DNA of 54,421 nucleotides, from positions 1-54,421 of the forward strand of contig JASKKT010000011.1 in the NCBI GenBank assembly GCA_030154025.1, written 5' to 3'. Position 1 is the first letter of the stretch. Each line of letters starts with the position of its first letter. Below are positions 1-54,421 of the stretch, piece after piece. The translations under genes and the position numbers were made by a program. Below the pieces are notes generated by a model. The model ran no database searches. It was not told the DNA's origin and saw only the letters and a program-made list of their open reading frames with translations. The DNA comes from Methanolobus sp. (lineage in GTDB: Archaea; Halobacteriota; Methanosarcinia; Methanosarcinales; Methanosarcinaceae).

Positions 1-230
1 GCAACATTTCATGGATCTTTCTTCTTTAAGTTTCAATATCTTTTTTGTCTTGCATGTTCTTCGGGAAAGACCTGATTTGAATGATATGTCATTGTTCACA
101 TGTATAAGTTCTCTGTTTCATTTCAATACTGTTTTATTTATTGATACTGTTAACAGATGATTTGCAGAGAATGTTTATCGACCCGACTATTGAGGAAGCA
201 ATTGAAGAAAAAAGAAAACGAAGTTAAGTT
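1..230. other. AT-rich stretch without a convincing gene
   Basis: This end of the window is clearly more AT-rich than the genes next to it. A short plus-strand frame of about 49 codons begins at position 11 and stops at 158-160. Another frame ends at 225-227 with a charged tail (ending EEKRKRS), so a decayed or frameshifted small gene is possible. Neither frame has a recognisable domain or ribosome binding site. I call nothing here. Confidence 0.4.
204..222 (-). terminator. T-rich terminator after flpA
   Basis: Read on the minus strand, the bases just after the flpA stop form a T-rich run with two tracts of four and six T. Archaeal transcription commonly ends at such U-tracts without a hairpin. 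It would end the mptG-nop5-flpA transcript. Confidence 0.5.
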
Positions 231-929
231 TTACTCTTCTTCCTCGTCCACAAACATCCGCGCAAGCACGCCCAGGTGGTCCTCATGGAAGGGCTCCAGT
301 TCCTTTCTTTGCAGCACCTCGAACTCCACGTCAAAGCCGCTTTCCAGCTTCTGGACCTCTTCCTTGAATATGCGCTTGGGGCTGGCTACTGTGTCTATGC
401 TCCTGGACTTGATGGAGAGCATCAGGTGGCCGTGCTCTTCGAGGAAAAACTTTGAGTTGACGGCTGCTATCTCGGCCTGGTTGGGCTGGGCCACGTCCTG
501 GAAGATGACATCCGCTTTTTCCACGATGTGAGCGTAGGATTGTGGTTTGTTGGCGTCTGCAAGTATGGGGATGATGTTGGGGCGCTGGTCGCAGAGCTGC
601 AGCAGGTCACGCATGGTGCGGGGAGAGAACTCCACTGCGTAGACCAGGCCGTCCCTGAGTATGTCGGATACGTGGCTTACCGTCGTTCCAGAGGCAGCGC
701 CCAGATAGAGCACTGTGGAGTTATAGGCGAGAGGAATCTCAAAGTTCTTAAGCACCATGGCTCCCAGCTTGCTCCTGCTCGGATCCCACTGGCGGTATTC
801 CACGTCATCCTCTACTATGAGGCGCTCTCCGTACACGCTTATACCTGGCATGAGGTTCCTGCTGGCAAGCATTTGCCGGCCATCGATACTGATATTGAAT
901 ATCCCGTCACTTAAGTCTTCCACCGGCAT
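231..929 (-). CDS. flpA: Fibrillarin, C/D RNP 2'-O-methyltransferase
   Basis: Fibrillarin is the catalytic subunit of the archaeal C/D guide RNP and transfers a methyl group from S-adenosylmethionine to the 2'-hydroxyl of rRNA and tRNA riboses. The 232-residue protein has the usual archaeal length and the SAM-binding run YLGAASGTTVSHVSDI, followed by VYAVEFSPR and the QDVAQPNQAE segment typical of the family. A longer open frame continues upstream to 1154, but the ATG at 929 overlaps the nop5 stop codon as TAATG and gives the normal fibrillarin N-terminus, so I chose it. The gene is coupled to its RNP partner nop5 directly upstream. The C-terminus ends in an acidic tail. Confidence 0.96.
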   Translation of the reverse strand: MPVEDLSDGIFNISIDGRQMLASRNLMPGISVYGERLIVEDDVEYRQWDPSRSKLGAMVLKNFEIPLAYNSTVLYLGAASGTTVSHVSDILRDGLVYAVEFSPRTMRDLLQLCDQRPNIIPILADANKPQSYAHIVEKADVIFQDVAQPNQAEIAAVNSKFFLEEHGHLMLSIKSRSIDTVASPKRIFKEEVQKLESGFDVEFEVLQRKELEPFHEDHLGVLARMFVDEEEE

Positions 930-1963
930 TAGCGTCTGCCTCCTTTCTTGTTCCTGCCCCTGCCTTTCGGGCCGGGCTTTCCTGTGGGCTTTGACTCCCT
1001 TTTTGGCGGCGAGGGATTGGCTGTGCGAATAGCATTCAGCTTCTTCTCCATGCTTTCCCTGATAGAGGGGTCCTTCTTGCCTGAATAGAGATCGGTCCTT
1101 GCAGCAAGACTTATCTTTGAGGCAAAGGCCCTGGCAAGTTTGCCTCTCTGCCACCAGGGTGCATTCTTGATAATGATGTTATTGTAAATGATACCGTGCT
1201 TCGGGGAGGGTGTGTTGCTCCTGAGGTGCTTGAACAGCGCCCTGTGTGCACCTATTACCTGCACTGTACTCGAAGGGAAGCTTGCAAGCTTTTGCAGGCT
1301 TCCTGCCATGCTTATCAGCCTGGCTCCAAGCAGTGCACCTGCAACATCGGACAGGTTAGGCGCCAGGGAACCCATCCCCGTTACGATGTAACTTTCTATA
1401 TGCCTGCGGGTGTCATAGAGACTGCACAGGTTCGAAGCGAAAGTCCTCAGCAGTTCCTCATCGGCAAAGGATATCTCAGCTCCCATGGAGCCTGACGCTT
1501 TCTCATGCAGGGAGTGGCCTACCGGCACATTTGCCCGCGATCCGAAGGAAGTGACAAAGCTCGCCAGGGCTTCACCTGTCAGTTCAAGCTCAGGAAAATA
1601 GGCACCATACCATTCCAGCAGGCGCTCACTAAGTTCGTTGACATTCCGGTCAATATCATCCAGTGCCTGCACAGCCTGGATAATGCGCACGTCATCGGTA
1701 TCGTTGCTTGAGATCCTGCTCTTGGCGGCCCTTATGCAGACATCCCTCAGAAGTACATCATATTCTTCGTCAAGCTCCACGAAACCGCAATCTAATGCAG
1801 TCTGCCTCAGGTCAATACCCTGCAGGCGAACATTCTGACCGCTCTCCTGGAAGGCAAGGAGTCTCTCAGCCAGTTCATCCGGATCCTTACTGAAAGACTG
1901 GCATTCCGTGACCTCACCCTGCTCATCAATGTTAAGCCTGCCAAACCATGCGGTGAATTCCAG
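929..1963 (-). CDS. Nop5 (Nop56/58-type) C/D RNP core protein, probable CTG start
   Basis: Nop5 is the scaffold that joins fibrillarin to the L7Ae-bound C/D guide RNA. The Nop-domain signature is visible as VIGAHRALFKHLR followed by SPKHGIIYN, and the protein ends in the expected Lys/Arg/Gly-rich tail. The first canonical start in frame is GTG at 1780, but it would delete the conserved N-terminal domain. The frame stays open upstream and encodes a typical Nop5 beginning (EFTAWFGRLNID). No ATG, GTG or TTG exists there. A CTG at 1961-1963 sits five bases after a perfect GGAGGTG Shine-Dalgarno, which gives a protein of about 344 residues. The start lies two bases after the mptG stop codon, and the 3' end overlaps flpA by one base. 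Function is confident; the exact start is inferred. Confidence 0.93.
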   Translation of the reverse strand: MEFTAWFGRLNIDEQGEVTECQSFSKDPDELAERLLAFQESGQNVRLQGIDLRQTALDCGFVELDEEYDVLLRDVCIRAAKSRISSNDTDDVRIIQAVQALDDIDRNVNELSERLLEWYGAYFPELELTGEALASFVTSFGSRANVPVGHSLHEKASGSMGAEISFADEELLRTFASNLCSLYDTRRHIESYIVTGMGSLAPNLSDVAGALLGARLISMAGSLQKLASFPSSTVQVIGAHRALFKHLRSNTPSPKHGIIYNNIIIKNAPWWQRGKLARAFASKISLAARTDLYSGKKDPSIRESMEKKLNAIRTANPSPPKRESKPTGKPGPKGRGRNKKGGRR

Positions 1964-1975
1964 AACTACACCTCC
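1961..1975 (-). promoter_or_regulatory. GGAGGTG Shine-Dalgarno before the nop5 CTG start
   Basis: On the minus strand GGAGGTG (1975-1969), a full match to the archaeal anti-Shine-Dalgarno, overlaps the mptG stop codon and is followed by TAGTT and CTG. The spacing suits initiation at CTG, and no canonical codon lies at that distance in the Nop5 frame. Confidence 0.7.
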
Positions 1976-2925
1976 CTTATCTCTGCGCCTGTATTGTTGG
2001 CCCTTGTTATCATGACCTTTCCGCCGATGGTGCTGTCCAGCAGGTCCTGCACATCCTCCATAATGTAGGCAGCGTCCTCTTTATTATCAACGACCCCGTA
2101 GACCGCAGGGCCAAAGGAACTCATGCCTGCACCATATGCACCGGATTCCTGCATGAGCGTCATCACATCCCGCACCACCTGATGCTGGAGTTCCACTTCG
2201 TACCTCTTGAAACCCAGGGTCTGTATGTGGTTGACTGCATGGCCGAAGGCCTCAATATCCTTTTCAACGACCGCGGGCATAAGCTTCATGAGAACTAAAT
2301 GGGACAGCTCCTGAACCTGGTTCAGAGGTATGGGGCATGCCCTGCGGAAGATGTCAACTTCGCTCATATCGTAAGCCCCCTGTACATCTGGAAGCGCAAG
2401 TACTATGTCCCAGTCAGGAAAATCCTGCCTGAAAAGTACCGGAGCCGGGGCTGCCCTGCTTGCAGATGACGGTGTGAATGAGCCCTTGTCACTGAATCTG
2501 TGACCTCCGTCAACGATAAAACCGCCCGATTCAAAGGATGCAACTCCAATCCCCGATGTGCCTCCGCGGCCTACTGCAATCGCAAGCTCGCGCACGCTCA
2601 TCCCCAGGCCGTACAGTTCATTAACAGCAGCAGCGGCTGACAGCGCTGCCTGTGTGCCTGAACCCAGACCGACATGTGAGAACATGTCCTCTTCAATAGT
2701 GATACGTACACCTTCACCTTCGGGAAGGACCGTCCTTGCTGCAGCCAGCATCCTGTCCGTCAGTACAGAGCCAGCTGTTACCTCCACAATATCTGATCTC
2801 TGTGCCGATATAATAACGTGGGGAGAGGTCAGGGATATACCAGCACCGCCATCGATCCTGCCCAGTGACGCATTCATATCGATAAGTGTCAGATGTAACC
2901 TGGAAGGTGACGTTATTCTTATCAT
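1966..2925 (-). CDS. mptG: Beta-ribofuranosylaminobenzene 5'-phosphate synthase (methanopterin biosynthesis)
   Basis: This enzyme joins 4-hydroxybenzoate (or 4-aminobenzoate) to PRPP with loss of CO2 and pyrophosphate, the first committed step towards the aryl part of tetrahydromethanopterin. The 319-residue protein has the GHMP-kinase-like fold pattern: RLHLTLIDMNASLGRIDGG at the N-terminus and the glycine-rich loop GLGSGTQ at about 86-92. The start at 2925 is ATG. No clear Shine-Dalgarno precedes it, but a TTTAATA element lies about 29 bases upstream, so a leaderless or very short leader is possible. It is the first gene before nop5-flpA and runs directly into it. Confidence 0.93.
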   Translation of the reverse strand: MIRITSPSRLHLTLIDMNASLGRIDGGAGISLTSPHVIISAQRSDIVEVTAGSVLTDRMLAAARTVLPEGEGVRITIEEDMFSHVGLGSGTQAALSAAAAVNELYGLGMSVRELAIAVGRGGTSGIGVASFESGGFIVDGGHRFSDKGSFTPSSASRAAPAPVLFRQDFPDWDIVLALPDVQGAYDMSEVDIFRRACPIPLNQVQELSHLVLMKLMPAVVEKDIEAFGHAVNHIQTLGFKRYEVELQHQVVRDVMTLMQESGAYGAGMSSFGPAVYGVVDNKEDAAYIMEDVQDLLDSTIGGKVMITRANNTGAEIREV

Positions 2926-2979
2926 GAAGTTGTCTATCAGTTCAGCATACTATTAAACTTTCGCACTCAAGTGATGCTT

Positions 2980-3729
2980 TCATTCAGGAATATCTTTTTT
3001 CCTGATAAGCGCCCACGAGACCCGCCTCACATCCCTGTTGAGCAGGAAGGTTACAACCGCAGGCACCAGGCTCGCTATCCTGAAGCTGATATCTGCAAGC
3101 ATGTGCACGTCCATTTTCTCCTCAACGAAGGTAGGCTCCGCATACAACCTGATACGGTCATACTGGGTATGCAGGTAGCCCCTCAGCGCATACACATAAC
3201 CGCTTACTATCCCGGTGTCTGCGGGATTGTCAAATCCGTAAAGCAGATTGCATTTGATCTCTGAAATGTGGATCTTCTTCAGGACATCCTCTACAAGCTT
3301 AAGTATTGGATGAAAGAGCATCCTGGCCAGGTGTACGATCTTTCCGATGGTCCATTTTTTCTCCCCTTCTTTTTCCCCTTCCTTTTTCTCTTCAAGACCG
3401 ATTATTTCTTCTTCAGCAGGCTTCTTTGTTGTCTCGGCCCCGATTATGTCGTCCCGGGAAAGATTCCGGGTCTCCGTCGGAGTCCCTTCACGAACCTTGC
3501 AGACAATGACATTCTCAGGCATTTTACCTATGACCTCACCCCTGGCAAGGTCGTCCGAGCCTGAAATACTGCTTTTGCTGACAGTATATCTCAGGAAAAG
3601 CCATTTTATGATCAATTTATAGTATGACTGCTCCCCTTTTTTGTCAGCAACGAGCATGATATGAAAAGAGACGAACAGGATCAGCAGTATCATCACCGCT
3701 ACCAATAGTAAGATTATCTCTAAGACCAT
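2980..3729 (-). CDS. DUF2953 membrane-anchored protein
   Basis: The 249-residue protein begins with one hydrophobic membrane segment (about residues 2-25). A charged linker rich in Glu and Lys follows (about 75-120), then a C-terminal half with the pattern of the DUF2953 family (CNLLYGFDNPADTGIVSGYVYALRG). DUF2953 has no assigned biochemical role. In Bacillus the family member YtfI is encoded beside YtfJ (GerW), and here the next gene upstream is a GerW-family protein, so the pair is conserved across domains. A GAGAGG Shine-Dalgarno supports the ATG at 3729. The gap to the upstream gene is 44 bases, which suggests one transcript. Confidence 0.8.
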   Translation of the reverse strand: MVLEIILLLVAVMILLILFVSFHIMLVADKKGEQSYYKLIIKWLFLRYTVSKSSISGSDDLARGEVIGKMPENVIVCKVREGTPTETRNLSRDDIIGAETTKKPAEEEIIGLEEKKEGEKEGEKKWTIGKIVHLARMLFHPILKLVEDVLKKIHISEIKCNLLYGFDNPADTGIVSGYVYALRGYLHTQYDRIRLYAEPTFVEEKMDVHMLADISFRIASLVPAVVTFLLNRDVRRVSWALIRKKDIPE

Positions 3730-3773
3730 AAGCCTCTCCGCAGATACAGTATCCTGGAACAGAAGGGCAGGTG

Positions 3774-4211
3774 TTAGCCCCTTCTTGTTTCCCCGGCAGG
3801 CTCAATTATGATCTCGCACTCCTCTTCCTGTGAACCCTGGCCCTCATTGCCTTTTCCCTTTTTGACCTTGTCCTTCATGGACTTCATCCTGTCGATAAGA
3901 TCGGGAACAGAATCAATTATCTGGCCGATATCGGCCTTTCCTGAGACAGGTAACAGTTTTACACCATCGGGAGATATGTGAATGAATGCAACAGGCTCGA
4001 TCTTGGCACCAGCTCCTCCGCCACCGCCAAATCCCTCCTCCTCGCCTTTCTTCCTGCCCTCTCCTCCGCCAGTCCCGAACCCGAAAGAGACCTTGCTCAC
4101 AGGAATAATGGTATTGGCTCCAAATACGATAGGCTCACCAATTATGGTCTTTGTGCTAACAAGCCGTTCAAGTTCACAGGATACTCCTTTGATTACATCT
4201 TCAAGCGCCAT
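3774..4211 (-). CDS. GerW (YtfJ) family protein
   Basis: The 145-residue protein matches the GerW/YtfJ family: a start like MALEDVIKGVSCELERLVS, the segment IIGEPIVFGANTIIPVSKVSFGFG, a glycine-rich stretch (about residues 45-66), then VAFIHISPDGVKLLPV. GerW was named for a Bacillus spore-germination phenotype, but the family is widespread in non-spore-formers and archaea and its chemistry is unknown. No signal peptide is seen, so it is probably cytoplasmic and may bind the membrane through its DUF2953 neighbour. An AAGGGG Shine-Dalgarno precedes the ATG at 4211. Confidence 0.82.
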   Translation of the reverse strand: MALEDVIKGVSCELERLVSTKTIIGEPIVFGANTIIPVSKVSFGFGTGGGEGRKKGEEEGFGGGGGAGAKIEPVAFIHISPDGVKLLPVSGKADIGQIIDSVPDLIDRMKSMKDKVKKGKGNEGQGSQEEECEIIIEPAGETRRG

Positions 4212-4302
4212 ACTACAACCCCTTTGGATGAAGAAAGATTTCCTCCTTAATAACTATAGGAAATTCCTACTAAAAAAGTGTATCTGGAATATTGTAAGGA
4301 GC

Positions 4303-6483
4303 TTATGTCCGGTTATCCTGGAAGAAGTTAAGCAGCGAATATTTAACTTTTGCAGGATCCACATCGATGAACTCATCTCTCTCCTCAGGCGGGAACACCT
4401 CAAATACCGAGAACTTGCCAAACTTTGACGGTGCCTCTGTCATGAAGCGCCCGTCCAGCAGTACCCTCACACCATAATCATTGGGAGAGCGTACGACCCT
4501 TCCCATGGCCTGCCGGATCTTGCGGATAGTAGGTATCTGTACGGCATAATCCCATCCTGCTCCATAACCGAACATGTGGTCGTATGCCGATTCCACAGCA
4601 TTCATCCTGTCGTTCAGGGCCGGATATCCGACGCCCACGACTATGACTGTCCTACCCCTGCCATCACGGTAGTCGATACCCTCGCTGAGCGTACCCCATA
4701 GATAGGAGACCAGTATGGCCTTGCCGCCCTGCTCACCGATCCTGAAGAACTCCTCCCTTACTTCCTGGGAGGAGACGCCAACCTCATCGAGGTAGACAGG
4801 GATATCGAACTGCTCGCTCAGTTTGCCATGATAGCGTTTGGCCTCAAAGTAGCTCTGGAAGAAGATAATGACATTACCGGGAGTGTTCTCTACGGCATCG
4901 AATATGGTCTCCTCGACTGCCCGAAGTGCGTGAGGATCGTCCCTGCTCTTTGCAAAGAGAGGCGGCACCGATACTGCAATTGTGAGGCGCCTGTCAGGGG
5001 GAAATGAGGTGCTGTAAGCCATCTCGCAAGTCTCCCTGCGGATGCCGAGAGTGGACTTCACCATATCGAAAGGACGCAGCGTGGCAGACATGAGGATAGC
5101 AGAGAACACAGAGTCAAACAGGGGCTCTGTTACATTCTTGGGTATGCACGTGAAAAGCTCCACCCTGCCGTATATCTCGTCGTTCATGTCACGTTTGACG
5201 TTGAGTACGGGATAGTAGCTGAGGTTGTTCGCCAGTACGAGATACGAGGAAAGGAAGTCAGCAGTGTAGCGGATGTGAGAGCGTTTCAGTACTTTGCTAA
5301 GCCCCTTCTTGTACTGGTCGCGGTAATTCTCATCGAGCATGGCCCCGAAAGCGCTTGCTTCCGCGAGAGTCCTCTGGATATCAGGCTCGTCCCCGAATCC
5401 CGCTTCCTTTGCAAGCTTGAGGAACTTACCGCTGATCATGTCGTTGCGCTCGTAGGGATCGCTTATGCGTATGTCATACCAGTTCCTGCCAACGCGCTCG
5501 CGCTCCCCGAACTTGAAGCGGGATGTGTAGGTCTCCTTTATGACGTTAAGAAGTATCTTGAAAAGATTATGGGCACCACCATCGGGCATCTGGTCGAGGT
5601 TAGCCTCTATCTCGGAGATGGCCTTGTCAATCGTATGCTCCGTGATGGTAATAGATGAGTGGGACCTTGCCGCAGACTCTATATTATGGGCCTCGTCGAA
5701 GATAACTATGACATCCTGAGGCTCCTTTTCCAGCCAGTTCAGGACCGTTGCGAAGATATCGGCATTAAGCACATGATGATAGTTGCATATCACAAAATCC
5801 GCATGCTTCAGCTCCCGCTTGAGCAGTTCGTAACCGCACATGCCTTTCTGGAAAGCGTAATCATTGACCTCTTCCGGCGTACGCACGTCAGCAAAGAGCC
5901 ACTGCCTGAAGGATTCGCTGTCAGAGCGCAGCACCTCATAGAGGTGGTTGCAAGACCGGTCCCTCAGTTCCTTCATCTTTCCCTCTGCAACGTCCATCTC
6001 CTTTGCAAGGGCATCACGCAGGGCTATCAGGGAATGGTCCTTTGAACGCTTATAATTCTCGCTGGCAGACTTCATTTCCTGCTTTTTCAGTGCCAGCTCG
6101 CGTTCGGTCTCAAGCAGCTCGAAGGTGTTATCCCTCTTTACCGCACACTCCTCATAGTCCACACCATTCGGGCACATGGTGGTCTTGCCCTTGACCACAG
6201 CCACCTTGACCTCATTGGACTGCTTTATCTCGCGGGCCTCGTTGATGAACTGCACCATCTGCTGGTGTACGTTGGTTGCAATTATGACCGTTTTCTGAAG
6301 CTGTTTTCCCACATGCAGGGAAGGTGCAAGTGCACTGAGTGTCTTGCCCGTACCGCAGGCTCCCTCGAACAGGATGATCTCTTTGTTCATAAGTGCAGAA
6401 TGCATCCTGTCCATCGCATCCTGCTGGTTAGGGTAACAGGCGCCCTTGGGGAAGTATTTCATATAACCGCGTTTCTCGCTCAT
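4303..6483 (-). CDS. XPD/Rad3-type Fe-S DNA helicase
   Basis: This 726-residue superfamily 2 helicase belongs to the XPD/DinG group, which unwinds DNA 5' to 3' in repair. Walker A is GACGTGKT (41-48) and the DEAH box is at 263-266. Four cysteines between these motifs (C104, C113, C178 and C216) fit the [4Fe-4S] cluster of XPD. The region between C113 and C178 is rich in charged helices and longer than I expect for a minimal archaeal XPD. C-terminal helicase motifs are visible as LVSYLWGTLSEGIDY and QAMGRVVRSPNDYG. The ATG at 6483 has an AGGGG Shine-Dalgarno. It is transcribed away from the pilin gene, with 48 bases between them. Confidence 0.92.
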   Translation of the reverse strand: MSEKRGYMKYFPKGACYPNQQDAMDRMHSALMNKEIILFEGACGTGKTLSALAPSLHVGKQLQKTVIIATNVHQQMVQFINEAREIKQSNEVKVAVVKGKTTMCPNGVDYEECAVKRDNTFELLETERELALKKQEMKSASENYKRSKDHSLIALRDALAKEMDVAEGKMKELRDRSCNHLYEVLRSDSESFRQWLFADVRTPEEVNDYAFQKGMCGYELLKRELKHADFVICNYHHVLNADIFATVLNWLEKEPQDVIVIFDEAHNIESAARSHSSITITEHTIDKAISEIEANLDQMPDGGAHNLFKILLNVIKETYTSRFKFGERERVGRNWYDIRISDPYERNDMISGKFLKLAKEAGFGDEPDIQRTLAEASAFGAMLDENYRDQYKKGLSKVLKRSHIRYTADFLSSYLVLANNLSYYPVLNVKRDMNDEIYGRVELFTCIPKNVTEPLFDSVFSAILMSATLRPFDMVKSTLGIRRETCEMAYSTSFPPDRRLTIAVSVPPLFAKSRDDPHALRAVEETIFDAVENTPGNVIIFFQSYFEAKRYHGKLSEQFDIPVYLDEVGVSSQEVREEFFRIGEQGGKAILVSYLWGTLSEGIDYRDGRGRTVIVVGVGYPALNDRMNAVESAYDHMFGYGAGWDYAVQIPTIRKIRQAMGRVVRSPNDYGVRVLLDGRFMTEAPSKFGKFSVFEVFPPEERDEFIDVDPAKVKYSLLNFFQDNRT

Positions 6484-6531
6484 TTCACTACCCCTATGAG
6501 CTCACATTACTTAAACGGTTTTGACAAGAGC

Positions 6532-7191
6532 TCACTTTGCGGGAGTGACTTTATGCTTCATCTCGGCAATGATCTTGTTGCTCTCCCTGTCGAAGACTTT
6601 TATTGTGATGATAGTATTCTGCTTGAGCCCGTAATTGTTGGAAGTGTTGCTCATGCCATTGATGCTAACAAGTACTGATGACGCAGTGGTTCCGTTAATA
6701 CTGTCATATCCGTTCAGGACAAGTTTCTCCCCTGCAGACCACACCCCATCGGAAAGGTCCACATTCCTTTTTTTATATAATGGGATTTTGCCCTCATACT
6801 CAAGGTCTTCATAGACGGCTAACAGATTACCATATCTTTTGACACCTCCACGTGTGACTGCACCAGTATAACTGCTTCCTTCACCATTGATGAGTATCTT
6901 TGTGGAATCTGTCTGCAAAGAGTCACCACCTCTGTGAGTAAGCACTATGAAGTTTTCTTCGTACCGCACCCTGTCTGGCACGCCACCCACCACGCTCTCA
7001 ACTTCTATCACTGCCATGGGAGCAGGTTTCAGTGAAGTCGAGTAGTCTTTTCCATAAACCACAGAAGCGGTAATGCCTGCAAGCAAAATGGTCAGGAGTA
7101 TCAACAGGATGGCTCCGATGACCGGAGAAACGGCATTATTGTTTTTACTCAGGTAATCAGAACTTGGCGTTGCAGGCAATAATCTATTCAT
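6532..7191 (-). CDS. Archaeal type IV pilin-like surface protein
   Basis: The N-terminus carries the archaeal pilin pattern: a short polar leader, then NNNAVSPVIGAILLILLTIL (about residues 17-36) leading into a hydrophobic helix to about 44. Proteins of this DUF1628/Pilin_N group are cut by a prepilin peptidase just before the helix and assemble into adhesive pili. The remaining 170 residues look extracellular, with several Asn-X-Ser/Thr sites and a Gly/Ser-rich content. The ATG at 7191 has no Shine-Dalgarno, but a TATA-like element is centred 24 bases upstream, so the mRNA is probably leaderless. No prepilin peptidase or pilus ATPase is nearby. Confidence 0.8.
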   Translation of the reverse strand: MNRLLPATPSSDYLSKNNNAVSPVIGAILLILLTILLAGITASVVYGKDYSTSLKPAPMAVIEVESVVGGVPDRVRYEENFIVLTHRGGDSLQTDSTKILINGEGSSYTGAVTRGGVKRYGNLLAVYEDLEYEGKIPLYKKRNVDLSDGVWSAGEKLVLNGYDSINGTTASSVLVSINGMSNTSNNYGLKQNTIITIKVFDRESNKIIAEMKHKVTPAK

Positions 7192-7507
7192 AGTTGCTGG
7201 TTAGAAGACAACTATATCAATTTTGCTTAATTGCTTTATTATAATTTTCAGCCATGTTTTCATAAATAAGCCAGAGAGGATCAGTAATTTATCTGCCAGG
7301 ATTTGGCCGGTTTCCAGAACAGGTGCTTTAGGGAAGAGGAACTATAGGAAAGGAGGAGATGTGCCCTCAAGTCTCCGAACGCATACTGTTTTTAGAGAGA
7401 TAACGATAACTTTTTATTTCATTTCTGTTATGATAGAGTGTAGGTTTCTACTAATATACTGTAGATCAATATACAAATACAACTGAACGATTAAGGAGAA
7501 AAGTAAA
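7192..7507. other. Divergent intergenic region between pilin and ferredoxin genes
   Basis: This 316-base stretch holds the pilin promoter at its left end (TTGATATAGT on the minus strand, 7211-7220). At its right end lies the ferredoxin promoter, with an AATATAC-type element near 7451-7460 and the GGAG Shine-Dalgarno at 7495-7498. In the middle, GGAGA and TCTCC (about 7355-7377) could pair into a small hairpin. An 87-codon open frame on the plus strand has no Shine-Dalgarno and a composition unlike the neighbouring genes, so I do not call it. Confidence 0.5.
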
Positions 7508-7684
7508 ATGGTAGCAATAATCAGTGTTGATGAGTGCGTAGGTTGCGGAACATGTATCGACGAGTGCCCTGCAGAAGCAATGGTCCTTAATGGCGACAAC
7601 ATTGCAATCGTAGATGCAGACGAATGTCTGGATTGCGGCGCATGTGTCGACGTGTGCCCGACAAATGCAATTAAAATGGAATAA
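7508..7684 (+). CDS. Small 2[4Fe-4S] ferredoxin
   Basis: This 58-residue protein consists almost entirely of two tandem [4Fe-4S] binding motifs. The first is CVGCGTCIDECP (C10, C13, C16, C20) and the second CLDCGACVDVCP (C40, C43, C46, C50), arranged as in clostridial-type ferredoxins. It would be a soluble low-potential electron carrier in methanogenic metabolism. The ATG at 7508 follows an AAGGAGA Shine-Dalgarno by about nine bases. The pI is expected to be very low, given the many Asp and Glu. The gene stands alone, 68 bases before asd, and has its own promoter-like region upstream. Confidence 0.95.
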   Translation: MVAIISVDECVGCGTCIDECPAEAMVLNGDNIAIVDADECLDCGACVDVCPTNAIKME

Positions 7685-7752
7685 GCGAACTGTTTATTCC
7701 GAAACTTCTTATTTTTACACTTTTTATTTATATCAGTCCCTGAGGAAAGGTT

Positions 7753-8784
7753 ATGCCAGAGACAATCAGAGCAGGTATCCTGGGTGCTACCGGCGCGGTA
7801 GGACAGAGATTCATACAGGCATTGGAGAACCACCCCTGGTTCGAGATCACATGTCTTGCAGCATCAGAGAAGAGTGCAGGCAAGAAATACGGCAAGGCAG
7901 CCAACTGGAGGCTCGAGAGCAAAATGCCGGACGGTGTCACAGGCATGGAGGTCGTGCCGGTCGATCCGAAGAAAGTTGACGCGGACGTTGTATTCTCAGC
8001 GCTTCCCTCAAGCTTTGCCAAAACAGTTGAAGCCGAGTTTGCAAAGGAAGGCTTCGTGGTTGCAAGCAATGCATCTGCGTTCAGGATGGAGAAGGATGTA
8101 CCCCTGGTCGTCCCGGAAGTTAACGCTGACCATCTCGGGCTGATAGACGTACAGCAGGACAAGCGCGGCTGGGACGGTTACATAGTGACAAACCCCAACT
8201 GTTCAACGATCATCATGGTGCCGACACTCAAGCCGCTGATGGCCTTCGGCCTCGAGTCTGTCCAGGTTGCCACCATGCAGGCGGTATCAGGCGCAGGTTA
8301 TGACGGAGTTGCCTCCATGGCAATAATGGATAACATTATCCCATACATCGGAAGCGAGGAAGAGAAGATGGAGAACGAACCCCTGAAGCTGCTGGGTGAG
8401 TTCGACGGTTCCGAAGTGGTCCCAGCGGACATAAAGATCAGCGCATCCTGCAACAGGGTACCTGTAATGGACGGGCACACCGAAGCCATCTGGGCAAAGA
8501 TGACAGACGATCCGACCCCGGAGCAGGTCAGGCAGGCCTTCCTCAATTTCAAGCCAGATCTGGGAGACCTCCCCACTGAGCCCGAGCAGGTGCTCATCGT
8601 AAGGGACGAGCCAGACAGGCCGCAGCCCCGCCTTGACAGGAACATGGGCAAGGGTATGAGCATAACAGTCGGCAGGATAAGGGAAGGTATCCGCTACATG
8701 GCAATGGGACACAACACCATCCGTGGAGCTGCTGGTGCCAGCGTGCTCAATGCCGAGCTGCTGCATAAGATGGGAAAACTCTAA
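7753..8784 (+). CDS. asd: Aspartate-semialdehyde dehydrogenase
   Basis: The enzyme reduces aspartyl phosphate to aspartate semialdehyde with NADPH, the branch-point step for lysine, threonine and methionine. The 343-residue protein has the Rossmann loop GATGAVGQ (11-18) and the catalytic cysteine C150 within [10 protein letters not shown]. The insert lengths and the SGAGYDG segment fit the archaeal/fungal branch of the family. The ATG at 7753 has a GAGGAAAGG Shine-Dalgarno. The next gene starts nine bases after the stop codon, so the two are probably cotranscribed with pyrH. Confidence 0.96.
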
Positions 8785-8793
8785 GGTGATAAG

Positions 8794-9525
8794 TTGAAAA
8801 ACGGCAGTGTAGCGAAAATCATGGCATTCTTGCTGTTGATCACATGCACTGCCACTTTTGCAGGCGCTTCGATGTTCGAGCTTGAGATGGTACCTCTCTC
8901 AAAGCTCACCGAACAGCCTTCTGTATACGATAGTACCCTCGCATACCGTAAGATCAGTGTGGTGGGCAACCTTTCTGAATTAAACAAACACTCTGCAAGC
9001 ATTGCGGACGATAAGTCAGCGCTTAAGGTCGATGTTACAAGGGTCCAGCTTTTCGAGGGTTTCGAACTGGGAGAGCAGGTAATGCTGACCGGTGAGTTCA
9101 GGCACAATTCCCTGAGTGATGACATCATGTACCCCAGCTACGTACTGCACTACCCCGTACAGAATGCCGGCCAGGCCAACATAAGCGACATTAACGGGAA
9201 TCCGGCCTCATACAACGGCAGATACGTGACAATTACCGGGAACATGAGCAGCATTGAGCTCTCGGCGGGAAGCTATAAGGCCATGATCACCGAGGAAGGC
9301 ACCGGCGAGCAGATGAAAGTATTCTATTACGGGGCCACGGATCTCAAAGGCGGAGAGGATGTAAAAGTGTATGGGCTCTACAACGGCGGTGTTCTGCATA
9401 GCGAGAATATGGCAAAGAACCGCTCACCTTTGTCCCTTACAGCCCTTGTTCCGGGATTTTCGGTCGTGATGTCCCTTGCTGTCCTTGGAGGGGTGGCGAT
9501 ACTTTTAAGCCAAAGACAGCGTTAA
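8794..9525 (+). CDS. Membrane-anchored protein with two OB-like repeats
   Basis: The 243-residue protein starts at a TTG (8794) placed just after an AAGGTGAT Shine-Dalgarno. A signal or anchor helix spans about residues 8-26. Two similar beta-rich segments follow (about 36-125 and 126-210), each containing a motif like ISVVGNLSEL or VTITGNMSSIE, which is the strand pattern of OB folds. A second hydrophobic helix (about 214-238) ends in Arg residues. The layout suggests an external double OB-fold domain held by the membrane at both ends. No enzyme motif is visible. It lies between asd and pyrH without a functional link I can name. Confidence 0.72.
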   Translation: MKNGSVAKIMAFLLLITCTATFAGASMFELEMVPLSKLTEQPSVYDSTLAYRKISVVGNLSELNKHSASIADDKSALKVDVTRVQLFEGFELGEQVMLTGEFRHNSLSDDIMYPSYVLHYPVQNAGQANISDINGNPASYNGRYVTITGNMSSIELSAGSYKAMITEEGTGEQMKVFYYGATDLKGGEDVKVYGLYNGGVLHSENMAKNRSPLSLTALVPGFSVVMSLAVLGGVAILLSQRQR

Positions 9526-9540
9526 GGACTGGAGATTATC

Positions 9541-10245
9541 ATGTTGATCGTATTATCTGTAGGTGGGTCCATCCTGGCAAAGGACCTGAAGCCGGAAAGC
9601 TTTCTGGCTTATGCTGCCGTACTTAAGGAGCTTGCAAAGGAAAACACAGTTGCCGTTGTAACAGGCGGCGGCACTGCTGCACGGGACTATATAAGCGTGG
9701 CACGCTGTGCCGGATGTAACGAGGCAGAGTGCGATTATATAGGTATAGACATAACCCGGCTGAATGCGAAACTCCTTATATCCGCCCTCGGCAAGGATGC
9801 ATATCCGCAGCCTCCCCACGACTATGTGGAAGCCCAGGAAGCATTGTCCTCAGGGAAGATAATTGTCATGGGAGGGGTCATACCCGGACAGACCACGGAC
9901 GCAGTGGCAGCCATACTTGCAGAATACCTGCGTGCGGACCTTTTTGTCATCGCTACCGCAGTTGACGGGGTCTACACAGCCGACCCGAAGCAGCATTCCA
10001 ATGCAAAGAAGTATGAGATAATGTCCCCAAAGGAACTTGTGAGCATTGTTATGAGCATTGAGATGAAGGCCGGTTCCAAGTCACCTGTTGACCCGCTCGC
10101 AGCAAAGATAATCGAGCGCTGCAACATAGAGACAATAGTCATGGACGGAACAAACGCCCAGAACGTGCTGCAGGCAATCGTCCAGGAGAGTATAAGGACA
10201 GAACCTCTGAAGGGAGTCCACCTCGGGACCCGCATCAGAGGCTGA
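9541..10245 (+). CDS. pyrH: UMP kinase, archaeal type
   Basis: This enzyme phosphorylates UMP to UDP with ATP. The 234-residue protein belongs to the amino-acid kinase fold: SVGGSILAK at the N-terminus, VVTGGGTAARDYI for phosphate binding, ATAVDGVYTADP near the nucleotide site, and SPVDPLAAKII. Its length matches archaeal PyrH rather than the eukaryote-type UMP/CMP kinase. ATG at 9541 follows a GGAGATT Shine-Dalgarno, 15 bases after the preceding stop codon, so it is the last gene of the asd cluster. Confidence 0.94.
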   Translation: MLIVLSVGGSILAKDLKPESFLAYAAVLKELAKENTVAVVTGGGTAARDYISVARCAGCNEAECDYIGIDITRLNAKLLISALGKDAYPQPPHDYVEAQEALSSGKIIVMGGVIPGQTTDAVAAILAEYLRADLFVIATAVDGVYTADPKQHSNAKKYEIMSPKELVSIVMSIEMKAGSKSPVDPLAAKIIERCNIETIVMDGTNAQNVLQAIVQESIRTEPLKGVHLGTRIRG

Positions 10246-10287
10246 AGATCTTCAGACAGCCTTCCAATAAGTGATCAATAAGTAATA

Positions 10288-10596
10288 TCAGTTATAGGCC
10301 ACAAGATATTCCGTTTCGCATAGCGGCTTTTCGGTCTTGTGGACCACTTCTTTCAGCTTTTCCCGGGATTCCTTCAGTGTCTGGATGGTTCTCTCAAAGG
10401 TTTCTATCTGCATTTTTGCCTTCTGGACCTTTTCATTTTCCTGTGCGAGCTTCTCCAGCAGCATCCTGCGCTGTTCTTCAGGGATGTTCGCACTGTCGAC
10501 CTGCTTCTGGTAATGCTCGGAGAGCTTCACGTACTTCCGGAACATCTCATTCATCGTATCCAGGTCCTTTTCAAGGTCTTCGATTGATCTTACCAT
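10288..10596 (-). CDS. Small coiled-coil protein, unknown function
   Basis: I do not recognise this 102-residue protein. It begins MVRSIEDLEKDLDTMNEMF and consists largely of Glu, Lys, Gln and Leu in heptad-like spacing, so a long coiled coil covers about residues 5-90. The C-terminus ends CETEYLVAYN. A longer frame extends ten codons upstream, but the ATG at 10596 has a GAGGTG Shine-Dalgarno seven bases before it. A GATATTAATG element farther upstream (about 10675) may be its TATA box. It faces pyrH across a 42-base gap. It could be a structural or chaperone-like helper; that is only a guess from shape. Confidence 0.7.
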   Translation of the reverse strand: MVRSIEDLEKDLDTMNEMFRKYVKLSEHYQKQVDSANIPEEQRRMLLEKLAQENEKVQKAKMQIETFERTIQTLKESREKLKEVVHKTEKPLCETEYLVAYN

Positions 10597-10823
10597 TAAC
10601 GCACACCTCAATAATCCGATTAGCATGAACGGATCTGACCGGGCATTCTACCCAGGTTATCCGACAACTGATGCATTAATATCAGTTACATCATAGAGTC
10701 TGGCTGTGTGTATAAAAAGATATCTATAGAACAGTGTATAATGCTTATCATAATGATGAGGTTGAACCCGTATCAGCTGCTTGGATAAAAAAAGAGGGAT
10801 ACAAAAAGCAGGAATAAAGCACT

Positions 10824-10863
10824 ATTAAAATATAAAAAGGGTCTGCGCTCCTTAAGGATGCAG
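10824..10863 (-). terminator. Hairpin plus T-tract terminator after leuB
   Basis: CTGC (10843-10846) and GCAG (10860-10863) enclose the palindrome TCCTTAAGGA. Downstream on the minus strand comes TTTTTATATTTT. This is a plausible end for the leuD-leuB transcript. The rest of the gap up to 10597 holds only the promoter region of the coiled-coil gene and a further T7 run near 10790. Confidence 0.55.
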
Positions 10864-10888
10864 AAACATATGGGGTCAGCTGATCAAG

Positions 10889-12016
10889 TTACTTACCCTG
10901 CACTATCCTTGCAATGTCGTCACCGACATCAGAGGTTGTGGAGGAGCCACCCATATCGTAGGTCCTTACCTTGGCCTGAAGGATGTTGGTCTCAATGGCA
11001 GAGACAATAGCATCCGCAGCTTCCTTTTCGCCGAGCTGCTCCATCATCATGGCACCCGCCCAGATGGTTGCTATAGGGTTGACCTTGTTCTGCCCCTTGT
11101 ACTTGGGTGCTGAACCGTGGATTGGCTCGAACATGCTGGTACCCTTGGGGTTGATGTTACCTCCCGGGGCCAGGCCGAGACCGCCCTGGACCATTGCGCC
11201 AAGGTCAGTGATGATGTCACCGAACATGTTGGGGGTTACTACAACATCGAACCACTCCGGGTTCTTAACGAACCACATGGTCATAGCATCCACATAGTTG
11301 AAATCAGTGGTAACTCCTGGGTGCTTTGCTGCAATTGCCTCGAACTCCTTTCTCCAGAAGCCATAGATGTCAGAGAGCACGTTTGCCTTGTCAACGGAGG
11401 ATAAATGCTTTTTCCTCTTCTCGGCCAGGTCGAATGCATAGCTGATGACCCTCTGGGTGCCTTCCTTGGAGATCATGCCTATCTGGTAGGCTATCTCCTC
11501 GCTGTCTGTCTCGATATCGAGGCCGAATTTTGCAGAGTACAGGCTCCTGGACACTTCAAGCAGGTTCTTGCTGGTGCCCCTGCCGGCCTTTCCACCAATA
11601 CCGATGTAGAAGTCCTCGGTGTTCTCCCTGACAACCACGAAGTCAATGTCCTTGGGAGTCTTGTCCTTGATAGGTGTCCAGACACCCTCGAGCAGCTTGA
11701 TGGGACGCAGGTTCACATACTCATCAAAGTAGAACCTGGCGGCAAGCAGTATACCCTTCTCGAGCACACCGGGTGCCACCCTCGGGTCTCCTATGGAGCC
11801 AAGGTAGATTACAGAGTTCTTGTTCAGTTCCGCAAGCGTATCCTCAGAGATAAGCTCACCTGTCTTAAGGTAGTGGTCAGCACCGTGAGGATACTCGACC
11901 CATTCAATATCGAAGCCAAACCTCTCGCCTGCCGCATCGATTACCTTGCAGCCCTCGGCGATGATCTCCGGTCCTATACCGTCACCGGGTATCACCGGTA
12001 TCTTGTACTGTGTCAT
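10889..12016 (-). CDS. leuB: 3-isopropylmalate (or homoisocitrate) dehydrogenase
   Basis: This 375-residue beta-decarboxylating dehydrogenase carries the family motifs PGDGIGPEI (10-18), [13 protein letters not shown], the metal-binding [11 protein letters not shown] segment and APGGNINP. The family includes LeuB (leucine), AksF (coenzyme B and 2-oxosuberate synthesis) and isocitrate dehydrogenase. The RENTED form of the substrate loop is seen in archaeal members and does not settle the substrate. It follows the small dehydratase subunit by 31 bases, so both act in one pathway. The ATG at 12016 has an AGGAGAA Shine-Dalgarno. The large dehydratase subunit is not in the window. Confidence 0.85.
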
Positions 12017-12047
12017 GTTATTCTCCTGTGATCGTTATTATGGGATT

Positions 12048-12527
12048 TCAGATGATCTTCCTGGTGTACTCTATCAGGCCACCGGCGTCCATGATACCCC
12101 TTACGAAGTCAGGGAGGGGGGTCGCCTGGTATTTCTCGTTCCTGGTGAGGTTTGTGATAACACCTGTTGCGAAATCCACGTCCAGTTCATCACCGTCGTC
12201 TATCCTGTCAGTGTCGGGGCACTCCAGGAGTGCCACACCGATATTGATGGAGTTCCTGAAGAAGATACGTGCAAAGGACTTTGCTATCACGCATGTTATC
12301 TTTGTGCCTTTCAGGGCAATGGGTGCGTGTTCCCTCGAGGAGCCACATCCAAAGTTGTTCCCTGCGACAATGATATCGCCTTCCTTTACCTGTTTCGCGA
12401 ATTCCGGCCTCACACCCTCAAAGGCGTGGGCTGCAAGCTCTTTTGGCGTATTGAGGATAAGATACCTGCCGGGAATAACAGCATCAGTATCAACATCATC
12501 TCCGAATTTCCAGACTCTTCCTTTCAT
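12048..12527 (-). CDS. leuD: 3-isopropylmalate dehydratase / homoaconitase small subunit
   Basis: This is the swivelling small subunit (159 residues) of an aconitase-type isomerase. The core FGCGSSREHAP is intact. The substrate-recognition loop after PGR reads YLIL (22-25). I recall that methanogen isopropylmalate isomerases typically have YLRT here and homoaconitases a hydrophobic version, so a role in the coenzyme B (AksE-like) pathway is as likely as leucine synthesis. The ATG at 12527 follows GGTGTC. It is first in a two-gene operon with the dehydrogenase. The symbol reflects the usual family name, not a proven substrate. Confidence 0.84.
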   Translation of the reverse strand: MKGRVWKFGDDVDTDAVIPGRYLILNTPKELAAHAFEGVRPEFAKQVKEGDIIVAGNNFGCGSSREHAPIALKGTKITCVIAKSFARIFFRNSINIGVALLECPDTDRIDDGDELDVDFATGVITNLTRNEKYQATPLPDFVRGIMDAGGLIEYTRKII

Positions 12528-12728
12528 TTTGACACCGGGTTACAATCTATGAGTATATGATAGTCAACGTTGAGTGCATATAATACATACAATAATACTA
12601 AATAGTAATGGTGAAAAGACTCTCGTAAAAACTTAGACGGAGCTTCAGGCAAGGCTGACAGCCCTCCATAAACACCTGAAATGAACTGACCAAAGGCCCG
12701 ACCGGACACTCGGCCAAACTCAAATGAA

Positions 12729-12773
12729 CCTTCGGTCAGCCTTCGATTAAACCTTCATTAAACCTTAATATTA
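12729..12773 (+). promoter_or_regulatory. Four phased CCTT repeats overlapping the Lrp-gene TATA box
   Basis: CCTT occurs at 12729, 12740, 12752 and 12763, that is at spacings of 11, 12 and 11 bases. Around them the sequence repeats as AACCTTC-like units, and two of them form an exact tandem ATTAAACCTT at 12746 and 12757. The last copy runs into TTAATATTA (12765-12773), a TATA-like element centred 25 bases before the ATG at 12794. The phasing puts each copy on one face of the helix, as expected for a multimeric regulator. Confidence 0.6.
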
Positions 12774-12793
12774 GCACCCATTACTTATTACCA

Positions 12794-13237
12794 ATGGTAA
12801 ACAAAAAAGATCTGGTGATACTTTCGATCCTGCAGGAAGGTGCAAGGATACCTGTCTCAGAGATAGCAAAAAAAGTCGGCCTTAGTGAGAACGGTGTCCG
12901 GTACCGCCTGGAAAAGCTGGAGGAAGAAGGCTATATAAAGAACTATGTTGTCCTGCTCAACCCGAAAAAGTTCGGGAAAAAGACCTTTGCCATGTTTAAT
13001 ATGGAACTTGAGAACAGACAGATTAAGGCCAGCATCAGGAAACTGGCCGAGATCGAAGAGCTTATCCGGATATACCAGACCACGGGCCAGTATTCCATAA
13101 AGGCCTTCGGGCTTTTTGATGATGAGGAAGAACTCACAGATTTTATCAATGACAGGCTGCTGCAGGAAATACCCATCCGTAACTATAGCGTCGAGATAAT
13201 AACAAAAAGCATCAAGGATGGTATATACAGCGTCTGA
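12794..13237 (+). CDS. Lrp/AsnC-family transcriptional regulator
   Basis: The 147-residue protein has an N-terminal winged helix-turn-helix (VSEIAKKVGLSENGVRYRLE, residues 21-40) and a C-terminal RAM-type sensor domain (about 60-147). Lrp proteins form octamers that wrap DNA and often bind amino acids. No Shine-Dalgarno precedes the ATG, and the TATA element is 25 bases upstream, so the mRNA should be leaderless. The gene converges on ablB with no intergenic base: its TGA ends at 13237 and the ablB stop begins at 13238. Control of its own promoter through the phased repeats is likely. Control of the lysine-derived osmolyte genes is a guess from position. Confidence 0.88.
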   Translation: MVNKKDLVILSILQEGARIPVSEIAKKVGLSENGVRYRLEKLEEEGYIKNYVVLLNPKKFGKKTFAMFNMELENRQIKASIRKLAEIEELIRIYQTTGQYSIKAFGLFDDEEELTDFINDRLLQEIPIRNYSVEIITKSIKDGIYSV

Positions 13238-14080
13238 TCAGAGCTCCTTGTACCAGACATTCATGCTCTCAAGGCCTCCGGAGATGTTCGTGTTGTTCAC
13301 AAGGGTCCCTGCATATCTGTAGGAGCTCCTTGAGAACACGATATTCATTCCGCAGGAGCCGGCTCTTGCAATGGTGTAGGCCATGCCCATGTTGCGCCTG
13401 CGCATCTCGTCTTCCATTTCTTTCAGCAGGCTCTGTGAATAACCCCGGCCCCTGTATCCCGGAAGGGTTGCAAAATCCGTCATCTCAACTGTTCCGCTCT
13501 CCTCATCGATCTCGCAGGACGAGAGCGCAACTATCCTGCCTCCTGACCTGATGCAGAAATACACGAAGCCTTCAGACATAGTGTCCAGGAGATACTCAGG
13601 GTCGAATACGGGAAATGGATAAGTGGGGAATACTTCCCGGTACACATCAGCCATTTCACCAACATCTGCAGAGCTGCATATATCACAGTCGATACCTGCT
13701 GCAATCCCGGCTTCTCTTCTGTTATGTTGCCTGCTCAGGGCCAGTTCCAGGACCTTAAGGTTCTCTTCAGCGCTCCCGTCTACCATACGGGATTGTGAGA
13801 AGTAGCGACACATGAAACTGGCATCTTCCAGCCCGCCAAAAAAGCCAGGTATGCGTGCTTCCTCCACGTAGCCACCGGTGATGAAAGCTTCTTTCAGGGA
13901 CGAAGGCACCTTACAGAAAATCTTGGAGTATCCTTCCTCCGTTGCCAGTGATTCCAGTGCTGCCAGCATCGGGTCGATGGGCTGCCGGTCAGATGGGGAC
14001 AGCTTCATCAGGTACACCCTGTCGTTATGCCTGCCGTGCTGGATCACGGAGCTACCCTGTTTAACTATCCTGTCAGACAA
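13238..14080 (-). CDS. ablB: Beta-lysine N6-acetyltransferase
   Basis: AblB acetylates the epsilon amino group of beta-lysine to give N-epsilon-acetyl-beta-lysine, a compatible solute that methanogens accumulate at high salt. The 280-residue protein has a C-terminal GNAT domain with the acetyl-CoA loop in [17 protein letters not shown], and an N-terminal half typical of the ablB family ([18 protein letters not shown]). It starts at TTG 14080, after GAGAAGGAACA, inside the last codons of ablA, an eight-base overlap that implies translational coupling. Its product acts directly on the AblA product. Confidence 0.92.
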
Positions 14081-15386
14081 TGTTCCTTCTCTCCAGACGT
14101 ATCGTATTTCCCGGGACCAGGCTCAGGGTTTCCTCACTATCCGAGAGGAGCTCAGCAATACCCACTGACCTGTATTCGGGGGCGTCGTCAAGCTTCAACT
14201 GGAGCTTGCACTCCGTACAGTCACGGTCGCAGTATACCGGCCTGTAATCTTCCGGCTCCTTGTAGGAAGTAATGACACCTTCATAGTTGCGGAGGATCAC
14301 TTTATGGGTGGACCTGGATATCATGTATGATGGAAGTATAGGTATCTTACCTCCACCTTCAGGAGCGTCTATCACATATGTGGGAACCGCAAAGCCACTG
14401 GTATGCCCTACAAGGTTCTCCATAATCTCAATGCCTTTTCCCACCGAGGTCCTGAAATGGGTCAGGCCTTCGGAAAGGTCACACTGGTAGAGATAGTACG
14501 GGCGTACCCGGTTTGCCACCAGCTTGTGGAAAAGGCGTTTCAGTATCCGGTAGCAGTCATTGACCCCGCTCAGCAGCACGGTCTGGTTCCCCAGCGGAAT
14601 ACCGGCATCAGCAAGCTTTCTCAGGGCTTCCCTGGATGATGATGTGATCTCCCGGGGATGGTTGAAGTGCGTGTTCACCCAGACAGGATGATGTTTGCTC
14701 AGCATGCTGACAAGCTCATCGGTTATGCGGTAGGGCAGCACCACGGGAGTCCTTGTCCCTATGCGTATGACCTCCACATGAGGTATGGAGCGCAGTTCCG
14801 TGAGTATCCAGTCAAGATGATCGTCCGGAAGCATGAACGGGTCCCCGCCTGAGAGCAGCACGTCCCTTACGTAGGGGTTGGCTGCAATATAGTCCAGTCC
14901 CTGCTGCACATGGGCCCTGTCGGGAATATGGTCAGTATCCCCTACTTTCCGCTTACGGGTGCAGTGCCTGCAATACATGGCGCATACGTTGCTCACGTGG
15001 AAGAGCACCCTGTCAGGATACCTGTGTGTAATACCAGGCACAGGACTGTCCTTATCCTCAGAAAGAGGATCGTGCATATCGTCCGGAGAAACTATCAGTT
15101 CCCTGGGTGAAGGGAACGCCTGCATGAATATGGGATCGTTCTTCAGGTCCTCAGCCTCGATGAGGGAGAGATAATAAGGTGTTATTGATAAAGGGAACTT
15201 CTGTAGCGTGAGCTCAAGTGCTTCTTTCTCTTCAGGGTCAAACCTTACGTTCAGTAATTTCTCAAAGGTCTCTATGTCCCTGACGCAGTGCCTCACCTGC
15301 CATTTCCAGTCCTTCCATTTGGATATGGCAATATCAGGGTTTATTTTCTCTGCAATGTATTGCTGTCTTTTCAGATATGTTTTCAT
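14073..15386 (-). CDS. ablA: Lysine 2,3-aminomutase
   Basis: This radical SAM enzyme moves the alpha amino group of L-lysine to the beta carbon. The 437-residue protein has the cluster motif CAMYCRHC (C135, C139, C142), preceded by [17 protein letters not shown]-terminal PEGGGKIP segment carries the lysine expected to bind pyridoxal phosphate, and a cysteine cluster ([10 protein letters not shown]) lies near the end. It opens the ablA-ablB operon for osmolyte synthesis. The leader upstream of the ATG (about 15387-15520) contains a CCGGG/CCCGG inverted repeat, and a TTAATATTATTAAA element near 15510 may be the promoter, which leaves a leader of about 100 bases. Confidence 0.95.
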
Positions 15387-15575
15387 CGGATCACTATCCT
15401 TTATTTAAAAGCCAGTTGGTAGATGCCGGGCCCTGTAAACCCGGGTTAGAACACGAAATATGTAAGAATGCCACTCTCAAAGCAGCCATACTCAGATCAA
15501 GCGTTTAATAATATTAACATCAGGTACCGTAGTTCTCTTTTGAGGCCTTATATAATTATTTTTAAGAATCCGAGG

Positions 15576-15593
15576 AAAAAAGGTGCTTTTTTT
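15576..15593 (-). terminator. A6/T6 hairpin terminator after the HerA-type gene
   Basis: AAAAAAG (15576-15582) and CTTTTTT (15586-15592) flank a three-base loop, so either strand ends in a T-tract here. It lies 20 bases after the stop codon of the ATPase gene on the minus strand. Confidence 0.55.
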
Positions 15594-15611
15594 GCAGATA
15601 CAGAAGAAAGC

Positions 15612-16898
15612 TCATCCCATATCCACAAGCTGCTCGCTGCCACCATGCCAGCTTAGGCGGGGCCTCATCCTGATTATATGAGATGTCTCCGTAGTATCAT
15701 CCACTACAAGGGCTGTTCCTCTTTCATTGCCCATTTTCCGGAGGGATTCTCCGAAATCCTCCCTCATGTAGGTAGGCCTTACAGATTCCAGGGCACTTAT
15801 ATCTTCCTGAGAGGTGAGCCTGTGGCATATCACAATATCCGACTGGGACATTACGTCAGGATGCAATGATGAAGGGCGCTGCGTTGCCATGACAATGGAC
15901 AGTCCCGGCTGGCGGCCCTGCCTGAGCCATTCGTTAATTAGAATGTCGGAAGCAAGTGTGCTGCCTTCCCTTGGTACGAACTGCTGGGCCTCATCAATGA
16001 ACATCCACACCATGGGGATTCCCTTCTCCATAGTGTTATCTCCCATGAGCATCCTCTCATAGGAACGTCTTGCTTCGAGGCGCTTATGGTAGATGTCCTT
16101 CGCAATGAAGCCAACAATTGCAGATCTCACCGCCTCGTTCTTGATGGTGCTGACATCAATGACCGCAAGCGAGCCTCCTTTTACAAGATCGGTGGTCTCC
16201 CAGCCTTCTGCTGAGAAGACACCCCATGACAGGGCGGTCCTGAAATAGTTGATCGCGGCACTCCTGGAAACGATATCTGCCCGTTCATCCTCCATCAGTG
16301 CATCCATGATCTCCTCAAATGAAAAACAGGCAGGACTTTCCCTCAGTTCCTCCACGACCCTCACTATAAGTACACCGGCAGAGGACATCGGGTCCACACC
16401 GAACAAGCGGCACCATTCGTATCCGTCCATCCTGAAAAGCGGGACAGCAACAGGCTTTACTGTGATGTTCCTTTGCTCATAGCTTTCCTTACTGCCCTGC
16501 GGGACGAAGATCTCTGTGTGGAATCCGGCAGGCTTGAGGCCCCATTCCTGCAGGGACCTGATCTGCATATCATTGCCCTTCGCAAAGGTCCAGAATATCC
16601 CCATGGTATCGATAATAACAGGTGCTATGTTCTTCCTTATGTCCTCCGGAAGCATAAGGATCTCTTCGATGATGACAGACATGGTGTAGGATTTACCATA
16701 ACCCCTTTTGCCGCTCACCAGTATGGCATGAGGCCTGCGGACATCCAGCTTTACGTGAGAGCCTGCCGACCTGTCACGCGCAAGATACCGGCCCAGATAC
16801 AGCATGGTATCAGCTGTGGCTCCGTCACCTCCCAGCACATATTCTTTTTGTGATACTCCTGCACCGAATCCCTGTGAAAGACAGTCCATGGATAGCAT
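15612..16898 (-). CDS. HerA/DUF87-type ATPase
   Basis: The 428-residue protein is a HerA-FtsK superfamily ATPase. Walker A is GKRGYGKS (63-70), Walker B lies in MVWMFIDEAQQFVPREG, and a sensor motif follows in SIVMATQRPSS. An N-terminal beta-barrel segment precedes the ATPase, as in HerA (IlvR/HAS-barrel type). HerA usually works with the NurA nuclease in DNA end resection, but no NurA, Mre11 or Rad50 lies nearby, so this may be one of the stand-alone archaeal paralogs. The ATG at 16898 lacks a Shine-Dalgarno. An AATTATTATAG element is 20 bases upstream, and an in-frame ATG at 16889 is an alternative leaderless start. Confidence 0.85.
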   Translation of the reverse strand: MLSMDCLSQGFGAGVSQKEYVLGGDGATADTMLYLGRYLARDRSAGSHVKLDVRRPHAILVSGKRGYGKSYTMSVIIEEILMLPEDIRKNIAPVIIDTMGIFWTFAKGNDMQIRSLQEWGLKPAGFHTEIFVPQGSKESYEQRNITVKPVAVPLFRMDGYEWCRLFGVDPMSSAGVLIVRVVEELRESPACFSFEEIMDALMEDERADIVSRSAAINYFRTALSWGVFSAEGWETTDLVKGGSLAVIDVSTIKNEAVRSAIVGFIAKDIYHKRLEARRSYERMLMGDNTMEKGIPMVWMFIDEAQQFVPREGSTLASDILINEWLRQGRQPGLSIVMATQRPSSLHPDVMSQSDIVICHRLTSQEDISALESVRPTYMREDFGESLRKMGNERGTALVVDDTTETSHIIRMRPRLSWHGGSEQLVDMG

Positions 16899-17084
16899 GG
16901 GAGCAGGGTCATCTATAATAATTTTTCTTTTTTTGCCAAAAAAGAGCTGCTACAATATATACATTTTACAGATAACAGAACATAATTCACATGTAGCTCC
17001 CAGAAAAAGAAAAAGATAGCAAGAGCCACGAACCACGTGAGGGTCAATTCGCAAGGCTTATATACAGAAATGATTATTTACCTC
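16899..17084. other. Promoter-bearing spacer between the ATPase gene and the candidate ncRNA
   Basis: The left part holds the ATPase promoter and T-rich runs. The right part holds the plus-strand promoter of the candidate ncRNA. I see no coding frame. CCACGTG at about 17032-17038 is a short palindrome about 20 bases before that TATA box. Confidence 0.45.
17058..17065 (+). promoter_or_regulatory. TATA box for the candidate ncRNA
   Basis: TTATATAC lies 25-28 bases before the first paired base (17087-17088) of the predicted RNA hairpin, the normal archaeal TATA-to-start distance. No start codon or Shine-Dalgarno for a protein gene follows on this strand. Confidence 0.6.
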
Positions 17085-17227
17085 CCGGAGGAAAGCCTGC
17101 ATCCAATAGTTCCCCTCTTAATACATCAGTCCTTCTTTAACGGACATATCACACCCACAACCCAACCAACCATGCAGGATTCCTCTTTACGATAATTCCT
17201 GCTGCAGCCACATCACTACATCCTTTT
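17085..17227 (+). ncRNA. Candidate structured non-coding RNA with switch-like hairpins
   Basis: GAGGAA-AG-CCTGCAT (17088-17102) pairs with ATGCAGG-A-TTCCTC (17172-17185), giving 13 base pairs interrupted by a small AG/A internal loop. The enclosed loop is C-rich and single-stranded except for a GTCC/GGAC hairpin (17129-17145). The right arm GCAGGA (17174-17179) can instead pair with TCCTGC (17197-17202), so two hairpins compete for it. A T5 tract at 17223-17227 could end the transcript just before the convergent flavoprotein stop codon. No open frame with a ribosome site is present. I do not recognise it as SRP RNA, RNase P RNA or a box C/D guide. Existence is inferred from promoter, structure and T-tract only. 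Confidence 0.5.
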
Positions 17228-17229
17228 TC

Positions 17230-18636
17230 TCATGCTTGCTTTCCGGCATTCAGAGACTTGATCCCTTTTGCTGCAAGCACTCCTGTAGCTGCTGAGTTCA
17301 CCAGGTCCCTGGAGAGGCCTGCGCCGTCACCTGCCGCGAACAGGTTTGCTATACTGGTCTGCATGTGGCTATCCACCTGCAGTTTTATCGAATAGAACTT
17401 GACCTCCGGGGCGTACAGGAGAGTCGAATCCGAATCCACTCCGGGGATGATCTCATTCAGGACTTCCAGGCCTTCTATAATGTCCATGACTATCCTGTGA
17501 GGCATCGCCATGGAGATGTCTCCCGGGGTGACATCCTTCAGGGTGTTCACAACCGTGTTCCTTCCTATACGCTGCTCCGTGGAGCGCCGCCCCCTGCGCA
17601 GGTCGCCCATTCTCTGGAGGACAGGCTTCCCACCACCTATCGTTGTTGCAAGTTTGGCCACAGACCGTGCATATTTTATAGTGTTCTCCATGGGATGGGT
17701 CAGTTCCACATGCACAAGGAAAGCGAAGTTCGTGTTATCCGAACCTTTGGTGTGCATGGAGTGACCGTTCGTGGCAACAAATCTTTCATACTCCTCCTTG
17801 ACCACAAAACCATGCTCATTTGTACAGAATGTCCTGACGGAATCATCATAGCGCTTTGTGCGTATGTGGAACTTGGGATCATGGTTTATCCTGGTCACGG
17901 GGTCCATTATAATAGATGGTACCTCAACACGCACCCCTATGTCAACCCCGCTGAAGGAATAAGCTATTGAATACCTGTTCACGAGTCCGTTGACCCAGTC
18001 ACATCCCACCCTGCCCGGTGCAAGCAGGGTATAGCGGGAATGCAGGCGTCTGCCGTCCTTAAGGGTCACACCCTGGCAGGCACCCTTGTCTATGACAATA
18101 TCACTTACCTCGGTGTTAAGCAGGAAACTTATTCCGTTGGACTCAAGCTCATTCTTGAGCTCAGATATCAGGGCTATGGAATTATCAGATCCTATATGAC
18201 GCTGCCTGATGTCAATGAACCTTGCACCTGAAGAGGCAGCCTTCCTTTTGAGGGACTCTATTTCCATGGAAGGAGGAGACGATATGTTCTCCGGGGCGCC
18301 GTACTTCAGGAATATCCTGTCCACATCATCCACCAGGCGCCAGGCAGAATCCTGGTCACCTGTGAATTCTGAAAGAGTGCCCCCTATATCAGGATGCAGG
18401 TTGAGTGTCCCGTCAGAGTAGGCACCCGAGCCGCCAACCCCGCTCAGTATGGAGCAGGGATGACAGTGCCTGCAGTTGACAACATCACTCATGGGGCAAA
18501 CCCTCGCGCTTATATCTCTGCCCGCCTCGATAACCAGTACAGAAAGACCGGACGGCATAAGCTCATGTGCCGCAAAGAGACCTGCGGGTCCGGCACCCAC
18601 GATCACAACATCATAATCAGGATCAGAGGAACTCAA
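17230..18636 (-). CDS. FAD-dependent dehydrogenase of the COG2509 type
   Basis: The 468-residue flavoprotein opens with the dinucleotide-binding motif VVIVGAGPAGLFAAHEL (about 10-26). A cysteine-rich segment follows, CPMSDVVNCRHCHPC (about 47-61), ahead of GVGGSGAYSDGTLNLHPDIGG, the hallmark of COG2509 uncharacterised dehydrogenases. The C-terminal FAD-binding part reads LFAAGDGAGLSRDLVNSAATG. Substrate and partner are unknown for the family. The start is TTG at 18636, eight or nine bases after a GGGTG Shine-Dalgarno. It follows purP with 57 bases between them on the same strand and may share its transcript. Confidence 0.86.
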   Translation of the reverse strand: MSSSDPDYDVVIVGAGPAGLFAAHELMPSGLSVLVIEAGRDISARVCPMSDVVNCRHCHPCSILSGVGGSGAYSDGTLNLHPDIGGTLSEFTGDQDSAWRLVDDVDRIFLKYGAPENISSPPSMEIESLKRKAASSGARFIDIRQRHIGSDNSIALISELKNELESNGISFLLNTEVSDIVIDKGACQGVTLKDGRRLHSRYTLLAPGRVGCDWVNGLVNRYSIAYSFSGVDIGVRVEVPSIIMDPVTRINHDPKFHIRTKRYDDSVRTFCTNEHGFVVKEEYERFVATNGHSMHTKGSDNTNFAFLVHVELTHPMENTIKYARSVAKLATTIGGGKPVLQRMGDLRRGRRSTEQRIGRNTVVNTLKDVTPGDISMAMPHRIVMDIIEGLEVLNEIIPGVDSDSTLLYAPEVKFYSIKLQVDSHMQTSIANLFAAGDGAGLSRDLVNSAATGVLAAKGIKSLNAGKQA

Positions 18637-18693
18637 AGTATATCACACCCACGGATGCCCCGAAGCAGGGTACCTATGGGTATGTTGGTGTCC

Positions 18694-19761
18694 TTATGAT
18701 AAAATCTTGTCCAGTTGGCCCACGGACCTTGCGTACTTTATCTCCTGGGCGATCCTTCTTCCGGTGGACAGGCCGGGTTCGATAAGATCGGAGTACGGAG
18801 AACCGTTCAGGTACAGGTTGGTACCTGCAACTATCCTTGCGGATATCTCGAAAACCTTGATCTCAAGGTTGTCAGTGACCACGGTCTCAAGACAGAACGG
18901 ACCGATCATGCCGCCAAACAGGCTGAGGGATTCCTCGACGACCTTCTCTCCCAGTTCGAATATGAGAGGCAAAAGGGACTCCCTGGCAACCAGGGGAACG
19001 TTGCCCGTGACAACATATGTCGGGTGTATGCCTGCCTCCTCCAGTTCCCGCGGGGAGCCAAGCCTGAATATCTCGTCAGCATTGGACTCGACCCTGCGGT
19101 CCATGCTCAGCATTTCCAGGATACCCTCGCTCAGGCGGTAGCCTTCCTGGCGCAGAGGGGAGTAGAAGTAATGGAAATAGTACCTTGTACCCGTTATGAA
19201 CTCCTGGATGGTGTACTTCTCATCCGGCTTGACATGCTCCTGGAACTCCTCATAGTTCTTGGCGATGAAAAAGCCTTTGCCACCCTTTGCCCCGTGGTAC
19301 TTGACCATCACAGGCCCGTTTATCTCCCTCGGGTTCACCTTTCTGGGCATATGGATACCGGCGCCTTCAAGCCATACCCTCTCCTTCTCCCTGTCTGACT
19401 CCCATTCAAGTACAGCCCTGTTACCAAAGGAAGGGATAGCCAGGTCCACGAACCTCTCATGTCCCAGATATTCCACAAACGAGCCGTGGGGTATCACAAT
19501 AGCGTTATTTGCAACAAGCTGGTCGACTATGCCAGGAATGTCCTTGTAGCTGTCGACTATAATGAATTCATCAGGCTTTGACTTAGGGAATGCATCGTAA
19601 AATCTTGGAGGGTTCTTCACACATATCCCTATGGTCCTGAAACCTTCCTTCCTTGCCCCATCAAAGATCTGAAGGCTCGAGTGGGAACAAACCGTTGCAA
19701 TACTGAGTTTGTCAAGGTCATAGTTCCCGATGATTTCCATTATACGTTCTTTAGTAATCAT
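18694..19761 (-). CDS. purP: FAICAR synthetase (archaeal purine synthesis)
   Basis: PurP is the archaeal ATP-grasp ligase that formylates AICAR with formate and ATP to give FAICAR, replacing the folate-dependent bacterial PurH domain. This suits an organism that uses tetrahydromethanopterin. The 355-residue protein shows the N-terminal IATVCSHSSLQIFDGARKEG, the ATP-grasp segment VMVKYHGAKGGKGFF, and the metal/phosphate region VFEISARIVAGTNLY. Length and motifs match the family. The ATG at 19761 follows a GGGGCTATATT sequence. Confidence 0.95.
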   Translation of the reverse strand: MITKERIMEIIGNYDLDKLSIATVCSHSSLQIFDGARKEGFRTIGICVKNPPRFYDAFPKSKPDEFIIVDSYKDIPGIVDQLVANNAIVIPHGSFVEYLGHERFVDLAIPSFGNRAVLEWESDREKERVWLEGAGIHMPRKVNPREINGPVMVKYHGAKGGKGFFIAKNYEEFQEHVKPDEKYTIQEFITGTRYYFHYFYSPLRQEGYRLSEGILEMLSMDRRVESNADEIFRLGSPRELEEAGIHPTYVVTGNVPLVARESLLPLIFELGEKVVEESLSLFGGMIGPFCLETVVTDNLEIKVFEISARIVAGTNLYLNGSPYSDLIEPGLSTGRRIAQEIKYARSVGQLDKILS

Positions 19762-19860
19762 AATATAGCCCCGAAATTTACCTCATATTGTCCTGTTCAT
19801 TCTTTAACTTTACGAGTTATCCCCGGGAAGACTTCGAACCGGTTCGAAGCTTAAGGAAAC

Positions 19861-19871
19861 GATATAATTAC
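19861..19871 (+). promoter_or_regulatory. TATA box of the membrane-anchored HTH gene
   Basis: GATATAATTAC is centred about 26 bases before the ATG at 19892, with no Shine-Dalgarno between them, so the mRNA should start at or next to the ATG. A GAACCGGTTCGAAG segment with the palindrome GAACCGGTTC lies directly upstream (about 19836-19849) and could be an operator. Confidence 0.55.
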
Positions 19872-19891
19872 CTAACTATATAGTAACCCCC

Positions 19892-20851
19892 ATGCAAGAA
19901 AATGAAACAACGGCAGGTTCAGAAAAAGTTCTGATCTTGCCGCTCAGTGAGGATTCAAAGAAGATCACCCAGATCCTTTCCAATGACAAGGCCATGAAGG
20001 TCCTGGAGATCCTCACAGATAAGCCCATGTCCGCAACGGATGTAGCGGAAAAACTTGGAATGCCTCTGACCACTGTGAAATATAATATAGATGCGCTGGT
20101 CGAGGTCGATCTTATCAAGGTCAAGCAGACCAAATGGAGCAAGAAGGGCAGGGAGATAAAGATATATGAGCCTGTCCAGAAGTTCATTGTAGTGGCACCA
20201 GGCTCCATGAAAGACAAATCCTCAGTGCTCAGCATGCTCAAGAAATATCTTGCACTGGTTGCAGGGGCTGTTTTCGGGGCTACGGGCCTGGAGGCTCTTG
20301 CCAGAAGCAAGGGGTTTGGCATAGGAGCTGCACCCACATACACAGCTGCAGATGTGGCTTACCGTAATGCGGAGTATGTCCCCATGGCGGACGTCTATGA
20401 GAGCGCTTCGCAGGAGATGCCTGGATCTGAGCCTCTTATGGCTAATGGGAGTGTTCCCGGTACCGAAGAAAGGTTTAAGGGACTGGGGATCGATGAGGAT
20501 GCACTCAATGAAGCCGACGCCTTTGAGACAACTGCAGGAGACGCAGCACCGGGCCCGGACTATGCTGCAGACAATTCCGGTCTTGACGGATATGTACCGG
20601 AAGATATGGATCACGGACTTGTATCCTCGATGCCGCAGGACACTTTTGATAGTACCAACATGACAGGTGCACCTGCCATGGACAGTTCCCGGATAGTAGC
20701 AGACAACCTGTCCGCAGCCTCTGACCAGGTATCAGGGCTGATACCCTACGACCTGCTATCCCATGTGAGCGTATGGTTCCTGTTCGGATGCCTGTTCATC
20801 ATCGCCCTGCTCCTGGTGAGAGAACTGTATTATAGAAAAAAGAATATATGA
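19892..20851 (+). CDS. Membrane-anchored winged-helix regulator
   Basis: The 319-residue protein has an ArsR-like winged helix at about 28-95 (KPMSATDVAEKLGMPLTTVK). A hydrophobic segment follows at about 118-137 (YLALVAGAVFGATGLEAL). A long acidic, Asp/Glu/Met-rich stretch of about 150 residues comes next, then a C-terminal membrane helix (about 290-312) with Arg/Lys after it. The DNA-binding domain is therefore tethered to the membrane, with a low-complexity loop that may face outside. Such proteins could sense a surface signal directly. Target genes are unknown; autoregulation through the upstream palindrome is possible. Confidence 0.78.
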   Translation: MQENETTAGSEKVLILPLSEDSKKITQILSNDKAMKVLEILTDKPMSATDVAEKLGMPLTTVKYNIDALVEVDLIKVKQTKWSKKGREIKIYEPVQKFIVVAPGSMKDKSSVLSMLKKYLALVAGAVFGATGLEALARSKGFGIGAAPTYTAADVAYRNAEYVPMADVYESASQEMPGSEPLMANGSVPGTEERFKGLGIDEDALNEADAFETTAGDAAPGPDYAADNSGLDGYVPEDMDHGLVSSMPQDTFDSTNMTGAPAMDSSRIVADNLSAASDQVSGLIPYDLLSHVSVWFLFGCLFIIALLLVRELYYRKKNI

Positions 20852-20867
20852 CCCTCTGTGAATTGCC

Positions 20868-21677
20868 ATGAGAGTCGCACTTAAGATAGCATACGTTGGC
20901 ACGGGATTCCACGGGTCACAGATACAGCCGAATGTAGCAACCATTGAAGGGGAGATCTTCAGGGCGCTTACTGAGCTGGAAATAATAAAGGACCCAAAAT
21001 CCGCCAACTTCACAAGTGCGGGAAGGACGGACGCCGGCGTACATGCAAGGGAGCTGGTCATTGCTTTTGACACAGATAAGGTGAACCTTGCCATTCCCAG
21101 GGTCATCAACTCCAAACTTCCAAGCGCTATATGGGCCTGGGCACATTCCCCGATAGCCGATGACTTTGATCCCCGAAGAGCAGCTATCGCAAGAAAGTAC
21201 CGATATATCATGAGCGGAGAGCAATATGATATCTCCAGGATCAGGTCGGCTTCAAAGGTCCTGCTTGGCACCCATGATTTTGCTAACTTCTGCGTGAAGG
21301 AAGGCGAGAAAAGCACTGTCCGCACCATAGAGAAGGTCGATGTGAGGGTCAGCGGGACACTGACAAAGATCGATATCCAGGCCAACAGTTTCCTCTGGAA
21401 CATGGTGCGCAAGATAGTGACAGCCCTTACCTTTGTGGGAAGCGGCGCCAGGGATGAGGCCTGGCTGCAGCAGATGCTTGAGCCTGAGGTCTACGAGGAA
21501 GGGCTCGAACCTGCACCGGCCTATGGACTAACCCTTATGGAGATAATATATCCCGAACCGATTGAATGGCAGGAAGATGCATATTCCATCCGCAGGGCCA
21601 ATGAGAATTTCCACGAATACATGATACGTCACCGTGTCATGGCAGAAGTCATGGACCATCTGGTACCCAAGGATTAA
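20868..21677 (+). CDS. truA: tRNA pseudouridine(38-40) synthase
   Basis: TruA isomerises uridines 38-40 in the anticodon arm of many tRNAs to pseudouridine. The 269-residue protein has the motif GRTDAGVHA (52-60), with catalytic D55, and the later FLWNMVRKIV helix expected in the family. It begins 16 bases after the regulator gene, without a strong Shine-Dalgarno, so it probably relies on the same transcript. The next gene starts 12 bases after its stop codon. Confidence 0.95.
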   Translation: MRVALKIAYVGTGFHGSQIQPNVATIEGEIFRALTELEIIKDPKSANFTSAGRTDAGVHARELVIAFDTDKVNLAIPRVINSKLPSAIWAWAHSPIADDFDPRRAAIARKYRYIMSGEQYDISRIRSASKVLLGTHDFANFCVKEGEKSTVRTIEKVDVRVSGTLTKIDIQANSFLWNMVRKIVTALTFVGSGARDEAWLQQMLEPEVYEEGLEPAPAYGLTLMEIIYPEPIEWQEDAYSIRRANENFHEYMIRHRVMAEVMDHLVPKD

Positions 21678-21689
21678 GGGTCGCACTGC

Positions 21690-22277
21690 ATGGAACACCA
21701 GGTCACTATAAAGGATGCCGTTGTCTGCTACGATGTCATCCGGCGCAGCGTAAAGAACCCAAGACTGGAGTTCAGGGAAGGCAGGCTGAGAATCATACTC
21801 CCGAAGAACTATGCCGGACATGAGAGTATCATCCATCGCCACAGAAGATGGATCTACAACCGGCACTGCCGGGCCCGGGAGATGCTTGCCCTGGCAGAGG
21901 AAGCAGAGCTTGTCACCGACAGGCAGGAAGAAGAGTTCAGGTCCCTTGTGAACCGGATGACAGATGCCATATCAGAGGAACTGGGAGTTGCCCCGAAGGC
22001 TGTGCGGTTCAGGAAGATGAAAACAAAGTGGGGAAGCTGCAGCTCAAAAGGGAATATATGTTTTAACACACATATCAGGTTCCTTCCTGAGAAGCTGATG
22101 GAATACATCGTGTTCCATGAGATGGTGCACCTGATAGAACTCAATCACGGCCCTGCCTTCCAGAGCCGTATCAGGACGCGTTTCAGTGACCATAAGGACT
22201 GTGACCGGGAACTTTCAGCTTACTGGCTCCTGATACAGCAGCATGTTAACAGCATCAGTCCTTGCGCAGCACGGTAA
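21690..22277 (+). CDS. YgjP-type zinc metallopeptidase (DUF45)
   Basis: The 195-residue protein carries the zincin motif HEMVH (143-147), with the third ligand H153 in ELNHGPAF, and upstream RFRKMKTKWGSCSSKG, the signature of the YgjP/DUF45 (M48-like) family. It lacks membrane segments and a signal peptide, so it is cytoplasmic. The physiological substrate is unknown for most members. The last 23 bases overlap the end of the convergent tRNA methyltransferase gene. Confidence 0.88.
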   Translation: MEHQVTIKDAVVCYDVIRRSVKNPRLEFREGRLRIILPKNYAGHESIIHRHRRWIYNRHCRAREMLALAEEAELVTDRQEEEFRSLVNRMTDAISEELGVAPKAVRFRKMKTKWGSCSSKGNICFNTHIRFLPEKLMEYIVFHEMVHLIELNHGPAFQSRIRTRFSDHKDCDRELSAYWLLIQQHVNSISPCAAR

Positions 22278-23304
22278 AGGTCCTTGTGAGGCTCCTGTGC
22301 ACCCGCTGGGTGAACACATCCACAACTGAAAAACCGGCTTCTGTTGCGTATTCAAGCACCGGGATCTCCGACACCACCACTGCAAGCCTGCCCTTTTTCA
22401 GCACCCTGTACATCTCGGAGAACGAGCCTGAGTACAGGTGATGAATGGACTCTGCCTTTATTGCAGCCGAGCGCCCGTAAGGGGGGTCTGTTGCAATTGC
22501 ATCAACACTACAGTCCTTCAGTGGAACCCTGCAGGCATCCCCGGTTATTAGCGAGTGGTCTGCGCCGAAAAGCTCCAGGTTCATCCTCGCGCCATGGGAT
22601 ATCATCCGCCTGACCTCAAGCCCTATCACATGGACAGAGAGCATGCCTGCTTCCACAAGTATGCCTGCCGTACCGCTGAAAGGATCAAGGAGCACCTCTC
22701 CCGGCTTTACCTCGCTGATATTCACAAGGGCCCTGGCGACCCTGGGCATTAGGACACCGGGATAAAAGAAAGGTTTCTTATGGGGAGCCCTGTGCTCGTA
22801 ACTGCTCCTGTCAACCGATGCTACCACTGACCCCAACACAGCCATGTCCGTTATGACCAGGCGGAAGCTTACATCAGGGGACCTGAGATTTGCCTGGTGG
22901 CCTTTGCGGAATATGGCGCCTCCGAGCTTCCCCTCGATGTCCTCCCTCTTGAGGTCTCCCCCATAGTGCTTGATCCTTTTGGCACGTACCACGTAAGTCC
23001 TCCCAGGAGTGATATGGTCGGAGAGATCGCTCTCCTCAGCCAGTGATATGATATCCTCAGCCTTTACATCGCATATGCATGCGACCCTGATTATATGATG
23101 TGACATGGCAAGCCGTTCTGCCACTGACACAAGCCTTCTGTCGATATCACGGGCATCTCCCTCGATATCAACTACAAGGCACTGGTCCAGGCAGGCATGT
23201 TCCCTGAACCCGAACCCTGCCAGCCTGAGACAGGAGAATATCTCCTTTCGGGGAAGTCCTTCATGCTCCCCTGACAATTCAAAAGCATACAGCATGTACC
23301 GCAA
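22255..23304 (-). CDS. tRNA (guanine10-N2)-methyltransferase, THUMP type
   Basis: The archaeal Trm-G10 enzyme methylates N2 of G10 in tRNA using SAM. The 349-residue protein has an N-terminal THUMP-like region, then a methyltransferase domain with LLDPFSGTAGILVEAG as the SAM site and the catalytic ATDPPYGRS motif for an exocyclic amine. The start is ambiguous: TTG at 23304, or ATG three codons later at 23295. A TTTAATA element about 29 bases before the ATG favours a leaderless start there. It converges on the metallopeptidase gene with a 23-base overlap. Confidence 0.9.
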   Translation of the reverse strand: MRYMLYAFELSGEHEGLPRKEIFSCLRLAGFGFREHACLDQCLVVDIEGDARDIDRRLVSVAERLAMSHHIIRVACICDVKAEDIISLAEESDLSDHITPGRTYVVRAKRIKHYGGDLKREDIEGKLGGAIFRKGHQANLRSPDVSFRLVITDMAVLGSVVASVDRSSYEHRAPHKKPFFYPGVLMPRVARALVNISEVKPGEVLLDPFSGTAGILVEAGMLSVHVIGLEVRRMISHGARMNLELFGADHSLITGDACRVPLKDCSVDAIATDPPYGRSAAIKAESIHHLYSGSFSEMYRVLKKGRLAVVVSEIPVLEYATEAGFSVVDVFTQRVHRSLTRTFTVLRKD

Positions 23305-23342
23305 TAGAAGCAGGAAGTACTATTAAAGTGTTTCAATGGGAC

Positions 23343-23630
23343 TCAGAACATCAGTTCAAGGGCTTCCCTGCCTGTCATCCCAACTTTCACTCCAAGGCTG
23401 ATGGCTGAGGGGGTTGCACCGACTACCTGCGCCTTAAGTACATCCTCAAAGGTCCTGACTCCCTTTACCTTGACAGCCACATCACCAAGAGCTGTTGCAG
23501 CTTCCAGGTCAAGGTAGCCGCACATAACAAAGCCCTTATCGGCATTGATCACAATAAGGGGAGCCTTTTGCATCTGATAACTGAGACCGAAGGCTGTTCC
23601 GTTACTGAGTTCTATCTTTTCGATGAGCAT
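23343..23630 (-). CDS. DUF1805 (YunC-like) protein
   Basis: The 95-residue protein fits the DUF1805 family of compact alpha/beta proteins: LIVINADKGFVMCGYLDLEAA in the middle and the conserved C-terminal half VGATPSAISLGVKVGMTGREAL. The function is unknown. The ATG at 23630 follows GTGATCC, a typical archaeal Shine-Dalgarno core. It stands between genes for a secreted protein and a tRNA methyltransferase, with gaps of 36 and 38 bases. Confidence 0.82.
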   Translation of the reverse strand: MLIEKIELSNGTAFGLSYQMQKAPLIVINADKGFVMCGYLDLEAATALGDVAVKVKGVRTFEDVLKAQVVGATPSAISLGVKVGMTGREALELMF

Positions 23631-23666
23631 AAGGGATCACACATTACAGATTGGAAAGGATATAAA

Positions 23667-24440
23667 TTAAAGTTTTGAACCCCTGTCCAGTATCTCAAGA
23701 AGCCTGTCTGTGGTGCCCGGGAAGACACCATCCAGGGTAGAGGGATATCTGCGGGTCTGGGCAGGTTTAAGTTCAGTAACTACTACAGGTATTCCTGTTT
23801 GCGCTGCTGTGCGGTTCTCCCTGAACACAAGCACAGCCTCGCCGGTGAAATCAAAATCACCCTTCACTTTTTGAACAGAGCCCTGCTTCCGGATAGTTGC
23901 ATTGTCGATACCTTCCACTTCAAGGATATCAAGACCTTCAGGCATGGTGATGAGAACATGCGTGCCCGGTTCTCCCTGGAACCAGACCCTGTCTCCCTGA
24001 TCAGAAAGAGGTTCTCTGAAATTGTACCGGACCCTGTAGGTATTGAGAACCTGCTCCTGCTTAGATACAGGGCCAAGGAGTTCCTTAGACATGACGCATT
24101 CCACTCCTGACAGCGAGATCCGGGAAGAGGAATCGTTGATCATCACATCCATTTTCCGGCTCACAGAGCCGTGAAGGTTCTTTCTGCTGGCAGTATCCAT
24201 CTTAAGGATCTCCCAGGCGGCAACAAAGCCGTCGCCGTTACCCAGTTCTGAATCGATGGCCGATCTGAAGAGGATGCACTGGAGGCCCGAATACTCCTCC
24301 GTATACTCCCAGGTCATACCTTCCATACCCACAGTGATGTTGTTCTCCCAGGAATAGGAAGCAGCTGCGGGAGCAACTGCAAGCACAACACAAAAGATAA
24401 AGGCAAGGCAGAGGGAGCGAAGTACGTTATTCAGCCTCAT
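23667..24440 (-). CDS. Secreted protein of unknown function
   Basis: I do not recognise this protein. It begins MRLNNVLRSLCLAFIFC with a classical signal peptide ending in APAAASY. The remaining 230 residues look like a soluble beta-rich extracytoplasmic domain with cysteines and several Asn-X-Ser/Thr sites. I chose the ATG at 24440 because the signal peptide starts there. An in-frame GTG at 24476, with a GAGG sequence before it, would add twelve polar residues and overlap the map gene. It follows map on the same strand and is probably cotranscribed. Confidence 0.7.
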   Translation of the reverse strand: MRLNNVLRSLCLAFIFCVVLAVAPAAASYSWENNITVGMEGMTWEYTEEYSGLQCILFRSAIDSELGNGDGFVAAWEILKMDTASRKNLHGSVSRKMDVMINDSSSRISLSGVECVMSKELLGPVSKQEQVLNTYRVRYNFREPLSDQGDRVWFQGEPGTHVLITMPEGLDILEVEGIDNATIRKQGSVQKVKGDFDFTGEAVLVFRENRTAAQTGIPVVVTELKPAQTRRYPSTLDGVFPGTTDRLLEILDRGSKL

Positions 24441-24454
24441 GTTATCGGTACCGC

Positions 24455-25351
24455 TCACTTTGTCGTTATATGGCACCCGTCCTCTGTTACTATGAGCGTG
24501 TGCTCGGTCTGGGAGACCATCCCGCCCGCTGCTTCCTTGAGCACCGGGAAGGAGTGGATGATACCTGTCTTCTCAAGCTGGAGCAGGGAATACTCGATCT
24601 TATCGCCCTTCAGCCACCTTCTTGCAAAGGGCAGTGTCCTGTATGGCTCAAGGTCCTTGAGCAACTGCCTGGCAGCAGGCAACCTTACCGGCTTGCTGCG
24701 TATCACCTGGAAGATCTCCGTGAGACTGCCGTCAAATACCTTGCCTGCACCGTCGGTTGCGAAAGGTTCTATAGCAATGACATCGCCGGTATGCAGTACG
24801 GAACCGCCCCCGATCCTGCGGTTAGGGACACTGGGAGGAGCATGGGGTATATACCGGGCCACACCATGACCTGTGAGATTGCCTATGGGTTTGAAGCCGT
24901 AGGATGTGATGGCATCTTCTATGGCAGCGCCGATCTCTGCGGTGGTGACGCCGTTCTTTACAGTATCGATTGCAGCATTCAGGCCTGCCTCGGATGCTTT
25001 TACAAGGTCGCCGTACCTGCCGGTCAGGTCCACGGTTATGGCTGAGTCTGCGATGTAGCCATCCACATGGACACCAAGGTCGAGCTTTACGACATCCTCC
25101 CCGAAGAGGGTCTCATCTCCCGGCAGGGGAGTTGCATGAGCAGCCTCATCATTGCGGGAGAGATTGCAGGGGAAAGCCGAGCCATCGGCCCCCAGCTCGA
25201 CCGCGCGGTTCTCCACGAACTCGGCCACCTCCAGCATGCTGGCGCCGACCTTTATCCTGTCCCTTGCCTCACTCCTCACCTGCGAGAGTATCCTGCCGGC
25301 CTTGAAGTATTTCTCAGCTATCTCATCCGTCATCCTGGGTCCTTCTTTCAT
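24455..25351 (-). CDS. map: Methionine aminopeptidase, type II
   Basis: This enzyme removes the initiator methionine from new proteins. The 298-residue protein has the pita-bread fold ligands: two Asp in KLDLGVHVDGYIADSA, His in GHGVARYIPH, Glu in AIEPFATDG and Glu in QTEHTLIV. The insert between the His and first Glu is of the archaeal/eukaryotic type II. The ATG at 25351 has AGGAGATAAC before it, and a second in-frame ATG lies six codons on. It follows the other M24 peptidase by 40 bases. Confidence 0.95.
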   Translation of the reverse strand: MKEGPRMTDEIAEKYFKAGRILSQVRSEARDRIKVGASMLEVAEFVENRAVELGADGSAFPCNLSRNDEAAHATPLPGDETLFGEDVVKLDLGVHVDGYIADSAITVDLTGRYGDLVKASEAGLNAAIDTVKNGVTTAEIGAAIEDAITSYGFKPIGNLTGHGVARYIPHAPPSVPNRRIGGGSVLHTGDVIAIEPFATDGAGKVFDGSLTEIFQVIRSKPVRLPAARQLLKDLEPYRTLPFARRWLKGDKIEYSLLQLEKTGIIHSFPVLKEAAGGMVSQTEHTLIVTEDGCHITTK

Positions 25352-25391
25352 ATGTTATCTCCTGTCCTCAAATAAAATAAACTTTTTGCGG

Positions 25392-26576
25392 TCATACCAC
25401 AAAGCGTTTCTCCATCTCCGTCAGGTTCTCGTGCCCGTCAGCTGTAACGAGGATGAGATCCTCCAGGCGGATGCCCCCGATGTCCGGATAGTACAGTCCG
25501 GGCTCAATGGTGATGATATTACCTTCCTCAAGTGCCACCTCGCGCTCTCCCACTGAGGGGGCTTCGTGTATCTCAAGGCCCACACCATGGCCCGTGGAGT
25601 GTATGAAACCTACACCGGACCCGCTTTTGTATGTTGCGTATCCTTTTTCCTCGAAGATCTCACATACCCTGTTGTGTATGTCGCTGCAGAGGACACCCGG
25701 CCTGACCATTGCTATGGCCTCCTCCTGTGCCTCAAGGACAGTCTTGTACATATCCTCAAGCCTTTCAGGGGCTTTCCCTTTGAGCACTGTGCGGGACATG
25801 TCCGCAAAATACCTGTCGCGCTTGTTGCGGGGGAAAATGTCAATGACTACGGGCTCGTCAGCCATGATCAGGCCCGAGCCTTCCCAGTGAGGGTTGGCCG
25901 CTCCCTTCCCGCAGGCCACTATCGTGCCCTCGGCCTCACAGCCGTGCTCGATGAGTGTCAGGTCTATGGTTGCACGTACCTTTTCAGCTGTCAGGTCGTA
26001 CCCGTGATAATTAAGATGCCCGTTGACGATCTCAGACTTGTGGATCATCTCCACCGCTGCTTTCATGGCAAGGTTGCATGCATCCTGGGCCTTCCTGACC
26101 TTCTCGACCTCTTCTGCACTTTTCCTTGCGCGCAGCTGCTGGAACGGGCTTTTGACAGCCTCGAATGAAAAACCTTCCTCCTTGAGAACCTGGGCTATAT
26201 GATATGGAAAATCCCTTGGTACTGCTATCCTGCGAGCTCCCAGTTCCTGAAGCATCTGGGCCAGACAGTCGCAATAGGCCAGTGCAGGGTCTCCCCTTGC
26301 CTTGACCTTATCACGGTAGCCGTAATCCTGAAGGGTGCCCACTCTGGAAACCCGGGATTCCTTCTCCGCCCGTGTGCGTTCCATATCGGATACGAGAATG
26401 ATCTCTGCAGCGTCCTTTGTCTGTACATAGGCGTATGGGTCGGAGGCAAAGAAGTGAGTTGAATAAAAGATGTCAGGATTGTTCGAGTTCCCCACGATCA
26501 GGAAGGCATCGGACCTGTGGGTCATGAGAGTCTCAGTGATGGCAAGTACGTTCTTTCCGGTCTTCATGCTGATCAT
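25392..26576 (-). CDS. M24 family Xaa-Pro peptidase
   Basis: The 394-residue protein has an N-terminal creatinase-like domain (about 1-165) and a C-terminal M24 metallopeptidase domain with metal ligands in IDIFPRNKRDRYFADMSRTV, HSTGHGVGLEIHE and TIEPGLYYPDIGGIRLED. It is probably a cytoplasmic Xaa-Pro dipeptidase or aminopeptidase acting in peptide turnover. The start is uncertain: ATG at 26576 or ATG at 26567, neither with a strong Shine-Dalgarno. Its position just before map puts two related M24 enzymes in one operon. Confidence 0.88.
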   Translation of the reverse strand: MISMKTGKNVLAITETLMTHRSDAFLIVGNSNNPDIFYSTHFFASDPYAYVQTKDAAEIILVSDMERTRAEKESRVSRVGTLQDYGYRDKVKARGDPALAYCDCLAQMLQELGARRIAVPRDFPYHIAQVLKEEGFSFEAVKSPFQQLRARKSAEEVEKVRKAQDACNLAMKAAVEMIHKSEIVNGHLNYHGYDLTAEKVRATIDLTLIEHGCEAEGTIVACGKGAANPHWEGSGLIMADEPVVIDIFPRNKRDRYFADMSRTVLKGKAPERLEDMYKTVLEAQEEAIAMVRPGVLCSDIHNRVCEIFEEKGYATYKSGSGVGFIHSTGHGVGLEIHEAPSVGEREVALEEGNIITIEPGLYYPDIGGIRLEDLILVTADGHENLTEMEKRFVV

Positions 26577-26669
26577 CTTGTATCTGCTAGTACAAAATTG
26601 TTGTTAAGGTTCGTCGGAGGGAACAAAACACCTCAAACCCCGGAAAGATAAGAACCATACTTCTGCTCT

Positions 26670-27095
26670 TCACTGAGCTTGCGGACCTATCCTTATGGTG
26701 CTTCTGTGTACGGCATTTCCCTGCATGTCCTCTACGAGCATCTCCATTTCGTACAAGGAAGAGCTCTGCCTCGGGACAATGATCATCACGGGTTCCTTGA
26801 CCGTTACATTTTCACGTAATTGCCTGCCGGAAAACTCCAGGGTGTTACCGTCAGCCGTAATAGTGTAACTTATATAGTAATCATCATTCATTGCAGCTTC
26901 ACGTAAGACGTAGCTGAACTCCAGCCTGTCATCATAAGCATTTGTCACAGCTATGAACCTATCATTGTTTATGCTGTTTTCACTCACATTGATGACCTGC
27001 ATGCAGCCTCCGGCCCCGTAATAGTAGTTGCCTGCAGCCGTTATCGCCGCCATGATCAAAAAGGATATAGCAAGAACCTTCAATATGTCACCCAA
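26670..27095 (-). CDS. Membrane-anchored small protein, unknown function
   Basis: This protein has one N-terminal membrane helix (KVLAISFLIMAAITAAGNYYY) followed by about 110 residues that look extracytoplasmic and beta-rich, ending in an HRSTIRIGP strand. A frame extends up to 27158, but that leader has no ribosome site. A perfect AGGAGG at 27107-27102 lies six bases before TTG at 27095, so I place the start there (141 residues). A second TTG at 27083 is possible. It resembles other short type II-like surface proteins of methanogens, with no identified role. Confidence 0.62.
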   Translation of the reverse strand: MGDILKVLAISFLIMAAITAAGNYYYGAGGCMQVINVSENSINNDRFIAVTNAYDDRLEFSYVLREAAMNDDYYISYTITADGNTLEFSGRQLRENVTVKEPVMIIVPRQSSSLYEMEMLVEDMQGNAVHRSTIRIGPQAQ

Positions 27096-27275
27096 CAAAT
27101 GCCTCCTGTTTTTGATGAATCTAGTCCTTAAGTAGTAATGTAGTTTATGCAATATCAAGCGGGGTTTATACTTAAGATTTTACTAAGAGTACTGCAGTCA
27201 ACTGTAATCCTCTTGTAAAATGAGCCCATATCATCCTATGGGTACAACGGGCATGATTCCCGTCGGGGGTGCAGT

Positions 27276-27598
27276 ATGAATAAAGAAGAATCTGACAGGG
27301 ATATAAGGCATGTATCGGGATGTTCGAGAATCCAGACGAGAAAACGAAAGAGATATGCAAGAGCTTTATTGACAACGTCTGAATTGTCCGCCAGAAACAT
27401 GACAATGGGGAAATAGAGGACATTAAGAGCTACAGGGAGAGGGTTATGGGTCTCTACCAGGCCATGTTCGTTCTTGGGGCCGACCACTCGATCCTGGATG
27501 AGATTATGGAGCGCGTACATCCGGATTGGAATGAAAAGTGGCGGGGCCCGAAACCCTGCCGGCATGTTCTGTGCGTACAAGGGAGGCTTCTCAGATAG
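27276..27598 (+). pseudogene. Decayed small gene (frameshift plus in-frame TGA)
   Basis: An ATG at 27276 follows a good GGGGGTG ribosome site, but the frame shifts by two near 27315-27320 into a second frame. That frame begins MFENPDEKTKEICKSFIDNV, meets TGA at 27380-27382, and then continues as a sensible polar, helical protein (GEIEDIKSYRERVMGLYQAM) to TAG at 27596-27598. Codon choice in the second frame looks like the neighbouring genes. Methanosarcinales are not known to read TGA as selenocysteine, so a broken gene is the simplest reading. The rest of the 27096-27706 gap shows nothing else. Confidence 0.6.
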
Positions 27599-27706
27599 AA
27601 CCTGTTTTTCTCTGTGATGCTGCCACAAGCCTTTATATTACCAGAAACAAACTTAAGCAAGTGACTTAGCAAGAATATCCAGACCATTGCAAGAGATTTG
27701 TTATAA

Positions 27707-28174
27707 CTAGCAAGATTTGTATCCCCCCATTGCAAGCTGCTTGAGCTTTTGCAGTGCTTTGGGCCAGATAGTTTGGAGCATCTCCTCGTACTCTCCCTCT
27801 GCCGTGTCCACATCTACCATTACTTCGGTTCTGCCGTCCATTTCCTTAAAGGTGTAGTTTTCAAGTGCGCCGGCCCATTCTTTTACTGCTTCACCTGAAG
27901 TGTCTTCTTTTCCGTCCTGAACAGTACCGATGTGCTCTATGGATATGTACTCGTATGGCCGGTTCCCTTTTATCCGGCTCACCATGCCGGACATAGCACC
28001 TGTCTCATCCGGCGCAAGGAAAAGCATCTTACTTCCTTTGCTCCAGTCACCTACATATTGTGAACCGGGTGAAAATACCTCCGTCCACAGCCGATAGGAA
28101 TCCTGGTTAAGCATAGTGTCCCATACCTTTTCCTTTGGTGCGTTGATAACAATCGAATAATGCAGTTTGCGCAT
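27707..28174 (-). CDS. SRPBCC-fold (AHSA1/polyketide cyclase-like) protein
   Basis: The 155-residue protein begins MRKLHYSIVINAPKEKVWDTM, the standard first strand and helix of the START/SRPBCC fold. It continues with YRLWTEVFSPGSQYVGDW and a C-terminal helix (MLQTIWPKALQKLKQLA). Such proteins bind hydrophobic ligands in a deep cavity, and the ligand is unknown here. The frame is open to 28219, but GGGAGATAGA precedes the ATG at 28174, so I use that. It is a single gene with a free upstream region. Confidence 0.83.
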   Translation of the reverse strand: MRKLHYSIVINAPKEKVWDTMLNQDSYRLWTEVFSPGSQYVGDWSKGSKMLFLAPDETGAMSGMVSRIKGNRPYEYISIEHIGTVQDGKEDTSGEAVKEWAGALENYTFKEMDGRTEVMVDVDTAEGEYEEMLQTIWPKALQKLKQLAMGGYKSC

Positions 28175-28469
28175 TCTATCTCCCTTAAATTCCAAATTTC
28201 CGTTGTCCTTCAATCCCACTTCTCTTCCATGTTATCTTTTTTAAAAGAGTGTACATTTTTAGTCAGGGAGTATGAGATAAATATCTATCGGATTCTGCTT
28301 CGGTAATGAAAAAACGGGATGTACTGCATGGCATGACGCTTTCAGGGCCATTAAAACCAGAGTCTCAATTATCTTAACCGTCAGAATATTTCATGGAAGT
28401 AAATACTGAACTTTACTTCATGATAAAAAGAGAAAAACAATCCCGGACAAGCCGGGATTTAGCCAATTA
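28175..28469. other. Spacer holding two hairpins downstream of tRNA-Asp
   Basis: No gene is seen. GAAGTAAA (28396-28403) and TTTACTTC (28412-28419) form an eight-pair stem with an eight-base loop, extended by CATG/ATG. A stronger G+C hairpin with T-tract follows at 28424-28459, listed separately. The left part contains the SRPBCC gene promoter region and an AT-rich stretch. Confidence 0.45.
28424..28459 (-). terminator. Hairpin and T-tract terminator of the tRNA transcript
   Basis: On the minus strand AATCCCGG and CCGGGATT (28459-28452 and 28446-28439) form an eight-pair stem with a five-base loop. It is followed directly by GTTTTTCTCTTTTT. It begins ten bases after the 3' end of tRNA-Asp. 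Confidence 0.7.
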
Positions 28470-28542
28470 CGCCCGAACCGGGATTCGAACCCGGGTCGAA
28501 GCCTCGACAGGGCTTCATGATAGGCCTCTACACTATTCGGAC
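28470..28542 (-). tRNA. tRNA-Asp (GUC)
   Basis: Read on the minus strand, the gene folds as a full cloverleaf of 73 bases. The acceptor GTCCGAA pairs with TTCGGGC with one G-U pair, and the anticodon stem AAGCC/GGCTT encloses the loop CTGTCGA with anticodon GTC. The T-arm is CCGGG-TTCGAAT-CCCGG, and the discriminator base is G, as usual for Asp. CCA is not encoded. It lies 73 bases downstream of tRNA-Tyr and is probably cotranscribed with it. Confidence 0.93.
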
Positions 28543-28615
28543 ACGCGGAGGTTATCGCTTTTGAGCACCCCTACATGGGATTCTTAGCATATAAACTTTT
28601 GTCTGGTTTTGGAAG

Positions 28616-28725
28616 TCCCGCCTCCCAGACTCGAACCGGGGGCATCGCGGTGCCTGCGCGGTATGTGTGAGCGAATCACATGAACCATACTACAGCCGCG
28701 CACTCTACCACTGAGTTAAGGCGGG
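28616..28725 (-). tRNA. tRNA-Tyr (GUA) with a 38-base intron
   Basis: The acceptor CCCGCCT/AGGCGGG, D-arm ACTC/GAGT, anticodon stem CGCGG/CCGCG, five-base variable loop ATGCC and T-arm CCCGG/CTGGG give a 72-base mature tRNA with discriminator A. The gene is 110 bases long because an intron (28689-28652) follows the base after the anticodon, the standard archaeal 37/38 site. CTGT in exon 1 pairs with GCAG at the intron end, leaving three-base bulges AGT and GCA with the cut after the second base of each. This is a bulge-helix-bulge for the splicing endonuclease. The intron itself folds into a TGTGA/TCACA hairpin. Confidence 0.92.
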
Positions 28726-28745
28726 TCCTGCAAACCATGCAACGT

Positions 28746-28760
28746 CACGGCAGTGCCGTG
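28746..28760 (-). promoter_or_regulatory. Perfect palindrome upstream of tRNA-Tyr
   Basis: CACGGCA-G-TGCCGTG is a seven-base perfect inverted repeat about 20 bases before the 5' end of tRNA-Tyr. AAGTATTATTATG on the minus strand (about 28775-28790) may be the TATA box. The palindrome sits where transcription would begin, so it is either an operator or the start of a precursor leader. The rest of 28726-28969 shows no gene. Confidence 0.45.
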
Positions 28761-28969
28761 CGATGTAACACTCCAATACGCATAATAATACTTATCTCTT
28801 TCGCCGCAATGGCCATGGGATTCCGGGAAGGCACGGAACTTGCACAGATACAGGAGATACCAGAAAGAAAGAGAAGTTACAGCAGCCAGATACGCTGGCC
28901 AAAAAAGAAGTATCATCAGGCACCTCTGCTGAAGTGCCTTCGATATGCGGATAATTAACCGGACCGGGT

Positions 28970-30166
28970 TCAGAAGGTGTCCAGTTCACCCTTGGTCACC
29001 ATATCAGTGATCTTGGTGATATTGGACAGCCACTCGTCCATGACAGCCTCGGTCTCTGCTCTGATGGATGAAAAGTTCGCCCCGTCTTCCGGAATGATCT
29101 GGGCGCTTGCCACAAGAGGCTGGTCTATTGGCTTGCCTATCTGGGACAGCAGGCGTATGTAAACGTCCTGAACCTCGGGCACTGCCTTTACTATATCCCT
29201 TGCCATCTGGGTGGACAGCAGGTTATAGATCTTGCCGATGTGGTTGATCGGGTTCTTGCCGCTGGTGGCCTCCATGCTCATAGGCCTGCCCGGCGTGATA
29301 AGGCCGTTGCAACGGTTTCCGCGTCCTACCGAGCCATCATCACCCATCTCCGCGGATGTGCCTGTTACGGTCAGGAACACCGAGCCGCATTTCTCATTGT
29401 CGCCTGTGTTAAAGAAGGCAGAGACATTCCTGTCAGTACGCTTCATGGCGAGGTCCGTTACGTAGTCCACCATCTCCTCCTTCAGGTTGATGTAGTGGTC
29501 CATATCGTCAATGTGCCGACCTACCATTCCGCAGCAGATGGTAAGATTGATGTCGTTATCATCCCTGAGGCCCATTACCTTGATATCAGTCCCTATACCC
29601 GGGATCTTCTTCTTCAGGTCCGTGATGAGCTTCCTCTCGGTCTCATAGACGATCTGTTCAAGCTCAGAGAAGGGAGCGTGACCGATACCAAAGGATGTGT
29701 CGTTTGCAACAGGCACCCTGGCCCTGTTAAAGACATCCCTGAGGTCCGAGGAGCCGGTACCCATCTTACAGTCGATGATCATGTCCCTTTCAAGATCAAG
29801 GTCGACCATATTCCTGCGGATATATTCCCTTGCAGCTGAAAGGGCCACTGCCTCAGCAGGGATCTCCACACCTTCGAATTCCTTCGTGGCCCTTCCCACA
29901 AGCAGGGCGTATATGGGCTGGATGACCTCTCCGCCGCCGAACTTCGGGCTTGACCTGCCTGCCACGATCTGCGTCTCATCGGTATTGTGGTGCAGGACCA
30001 CACCGCACTTCTTAATGTATTCTTTACATAGCGCACGGCTCACTGCCTCGGAAAGACCATCTGAAATGCTGTCAGGGTGACCAATACCCTTCCTTTCCAC
30101 AATTTCGATCTTTTGCTTTTCAATAGGCGTCTGTATCAGGTGTTCGACATTGATATTACGCATCAT
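28970..30166 (-). CDS. S-adenosylmethionine synthetase, archaeal type
   Basis: The enzyme makes SAM from methionine and ATP. The 398-residue protein belongs to the archaeal MAT family, which is distant from bacterial Met[19 protein letters not shown] near the start, [15 protein letters not shown], and [14 protein letters not shown]. The frame continues 46 codons upstream, but GAGG lies eight bases before ATG at 30166 and homologs start there. ATG at 30163 is equally possible. SAM feeds the several radical SAM and methyltransferase enzymes in this window. The leader carries a long inverted repeat, listed separately. Confidence 0.94.
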
Positions 30167-30477
30167 TTTTTGATCCTCATGTGAATTAAGTAACACACTG
30201 CGAAAGAATAGATAATCGGACAGATAATTAAGTATTCTTTCTGTATCAACTACCCACGTATTATTTAATATTAACTCTTCACCAATATTACTGTGAATAA
30301 TCAATTATGCGTACAGACAATATAGAATGATACATCCATCAGCGTGAAATCTATATCACATAAAGGACTTTCAGAGAACAATCCAGATAAGTGCCGGATA
30401 TCCTGACAGCAATATAGCTCATCGATACCAATCGAAACCATACATCCGGCCGTTCACTTTTACCAGAAGGATCATAC
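30167..30477. other. Divergent control region between SAM synthetase and hisG
   Basis: This 311-base region holds the leader of the SAM synthetase gene with its inverted repeat (30202-30241) and an AT-rich element TTAATATTAAATAATA (about 30258-30273, minus strand) that fits its TATA box. On the right, hisG has an AGAAGGATC ribosome site. AATATAG near 30410 is a weak TATA candidate. No coding frame is convincing. Confidence 0.5.
30202..30241 (-). promoter_or_regulatory. Nine-base inverted repeat in the SAM synthetase leader
   Basis: GAAAGAATA (30202-30210) and TATTCTTTC (30233-30241) are perfect inverted copies, 22 bases apart. The distance from the TATA-like element places the transcript start at or just before this stem. 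The RNA would thus begin with a hairpin, followed by about 35 bases to the ribosome site. It may protect the mRNA 5' end, act as an operator, or regulate translation. Confidence 0.5.
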
Positions 30478-31332
30478 ATGATACGTATTGCTATACCTAA
30501 TAAAGGACGCCTGCACGACCCCACGGTCAGCCTGCTCAGGGAAGCGGGACTGCCTGTGCTTGAAGGCGGCACAAGGAAACTTTTTGCAAAAACCACGGAC
30601 CCTGAGATAACATACCTTTTTGCGAGGGCTGCGGATATACCCGAATATGTCCAGGACGGTGCGGCGGATGTGGGTATCACCGGGCTTGACCTGATAAACG
30701 AGACCGAGGCCAATGTAGAGGTTCTGCTGGACCTTAAGTTCGGAGCCGCTAATCTCGTGCTCGCTGTCCCCGAGGACTCTCCCATATCCTCTGCAGAACA
30801 GCTTGAAGGTATGCGTGTGGCAACGGTTTTCCCGAATATCACCCGCAAGTACTTTGACAACGCAGGAGTGAAGATAGAGATCATAAGGGTAAGCGGGGCA
30901 TGCGAGATGACCCCTCACGTTGGCATTGCAGATGCCATTGTGGATATCTCAAGCTCGGGCACTACCCTTGTCACGAACCACCTGAAGATGATCGAGAAGG
31001 TGTTCTCTTCCTCGGTCTACCTGATAGCCAACAGGAAAAGCATGCAGAAGGACGGCAAGATCCAGCAGATAAAGACTGCCGTTGAAAGCGTGCTGCGTGC
31101 CAAGGGCAAGCGCTACCTGATGATGAACGTGCCTGCAGAATGTCTTGAGCAGGTCAAGAAAGTACTTCCGGGACTTGCCGGGCCTACTGTGATGAAGGTG
31201 GAATCCGATGAATCCATGCTTGCGGTCCATGCAGTGGTAGGGTCAGATACGATATTTACAACTGTTGGCGAACTTAAGGCAGCCGGCGCCAGGGACATCC
31301 TGGTCGTGCCCATCGAAAGGATGATGCCCTGA
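30478..31332 (+). CDS. hisG: ATP phosphoribosyltransferase, long form
   Basis: HisG condenses ATP with PRPP, the first step of histidine synthesis. The 284-residue protein begins IRIAIPNKGRLHDPTVSLL and has the PRPP-binding region DAIVDISSSGTTLVTNHL. Its C-terminal 75 residues form the regulatory ACT-like domain of long-form HisG (MKVESDESMLAVHAVV), the site of histidine feedback. An AGAAGGATC ribosome site precedes the ATG. It opens the hisG-hisA-hisB cluster with nine bases to the next gene. Confidence 0.96.
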   Translation: MIRIAIPNKGRLHDPTVSLLREAGLPVLEGGTRKLFAKTTDPEITYLFARAADIPEYVQDGAADVGITGLDLINETEANVEVLLDLKFGAANLVLAVPEDSPISSAEQLEGMRVATVFPNITRKYFDNAGVKIEIIRVSGACEMTPHVGIADAIVDISSSGTTLVTNHLKMIEKVFSSSVYLIANRKSMQKDGKIQQIKTAVESVLRAKGKRYLMMNVPAECLEQVKKVLPGLAGPTVMKVESDESMLAVHAVVGSDTIFTTVGELKAAGARDILVVPIERMMP

Positions 31333-31341
31333 GGTATTGAC

Positions 31342-32085
31342 ATGAGCTTTGAGATAATTCCTGCAGTAGATATGAAGAACGGCAAGTGTGTGCAGTTGGT
31401 CCAGGGCGTGCCCGGCAGCGAGCTGGTAAGCATTGATGACCCTGTGGCAGTTGCAAGGGACTGGGTGTCCCAGGGTGCAAGAACCCTTCACCTGATAGAC
31501 CTTGACGGCGCCATAGAAGGCCGGCGCCATAATGCTCCTATCATCGAGTGCATTGTGAAGGAGTGCAAGCCCATGGGCGTGATCATCCAGGTTGGAGGAG
31601 GTATCCGCTCCTTTGAGGATGCGGCAGGCCTGCTGGAACTTGGCGTCGACCGGGTGATACTCAGTACGGCTGCCATTAAGAACCCCGCTCTTGTGAAGCA
31701 ACTGTCAGACTCCTTCGGCAGCGAGCGTGTCAACGTCGCCCTTGATTCCAGGAACGGGAAAATATCGATAGAGGGCTGGAAAAAGCAGTCTGAACATACT
31801 GCCGTCGAGATGGGAGCCAGGTTTGAGGAGCTTGGGGCCGGAAGCCTGCTTTTCACCAATATAGACACGGAAGGCCTTATGAAAGGTATCAATACAAAAC
31901 CTACCGAAGAGCTGGTAGGATCAGTAAACATTCCCGTGATCGCATCCGGAGGGGTCACGGGACTTGCAGACCTCATCGCCATCAAAAGAACAGGCGCCTC
32001 AGCTGTTGTTGTGGGAAGTGCGCTGTACACCGGCAAGTTCACGCTCGCAGAAGCGATAAATATTATTAATGAAGATATAAATTAA
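31342..32085 (+). CDS. hisA: ProFAR isomerase
   Basis: HisA opens the ribose ring of ProFAR by an Amadori rearrangement in histidine synthesis. The 247-residue beta/alpha barrel has the N-terminal catalytic Asp in PAVDMKNGKCVQLVQG, the opposite phosphate loops VGGGIRSFEDA and VIASGGVTG, and the closing VGSALYTGKF. A GAGGT site precedes the ATG. It lies nine bases after hisG and 42 before hisB. Confidence 0.96.
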   Translation: MSFEIIPAVDMKNGKCVQLVQGVPGSELVSIDDPVAVARDWVSQGARTLHLIDLDGAIEGRRHNAPIIECIVKECKPMGVIIQVGGGIRSFEDAAGLLELGVDRVILSTAAIKNPALVKQLSDSFGSERVNVALDSRNGKISIEGWKKQSEHTAVEMGARFEELGAGSLLFTNIDTEGLMKGINTKPTEELVGSVNIPVIASGGVTGLADLIAIKRTGASAVVVGSALYTGKFTLAEAINIINEDIN

Positions 32086-32127
32086 AGATATAAAGGACGT
32101 TTCCAGGCAAATACTACAGGTGCACCC

Positions 32128-32703
32128 ATGAGAGAAGCTAAAATTTCACGCAAGACAGGCGAGACCGACATCCGCATTGAGCTGAAGCTTGATGGGACAG
32201 GTTCATCCACCATCAGTACGGGCATAGGGTTCTTTGATCACATGCTCACAGCATTCTCAAAACACAGCGGTTTTGACCTTATTGTGGATGCAAAGGGCGA
32301 TCTAGTCGTGGATGACCATCACCTCATTGAGGATACAGGTATTGTCCTCGGACAGGCCATAGCAGCAGCCCTTGAAAACAAGGCAGGCATTGCCAGGTTC
32401 GGCGAGGCCCTCATTCCCATGGACGAGGCGCTGGCAAGTGTTGCTCTGGACATAGGAGGTCGCAGCTACCTCGTGCTTGAAGCGGCATTCGTATCACCAA
32501 AAGTGGGGGAGTTCAGCACCCAGATGGTCAGGCATTTCTTCGAATCCATCGTCCAGCACGCAAAGATAAACATGCACGCAAGCGTCTACGGAGACAATGA
32601 CCATCACAAGATAGAGGCACTCTTCAAGGCTTTCGCATACGCCCTGAAAAGAGCAGCGGTCATTGAAGGGCAGGGCATTAAGAGCACAAAGGGAACATTA
32701 TAG
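32128..32703 (+). CDS. hisB: Imidazoleglycerol-phosphate dehydratase
   Basis: HisB dehydrates imidazole glycerol phosphate to imidazole acetol phosphate. The 191-residue protein shows both Mn-binding repeats, [17 protein letters not shown] with [14 protein letters not shown], and [19 protein letters not shown] near the end. It is the monofunctional form without the phosphatase domain. The AGGTG site precedes the ATG. The TAG stop lies six bases from the end of the convergent MutS-family gene. Confidence 0.96.
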
Positions 32704-32709
32704 CCAGGC

Positions 32710-34824
32710 TTACCTGAACTTTTCCCTTAACCTTGCATAGAATTCCTGCTCACTGCCTGTTGTTTTCTTTGAGAGCCTCTCCACTATCAGTTCAGGCGTG
32801 CTCTTTGCAATATAATTGTATCTTGGACTGCGGTCCACGATGAGGTTTAGGTCCGCATCAAGTCCGCTGGCCTCGATACCGTCCACCCGGATGCTGCTTT
32901 TCGTATTCTCAAGTATCAGTTCCGATAGATGGGACACGAACACTGCCATGCTGCGCTTGTTCTCTGTCAGCACCTCGAGTATGCCTGCTATGATCTTGGC
33001 CGAGGCTCCCGGCTCGGTTATGGATTCAAGCTCATCTACCAGCACCAGCTTGCTCGTGTCGTCTGCGACCACTGCAAACTCGGTCAGTGTGGTCTCAAAG
33101 GCCCCAGCATCCAGGGTGCCCTTGGATTTGGCGAAATAGTACATCCCGTCAGTAAAGGAAATCTCGAAGGCTGATGCAGGCACCGGGAAACCCATGTGTG
33201 CCAGGATGACGGATTGTGCCAGCAGCTCCAGCATGGAGGTCTTACCTCCCGAATTGACACCGCTAAGGAGCACGACCCTTTTTGGGTCCTCCTGCGGGCT
33301 GAAGCGGGTTATGCCTACTGAATAATCTATCGGGACGACCTTCCCATGCCTGGAGAGGATGAACATGTTCCTTCCCTTCTCAAAGCCAAAGCCGGGACCC
33401 TCTACTATTTCCGGCATGATGAGGTTGTGAGAAGATGCAAAGCATCCTATTGCAAAGCCGACGTCGAAATCCAGTACTTCCCTGACCATGCCCCTGACAG
33501 TGTCAAGAGAAGAGGCAAGTACCCTGGAAACTTCACGCTTGTGCTCAAGCTGCCGTTTCAGGATCTTTTTCTCAATATGCTGCCTGAAAGCATTCAATTG
33601 CTCACGATCGGCTTCAAGTGGATGCGCGATCTCCTCAGGGAAGAGCGAGTCAACAAAGAGGGCTTCCTTCTTTTCAAGGCTCAGAGTGCTGCATATCTCA
33701 CCGGCGCATTCCCTGACCACCGTATGATAGGAAGTGCGCAGCTTTTTACCTACCAGCTCCTTCAGCTCCACCGACCCCTTCATCACCTTCAGCATCTCCT
33801 GCCCCCTCAGTGTGAACTCGCTGTTCACAAGGCATTCATCCAGTTTTGCATTGGCATTCCTCACGGCGGTGCAAACGGACTGGTCAAGGCCGGACATTAC
33901 AGAACGCAGCCGGTCAACCTCCTTGTCCGTGCCTGTGGTTATGTTGCCGTTCTCGTCTATCACCGAGAGGACAGAGGCAAGCTTCTCGAGGTCTTTATCA
34001 GGCACGCCGGCATAGAAGTCAATGCCTTTTGAGCGTAGCAACTGCACCACCTGTATCGAGCATACGATGCTCTCGAGATTCCTTGCAAAGGCGGATATAT
34101 CCTTCTCGGGAATGATCTGCCAGTTCTCTGCACCCTTAAGGTCAGTGATGAACTCCGGCCTTACATCCTCCGGAAAATCAAAGGAGAGGTATGCATCATC
34201 AGCTGCGATAACGTGAGAATACCCCCTTGCAGTGTCAATGAACTCGGACATCGACCTTGCAAGGTGCACGTCCAGCATCGGCCCGAATCTCTCACGGGCA
34301 TATTCGAACACCTTCTGATCCGCAGTTACGATAACCCGGTCCCGCACCTTGGGAATAGTGAAGTTGAAGTTGAACTGCTTTACCTTGGGAAGCAGGGCGA
34401 GTATCTCCTCATCATCCTTCAGGAGCCTCGCGGTGTCCATGTAGGATGAGACTGAGCTGCGCATCTCCATTATAATGTCAGACCTGCTCGAAGGGTAGGG
34501 AATGTAGATGTTCAGTTTGTCCCTGGCATAGGAAGTGTGGGCGAAGCCCTTCACAAGGTCAAGGACCTTCTCGTAGACATCCATGGCTTCCCTTGTCTTC
34601 AGGAAATCAAACGCTGTCACTCCTTCCTTCCTGGAGCGGACATCATGCACAAGGGTGACAGCATAGCGCTGGCCCATGCCCTCGACCTGGGAGATGCTGG
34701 CAATATCACCACCTACAATGGCTTCGAGGGCCAGGCTCTCACTTCCGAAATGCTCAATGAGGCGCTTGGCCATCTTGTCCCCTATGCGGGGTATATCACG
34801 TAAGCTCCTGATATCAACCGACAT
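32710..34824 (-). CDS. Helix-hairpin-helix MutS-family ATPase
   Basis: The 704-residue protein combines an N-terminal helix-hairpin-helix DNA-binding region (LRDIPRIGDKMAKRLIEHFG and VEGMGQRYAVTLV, about 7-60) with a C-terminal MutS ABC ATPase: Walker A GVNSGGKTS (522-530) and Walker B KLVLVDE (592-598). The middle is helical, like the MutS lever domain, but no mismatch-recognition domain or Smr nuclease is present. It therefore belongs to the archaeal MutS-related branch near MutS2, whose role may be in recombination or branched DNA rather than mismatch repair. An AAGGT site precedes the ATG at 34824. Confidence 0.85.
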   Translation of the reverse strand: MSVDIRSLRDIPRIGDKMAKRLIEHFGSESLALEAIVGGDIASISQVEGMGQRYAVTLVHDVRSRKEGVTAFDFLKTREAMDVYEKVLDLVKGFAHTSYARDKLNIYIPYPSSRSDIIMEMRSSVSSYMDTARLLKDDEEILALLPKVKQFNFNFTIPKVRDRVIVTADQKVFEYARERFGPMLDVHLARSMSEFIDTARGYSHVIAADDAYLSFDFPEDVRPEFITDLKGAENWQIIPEKDISAFARNLESIVCSIQVVQLLRSKGIDFYAGVPDKDLEKLASVLSVIDENGNITTGTDKEVDRLRSVMSGLDQSVCTAVRNANAKLDECLVNSEFTLRGQEMLKVMKGSVELKELVGKKLRTSYHTVVRECAGEICSTLSLEKKEALFVDSLFPEEIAHPLEADREQLNAFRQHIEKKILKRQLEHKREVSRVLASSLDTVRGMVREVLDFDVGFAIGCFASSHNLIMPEIVEGPGFGFEKGRNMFILSRHGKVVPIDYSVGITRFSPQEDPKRVVLLSGVNSGGKTSMLELLAQSVILAHMGFPVPASAFEISFTDGMYYFAKSKGTLDAGAFETTLTEFAVVADDTSKLVLVDELESITEPGASAKIIAGILEVLTENKRSMAVFVSHLSELILENTKSSIRVDGIEASGLDADLNLIVDRSPRYNYIAKSTPELIVERLSKKTTGSEQEFYARLREKFR

Positions 34825-34868
34825 AAAAACTACCTTTCATTTTTAAATATAAACACATATCCAGACCA

Positions 34869-35714
34869 TTATCCGGTAAAATTATCCAGGGTGCAGCTGG
34901 AAATGCCTCTTTCCACCTTGTACCTGTCCCGTGCAGACATTTCACTTATGTAAGAGGAAGCCTTTGGCTGCAGGTGCTTGGCATGTCCCTTATTCCTTCT
35001 TCCCGGTATCATCTGGGAATCATAGTAGACATCCCACAGGTCATCTATATCATCGGGAGCACCTGAGAAGTTCAGGCTTCCAAGGAAAGAAGAGCGGATA
35101 TGTGTGAAGTTCTCAAGTCCCAGGTAACGTCCATTGCCTATCCATGCTGTTTCCTTCTCCAGGACCGCGACAGGAAGATCGGGGTTCTTCCCGGCGAGCC
35201 AGCGGCAGAACATGTCACCTATCCTGTGAGGGGAATCCACTTTCACCGAGAGTATCCCGTTGACAAGGTCCGGGCGTGCGAACATGGACAGCCGGTGATA
35301 TGAACGCGATACGTCACGCATGTAATTATAATATTTCTTACCGGCAGGGGTCTTGCCCGAGTAAAGCAGGTCTGCGCTGCCGTTGCATGAGCAGATGAAG
35401 CGCACCAGAGAAGCCGGATCGCACGAGGAATGGCGCAGGACTAGACTTATATAGCCCTCCACGTCCGGGTCCCTTGGGGACAGGCGGCCCGTCCTTTTAC
35501 CGAGCAGTTTATGTGCAAGGGTAGTGCAGTCTGCAGATGGCCTGAAGCCCACAGCTTTCAGCTCACGTTCTGTTCCTGAAAAAGCGATCTTGCTCCTGAG
35601 CTCATCCATGTCCTTTGCAAAAAGAAGCTCTGCAGAGGGGTCCTGCAATAACTCATAAGCTGCAAGGAGCACTCCTTCAACGTTATCCATGAACGCTATA
35701 ACACGCAGGCTCAT
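34869..35714 (-). CDS. DUF4130 (TIGR03915-type) DNA-metabolism protein
   Basis: The 281-residue protein fits the family annotated as probable DNA-metabolism protein and always linked to a radical SAM partner. The YNYMRDVSRSYHRLSMFARP segment, WLAGKNPDLPVAVLE and the C-terminal DLWDVYYDSQMIPGRRN are typical. In bacteria the domain can be fused to a UdgX-like uracil-DNA glycosylase, and no such domain is here. The ATG at 35714 overlaps the stop of the radical SAM gene as ATGA, so the two are translated together. The chemistry is unproven. Confidence 0.83.
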   Translation of the reverse strand: MSLRVIAFMDNVEGVLLAAYELLQDPSAELLFAKDMDELRSKIAFSGTERELKAVGFRPSADCTTLAHKLLGKRTGRLSPRDPDVEGYISLVLRHSSCDPASLVRFICSCNGSADLLYSGKTPAGKKYYNYMRDVSRSYHRLSMFARPDLVNGILSVKVDSPHRIGDMFCRWLAGKNPDLPVAVLEKETAWIGNGRYLGLENFTHIRSSFLGSLNFSGAPDDIDDLWDVYYDSQMIPGRRNKGHAKHLQPKASSYISEMSARDRYKVERGISSCTLDNFTG

Positions 35715-36853
35715 GCACCGGCCCCCATGAAAGATGACAGGTTTGTCTGGCGGCGGCCGTTTATCTCTATATAGGGCCTTGCCCTTGAGACCACTATGCC
35801 CATGCGCATAAGCTCCTTCTCGGAAGAGATAGGACGGGACTGGATTATCCTGTTAGCACTTACCGGCCCGATACCGGGTACCAGCAGCAGTTCCTCCCTG
35901 CTGGCGGAGTTCACGTTCACCGGGAAGCGCTCGGGATGTGACATCGCGAGCAGGATCTTGGGATCCGTATCCACAAGAAAACCGTTGTCATCGTACACTG
36001 CATCGAAGTCAAAGGCCTTCAGTCCGTAATCCTTGAGAAGATAGGAAGTCTGGTAGAGCCGTATCTCCCTCCACCTAGGAGAAGGCAGCTGGTTCTCAAG
36101 AGGAGTGGACGGGACGGGGTCAAAGCTCATAAAATAAGGTCTTCTCAGCTCATACTCCACCATGAACCTGTCCACCGTCCCGATGATCTCCCTGTCCGGC
36201 TCGTTGAGAGCCCCCACCACAAACTGCGTGTCGTTGGCACCGACTATGCGCCCACCGTATCCGACCTCACGCCTCTTTCTCTTTATCAGGTCCCTTGTCC
36301 ATTGGAGACGCTGGAGCACATCGCTGGTGTAATCGAAATTAGGACATATCTCCGAATAGTTGACCGAACTGGTCGTTTCGGCATTCACACCGAACTTGTT
36401 GGCGTAGTCCGCAATTTCCTCCAGCAGGTACAGAGGGGTTCCCGGCATCACACGCATATGGATGTAACCTGTGAAGCCCTGGCTGCGCAGCAGCCTTGCC
36501 ACCTCAAGCTGCTTCTCAGCAGTCCTTTCAGCATCCCCTATTATCCCGGAGGACAGGAACAGCCCCTCCACTGCATTTCTCCTGTAAAAGGACCAGGTGA
36601 TCCTGACGATCTCCTCTGGTGTAAGGGAGGCGCGTGTGGAGTGGCGTCCACATCTGTTGGGACAATATGTACATTCGCCGGCGCATGCATTTGTGAGAAG
36701 GGTCTTGTACAGCTGTATGCATCGCCCGTCGGGACCGAAGGCATGACACACCGCGCTCTGGTTGCAACTATCATACTTTGTTCCCTCTGAGAGTATCCTC
36801 ATCCTCTCGGTAAGGGTGAAATGATGTTCGCCTGCAACGTGCTGGTTTGTCAT
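35711..36853 (-). CDS. Radical SAM protein with HhH tail (TIGR03916-type)
   Basis: The 380-residue protein has the cluster motif CAGECTYC (C57, C61, C64), followed by PNRCGRHSTR, and three further cysteines before it (C30, C36, C45). The C-terminus carries a helix-hairpin-helix (PVNVNSASREELLLVPGIG, then PVSANRIIQSR). This is the family named putative DNA modification/repair radical SAM protein, found with DUF4130. A longer frame reaches 36934, but a TATA box centred 26 bases before the ATG at 36853, without a Shine-Dalgarno, marks a leaderless start there. The target base or nucleotide is unknown. Confidence 0.87.
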   Translation of the reverse strand: MTNQHVAGEHHFTLTERMRILSEGTKYDSCNQSAVCHAFGPDGRCIQLYKTLLTNACAGECTYCPNRCGRHSTRASLTPEEIVRITWSFYRRNAVEGLFLSSGIIGDAERTAEKQLEVARLLRSQGFTGYIHMRVMPGTPLYLLEEIADYANKFGVNAETTSSVNYSEICPNFDYTSDVLQRLQWTRDLIKRKRREVGYGGRIVGANDTQFVVGALNEPDREIIGTVDRFMVEYELRRPYFMSFDPVPSTPLENQLPSPRWREIRLYQTSYLLKDYGLKAFDFDAVYDDNGFLVDTDPKILLAMSHPERFPVNVNSASREELLLVPGIGPVSANRIIQSRPISSEKELMRMGIVVSRARPYIEINGRRQTNLSSFMGAGA

Positions 36854-36873
36854 TGCATAGTGATGCAGTTCAG

Positions 36874-36884
36874 TAATATATAAG
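36874..36884 (-). promoter_or_regulatory. TATA box of the radical SAM operon
   Basis: CTTATATATTA on the minus strand is centred 26 bases before the ATG at 36853. Nothing like a ribosome site lies between, so transcription and translation should begin at nearly the same base. Confidence 0.65.
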
Positions 36885-37010
36885 CCGGAGCCGTGCAGGG
36901 TGAAAGTATTAGGTGCAAAGAAGAAATGGGCCAACTTGAGGAAAATAAAGAATTAGAAGGCAAGAGCAGCAGCCAGCAACGATGGATGGGCAACTGAGCC
37001 GGATAAGGCT

Positions 37011-37577
37011 TCAGCTCTCCGGGTCTTTGTCCCTGACCTTGACCTTGACCTTAAGGACGCTTACAGGTTCCAGTTTCTTCCACATGACGGTGGAGTTCTT
37101 ATCGAAGGTGAAATTGCTCACGGTCTTGTCCGAGAACTCACCATTGACCTCGTACACGAAGAAGCCTTCCTCACCATTGGTGGAAACAACGTTCTCCTGA
37201 CCGCGTATATTCCTTACCTCAACAACAGCCACCTTTTTGAGTGTCTCAAGCAATGTGGCACCCTTCTCGACCTCAACGGTCTTTGACGGCGCAAACATAT
37301 CAAGGGCATTGAAAAGGTTCCTGTTGTTCAGTTTAAGCACGTGCGTTTTCCCGTAGACCTTTCTCTGGATAAGCGCGGCAGCCTCAAGGATATTGGCATG
37401 TTTTGCCGCCACGGGGACAGATATGTCGAGCTCCCTGGCAAGTTCAGAGATATGCATTTCTCCCTCTGTCAGCTTTTCCAGCATTCTCAGACGGGTCTCG
37501 CTTCCAAGTGCGCTGAACAGTTTCAGGCGGTCCGCATGTTCAGGGTCTTCAATATCGTTGTTATCGGGCATGCTCAT
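37011..37577 (-). CDS. ArsR-type winged-helix regulator
   Basis: The 188-residue protein has an N-terminal ArsR helix-turn-helix (LFSALGSETRLRMLEKL and HISELARELDISVPVAAKHA, about 19-62). A beta-rich C-terminal half of about 110 residues follows, ending in alternating Lys/Val and Asp (VLKVKVKVRDKD), which is not a known sensor domain to me. No metal-binding cysteine pair is visible, so this is unlikely to be an arsenic sensor. Several TATA-like runs (about 37580-37605) stand directly before the ATG at 37577. Confidence 0.82.
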   Translation of the reverse strand: MSMPDNNDIEDPEHADRLKLFSALGSETRLRMLEKLTEGEMHISELARELDISVPVAAKHANILEAAALIQRKVYGKTHVLKLNNRNLFNALDMFAPSKTVEVEKGATLLETLKKVAVVEVRNIRGQENVVSTNGEEGFFVYEVNGEFSDKTVSNFTFDKNSTVMWKKLEPVSVLKVKVKVRDKDPES

Positions 37578-37674
37578 AAATATAAGGGATATATAGACTT
37601 ATATAAATACGTTCCTGATAATGAATACCTAAAAAGACGCTGATGAAGAACAGTGCATCAGGAAAACATCCCGG

Positions 37675-38682
37675 TTATCTTTTCAGATCCCTGCCCATCC
37701 CACTGGCAAGAGCAGCCCTCTGCGTACTGAGTTTGTGATCCGTTGATAGCAGGTCCTGAAGTATGAACTCATGTGTCAGGTAATCGGGCCTGACGTAGTC
37801 GACTATATCGGCGCACCGCTCATGGGTGAAGGGCATATGCTGGTCCATTCTTTCAACTACCTGCATTACCTTGCCCAGGCGGTCGTAGAAGGGGAGCTCA
37901 CCGAAGCCCTCAGGCATATCCATGCCAGAGCAACCACGCATGTATTCGCCTGACAGGCTGCAGTGAAAGTGCATTCCCTCTATGCGGTCGATCATATCAT
38001 CAGAGTGCCTGGAGAGAACCTCCAGCACAGTATCCACTGCGTCCTCCTCCCTGTTGCACTGCATGGTGGCAGCCATCAGATGCCCGACATCAAGCACGAA
38101 GGCCCAGTTATCGAAATCAAGGAGCTCTGTAAAGTAAGTTACAGCCTCCGGGTCCAGGAAAGTAAGTCCCGGCCACCAGAGATTCTCAAAGAAGAGGCGC
38201 ACGGGAGGCTCATCATTGGGAAAGGATCTCACGGACTCGTTAAGGAAGTCCGCTGTAGTAGCCATGACATCCCTGTCCGTGCAGTTGAAGGAACGGGTGA
38301 ATACATGCTCAAGCTCCACATAGGCAACATGGAAAACACCATATGAAGCTCCCAGGGAATGCGCATTTTCCATAGCCCTGCTGAAGTTCCCGATCACTTC
38401 ATCGCGGCTGAGACCGCCGAGGAGATATATTTTCTCGAAATCATCGATCCCGCAGGAGAAGGCCTTATCATCCACCCACGCCCTGTGGCGCCCCATCCAG
38501 TAAGGCAGGTGAGTACCCTGTATGAGTCGGGAGGGAATTCCTTCCGTAATAGTTGACTGGTCAACGTACAACTCTAACCCGTCAAGCTGGTGCCTTGTCA
38601 GGAAATTCTCGACCTTGCCCCAGTCAGAATCAAACATGTCCAGCTCGACCGCGTATGTCGAGAGATTCATAAGTTCCTTCAT
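37675..38682 (-). CDS. TIM-barrel protein of the sugar isomerase/AP-endonuclease-like superfamily
   Basis: The 335-residue protein has the look of an Xylose isomerase-like barrel: an early FLTRHQLDGLELYVDQ strand, VRLFFENLWWPG carrying the typical Glu-Asn, WAFVLDVGHLMAA with Asp and His, and IEGMHFHCSL with further His, all candidate metal ligands. The substrate is unknown. The ATG at 38682 follows GAGGG and overlaps the cbiZ stop as ATGA, so it is coupled to cbiZ. That link hints at a role in cobamide or nucleoside loop metabolism, but this is inference. Confidence 0.7.
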   Translation of the reverse strand: MKELMNLSTYAVELDMFDSDWGKVENFLTRHQLDGLELYVDQSTITEGIPSRLIQGTHLPYWMGRHRAWVDDKAFSCGIDDFEKIYLLGGLSRDEVIGNFSRAMENAHSLGASYGVFHVAYVELEHVFTRSFNCTDRDVMATTADFLNESVRSFPNDEPPVRLFFENLWWPGLTFLDPEAVTYFTELLDFDNWAFVLDVGHLMAATMQCNREEDAVDTVLEVLSRHSDDMIDRIEGMHFHCSLSGEYMRGCSGMDMPEGFGELPFYDRLGKVMQVVERMDQHMPFTHERCADIVDYVRPDYLTHEFILQDLLSTDHKLSTQRAALASGMGRDLKR

Positions 38683-39902
38683 GTTGGACCCTCTTCTTTG
38701 GCCCCAGGCCCGCGGATCTGCCCGTGCACTCCCCGGCATTTACAGTTCTTGATGATCCATGCAGTTATCCTTAACCAGTTGTCGATTATGCAATCCTTCT
38801 CGTCAAGGAGGCGGTCCAAGGGAACTTCGTCAGTGCATCCCAGCATGTCCGGCAGGCCTTTCATGATAGATATTGCAGCCTTCCTCCCTGCTGTTTCAGG
38901 CTGCAGGCCCCAGAAGATCTCATCCATTATATGCAAGACAGCAGACGTACTTCCAACAAGGGACGGGGTTCTTGACACTTCCCGCAGGGCCTTCAGGAAA
39001 TCCGTTCTGTGGTTGCTGCCCTCCAGCTTTGATGCCGTTTTCCAGTACATGGCCTCATCCACGCCGAACCTCTCGAGGCGCAGCAGCATATCTCTCTGGG
39101 ACAGGGGCGTTATTCTTGACTCCAGTTCCAGCGCCCTTGTGGTGGCCTCAAGCACGCACAGGCCTATCATCTCCCCCAGCTTGGAGTGCTTTCCTGCATC
39201 CGTCAGGCAGTGGGGACTCGTCCTGTCGGCTATCACGGCACTCATGTCAGTACCCGACCCTGTAGCAATACCCTGTGAATATCGGCTTGGGGTCATAAGC
39301 TGCTGCAGGGCTGCGGCTTTTGCCTCGCTTGCTGTCACAAGGGCCCTGGCCATGGTATGTGGAGGCAGGTTTGCGCCTACCAGCAGTATAGTGTTAATGG
39401 TGCCCGGGATGAACAGGAATTTCCCGTCCTCCTCATAATAGGAGGCAGGATCGCCTACCCTTCCACCATTGCCATCGATCCCCGCAGTAACGAGCGCAGT
39501 GACCTCGGTTCCCCTGAACGAGCGCATGGCTATTGCGGCATTCTCTATGCAGGCTGCGGTCAGCAGTCCCGAGGACCTTTGCGGGTCAAGCCCGAGCCTG
39601 CGGGAAACTATCTCCAGGTACGCAGGAATGCTGCCGCCCTCAAGCTCCTTTGCAGAGTGCTTGTCCCGGGACACGTGATGATTGAAAACTGCCTGAAGGT
39701 CTTCCCTGTATCCGCCCCCCACCCATGAAGTAGTGAGGGTGCTCCTGCCCGGGGGCAGCGTAACGACAAGGGAATCCTCACACCTGCACACTCTCTCTCC
39801 GGAGGACGTTTCCAGCAGTATGACAGCACCTTCGTGGGCAGGAAGCACAGGATCTTCCGGACGGCTATCTGCACTGCACACGGTATCCTCATATTTTACC
39901 AT
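38679..39902 (-). CDS. cbiZ: Adenosylcobinamide amidohydrolase with C-terminal extension
   Basis: CbiZ cleaves the aminopropanol side chain of adenosylcobinamide to give adenosylcobyric acid, so archaea can salvage cobinamide or remodel cobamides. Residues up to about 255 carry the family: TTSWVGGGYREDLQAVFNHH, PGTINTILLVGANLPPH and YSQGIATGSGTDMSAVIAD. The protein is 407 residues, well beyond the core. The last 150 are helical and unassigned (LSQRDMLLRLERFGV and DEIFWGLQPETAGRKAA). A fusion to alpha-ribazole phosphatase (CbiS) is known elsewhere, but I do not see that domain's motifs. ATG at 39902 follows GAAGGCGATC. Confidence 0.88.
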   Translation of the reverse strand: MVKYEDTVCSADSRPEDPVLPAHEGAVILLETSSGERVCRCEDSLVVTLPPGRSTLTTSWVGGGYREDLQAVFNHHVSRDKHSAKELEGGSIPAYLEIVSRRLGLDPQRSSGLLTAACIENAAIAMRSFRGTEVTALVTAGIDGNGGRVGDPASYYEEDGKFLFIPGTINTILLVGANLPPHTMARALVTASEAKAAALQQLMTPSRYSQGIATGSGTDMSAVIADRTSPHCLTDAGKHSKLGEMIGLCVLEATTRALELESRITPLSQRDMLLRLERFGVDEAMYWKTASKLEGSNHRTDFLKALREVSRTPSLVGSTSAVLHIMDEIFWGLQPETAGRKAAISIMKGLPDMLGCTDEVPLDRLLDEKDCIIDNWLRITAWIIKNCKCRGVHGQIRGPGAKEEGPT

Positions 39903-40011
39903 AAGATCGCCTTCATTTTACTACAGCAACATTCCATTAAACCCAACTTGTCCATTCAGAGCATCTCCATACCTGTGGTTTATGCAGGCAGCGGCTTTAG
40001 TTGCTGGGAAT

Positions 40012-40067
40012 ATCAAGTCTTTATGTACTGGTCAAGTGAAACTACATAGGTATTATCAGGACTTGAT
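40012..40067 (-). promoter_or_regulatory. Nested inverted repeats between MATE gene and cbiZ
   Basis: ATCAAGTC (40012-40019) and GACTTGAT (40060-40067) are perfect inverted copies. Inside them TATGTA (40022-40027) and TACATA (40043-40048) form a second pair. On the minus strand the stem is followed by a T-tract (40073-40077). It may terminate transcription towards the MATE-cbiZ gap or be an RNA element of the cbiZ leader. Confidence 0.4.
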
Positions 40068-40130
40068 TAAATAGGTTTTTAAGAGGTACAGGATCTCAGG
40101 GACGGGCGTAAAGACCCTCTCACAAGGAAT

Positions 40131-41531
40131 TCATGCAGCCTCTGCAACTGCAAAAGCTGCTTCCTTCCTGAGCAGCGACCCCACATGCATCCTTGCCCAG
40201 GTGAAGATGAAAAATGACCCGAGGATGTTGCCGACCACAATCCCCCACCATATACCTGCAAGTCCATGGCCCAGGTATATTGCAAAGAAGGCTGCAAAGA
40301 CAGGCACGAATATGAGGGCACGCAGGATAGTTGCAATAAGAGCGTTGACACCCTTGCCTATTCCCTGGAAGAGCGACGAGGAGAGCATGCCCAGCGACAC
40401 CATGGGATAGAACAGGCATATGATCCGCAGGAACATTACCAGATCTCCGGTTATATGGGAGGCGCTCTCCGACATGGTGAAAACGTAGGCTATCTGGGGA
40501 GCCAGGATAAAGGTCAGGGCAGCTATGGCTGTCTCCACCAGAAGGGAAATCTTTGTGGCATAGATATGAGAAGAGGACAGCTTCCCGTAGGAGCCCTCCC
40601 CAGACGTGAACCCGCTCATGGTGACAACGGCAGTCGAAATACCCATTAGCGGGGAGATCGCGATGGTAGCTACCCGCCAGCCCACGGTATATACGGCAAC
40701 CCCGTCCGTGTTGCTGACAGATATTATGATAAGGTTCATGATAAGCATCATAAGCGCCATGGAGGACTGCTGTACCGATGCAGGCAGGCCCACCCTGAAT
40801 ATATCCTTCAGGATGCCCCTGTCAAAGCTGAAGTCCCTGAAATCAAAGGAAATATACGTATCCTTCCTGAAAAAGAGCCAGTTTGCCATCAGGAAGGCAG
40901 TCACGGCAAGGGATATCACCGTTGCCCATGCAGCACCTGCCACGCCCATGTCAAAGGTGTATATCAGGATAGGATCCAGTATGATATTGAGTACCGAGCC
41001 GAGGATCATGGCATGCATGGCGCGCCTGGTGTCACCCTCGCTACGGAGGATGGCATTTGCCACGTTTGGGAAAAATATGAACAGAGTACCTGCAAAGATG
41101 ACCTTCCCGTAGGAAGCTGCCATGTCCAGAGTATCCCCCGCACCGATGGCACCCAGGATACTCTCTGCAAAGAAGAACAACGGTACAGAGAACAGCAGTG
41201 ATAGTACAAGCATCAGTATCATGGTGTGCACTGCCACGTTATCAGCTCCCTGCTTGTCCCTGGCACCTAGCCTGCGGGATATGGCCGAACCTCCGCCGAC
41301 ACCAAGACCTGTGGAGAGTGCTATGGAAGCAAAGAAGAAAGGGAACACAAAACCCACTGCTGCAAGTGCATCGGAACCAAGCCCCGATACCCAGAATGTA
41401 TCCACGAGGTTATATATCGTCTGGATGGACATGGCAAACATCATGGGCAGGCCCAGCTTGAGGATAGCCTTCTTTGGGTCACCTGCCAGTGTCCGCATCC
41501 CGGAACTGCCTTCTGCGTTGTCATTTTTCAT
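40131..41531 (-). CDS. MATE-family multidrug/metabolite exporter
   Basis: The 466-residue protein has twelve hydrophobic segments and the MATE N-terminal pattern (KAILKLGLPMMFAMSIQTIYN, then LVDTFWVSGLGSDALAAVGFVFP). Members export drugs or metabolites in exchange for Na+ or H+. The ATG at 41531 overlaps the MarR gene stop as ATGA, so the regulator and exporter are translated together. This suggests the exporter is induced when the regulator senses its substrate. Confidence 0.9.
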   Translation of the reverse strand: MKNDNAEGSSGMRTLAGDPKKAILKLGLPMMFAMSIQTIYNLVDTFWVSGLGSDALAAVGFVFPFFFASIALSTGLGVGGGSAISRRLGARDKQGADNVAVHTMILMLVLSLLFSVPLFFFAESILGAIGAGDTLDMAASYGKVIFAGTLFIFFPNVANAILRSEGDTRRAMHAMILGSVLNIILDPILIYTFDMGVAGAAWATVISLAVTAFLMANWLFFRKDTYISFDFRDFSFDRGILKDIFRVGLPASVQQSSMALMMLIMNLIIISVSNTDGVAVYTVGWRVATIAISPLMGISTAVVTMSGFTSGEGSYGKLSSSHIYATKISLLVETAIAALTFILAPQIAYVFTMSESASHITGDLVMFLRIICLFYPMVSLGMLSSSLFQGIGKGVNALIATILRALIFVPVFAAFFAIYLGHGLAGIWWGIVVGNILGSFFIFTWARMHVGSLLRKEAAFAVAEAA

Positions 41532-42064
41532 TTCTGGGCCTTCCTGAGATCGTTCTCGTGTGCAATATTGCCTGTGGCACGCCTTATCATCCGGATGAAA
41601 AGCTCCTTTTCCCCTGCACTGAAACCATCGAACACGATATCGTTAATGGTGGATGACATCTGCCTGATAACCGGCCCCAGGTGCCTTCCTTTATCAGTCA
41701 GGCATATGCGATAGGCACGCCTGTCCTGGGGATCGGGCTTCCTGAGCACATACCCGCCCTCTTCCAGCTTATTGATGGACCTGGTACCTGTAGCCCTGTC
41801 GCAGTTCAGATCCCGTATCAGTATTTCCTGGCTGATGCCATCATGATGGAGCAGGCGCATAAGGAAAGGGAACTGTCCGCTTCCTATGCCGTAAGGCTCC
41901 AGCTCCCTGGCTATGAAAGTATGGATCTCCCTGGAGAACAGGAATGCATCCCTTCCTATTGACTGGTGGCCTCCTGACTTGAGACACTTCGCGCTTTCAG
42001 GTAAAGAACTCAGATTACCCCTCTTTTTATTGCCATTGCAACAATTGCATACGCAACTATACAT
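41528..42064 (-). CDS. MarR-family regulator of the MATE exporter, start uncertain
   Basis: The winged-helix core SQEILIRDLNCDRATGTRSI, followed by NKLEEGGYVLRKPDPQDRRAY, identifies a MarR repressor. With the only canonical start, ATG 42064, the protein has 178 residues and an odd cysteine-rich beginning (MYSCVCNCCNG). That ATG overlaps a TATATA element at 42062-42075 that should start transcription near 42041. A GAGGGG ribosome site (42023-42018) lies four bases before CTG at 42013, which would give a 161-residue protein with a normal MarR N-terminus. I give the ATG as the formal start and favour the CTG as the real one. Confidence 0.82.
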   Translation of the reverse strand: MYSCVCNCCNGNKKRGNLSSLPESAKCLKSGGHQSIGRDAFLFSREIHTFIARELEPYGIGSGQFPFLMRLLHHDGISQEILIRDLNCDRATGTRSINKLEEGGYVLRKPDPQDRRAYRICLTDKGRHLGPVIRQMSSTINDIVFDGFSAGEKELFIRMIRRATGNIAHENDLRKAQK

Positions 42065-42085
42065 ATATAAAAAAAGCGCTGAGGG

Positions 42086-43000
42086 TCAGTCAACGAATAA
42101 TTCGACTCCCATCAGTTCCAGGAAGATTTCTTCCAGCGAAGGCACGATGGTGCGCATCTCGACGATATCCCCGCCTTTGGATGCGACCCACTTGGTGGTA
42201 TTATTGATAACGTTAATGTCATTGGTGATGATAACATAGTCATCGCCCGCCTTCTTCAGTTCTGCAAGATCGTAGTCCTCGACACTGTCCACCCTGAACT
42301 CCAGCCTGTACTGTATCTTCCCGAACTCCTCGCGGATGCGGGCTGCCGTACCAAAGGTGACCATCCTGCCATTCTTCAGTATCAGGATATTGTCGCACAG
42401 GCTTTCTACCTGGTAGAGGTTGTGGGCGCTGAAGATGACAGTCTTGCCTGCTTCCCTGAGGGAACGCACGTAATCCGTGATATAACGTGAGGTCATAGGA
42501 TCGAGGCCTGAGGCAGGCTCATCGAAGATAAGGATATCAGGATCATTGATCAGCGAGCGGGCTATTGCGACCTTGCGTTTCATGCCTTTTGAGAGGTCAC
42601 CTATCTTCTTGCCGCCGGCATTGAGAGAAAGATCGAAGAGCAGATCATTGATCCTCTTCCGGGCTACATCCTTGCCGACGCCATACAGCTCAGCGAAGAA
42701 CATAAGGTAGTCATCAACTTCCATGCCTTCGTACAGGGGTGACTCTTCAGGAAGGAATCCCAGGAAGGATTTGATCCTGACAGCATCCCTGCCAATATCC
42801 AGCCCCTTCATTGTGATGGTACCCCTGCTTGGCCTGACAAGGCCGCTGAGCATCTTCAATGTAGTTGTCTTCCCTGCACCATTGGGACCTACTATACCGA
42901 ATATCTCTCCCTTTCCGATGGAGAAGCTCAGGCTCTCGACCGCAACGAAATCCCCGTACTCTTTCCTGAGTCCTTCCACTGTAATGATCTTCTGTTCCAC
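42086..43000 (-). CDS. ABC transporter ATPase, ABC-2 exporter type
   Basis: The 304-residue protein has Walker A GPNGAGKT (38-45), signature LSKGMKRK, Walker B ILIFDEPASGLDP and a C-terminal extension of about 80 residues typical for drug/Na+-type exporters (CcmA group). It probably pairs with the ABC-2 permeases at 44083 and 45884, which lack their own ATPase. The open frame runs to 43084, but a TATA box centred 25 bases before GTG at 43000 and no Shine-Dalgarno mark a leaderless GTG start, which also fits homolog beginnings. MscS lies upstream on the same strand. Confidence 0.88.
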   Translation of the reverse strand: MEQKIITVEGLRKEYGDFVAVESLSFSIGKGEIFGIVGPNGAGKTTTLKMLSGLVRPSRGTITMKGLDIGRDAVRIKSFLGFLPEESPLYEGMEVDDYLMFFAELYGVGKDVARKRINDLLFDLSLNAGGKKIGDLSKGMKRKVAIARSLINDPDILIFDEPASGLDPMTSRYITDYVRSLREAGKTVIFSAHNLYQVESLCDNILILKNGRMVTFGTAARIREEFGKIQYRLEFRVDSVEDYDLAELKKAGDDYVIITNDINVINNTTKWVASKGGDIVEMRTIVPSLEEIFLELMGVELFVD

Positions 43001-43020
43001 AGAAAGAGAATATACTTCAC

Positions 43021-43029
43021 TATATATAA
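43021..43029 (-). promoter_or_regulatory. TATA box of the ABC ATPase gene
   Basis: The minus strand reads TTATATATA centred 25 bases before the GTG start at 43000. This sets a leaderless start and rules out the longer frame up to 43084, because that start would lie upstream of the promoter. Confidence 0.6.
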
Positions 43030-43065
43030 GCAATGTTATAAAAATAGAAATGCACAAAAATGAAA

Positions 43066-43086
43066 GCACGGTTGCGCGTTGCAACC
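43066..43086 (-). terminator. Hairpin terminator after the MscS gene
   Basis: GGTTGC (43070-43075) and GCAACC (43081-43086) enclose a five-base loop. On the minus strand TTTCATTTTT follows, 34 bases past the MscS stop codon. Confidence 0.55.
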
Positions 43087-43119
43087 GCCGGGACTGCTAC
43101 AGGACAAGTCCTGTTGCCC

Positions 43120-43950
43120 TTATTGCTGCTTTGCATGTTCCTTGATATACACGTCCATCTGCGGGAACGGAATGCTTATACCTTCCCTGTTGAAAGCATC
43201 GTGGATGCCTCTTGTCAGGTCGTTCTTGACAGGCCAGAAATCAGAGGTGTTTACCCACGCGCGCAGCTGCAGATTTACAGACGAGTCCGCAAGCTCGGTG
43301 GTGATCACTGCGGAGGAGGGTGTTTCGAGCACTTTCGGGTGCCCCTTTATCAGCTCAAGGGCAACATTGACCGCCCTGCCGATATCCGTGCCGTAGCTCA
43401 CGCCAACGTCAACACTTACCCTGCGGGTTGGCATGCGGGTGATGTTTACGATAGGGCTTCCCCACACAAGCTTGTTGGGTATGGTAATGAACTGGTTATC
43501 AGGAGTGAGGATCTCGGTAGCCATGATACCTACGGCATGCACAGTACCCGAGAAGCCATTGATGGTGACAAATTCTCCCTTGTCCATGGGTCTCAGTGAT
43601 GCTATCCACACACCTGCAGCCACATTGTTCAGGGAATCCTGCATACCAAAACCAAGTATCAGTCCTATGATTGCCGAGAGACCGACCACTACGGCACTTA
43701 TATCGATCCCCAGTGCGCTTACAAAGACAAGCAGCACCGCCACATAGAGCAGGGCGCGCATGAACCTTACAAGGAACTCTGCAACAAGCTCCGGAAGCTT
43801 TGTTCTCCTCAGTCCCTTCCGGAAGATCCCGGAAAGGATGCCTGCAACGACAATCCCAAGGACAAGGACAATGAGAGCGAAGATCAGTTTCGAAACGGAC
43901 AGGTCCGTGTAGGGAATAGATTGGGATAAAAGAATGGGAAGATCTACCAT
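43120..43950 (-). CDS. MscS-family mechanosensitive channel
   Basis: The 276-residue protein has three N-terminal membrane helices. The third is the pore-lining type: AVVVGLSAIIGLILGFGMQD, followed by SLNNVAAGVWIASLRPMDKG and the cytoplasmic vestibule with FVTINGFSGTVHAVG. It would release solutes on osmotic downshock, matching the osmolyte-making ablAB genes in this genome. The ATG at 43950 has an AGGAG site. It is divergent from the permease operon with a 132-base shared promoter region. Confidence 0.92.
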   Translation of the reverse strand: MVDLPILLSQSIPYTDLSVSKLIFALIVLVLGIVVAGILSGIFRKGLRRTKLPELVAEFLVRFMRALLYVAVLLVFVSALGIDISAVVVGLSAIIGLILGFGMQDSLNNVAAGVWIASLRPMDKGEFVTINGFSGTVHAVGIMATEILTPDNQFITIPNKLVWGSPIVNITRMPTRRVSVDVGVSYGTDIGRAVNVALELIKGHPKVLETPSSAVITTELADSSVNLQLRAWVNTSDFWPVKNDLTRGIHDAFNREGISIPFPQMDVYIKEHAKQQ

Positions 43951-44052
43951 TTTTACAGCTCCTGAACATCCTCCGGAAAAGGATATCCAATTTTCAGTTA
44001 CTCCCCATATAATATAAGAATGACCAATAGGAGCAAAATAACTGCATACATA

Positions 44053-44064
44053 TTAATATAATAA
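44053..44064 (+). promoter_or_regulatory. TATA box of the permease operon
   Basis: TTAATATAATAA is centred 25 bases before the ATG at 44083, with no Shine-Dalgarno between them, as in the other leaderless genes here. Confidence 0.6.
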
Positions 44065-44082
44065 CCTGCTTAATAAAATCTG

Positions 44083-45891
44083 ATGTCCGGATGGTTCACT
44101 ATCGCAAAATGGGAGTTCTTCAGGTCGAAGCTCAAGTTCGATACAAGGTCCGCCGTACTCCTGGCGCTCTCTCTTACACTGGTCATAGCAGCATCCTTTG
44201 CAGCCGTACAGACCCAGATGAGTATGAACCAGAAGATATACACCGCAGCATCCAGCGAACCTACACTTCGCCCCATACTTGAAAGTGACCAGAGGTTCAG
44301 CTACATGCCCTTAACGGTATATGAGGCCACCCAGTTCTACATGTACGGGGCTGATCTTGTCATCATCGGTAATAACGTGTACCTGGGAGACAGTGCCAAG
44401 TCTGCAGCAGCCGGAAGCGCACTTGAGAATACGATCAAAGAGTACCGTGAAGCAGTGCTGACCTCCTACGACGATATCAATAACAGCCATCCGGTATGGG
44501 TCACGGTCCACGACATAGAGAGACCCCAGAACTTCCAGCTACTGAGCGCCCAGGATGCAGCCGGCACCATGAAGGCAGTCCAGGACACCGAGAACAAGGA
44601 CCTGGGAGAAGATTATCCCCGGGGAGAGATCACACAGGAATATCTCAACAGAGGTTCCTCGTTCACACTCCCGGAAGACATCAGCGAGCTGGATGATTAC
44701 AAGGGCAAGGCCTTCTTCCAGAAGCAGACCCTCTCCACACCATCCTTTTTCTCGCCTCCGATACCCTTCACGGCGATCCTTTACGCTTTCCTGTTCATAT
44801 TCCCCATCTACTTCGTCTCGCAGTTCTATTCCACAAGCATCATGGACGAGCGTACCAACAAGAAAGGAGAGCTGATCCTGGCATCACCGCTTCTGAGCAG
44901 GGATGTGGTCATAGGCAAGACACTGCCATACATCATTGTAACTCTCCTGATCCAGGCGGTCATCACCGTGTACATTATGGGATTCCCGGCTGACCTGAGG
45001 GCAGCACAGAGCTCGATACTGATACTTGTGACGATACTCCCCGTCGTGCTCCTGTTCTTCGCACTTTCCTTCTTCGGGGCCATACTCTCAAGGAGCTTCA
45101 AGGAGCTGACCTTCACCAGCGTCTTCCTGTCAGTGGTCATTTCAGGATACCTGTTCTTCCCGGCCATGTTTGCAAATATCCATGCCATCAGCTCCATCTC
45201 ACCCATCACGCTCATCGTCCGCCTTATCGAAGGCGAGACCGTACTGGTGAATACATACCTGTTCTCAACACTGCCGTTCTACTTTGTGGCGCTTTCGGCC
45301 TTTGCTTTTGGCACATACATCTATCGCGAGGAAGACCTTTTCACCCAGAAGGCAATCTCAGAGAAGATAACGGACTGCCTGGAGATATTCCTTTTAAGCT
45401 CATACGGCTCTGTGTTCCTGCTGAGCATTATCTTCATTCCCTTCGTATATATGACCCAGCTAATGCTTATCGTCATGCTGTTCAATCTGCCTGCGCCTCA
45501 TTCGGTCATTGTCATGATAGTGCTCTCCGCCATGGCAGAGGAGCTGGTCAAGTCAGCCGGGATATACACAGTCTTCAAAAGGAAGCTCCAGCCAGTTAAG
45601 CTTAAAAGTGCCCTCAGGCTCGCCGTCCTTTCTGGAGCGGGGTTCTTTGTGGGAGAGAAGGCGGTGGCGGTCCTCACCCTGGCGCCCATAGCAAGCTCTG
45701 CCTTCGGGGCAGTGATGACCATGGGCAACCTCCTGCTCATACCCCTCCTGCTTCATGTTTCCACAGCAGCGGTCAGCTCACTGGTGATGTACAGGTTCGG
45801 CACCAGGAGATACCTGTTCTCGGTGATTGTGGCGACCCTGGTCCACAGCATATACAATCTTTTCATCCTGAGAGGTGTGCTTCTTGGCTGA
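44083..45891 (+). CDS. ABC-2 permease fused to a PrsW-type intramembrane protease
   Basis: The first 420 residues are an ABC-2 export permease: a membrane helix at about 25-45, a long external loop to about 225, then a cluster of helices with the conserved cytoplasmic turn MDERTNKKGELILASPLLSR. The C-terminal 170 residues add a second membrane domain with every motif of PrsW glutamic/metallo intramembrane proteases: EELVK (E486, E487, K490), GFFVGE (E525), H558 in LLHVSTA and H588 in VHSIYN. The protease would face the lipid bilayer beside the permease. It starts a plus-strand operon under a leaderless promoter, and the second permease follows with overlap. Partner ATPase is likely the one at 42086-43000. 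Confidence 0.86.
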   Translation: MSGWFTIAKWEFFRSKLKFDTRSAVLLALSLTLVIAASFAAVQTQMSMNQKIYTAASSEPTLRPILESDQRFSYMPLTVYEATQFYMYGADLVIIGNNVYLGDSAKSAAAGSALENTIKEYREAVLTSYDDINNSHPVWVTVHDIERPQNFQLLSAQDAAGTMKAVQDTENKDLGEDYPRGEITQEYLNRGSSFTLPEDISELDDYKGKAFFQKQTLSTPSFFSPPIPFTAILYAFLFIFPIYFVSQFYSTSIMDERTNKKGELILASPLLSRDVVIGKTLPYIIVTLLIQAVITVYIMGFPADLRAAQSSILILVTILPVVLLFFALSFFGAILSRSFKELTFTSVFLSVVISGYLFFPAMFANIHAISSISPITLIVRLIEGETVLVNTYLFSTLPFYFVALSAFAFGTYIYREEDLFTQKAISEKITDCLEIFLLSSYGSVFLLSIIFIPFVYMTQLMLIVMLFNLPAPHSVIVMIVLSAMAEELVKSAGIYTVFKRKLQPVKLKSALRLAVLSGAGFFVGEKAVAVLTLAPIASSAFGAVMTMGNLLLIPLLLHVSTAAVSSLVMYRFGTRRYLFSVIVATLVHSIYNLFILRGVLLG

Positions 45892-46984
45892 GCGTACAAG
45901 ACCTTACGGAAAAATAAGAAGCATCGCCAGGAAGGAAACAGGTGAACTTATGCGCGAGAAGACGTTCATACTTTCCGTGCTTATCCAGCTGTTCATTGCT
46001 TCCTTCTCGACATTCCTTGTCATCGGGCTTACGTCATTCTACGATCCCACCATCATGGGAGATATAGAGATGCAGGGCATAAGCATTGCAGTTGTGGGAA
46101 CCGAGGACAACGAGCTCTACAGGCTGCTCCGGGAAAGCAAGCTCAACACCCGGCTCTACAGTGACCTGACACCTGCATACGGGGACTTCTACGAACACAA
46201 GGTCGACGCCATAGTTATCGCTCCCCCCGGCCCTCCTGAAGGGGAGGAGATACTGAACGTTGACATATACCTCCCAAGATCGGAGATAAAAGCCACCCTG
46301 ATATCACTCCAGATGAAAGAACCTCTTGAGAAGTTCGAGCAGCATGTCCGGGACATCAGGACCCAGCGCCTGCCGGGATATTCACCCATAGAGGTCAATA
46401 TCAATAAGAGAGGCATAAAGACCTCTTCCACTTATTTCGAATTCATTTATGTGGCCCTGCTTCCTCTGCTGGTGTTCACCCCGGCTTTTATTTCAGGAGG
46501 CCTTGTCATTGACTTCATCACCGAGGAGTTCGAGAGGAAGACGATGGAGCTGCTGATGGCCAGCCCGGCGTCCATGATGGATATAGTCAGCGGCAAAGTG
46601 CTTGTTGCAGTGGCCATAGTGCCCCTCCAGGCCCTTGCATGGATGCTGCTGATGGGTGCAAATATGATAGTCATAAGGAACTTCTTCAGCATACTGATGG
46701 TGGTCACACTGATTGGAGCCATACTTGTCCTGATAAGCAGCATGATATCAATCAGCTTCAGGTACAGGGGAGTTTCCCAGCTGCTTTACTCCATGATACT
46801 GATCTTTCTTTTCATGGTCTCCTACCTGTTCACGAACTCACCGCTCAACCTTGTGACACGGCTGTCAATAGGCAGTATAGGGACAGCGGAGTCCACCCTG
46901 TGGATGGGTATCTATTCACTCGTGGCTCTCGCACTGGGTATCCTGACAGCGGCCACCGTGAAAAGGAAATACGATAACAATTAA
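45884..46984 (+). CDS. ABC-2 transporter permease subunit
   Basis: The protein of about 366 residues has an N-terminal helix (FILSVLIQLFIASFSTFLVI), an external domain to about 190, then five helices with the conserved turn ITEEFERKTMELLMASPASM found in NatB/ABC-2 permeases. A frame opens at GTG 45875, but GAGGTG lies six bases before TTG 45884, so I use that. The gene overlaps the stop of the permease-protease gene by eight bases, so the two permeases probably form a heterodimer made at equal levels. Confidence 0.86.
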   Translation: MAERTRPYGKIRSIARKETGELMREKTFILSVLIQLFIASFSTFLVIGLTSFYDPTIMGDIEMQGISIAVVGTEDNELYRLLRESKLNTRLYSDLTPAYGDFYEHKVDAIVIAPPGPPEGEEILNVDIYLPRSEIKATLISLQMKEPLEKFEQHVRDIRTQRLPGYSPIEVNINKRGIKTSSTYFEFIYVALLPLLVFTPAFISGGLVIDFITEEFERKTMELLMASPASMMDIVSGKVLVAVAIVPLQALAWMLLMGANMIVIRNFFSILMVVTLIGAILVLISSMISISFRYRGVSQLLYSMILIFLFMVSYLFTNSPLNLVTRLSIGSIGTAESTLWMGIYSLVALALGILTAATVKRKYDNN

Positions 46985-47001
46985 AAGATAAAAATACATA
47001 T

Positions 47002-48843
47002 ATGCACACAATGGCTGTGAGAACGCACATCTTCACGACACTTGCGATCCTGATCCTGACCGCTTTAGCATATCCGGCCAGTGCCTACGATATACAGGAC
47101 GAGGACATCTGGATATTCCAGGGTGCCTACACGCTTGCTGCCGGGGAGAGGGCGGAACTTGAGGGGTTCACGGTAAAAGTACATTCGGTGAACATGGATG
47201 AGCCCGAACCTTCTGCCATGGTCCTGATCTACCGCAACAGGGACTTTAAAGAATCCTTTTTAGTGGATGCATCTGCAAACAGCGAGCAGGTATATGACGA
47301 TGAACTGAAGATCAGGATATCGGGAATAGATTCAGGGGCAGTCTCACTTGAGACTTACAAGCAGAAGTATGAAAGGGTGTGGATCACAAGCGTGCCCAGG
47401 AAATCCATGAAAGCAGGCGACATACTGGAAGACGGCGGTTACCGTGTCAGGGTCAAAGAAGTCGGGGAGAGCGGCGCCCTTGTCAGTGTGGAGGGAAAGA
47501 GTGGTGTCTTTGAGGAAAGCTACCAGTCAGGAGACTACAGGAAGTTCTCAGAAGAGTTCATGATCCGCGTCATCTACATCAACCCTAACACCCGGGAGGT
47601 TTTTATCGAGACCTTCAGACCAGGAGCGCCGGCATTGACCATTGATGTACTGGCCGATAAGCCGGCCTACGACTCGAACGAGAACATATCATACATGCTT
47701 ACCCTTACCAACAGCGGTACCATTCCCTTGCACGGCATCATCCTCAGCACAAGCTCCTCTGCAGGTTTGGTGGAGGAACCACAGCTCCAGCATGCTTCCC
47801 TTGATGCACTGAAGATGAAAAGGTTCACCGTCCCCGTTAAGGCACCTGTGACACCTGTCGTCAGGAACATGCTGATACGGTCACAGGTCACAGGGTACGA
47901 TTACAAAGGTAATGCCTACTCAGGGGAGGCCTCTGTTGAAGTGCAGGTCAGGCCTTACATATCCGTTGAGAAGAAAGTAGAGGCTGTCAGGAAATCCCCA
48001 AAGGATACCTCGATGGGGACTGATGGCCATTTCATAATAACGCTGAAGCTCAGGAACAACGCAGGGTCGAGGGTGGCAGTGAATGTACTGGATGAGCTGC
48101 CGCCAACGATGATCCCTGAGGATATGGAGAGAACGGAATGGGCCGTAGTGCTTGATGCGGGTGCTACAAAAGAGATAGTATATAATGCACAGCCAACTGA
48201 ACCGGGCAGTTTCACCTTCGGCCCGGCAGTCGTCCAATGGAACGACTCAGGAGAGACATACAGTGTGGAATCCGATCCTGCCAGTGAGATCTTCAGGATC
48301 AGAGGCTCGAAGGTAGTCGTGGAGAAGAGAATTGATTCAGCTTACCTTTTTACCGGAGAGATGTCCGGGATATCTGTCACTCTCATCAATGACGGAGACA
48401 GCAGGACCCATGTGAGCCTTAGTGATAGTGTTCCAGATGGTATTTCCCTCCTGTCCGGCCAGCCCGGCTGGGAAGGGGACCTCGAAGCAGGTGCATCCAG
48501 GGAGATCAGCTATATTGTAAAGGCAGAAGATGCAGGAAGCATCAGACTGCCTGCTGCAGTGGCAGAGTGCACAGATGAAGAAGGAAAGAAGTACAGTTCT
48601 GCTTCCGAGGCCTTACTGATCTATATCGATTACGGACTACCCACTGACAACACACAGACAGGCAGCACCGCAGGTACGGAACATACAGATGGGAACACAG
48701 GCCGTATTCCTGATCAGGGGAACGCCGAACTGACGCGCACCAAAGCCGCCGGATTCCTGCTGTCCGCTTTCATCACCCTGTTATCACTGCTTGCGATCAT
48801 ACCGGGTATTATGTACCTGGTCATAAGAGGAGGATTTAAATGA
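47002..48843 (+). CDS. Secreted repeat protein with C-terminal membrane anchor
   Basis: The 613-residue protein has a signal peptide (about 1-27, ending YPASAY). A beta-rich N-terminal half (about 28-215) follows, then three CARDB/DUF11-like immunoglobulin-type modules (about 216-320, 325-445 and 446-560), each with a pattern such as ISYMLTLTNSGTIPLHGIIL. An Asn/Thr/Gly-rich linker and a C-terminal helix (about 588-609) ending in Arg-Gly-Gly come last. It is a cell-surface protein resembling BatD or S-layer-linked proteins. Its position after the permeases suggests it is part of the same membrane module. An in-frame ATG at 47011 is an alternative start. Confidence 0.8.
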   Translation: MHTMAVRTHIFTTLAILILTALAYPASAYDIQDEDIWIFQGAYTLAAGERAELEGFTVKVHSVNMDEPEPSAMVLIYRNRDFKESFLVDASANSEQVYDDELKIRISGIDSGAVSLETYKQKYERVWITSVPRKSMKAGDILEDGGYRVRVKEVGESGALVSVEGKSGVFEESYQSGDYRKFSEEFMIRVIYINPNTREVFIETFRPGAPALTIDVLADKPAYDSNENISYMLTLTNSGTIPLHGIILSTSSSAGLVEEPQLQHASLDALKMKRFTVPVKAPVTPVVRNMLIRSQVTGYDYKGNAYSGEASVEVQVRPYISVEKKVEAVRKSPKDTSMGTDGHFIITLKLRNNAGSRVAVNVLDELPPTMIPEDMERTEWAVVLDAGATKEIVYNAQPTEPGSFTFGPAVVQWNDSGETYSVESDPASEIFRIRGSKVVVEKRIDSAYLFTGEMSGISVTLINDGDSRTHVSLSDSVPDGISLLSGQPGWEGDLEAGASREISYIVKAEDAGSIRLPAAVAECTDEEGKKYSSASEALLIYIDYGLPTDNTQTGSTAGTEHTDGNTGRIPDQGNAELTRTKAAGFLLSAFITLLSLLAIIPGIMYLVIRGGFK

Positions 48844-48866
48844 GACCTACCCTACGGAGGATCTGA

Positions 48867-49283
48867 ATGGAGATCCTGGCTTTCATCGGTTGCATGATGT
48901 TGTTTGTCACTTTTGCGCTGACAGTGCTTTTCGTACTCATCAGGATATCCTCCAGGCTGGCAATGCTTGTCCTGGCAGCAGTACCCCTGCTTGCAGTGAT
49001 CCTGATGCCCGGGGCATCTGTGGCTTTTCTCTCGTACGAGCATTTCCGTTTTGCCGAAGGACTGGTACCGGTCAACAATTTCCATATACTGCTTACACTA
49101 TGGTCCACACTGATAGCTATCATCCTCTACACGGAATTCCTTACATGGTACCTTACCACAGGGAAGAGAAGGAAAGCACAGGGCCAGGAGTCGGGCAGGC
49201 CTGCAGAGTTTGCTAAGAGCCTTGATAGTATCAGCCTCAGGGTAAAGGACGCACTGCTGAAACGCGGTCCATCAGGCAAATGA
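48867..49283 (+). CDS. Small membrane protein, unknown function
   Basis: I do not recognise this 138-residue protein. It has three hydrophobic helices (about 4-27, 31-53 and 73-97), then a basic cytoplasmic tail with KRRKAQGQESGRP and KDALLKRGPSGK. GGAGGATC precedes the ATG at 48867. It begins 23 bases after the secreted repeat protein and probably belongs to the same operon. Confidence 0.75.
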   Translation: MEILAFIGCMMLFVTFALTVLFVLIRISSRLAMLVLAAVPLLAVILMPGASVAFLSYEHFRFAEGLVPVNNFHILLTLWSTLIAIILYTEFLTWYLTTGKRRKAQGQESGRPAEFAKSLDSISLRVKDALLKRGPSGK

Positions 49284-49312
49284 TAAAATAGTATGGGAGA
49301 TAAAATCCAGTT

Positions 49313-49327
49313 GGGGGAATTTATCTG
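49313..49327 (+). promoter_or_regulatory. Shine-Dalgarno before the CTG start of the hidden membrane protein
   Basis: GGGGGA (49313-49318) is followed by six bases and CTG (49325-49327). The frame from this CTG contains no ATG, GTG or TTG at any point. Confidence 0.6.
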
Positions 49328-49591
49328 GAAGAAGAGCAGAATATTAGAAACGATACTGGGATAACCAGGCAGCGTAAGAGACCAAGCCCTGCGAGGTCGG
49401 CCATATATTCACTGGTATTCCCCGGCCTTGGCCAGCTGAACAACGGGGATACGAGCAGGGGACTGCTGTTCTTTGCCATTGCGTTCATCCTGATACTGTC
49501 AGGACACCTGGGAGTCACTCTTATCTTACTTGCTCTCTTCTGGCTCTATAATATATATGATGCTTACTCCCGTGCAAAAAGACTCTCATGA
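49325..49591 (+). CDS. Small double-helix membrane protein (PGLGQ motif), CTG start
   Basis: An 88-residue frame encodes a polar, charged N-terminus (about 1-25, EEEQNIRNDTGITRQRKRP). It continues with SAIYSLVFPGLGQLNNGDTS, a motif of small TM2-like/DUF5683-type membrane proteins, and hydrophobic helices at about 47-60 and 62-76, ending LYNIYDAYSRAKRLS. Codon use matches the neighbouring genes. There is no ATG, GTG or TTG anywhere in the frame. CTG at 49325 follows a GGGGGA ribosome site by six bases, the same layout as nop5. Standard gene finders would miss it. It is the last gene of the permease operon. Confidence 0.72.
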   Translation: MEEEQNIRNDTGITRQRKRPSPARSAIYSLVFPGLGQLNNGDTSRGLLFFAIAFILILSGHLGVTLILLALFWLYNIYDAYSRAKRLS

Positions 49592-49692
49592 GCTGCCAGC
49601 TTGGCATATTATGAATTTACGGTCAGGCAGGATGCAGCAGGAAAATAGTTTTAGAAAAGAGATTTTCAGAACACTTCAGATGAGAGGAGGTC

Positions 49693-49968
49693 TCAGACCC
49701 TTCCTTTCCCAAGAGCATAATCTGCCATGACCTTCATATATTCCCGGTCGACTTCCATGAGCACTGTCTGGAACATGGCAACGTGGACCTTCTCTTCGCG
49801 GGCTACGTCGTGCAGGATGGTTGCAAGGCCTTGGTTGTCGGTAAGTGCGGCCATTGACTCGTACAGGTTGACAGCGTCCAGCTCGGCTATCATGGCAGCC
49901 CTCATTATCTCCTTATCCAGGTCCTTCTTATCGACCCTGGACAAATCCACAGGTATCTTTGATAACAT
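49693..49968 (-). CDS. Half-ferritin of the encapsulated-ferritin type
   Basis: The 91-residue protein has ferroxidase-type ligands on two helices: E in MIAELDAVNLYESM (ExxxxxxYE) and EEKVH in ARILHD-like VAREEKVHVAMF. It is a single helix pair, so it must dimerise to build the iron site, as encapsulated ferritins do. No encapsulin shell gene and no cargo tail are visible, so it may act free in the cytoplasm in iron or peroxide handling. GGGAG lies eight bases before the ATG at 49968. Confidence 0.75.
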   Translation of the reverse strand: MLSKIPVDLSRVDKKDLDKEIMRAAMIAELDAVNLYESMAALTDNQGLATILHDVAREEKVHVAMFQTVLMEVDREYMKVMADYALGKGRV

Positions 49969-50118
49969 TATGCACACTCCCTTGATTATAGATATACAGC
50001 GGCTGCTCCTTGAGAGATATCAGGACCGCTGTTATAATCCCCATATTTGATGGGACCCGCATATACTTATATATTTCGTGGATGGAAGGGCACGGAAAAT
50101 AAGAACATAGGGTAGACT

Positions 50119-51888
50119 CTACTCTATGTTGTGGTAGTAGTACTCTCCGCTGGCTTTCTGCTCCCTGTCAAGCCTTGAGTCAGGCTTGTTGACCCTCGGG
50201 CGGGAGGTATCCTCGTCACGCCTGAAAGTGATATGGAGATTGGCCAGGAACTTGTTCATGCCATCCTGCATGCTGGAAGGCTGGTGTGCCTTACCATAGA
50301 CCGCAGGCTCACCTTCAAAGACTATGAGGCGTTCACTTAGCATGTCTATCATGTAGATATCGTGGTCCACCACCATGGCTGTCTTGCCGCTGTTCTCGGC
50401 AAATCTCTTGATGACCTTGGTGGTCATGGAACGCTGCTCCACATCCAGGTGGGCGCTAGGCTCGTCAAGGATGTACATATCCGCATCCCTGCACAGGCAG
50501 GCTGCTATGGCAACCCTCTGGAGCTCTCCTCCACTGAGATCTGTGAGGTCGCGCTCATATAATGGCTCAAGGTTCAGCGGCTTGGCTACCTCCGACTGGA
50601 AGTAGCTTGTATCGAACTTGCGGGATATGCCCCGCAGGAAATACTGCACAGGCATCGCAACATCAGGCTTGATGTACTGCGGCTTGTAGGAGATGGTGAT
50701 GCTCAGGTCAAGCTTACCCTCGTCAGGATCGATCTCCCCGGCCAGGATCTTCACGAAAGTGGACTTACCGATACCGTTGGGTCCGACGATCCCTAGCACT
50801 TCGCCCTGCTTAAGGGAGCCATTTTCGCTCTCAAGGCCGAAGCCATTACCGTATTTCTTGGAAAAGCCATCGTAATCCACAAGTGTCTCGATGTCAGTCT
50901 CCACACGAGGGGGATGTACCTCGAACTTAATGGCCTCGGGCCTGATACGCACGTTCTCCTCCGGCAGGTAACCCTTAAGATACTGGTTGATCCCGATACG
51001 CACACCCTTGGGGTAAGTGATGACACCATAGGCGCCCGGCTGGCCGTATGCCACATGCACCACATCCGCCAGCATATCAAGGATGGCCAGGTCATGCTCC
51101 ACCACTAACACTGCTTTATCTTTGGATATCTCCTGGATGAGCTGGGCCGAATTGATACGCTGGTAGATGTCAAGGTAGGGACTTATCTCGTCAAAGAAAT
51201 AGAAATCTGCATCCCTTGCAGCACAGGCCGCGATAGCGACCCTCTGGAGCTCGCCGCCACTGAGCTCGGTGATATTCCTGTCGATAACAGGAGTGAGACC
51301 AAGCCTCTCAATAAGCTCGCTGAGCACGCCCCGCTCATCGGTCTTGTCAAGCAGCTCGCTGGTCTTGCCTTTGAAGGCCTTGGGTATCATATCCACATAC
51401 TGCGGCTTCTGGGACACCTTGATATTACCGTCGATGACCTCACTGAAATAATCATACAGGGCTGTGCCTGAATAATGCTGCAGCACTTTTTCCCAGTTCC
51501 CTGTCCCTTCACCGAAATTAGGGACAAGGGTTCCGGAGAGTATCTGCACGGCGGTACTTTTACCGATACCGTTGGGTCCAAGGATACCTGTGACCCTGCC
51601 CGCCTGAGGGACAGGAAGGCCGTAGAGCGCAAAGGCGTTAGGCCCGTACCTGTGCGTGGGTGCAGTGAGCTCTTCCGGCAGGCCTATGATCATTATAGCG
51701 TCAAAAGGGCACCTGTTGATGCAGATACCGCATCCCACGCAGAGCTCTTCGGATATGAGGGGTTTTCCGCCACCCTCCGGGAAAACGATGGTCTCGTCCC
51801 CTGTCCTCACCCTGGGACAATACTTTTCACATTCATGGCTGCAGCGCCTTGGCTGGCACCTGTCCTTGTTCAATATGGCTATTCGCAT
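50119..51888 (-). CDS. ABCE1 (RNase L inhibitor homolog), ribosome recycling ATPase
   Basis: ABCE1 splits the ribosome after termination in archaea and eukaryotes. The 589-residue protein has the N-terminal double Fe-S domain (CQPRRCSHECEKYCP and CVGCGICINRCP), two ABC ATPase halves with Walker A GPNGIGKST in each, and the signature LSGGELQR twice. The ATG at 51888 follows a GGGATCTC sequence. It sits 46 bases after the EMC6-like gene on the same strand. Confidence 0.97.
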   Translation of the reverse strand: MRIAILNKDRCQPRRCSHECEKYCPRVRTGDETIVFPEGGGKPLISEELCVGCGICINRCPFDAIMIIGLPEELTAPTHRYGPNAFALYGLPVPQAGRVTGILGPNGIGKSTAVQILSGTLVPNFGEGTGNWEKVLQHYSGTALYDYFSEVIDGNIKVSQKPQYVDMIPKAFKGKTSELLDKTDERGVLSELIERLGLTPVIDRNITELSGGELQRVAIAACAARDADFYFFDEISPYLDIYQRINSAQLIQEISKDKAVLVVEHDLAILDMLADVVHVAYGQPGAYGVITYPKGVRIGINQYLKGYLPEENVRIRPEAIKFEVHPPRVETDIETLVDYDGFSKKYGNGFGLESENGSLKQGEVLGIVGPNGIGKSTFVKILAGEIDPDEGKLDLSITISYKPQYIKPDVAMPVQYFLRGISRKFDTSYFQSEVAKPLNLEPLYERDLTDLSGGELQRVAIAACLCRDADMYILDEPSAHLDVEQRSMTTKVIKRFAENSGKTAMVVDHDIYMIDMLSERLIVFEGEPAVYGKAHQPSSMQDGMNKFLANLHITFRRDEDTSRPRVNKPDSRLDREQKASGEYYYHNIE

Positions 51889-51934
51889 GTGAGATCCCTG
51901 ACTGAAATAAGATGCATGTTCAAAAAAGAGAAGG

Positions 51935-52354
51935 TCAATTCAAGAGCAGAGTCCATGTCACAAGACAGAAGTCCACTACCAGGAACTCAACATAGAACCA
52001 GTCCTTGAAACCAAATTCCTTCGTGTTGATCCTGATGAGCGGGAAGATCAGCCTTAATGCGTAGTATGCAAGCGCAATAACGATAACGATCACAGCATAC
52101 CATCTTACCTCATCACCGACACCGAACTGGCTGTAGGAAAGTATACCGGCTATGACACCGATCACAGATGCAACTGCTGTCTTTATTATACCCTCTATGT
52201 GTGCCTGTTTCCTCTCTTCCGGAGTCTTTACCTTATATGCAGGCTTCGGAGCAGCAACGGTTACATCTGCCTGCCCCGCTTCCTTTACGGTGACCGCTTC
52301 CCCTGAGGGAGCAGATGGAGCACGCGCTTGTTTTCTCTTGGACGATTTTGGCAA
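51935..52354 (-). CDS. EMC6-like archaeal membrane protein
   Basis: The 139-residue protein has a basic, Ala/Pro-rich N-terminus (about 1-55), then three membrane helices. The final helix reads FKDWFYVEFLVVDFCLVTWT, the hallmark of archaeal relatives of ER membrane complex subunit 6, an insertase cofactor. It starts at TTG 52354 behind a GGAGATTG site. Linked expression with ABCE1 suggests a role near the ribosome during membrane protein biogenesis. The family match is from pattern recognition, so function is inferred. Confidence 0.72.
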   Translation of the reverse strand: MPKSSKRKQARAPSAPSGEAVTVKEAGQADVTVAAPKPAYKVKTPEERKQAHIEGIIKTAVASVIGVIAGILSYSQFGVGDEVRWYAVIVIVIALAYYALRLIFPLIRINTKEFGFKDWFYVEFLVVDFCLVTWTLLLN

Positions 52355-52448
52355 TTGACAATCTCCTGGAACAACTTGGATAATGTGGATACTATAGAAA
52401 GCTGATAGTTATATAAACTTTTATCCTGCACAGGCTAACATAACAAAC

Positions 52449-53462
52449 CTAGATAAACTCATTGCTCAACACATTGCTGACCTTGTCAAGCGAGAGGGCA
52501 TTAAAGCCAAGTCCCCGCAGGTGGGCTGCAAATCTTCCCGGCCTGTGTCCTGATGGATGGTAGACCAGGGTGAACTCCGGGTCCATGGCCTGGACCATGC
52601 CGGTGAGCCCCCTTGCATCCAGATGGTCGCTTATCTGTATGGTCGGGTAACGGTAATCGCACCTGCCAGTCATGACATACTTGGACATTCCCACGGGAAG
52701 CTTGTCGAGATCCCAGGGAGGCACAACACACACAGCATCACCGCATGACTCTTCCAGCCCTATGACGTCGCCTGCGTCCTCTAGCAGGTAACGGGTCAGG
52801 GCAAGGGACTTCTCTTCCATTGCTATGGCACCGTTATATCCGAGACCCCTCAGCAATTCCACGGTCCTCTGGGCCTTACCGAAGGCATAGGCCCCGAAAG
52901 CGACACAGGGATTGTCCTGCAGTACATTCCTGAAACCCATCAGGTCGTCATCGAAATAGCATGTGGCGTCCCCGGGGTCCCCGTAGTTGGCCTCGGTGAT
53001 GAGCACGTCACATTCCGGCAGCATGGAAGCGTCCTTCACGTCCCCTGTGACCAGGATGCGCGTACCAACTTCGTTCTCCCAGTAGAAGGATGTGGAGCCC
53101 ACTGTATGGAAATTAGGATAGGCTGTCACCCTGACACCGTTAATGTCAATGGAACCGCCGACCTTCATGGTCCTGCCCTTATATACCCTGTCGTGCCTTA
53201 TCTCAAGGGCGCGGGCGGTCTTGTCGGAACATACGGCGCGGTCCGAGAGCATGGCAGACATGCCATGGTGGTCAGAATGGGCATGGGTGATAAGATATGC
53301 ATCCGGCTGCGGGTACTTTGCAGGGGTCCTGGTAGTGTCTATGGAAAAAGTGACAAGTTTTCCCTCATCGGACCTGAACCTTACGGAAAGATGGGGCTTC
53401 AAGGTACCTTTCGTGTTCTTCTGCCTGAAGACCATTACCCCTAGATCCACAATTTCCTGCAC
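52449..53462 (-). CDS. Metallo-beta-lactamase-fold hydrolase, RNA/DNA exonuclease-like
   Basis: The 337-residue protein has the metal-binding motif THAHSDHHGM, later His in PNFHTVGSTSF and Asp in LVTGDVKDAS, and a C-terminal YHPSGHR pattern typical of the MBL-fold nuclease branch that processes RNA or DNA ends (artemis/SNM1-like, archaeal exonuclease group). It is probably cytoplasmic. The start is GTG at 53462. An in-frame GTG at 53450 and an ATG at 53435 are alternatives with closer ribosome sites. Confidence 0.82.
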   Translation of the reverse strand: MQEIVDLGVMVFRQKNTKGTLKPHLSVRFRSDEGKLVTFSIDTTRTPAKYPQPDAYLITHAHSDHHGMSAMLSDRAVCSDKTARALEIRHDRVYKGRTMKVGGSIDINGVRVTAYPNFHTVGSTSFYWENEVGTRILVTGDVKDASMLPECDVLITEANYGDPGDATCYFDDDLMGFRNVLQDNPCVAFGAYAFGKAQRTVELLRGLGYNGAIAMEEKSLALTRYLLEDAGDVIGLEESCGDAVCVVPPWDLDKLPVGMSKYVMTGRCDYRYPTIQISDHLDARGLTGMVQAMDPEFTLVYHPSGHRPGRFAAHLRGLGFNALSLDKVSNVLSNEFI

Positions 53463-53584
53463 AGTCCGTATTCCTCGAAACAGGGATTAAACTCATAGTA
53501 TTTACGCTTTTTCGAGAACGGACACTCTAGTAAAAAATAAAGTGGAGAGGATGTAAAAAAGTGGTGAACAATGAATGAAAGTGC

Positions 53585-53854
53585 TTAAAGCACCTTCTTC
53601 AATTCTTCGATAAGGACACCTGCAGTGGTAACGCCTGTGAAGCGCTTCACAGGGTTGCCGTCCTTGAGAATGATAAGGGTGGGAACTGCCTGGATCCCAT
53701 ACTTTGACGCAAGTGCCTGATTCTGATCCACATCGATGACTTTGACATCAACCTTATCCCCCAGCTCCTCCTTCACTTTTTCAAGGAAGGGCTTCTGCAT
53801 CTTACAGGGTCCGCACCATGTTGCACTAAAATCCAATAGTTCAGGTTTGCTCAT
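53585..53854 (-). CDS. trxA: Thioredoxin
   Basis: The 89-residue protein has the redox motif WCGPC (C14, C17) and the cis-proline loop AVPTLIIL of a typical archaeal thioredoxin. It supplies reducing power to metabolic enzymes. GGTG lies six bases before the ATG at 53854. An imperfect TTGATTAA/TTAAATCAA repeat (53869-53891) stands in its leader. Confidence 0.94.
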   Translation of the reverse strand: MSKPELLDFSATWCGPCKMQKPFLEKVKEELGDKVDVKVIDVDQNQALASKYGIQAVPTLIILKDGNPVKRFTGVTTAGVLIEELKKVL

Positions 53855-54030
53855 GTTAACACCTTGCTTTGATTAAGAACTGTTAAATCAAGAATGACCT
53901 GTTGATATAACTGCTTTACCGACGGCTTCCGGACCGGAGGAACATATCAGTCCATCAGCCAATCCATAAAGCCAATATACAATGGTCATGCGAAATATAC
54001 ACACAACCTCTGTGATAATAGCATATATAA

Positions 54031-54051
54031 TTTCCGGAGTACTTCCGGAAA
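54031..54051 (-). terminator. Hairpin after the nadC-like gene
   Basis: TTTCCGGA (54031-54038) and TCCGGAAA (54044-54051) form an eight-pair stem with a five-base loop. It follows the stop codon of the nadC-like gene by seven bases on the minus strand. Confidence 0.55.
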
Positions 54052-54058
54052 AAGAAGA

Positions 54059-54421
54059 TCATAGTTTCTTTATCTTCGCGGTAAGGTCAAGGGGTTTTGA
54101 GTAATACAGCTCGCTGGTCACAATAATATCCACGTGCTTTGCATATTCCGCAACCAGCTTAAGATCAATGCCGCCTGCAGCCACCTCCAGCCCGGGGTTG
54201 AGGCTGCGCAGTTCAGGCACAAGGGATTCCAGCTCCTCCGGACTGAAATGGTCAAGCAGCAGCACATCCGCAAGCGGTGCGTACCTGAACGCCTCCTCCC
54301 TGGTGCGCGGTTCTATCTCTATCTTCCTGGTGGACCTCAGCCTGCCGATATCCTCCACTATGTTGAGATGGTTCTGGCTGATAAGGACAGAGTCACTCAG
54401 GGAGTTGCGGTGATGCTGGCC
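54059..54421 (-). CDS. nadC: Nicotinate-nucleotide pyrophosphorylase-like protein, 3' part
   Basis: The gene runs off the window, so only about 120 C-terminal residues are seen. Near the window edge the frame reads HHRNSLSDSVLISQNH, then KIEIEPRTREEAFRY, LADVLLLDHFSPEELESLV, LEVAAGGIDLKLVAEYA and VDIIVTSELYYSKPLDLT. This is the quinolinate phosphoribosyltransferase barrel with its EAGGI-like phosphate loop, where Ala replaces the usual Ser. The family makes nicotinate mononucleotide for NAD, but a ModD-type paralog cannot be excluded. Confidence 0.78.
   Translation of the reverse strand, partial: GQHHRNSLSDSVLISQNHLNIVEDIGRLRSTRKIEIEPRTREEAFRYAPLADVLLLDHFSPEELESLVPELRSLNPGLEVAAGGIDLKLVAEYAKHVDIIVTSELYYSKPLDLTAKIKKL

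Follow-up and report, generated by a model that had tools for sequence, protein, structure and literature searches.

The closest described arrangement to the locus analyzed here is an NCBIfam family, NF041647 (ABC permease subunit/CPBP protease), in which an ABC-2-type permease and a protease of the same superfamily as that of the present fusion are likewise carried on one chain. The statement in the initial annotation of this locus that fusions of ABC permeases to CPBP-type proteases are known is borne out by this catalogued family. The PrsW proteases (PF13367, M82) have been described in Bacillus subtilis and as stand-alone proteins in archaea. In Bacillota, functional coupling has been described between an ABC transporter and an intramembrane protease by which membrane peptides are processed, for EcsAB with RasP and for Eep with EcsAB/PptAB. 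In ecs mutants, intramembrane proteolysis by RasP is impaired, and a role in clearing the membrane of peptides has been proposed for Ecs (PMC2996298). Production and export of linear peptides cut out of the leaders of lipoproteins require Eep as well as EcsAB (PMC7157817). Fusions of PrsW to toxins occur in polymorphic toxin systems and have been proposed to cut a substrate and conduct it through the membrane (PMC3482391).

Results

Architecture of the fusion protein

The features of the locus are listed in Table 1, with positions counted in the window, which is the whole 54,421-nucleotide stretch of Methanolobus sp. DNA that was analyzed. The fusion ORF has an ATG start and no internal stop codon. 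Its ABC-2 permease region runs from residue 1 to about residue 420 and is followed by a compact PrsW-type domain at approximately residues 425 to 602. Matches to PF12679 (9e-08) and PF12698 (1.1e-07) were detected in the N-terminal two-thirds of the protein, each above the Pfam cut-off. The layout of the permease part is TM1, an extracytoplasmic domain of about 185 aa whose length varies between homologues, and TM2 to TM6. The PrsW-type domain contains EELVK (486 to 490), E525-K526, H558, H588 and N592. The possibility of a frame or fusion artefact was ruled out, as the full-length frame was open in nearly all of the orthologues examined. The fusion frame was split into two ORFs on L075, L097 and L098, which are short metagenomic contigs; either decay or a sequencing error may account for this.

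Table 1. Features of the fusion locus and their positions in the window
Feature	Position	Strand	Size or evidence
ABC ATPase, probable partner of both permeases	42086..43084	-	PF00005 2.3e-28
MscS-type channel, between ATPase and fusion	43120..43950	-	
ABC-2 permease/PrsW-type protease fusion	44083..45891	+	602 aa
ABC-2 permease part (residues 1-423)	44083..45351	+	PF12679/PF12698; modelled helices
PrsW-type domain (residues 424-602)	45352..45888	+	alignment, PrsW profile match, model pLDDT 90.7
PERM2, second bare ABC-2 permease	45875..46984	+	PF12698 3.7e-14
DUF11/BatD-like surface protein, lineage-specific extra operon gene	47002..48843	+	
138-aa membrane protein, lineage-specific extra operon gene	48867..49283	+	

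Structure models were obtained with AlphaFold2. The full chain, modelled with 25 orthologues, had a mean pLDDT of 68, and the region from 129 to 227 was unreliable; the model of the extracytoplasmic domain was poor. The domain alone, modelled with 43 sequences, had a pLDDT of 90.7 and a pTM of 0.86 and comprised five helical stretches of TM length. Positive charges in the loop between helices Tb and Tc (496 to 508) and in that after the sixth permease helix suggest a cytoplasmic location for both. Foldseek detected no significant match for the full-chain model, with ABC-2 proteins, NosY and Wzm among them, appearing at low scores, and no significant match for the domain model, whose list was headed by APH-1 of gamma-secretase (E=0.94, TM 0.43) with another APH-1 match at E=1.6. 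APH-1 is a member of the same superfamily as PrsW (PMC4602095), and this match to a modelled fold is no more than a hint. Sequence searches of the PDB with the single sequence, the full profile or the domain profile yielded nothing useful.

Conservation of the predicted active site

Residue conservation was determined for 101 distinct sequences, comprising the query and 100 homologues with identities down to about 23 to 27%. Residues E486, E487, K490, E525, K526, H558 and H588 were identical in 101/101. Full invariance was confined to 8 columns out of the 179 in the C-terminal region, among them those of all six residues named in the initial annotation (E486, E487, K490, E525, H558 and H588). 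This result is beyond chance by a hypergeometric calculation (P=7e-10), a value that speaks of columns and not of independent events, the sequences being related. The positions given for these residues were correct, and the claim that the active-site residues have been retained was confirmed. The surroundings of motif 2 (GxGFxxxE) were less strictly conserved, with G518 and F522 each present in 86/101 sequences, and in the HxxxD/N motif of the last core helix the invariant H588 was accompanied by N592 in 100/101. The motifs were also retained in four additional copies, read directly, from the most divergent group (about 520 to 550 aa). Between motifs 1 and 2, the 10 stand-alone archaeal PrsW proteins that were compared have a DG pair, with an invariant G and an almost invariant D, and this pair was absent from the fusions. 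At the position of K526, which directly follows the motif-2 glutamate, the stand-alone archaeal PrsW proteins that were read have other residues, N, S and T among them. The invariant lysine may be a signature of the fused subfamily.

Assignment of the C-terminal domain to PrsW

The window copy had no match to PF13367 at E<=10, and no match to this model was detected in the rest of the window genome. Orthologues that could be aligned to the window protein over its full length did match PF13367, some over the Pfam cut-off of 23.5 bits; fusion frames of about 584 to 619 aa had scores of, for example, 32.6 bits and up to 36.6 bits. Matches at E<=0.1 were observed for 16 of 43 diverse fusion domains, and PF02517 (CPBP) was absent from the families matched by these 43 domains. 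The lack of a PrsW hit, which the initial annotation had named, together with a predicted fold without the clustered glutamates and histidines, as counting against its reading, was literally what was found for the window copy but not for its orthologues; as to the fold, the model of the domain was a confident one (pLDDT 90.7).

A profile of the 43 fusion domains was compared by hhalign with a profile of 10 stand-alone archaeal PrsW proteins. The match was at 96.7% (E=4.6e-10), and the two profiles were in register at the EExxK, E, H and H-N motifs. Comparison of the 43-domain profile with CPBP proteins of the same archaeal group gave 1.7%, and a CPBP identity was rejected on this result; canonical PrsW and CPBP were also unmatched at the same profile depth, and the test hence separates the families and is silent on superfamily ties. 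An extra active-site histidine on the penultimate helix is present in PrsW and absent from type II CAAX proteases (PMC4602095), and H558, invariant in the fusions, is the counterpart of this histidine. The first motif was EExxK throughout the fusions and not the EExxxR of CPBP/Abi proteins. Together, the Pfam matches of the orthologues, the profile comparison and the invariant H558 support assignment of the C-terminal domain as PrsW-type rather than CPBP-type. The central proposal of the initial annotation, that an ABC-2 permease and a PrsW-type domain share one ORF, was upheld by the Pfam permease matches and the PrsW profile match. Its description of the PrsW part as complete is fair as regards the motifs, although the domain is of a compact form, with five TM helices in the model, and lacks the DG of the stand-alone archaeal PrsW proteins sampled.

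Distribution and inheritance of the fusion

A match to the fusion was detected in 146 of 295 genomes of the Halobacteriota, representing 61/107 genera, and among the matches listed, most cover both domains. The fusion was present in all 26 of the other Methanolobus genomes searched. Carriers included Methanolobus, Methanomethylovorans, Methanosalsum, ANME-2c, Methanoperedens, Syntrophoarchaeum, a GoM-Arc1 archaeon and the haloarchaea Halorutilus salinus and Haladaptatus salinisoli. Several genera of the same family had no fusion, and some of these have a stand-alone PrsW instead. The suggestion that a PrsW-type fusion might be new in a methanogen was too narrow, as the fusion spans the Halobacteriota, including ANME archaea and haloarchaea, and is not a methanogen oddity.

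Distances between permease parts and between protease parts were closely correlated (r=0.97, slope 1.0), in agreement with a single early fusion inherited as a unit and as expected if this had occurred. No split transporter beside a stand-alone PrsW was observed near 26 PF13367 loci, each with a flank of about 1.5 kb.

Gene neighbourhood

The genes surrounding the fusion were compared across 89 loci. PERM2 adjoined the fusion in the same direction in 87/89 loci, and an orthologue of the ATPase was located near the fusion in 74/89 (65 divergent and 9 co-directional), several of the loci without an ATPase being cut by contig ends. In the window, the stop codon of the fusion falls within the start region of PERM2. 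In haloarchaea, the order was ATPase, fusion and PERM2, mostly with overlaps of a few bases, forming one apparent operon. Both a permease domain over the Pfam cut-off and a nearby gene for a cognate ATPase, as looked for in an ABC-2 exporter, were present. PERM2 and the permease part of the fusion are remote relatives, with 28% identity over 160 aa, and for this reason the transporter is probably a heterodimer of the fusion and PERM2. PERM2 also matched NF041647, with 49.9 bits over the N-terminal half alone against a curated cut-off of 435 bits. As read from sequence, the gene set is that of a heteromeric ABC-2 transporter, with a predicted ATPase, a permease fused to a PrsW-type domain, and a bare permease.

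The MscS gene at this locus was restricted to Methanolobus and its nearest relatives, and in most other loci the ATPase and fusion genes were directly divergent; the channel is probably outside the core module. In Methanolobus and some relatives, Methanomethylovorans among them, PERM2 is followed by the genes for the DUF11/BatD-like protein and the 138-aa membrane protein, which lie outside the core and whose products are possible lineage-specific substrates or partners. No substrate gene that accompanies the three core genes from taxon to taxon was detected in the 89 loci. Elsewhere in the window (50119-52354), a gene for an ABCE1/RLI-like ribosome-recycling ATPase and an archaeal EMC6-like gene are neighbors on opposite strands.

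Discussion

We propose that the module is a heteromeric exporter with a built-in protease, which would cut a membrane-embedded substrate whose product would be cleared by the permease pair; the probability of this reading seems to us slightly short of even. In the proposed mechanism, the PrsW-type domain would be an active intramembrane protease and would cut the substrate of the transporter, either a membrane-embedded peptide or a remnant of a membrane protein. The ATP-driven permease pair would then extract the product from the membrane and, in the direction that we infer, export it. Such a fusion would hard-wire a coupling between ABC exporter and intramembrane protease for which bacteria use separate proteins. 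About one-half of the genomes sampled from the phylum carry such a fusion with its cutting site intact, and pumping and cutting are hence probably coupled in a single task. The earlier suggestion that a substrate could be processed during its export is plausible, and its likelihood is raised by the conserved ABC module.

Several results are consistent with this cutting and clearing of a substrate, namely, the invariance of the predicted active-site residues, the PrsW profile match, the co-divergence of the two parts (r=0.97) and the conserved transporter partners, together with the lack of any other PF13367 match in the window genome and the bacterial precedents of Ecs and Eep. Against it stand the absence of a conserved substrate gene and the fact that APH-1 alone gave sensible, though weak, fold matches. 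An extension of this reading, in which the module is an anciently fused and widespread machine that gives the Halobacteriota a dedicated route, built as one piece, to clear away remnants of membrane proteins or to produce linear peptides for secretion, is more speculative and in our view doubtful.

The invariant active-site residues also fit a reading in which the ABC part senses substrate flux or ATP-driven movement and gates the PrsW-type domain, which would then cut a membrane-anchored regulator. PrsW is known to make the site-1 cut in an anti-sigma factor (PMC4602095), and the arrangement could be likened to the initiation of RsiW degradation by PrsW of B. subtilis, with the variable-length extracytoplasmic domain of the permease part as a further point in favor. 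No regulator or membrane-anchored transcription factor was conserved beside the module in the 89 loci. To our knowledge, archaea lack sigma/anti-sigma pairs of the PrsW/RsiW kind, which also argues against this explanation, and we consider it unlikely, although it retains appreciable weight.

A non-catalytic role for the PrsW-type domain, as a scaffold that aligns or stabilizes the permease pair in the manner of APH-1 in gamma-secretase, was judged to be unlikely as well. No proteolytic activity of APH-1 itself is known. Its place in the superfamily of PrsW (PMC4602095) and at the top of the non-significant fold matches fits such a role. Retention of the domain in the full-length copies examined would also be expected of a structural part. 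Catalysis fits better with the invariance of the EExxK, E, H and H residues in a domain that otherwise drifts to about 27% identity.

Streptolysin-type operons carry a gene for a CAAX-family protease alongside an ABC ATPase and permeases, and this is the same functional parts list as that of the present module. A bacteriocin-like system of this type, for maturation and export of a peptide or for self-immunity, may also be invoked from a weak match of PERM2 to NCBIfam SagH (17.9 bits, far under the cut-off) and from its below-cut-off match to the permease/CPBP family. The presence of the fusion in every Methanolobus genome searched and its spread through the phylum argue against this explanation, as does the lack of conserved precursor-peptide or modification genes among the nearby ORFs of at least 80 aa, and we regard it as improbable. 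Misreading of a CPBP/Abi-type fusion as PrsW is extremely improbable, since the shared EE and HxxxN/D elements (PMC4602095) and the precedent of NF041647 are outweighed by the EExxK motif, the invariant extra histidine absent from CAAX proteases, the hhalign comparison and the Pfam matches to PF13367 with none to PF02517.

No description of an ABC-2/PrsW fusion was found in the literature, in a search that covered few subscription papers. The one RefSeq name inspected, that of the Haladaptatus orthologue, was just "ABC transporter permease subunit." With matches in 61/107 sampled genera of a phylum that includes methanogens, ANME archaea and haloarchaea, and with this one orthologue labelled as a permease alone, a protease activity may go unnoticed. 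If the domain is active, a role for PrsW would be added beyond cleavage of anti-sigma factors, and the suspected link between exporter and intramembrane proteolysis would be directly testable, as a single polypeptide can be mutated domain by domain.

Fusion of an ABC permease to an intramembrane protease is already known in its CPBP version, and the PrsW version is a variant thereof. The two differ in the protease, which is CPBP in NF041647 and PrsW-type in the window fusion, and the latter had no match to NF041647 at E<=1. With PrsW of B. subtilis and the stand-alone archaeal proteins, the fusion has in common the EExxK motif, the glutamate of the next helix, the histidine of the penultimate helix and the HxxxN/D of the last helix. 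It is unlike stand-alone PrsW in lying behind an ABC-2 permease, in its compact five-helix form, in the invariant lysine after the glutamate and in having no DG, and the window copy has diverged too far to be matched by the PF13367 model. In the EcsAB/RasP and Eep systems, the transporter and protease are separate proteins and the protease is of the S2P type, not homologous to that of the fusion, so that the likeness is one of analogy only. In the PrsW-toxin fusions, a PrsW domain is joined to another function, as it is here, but it is located N-terminal to the toxin, whereas the PrsW-type domain of the window fusion is C-terminal to the permease.
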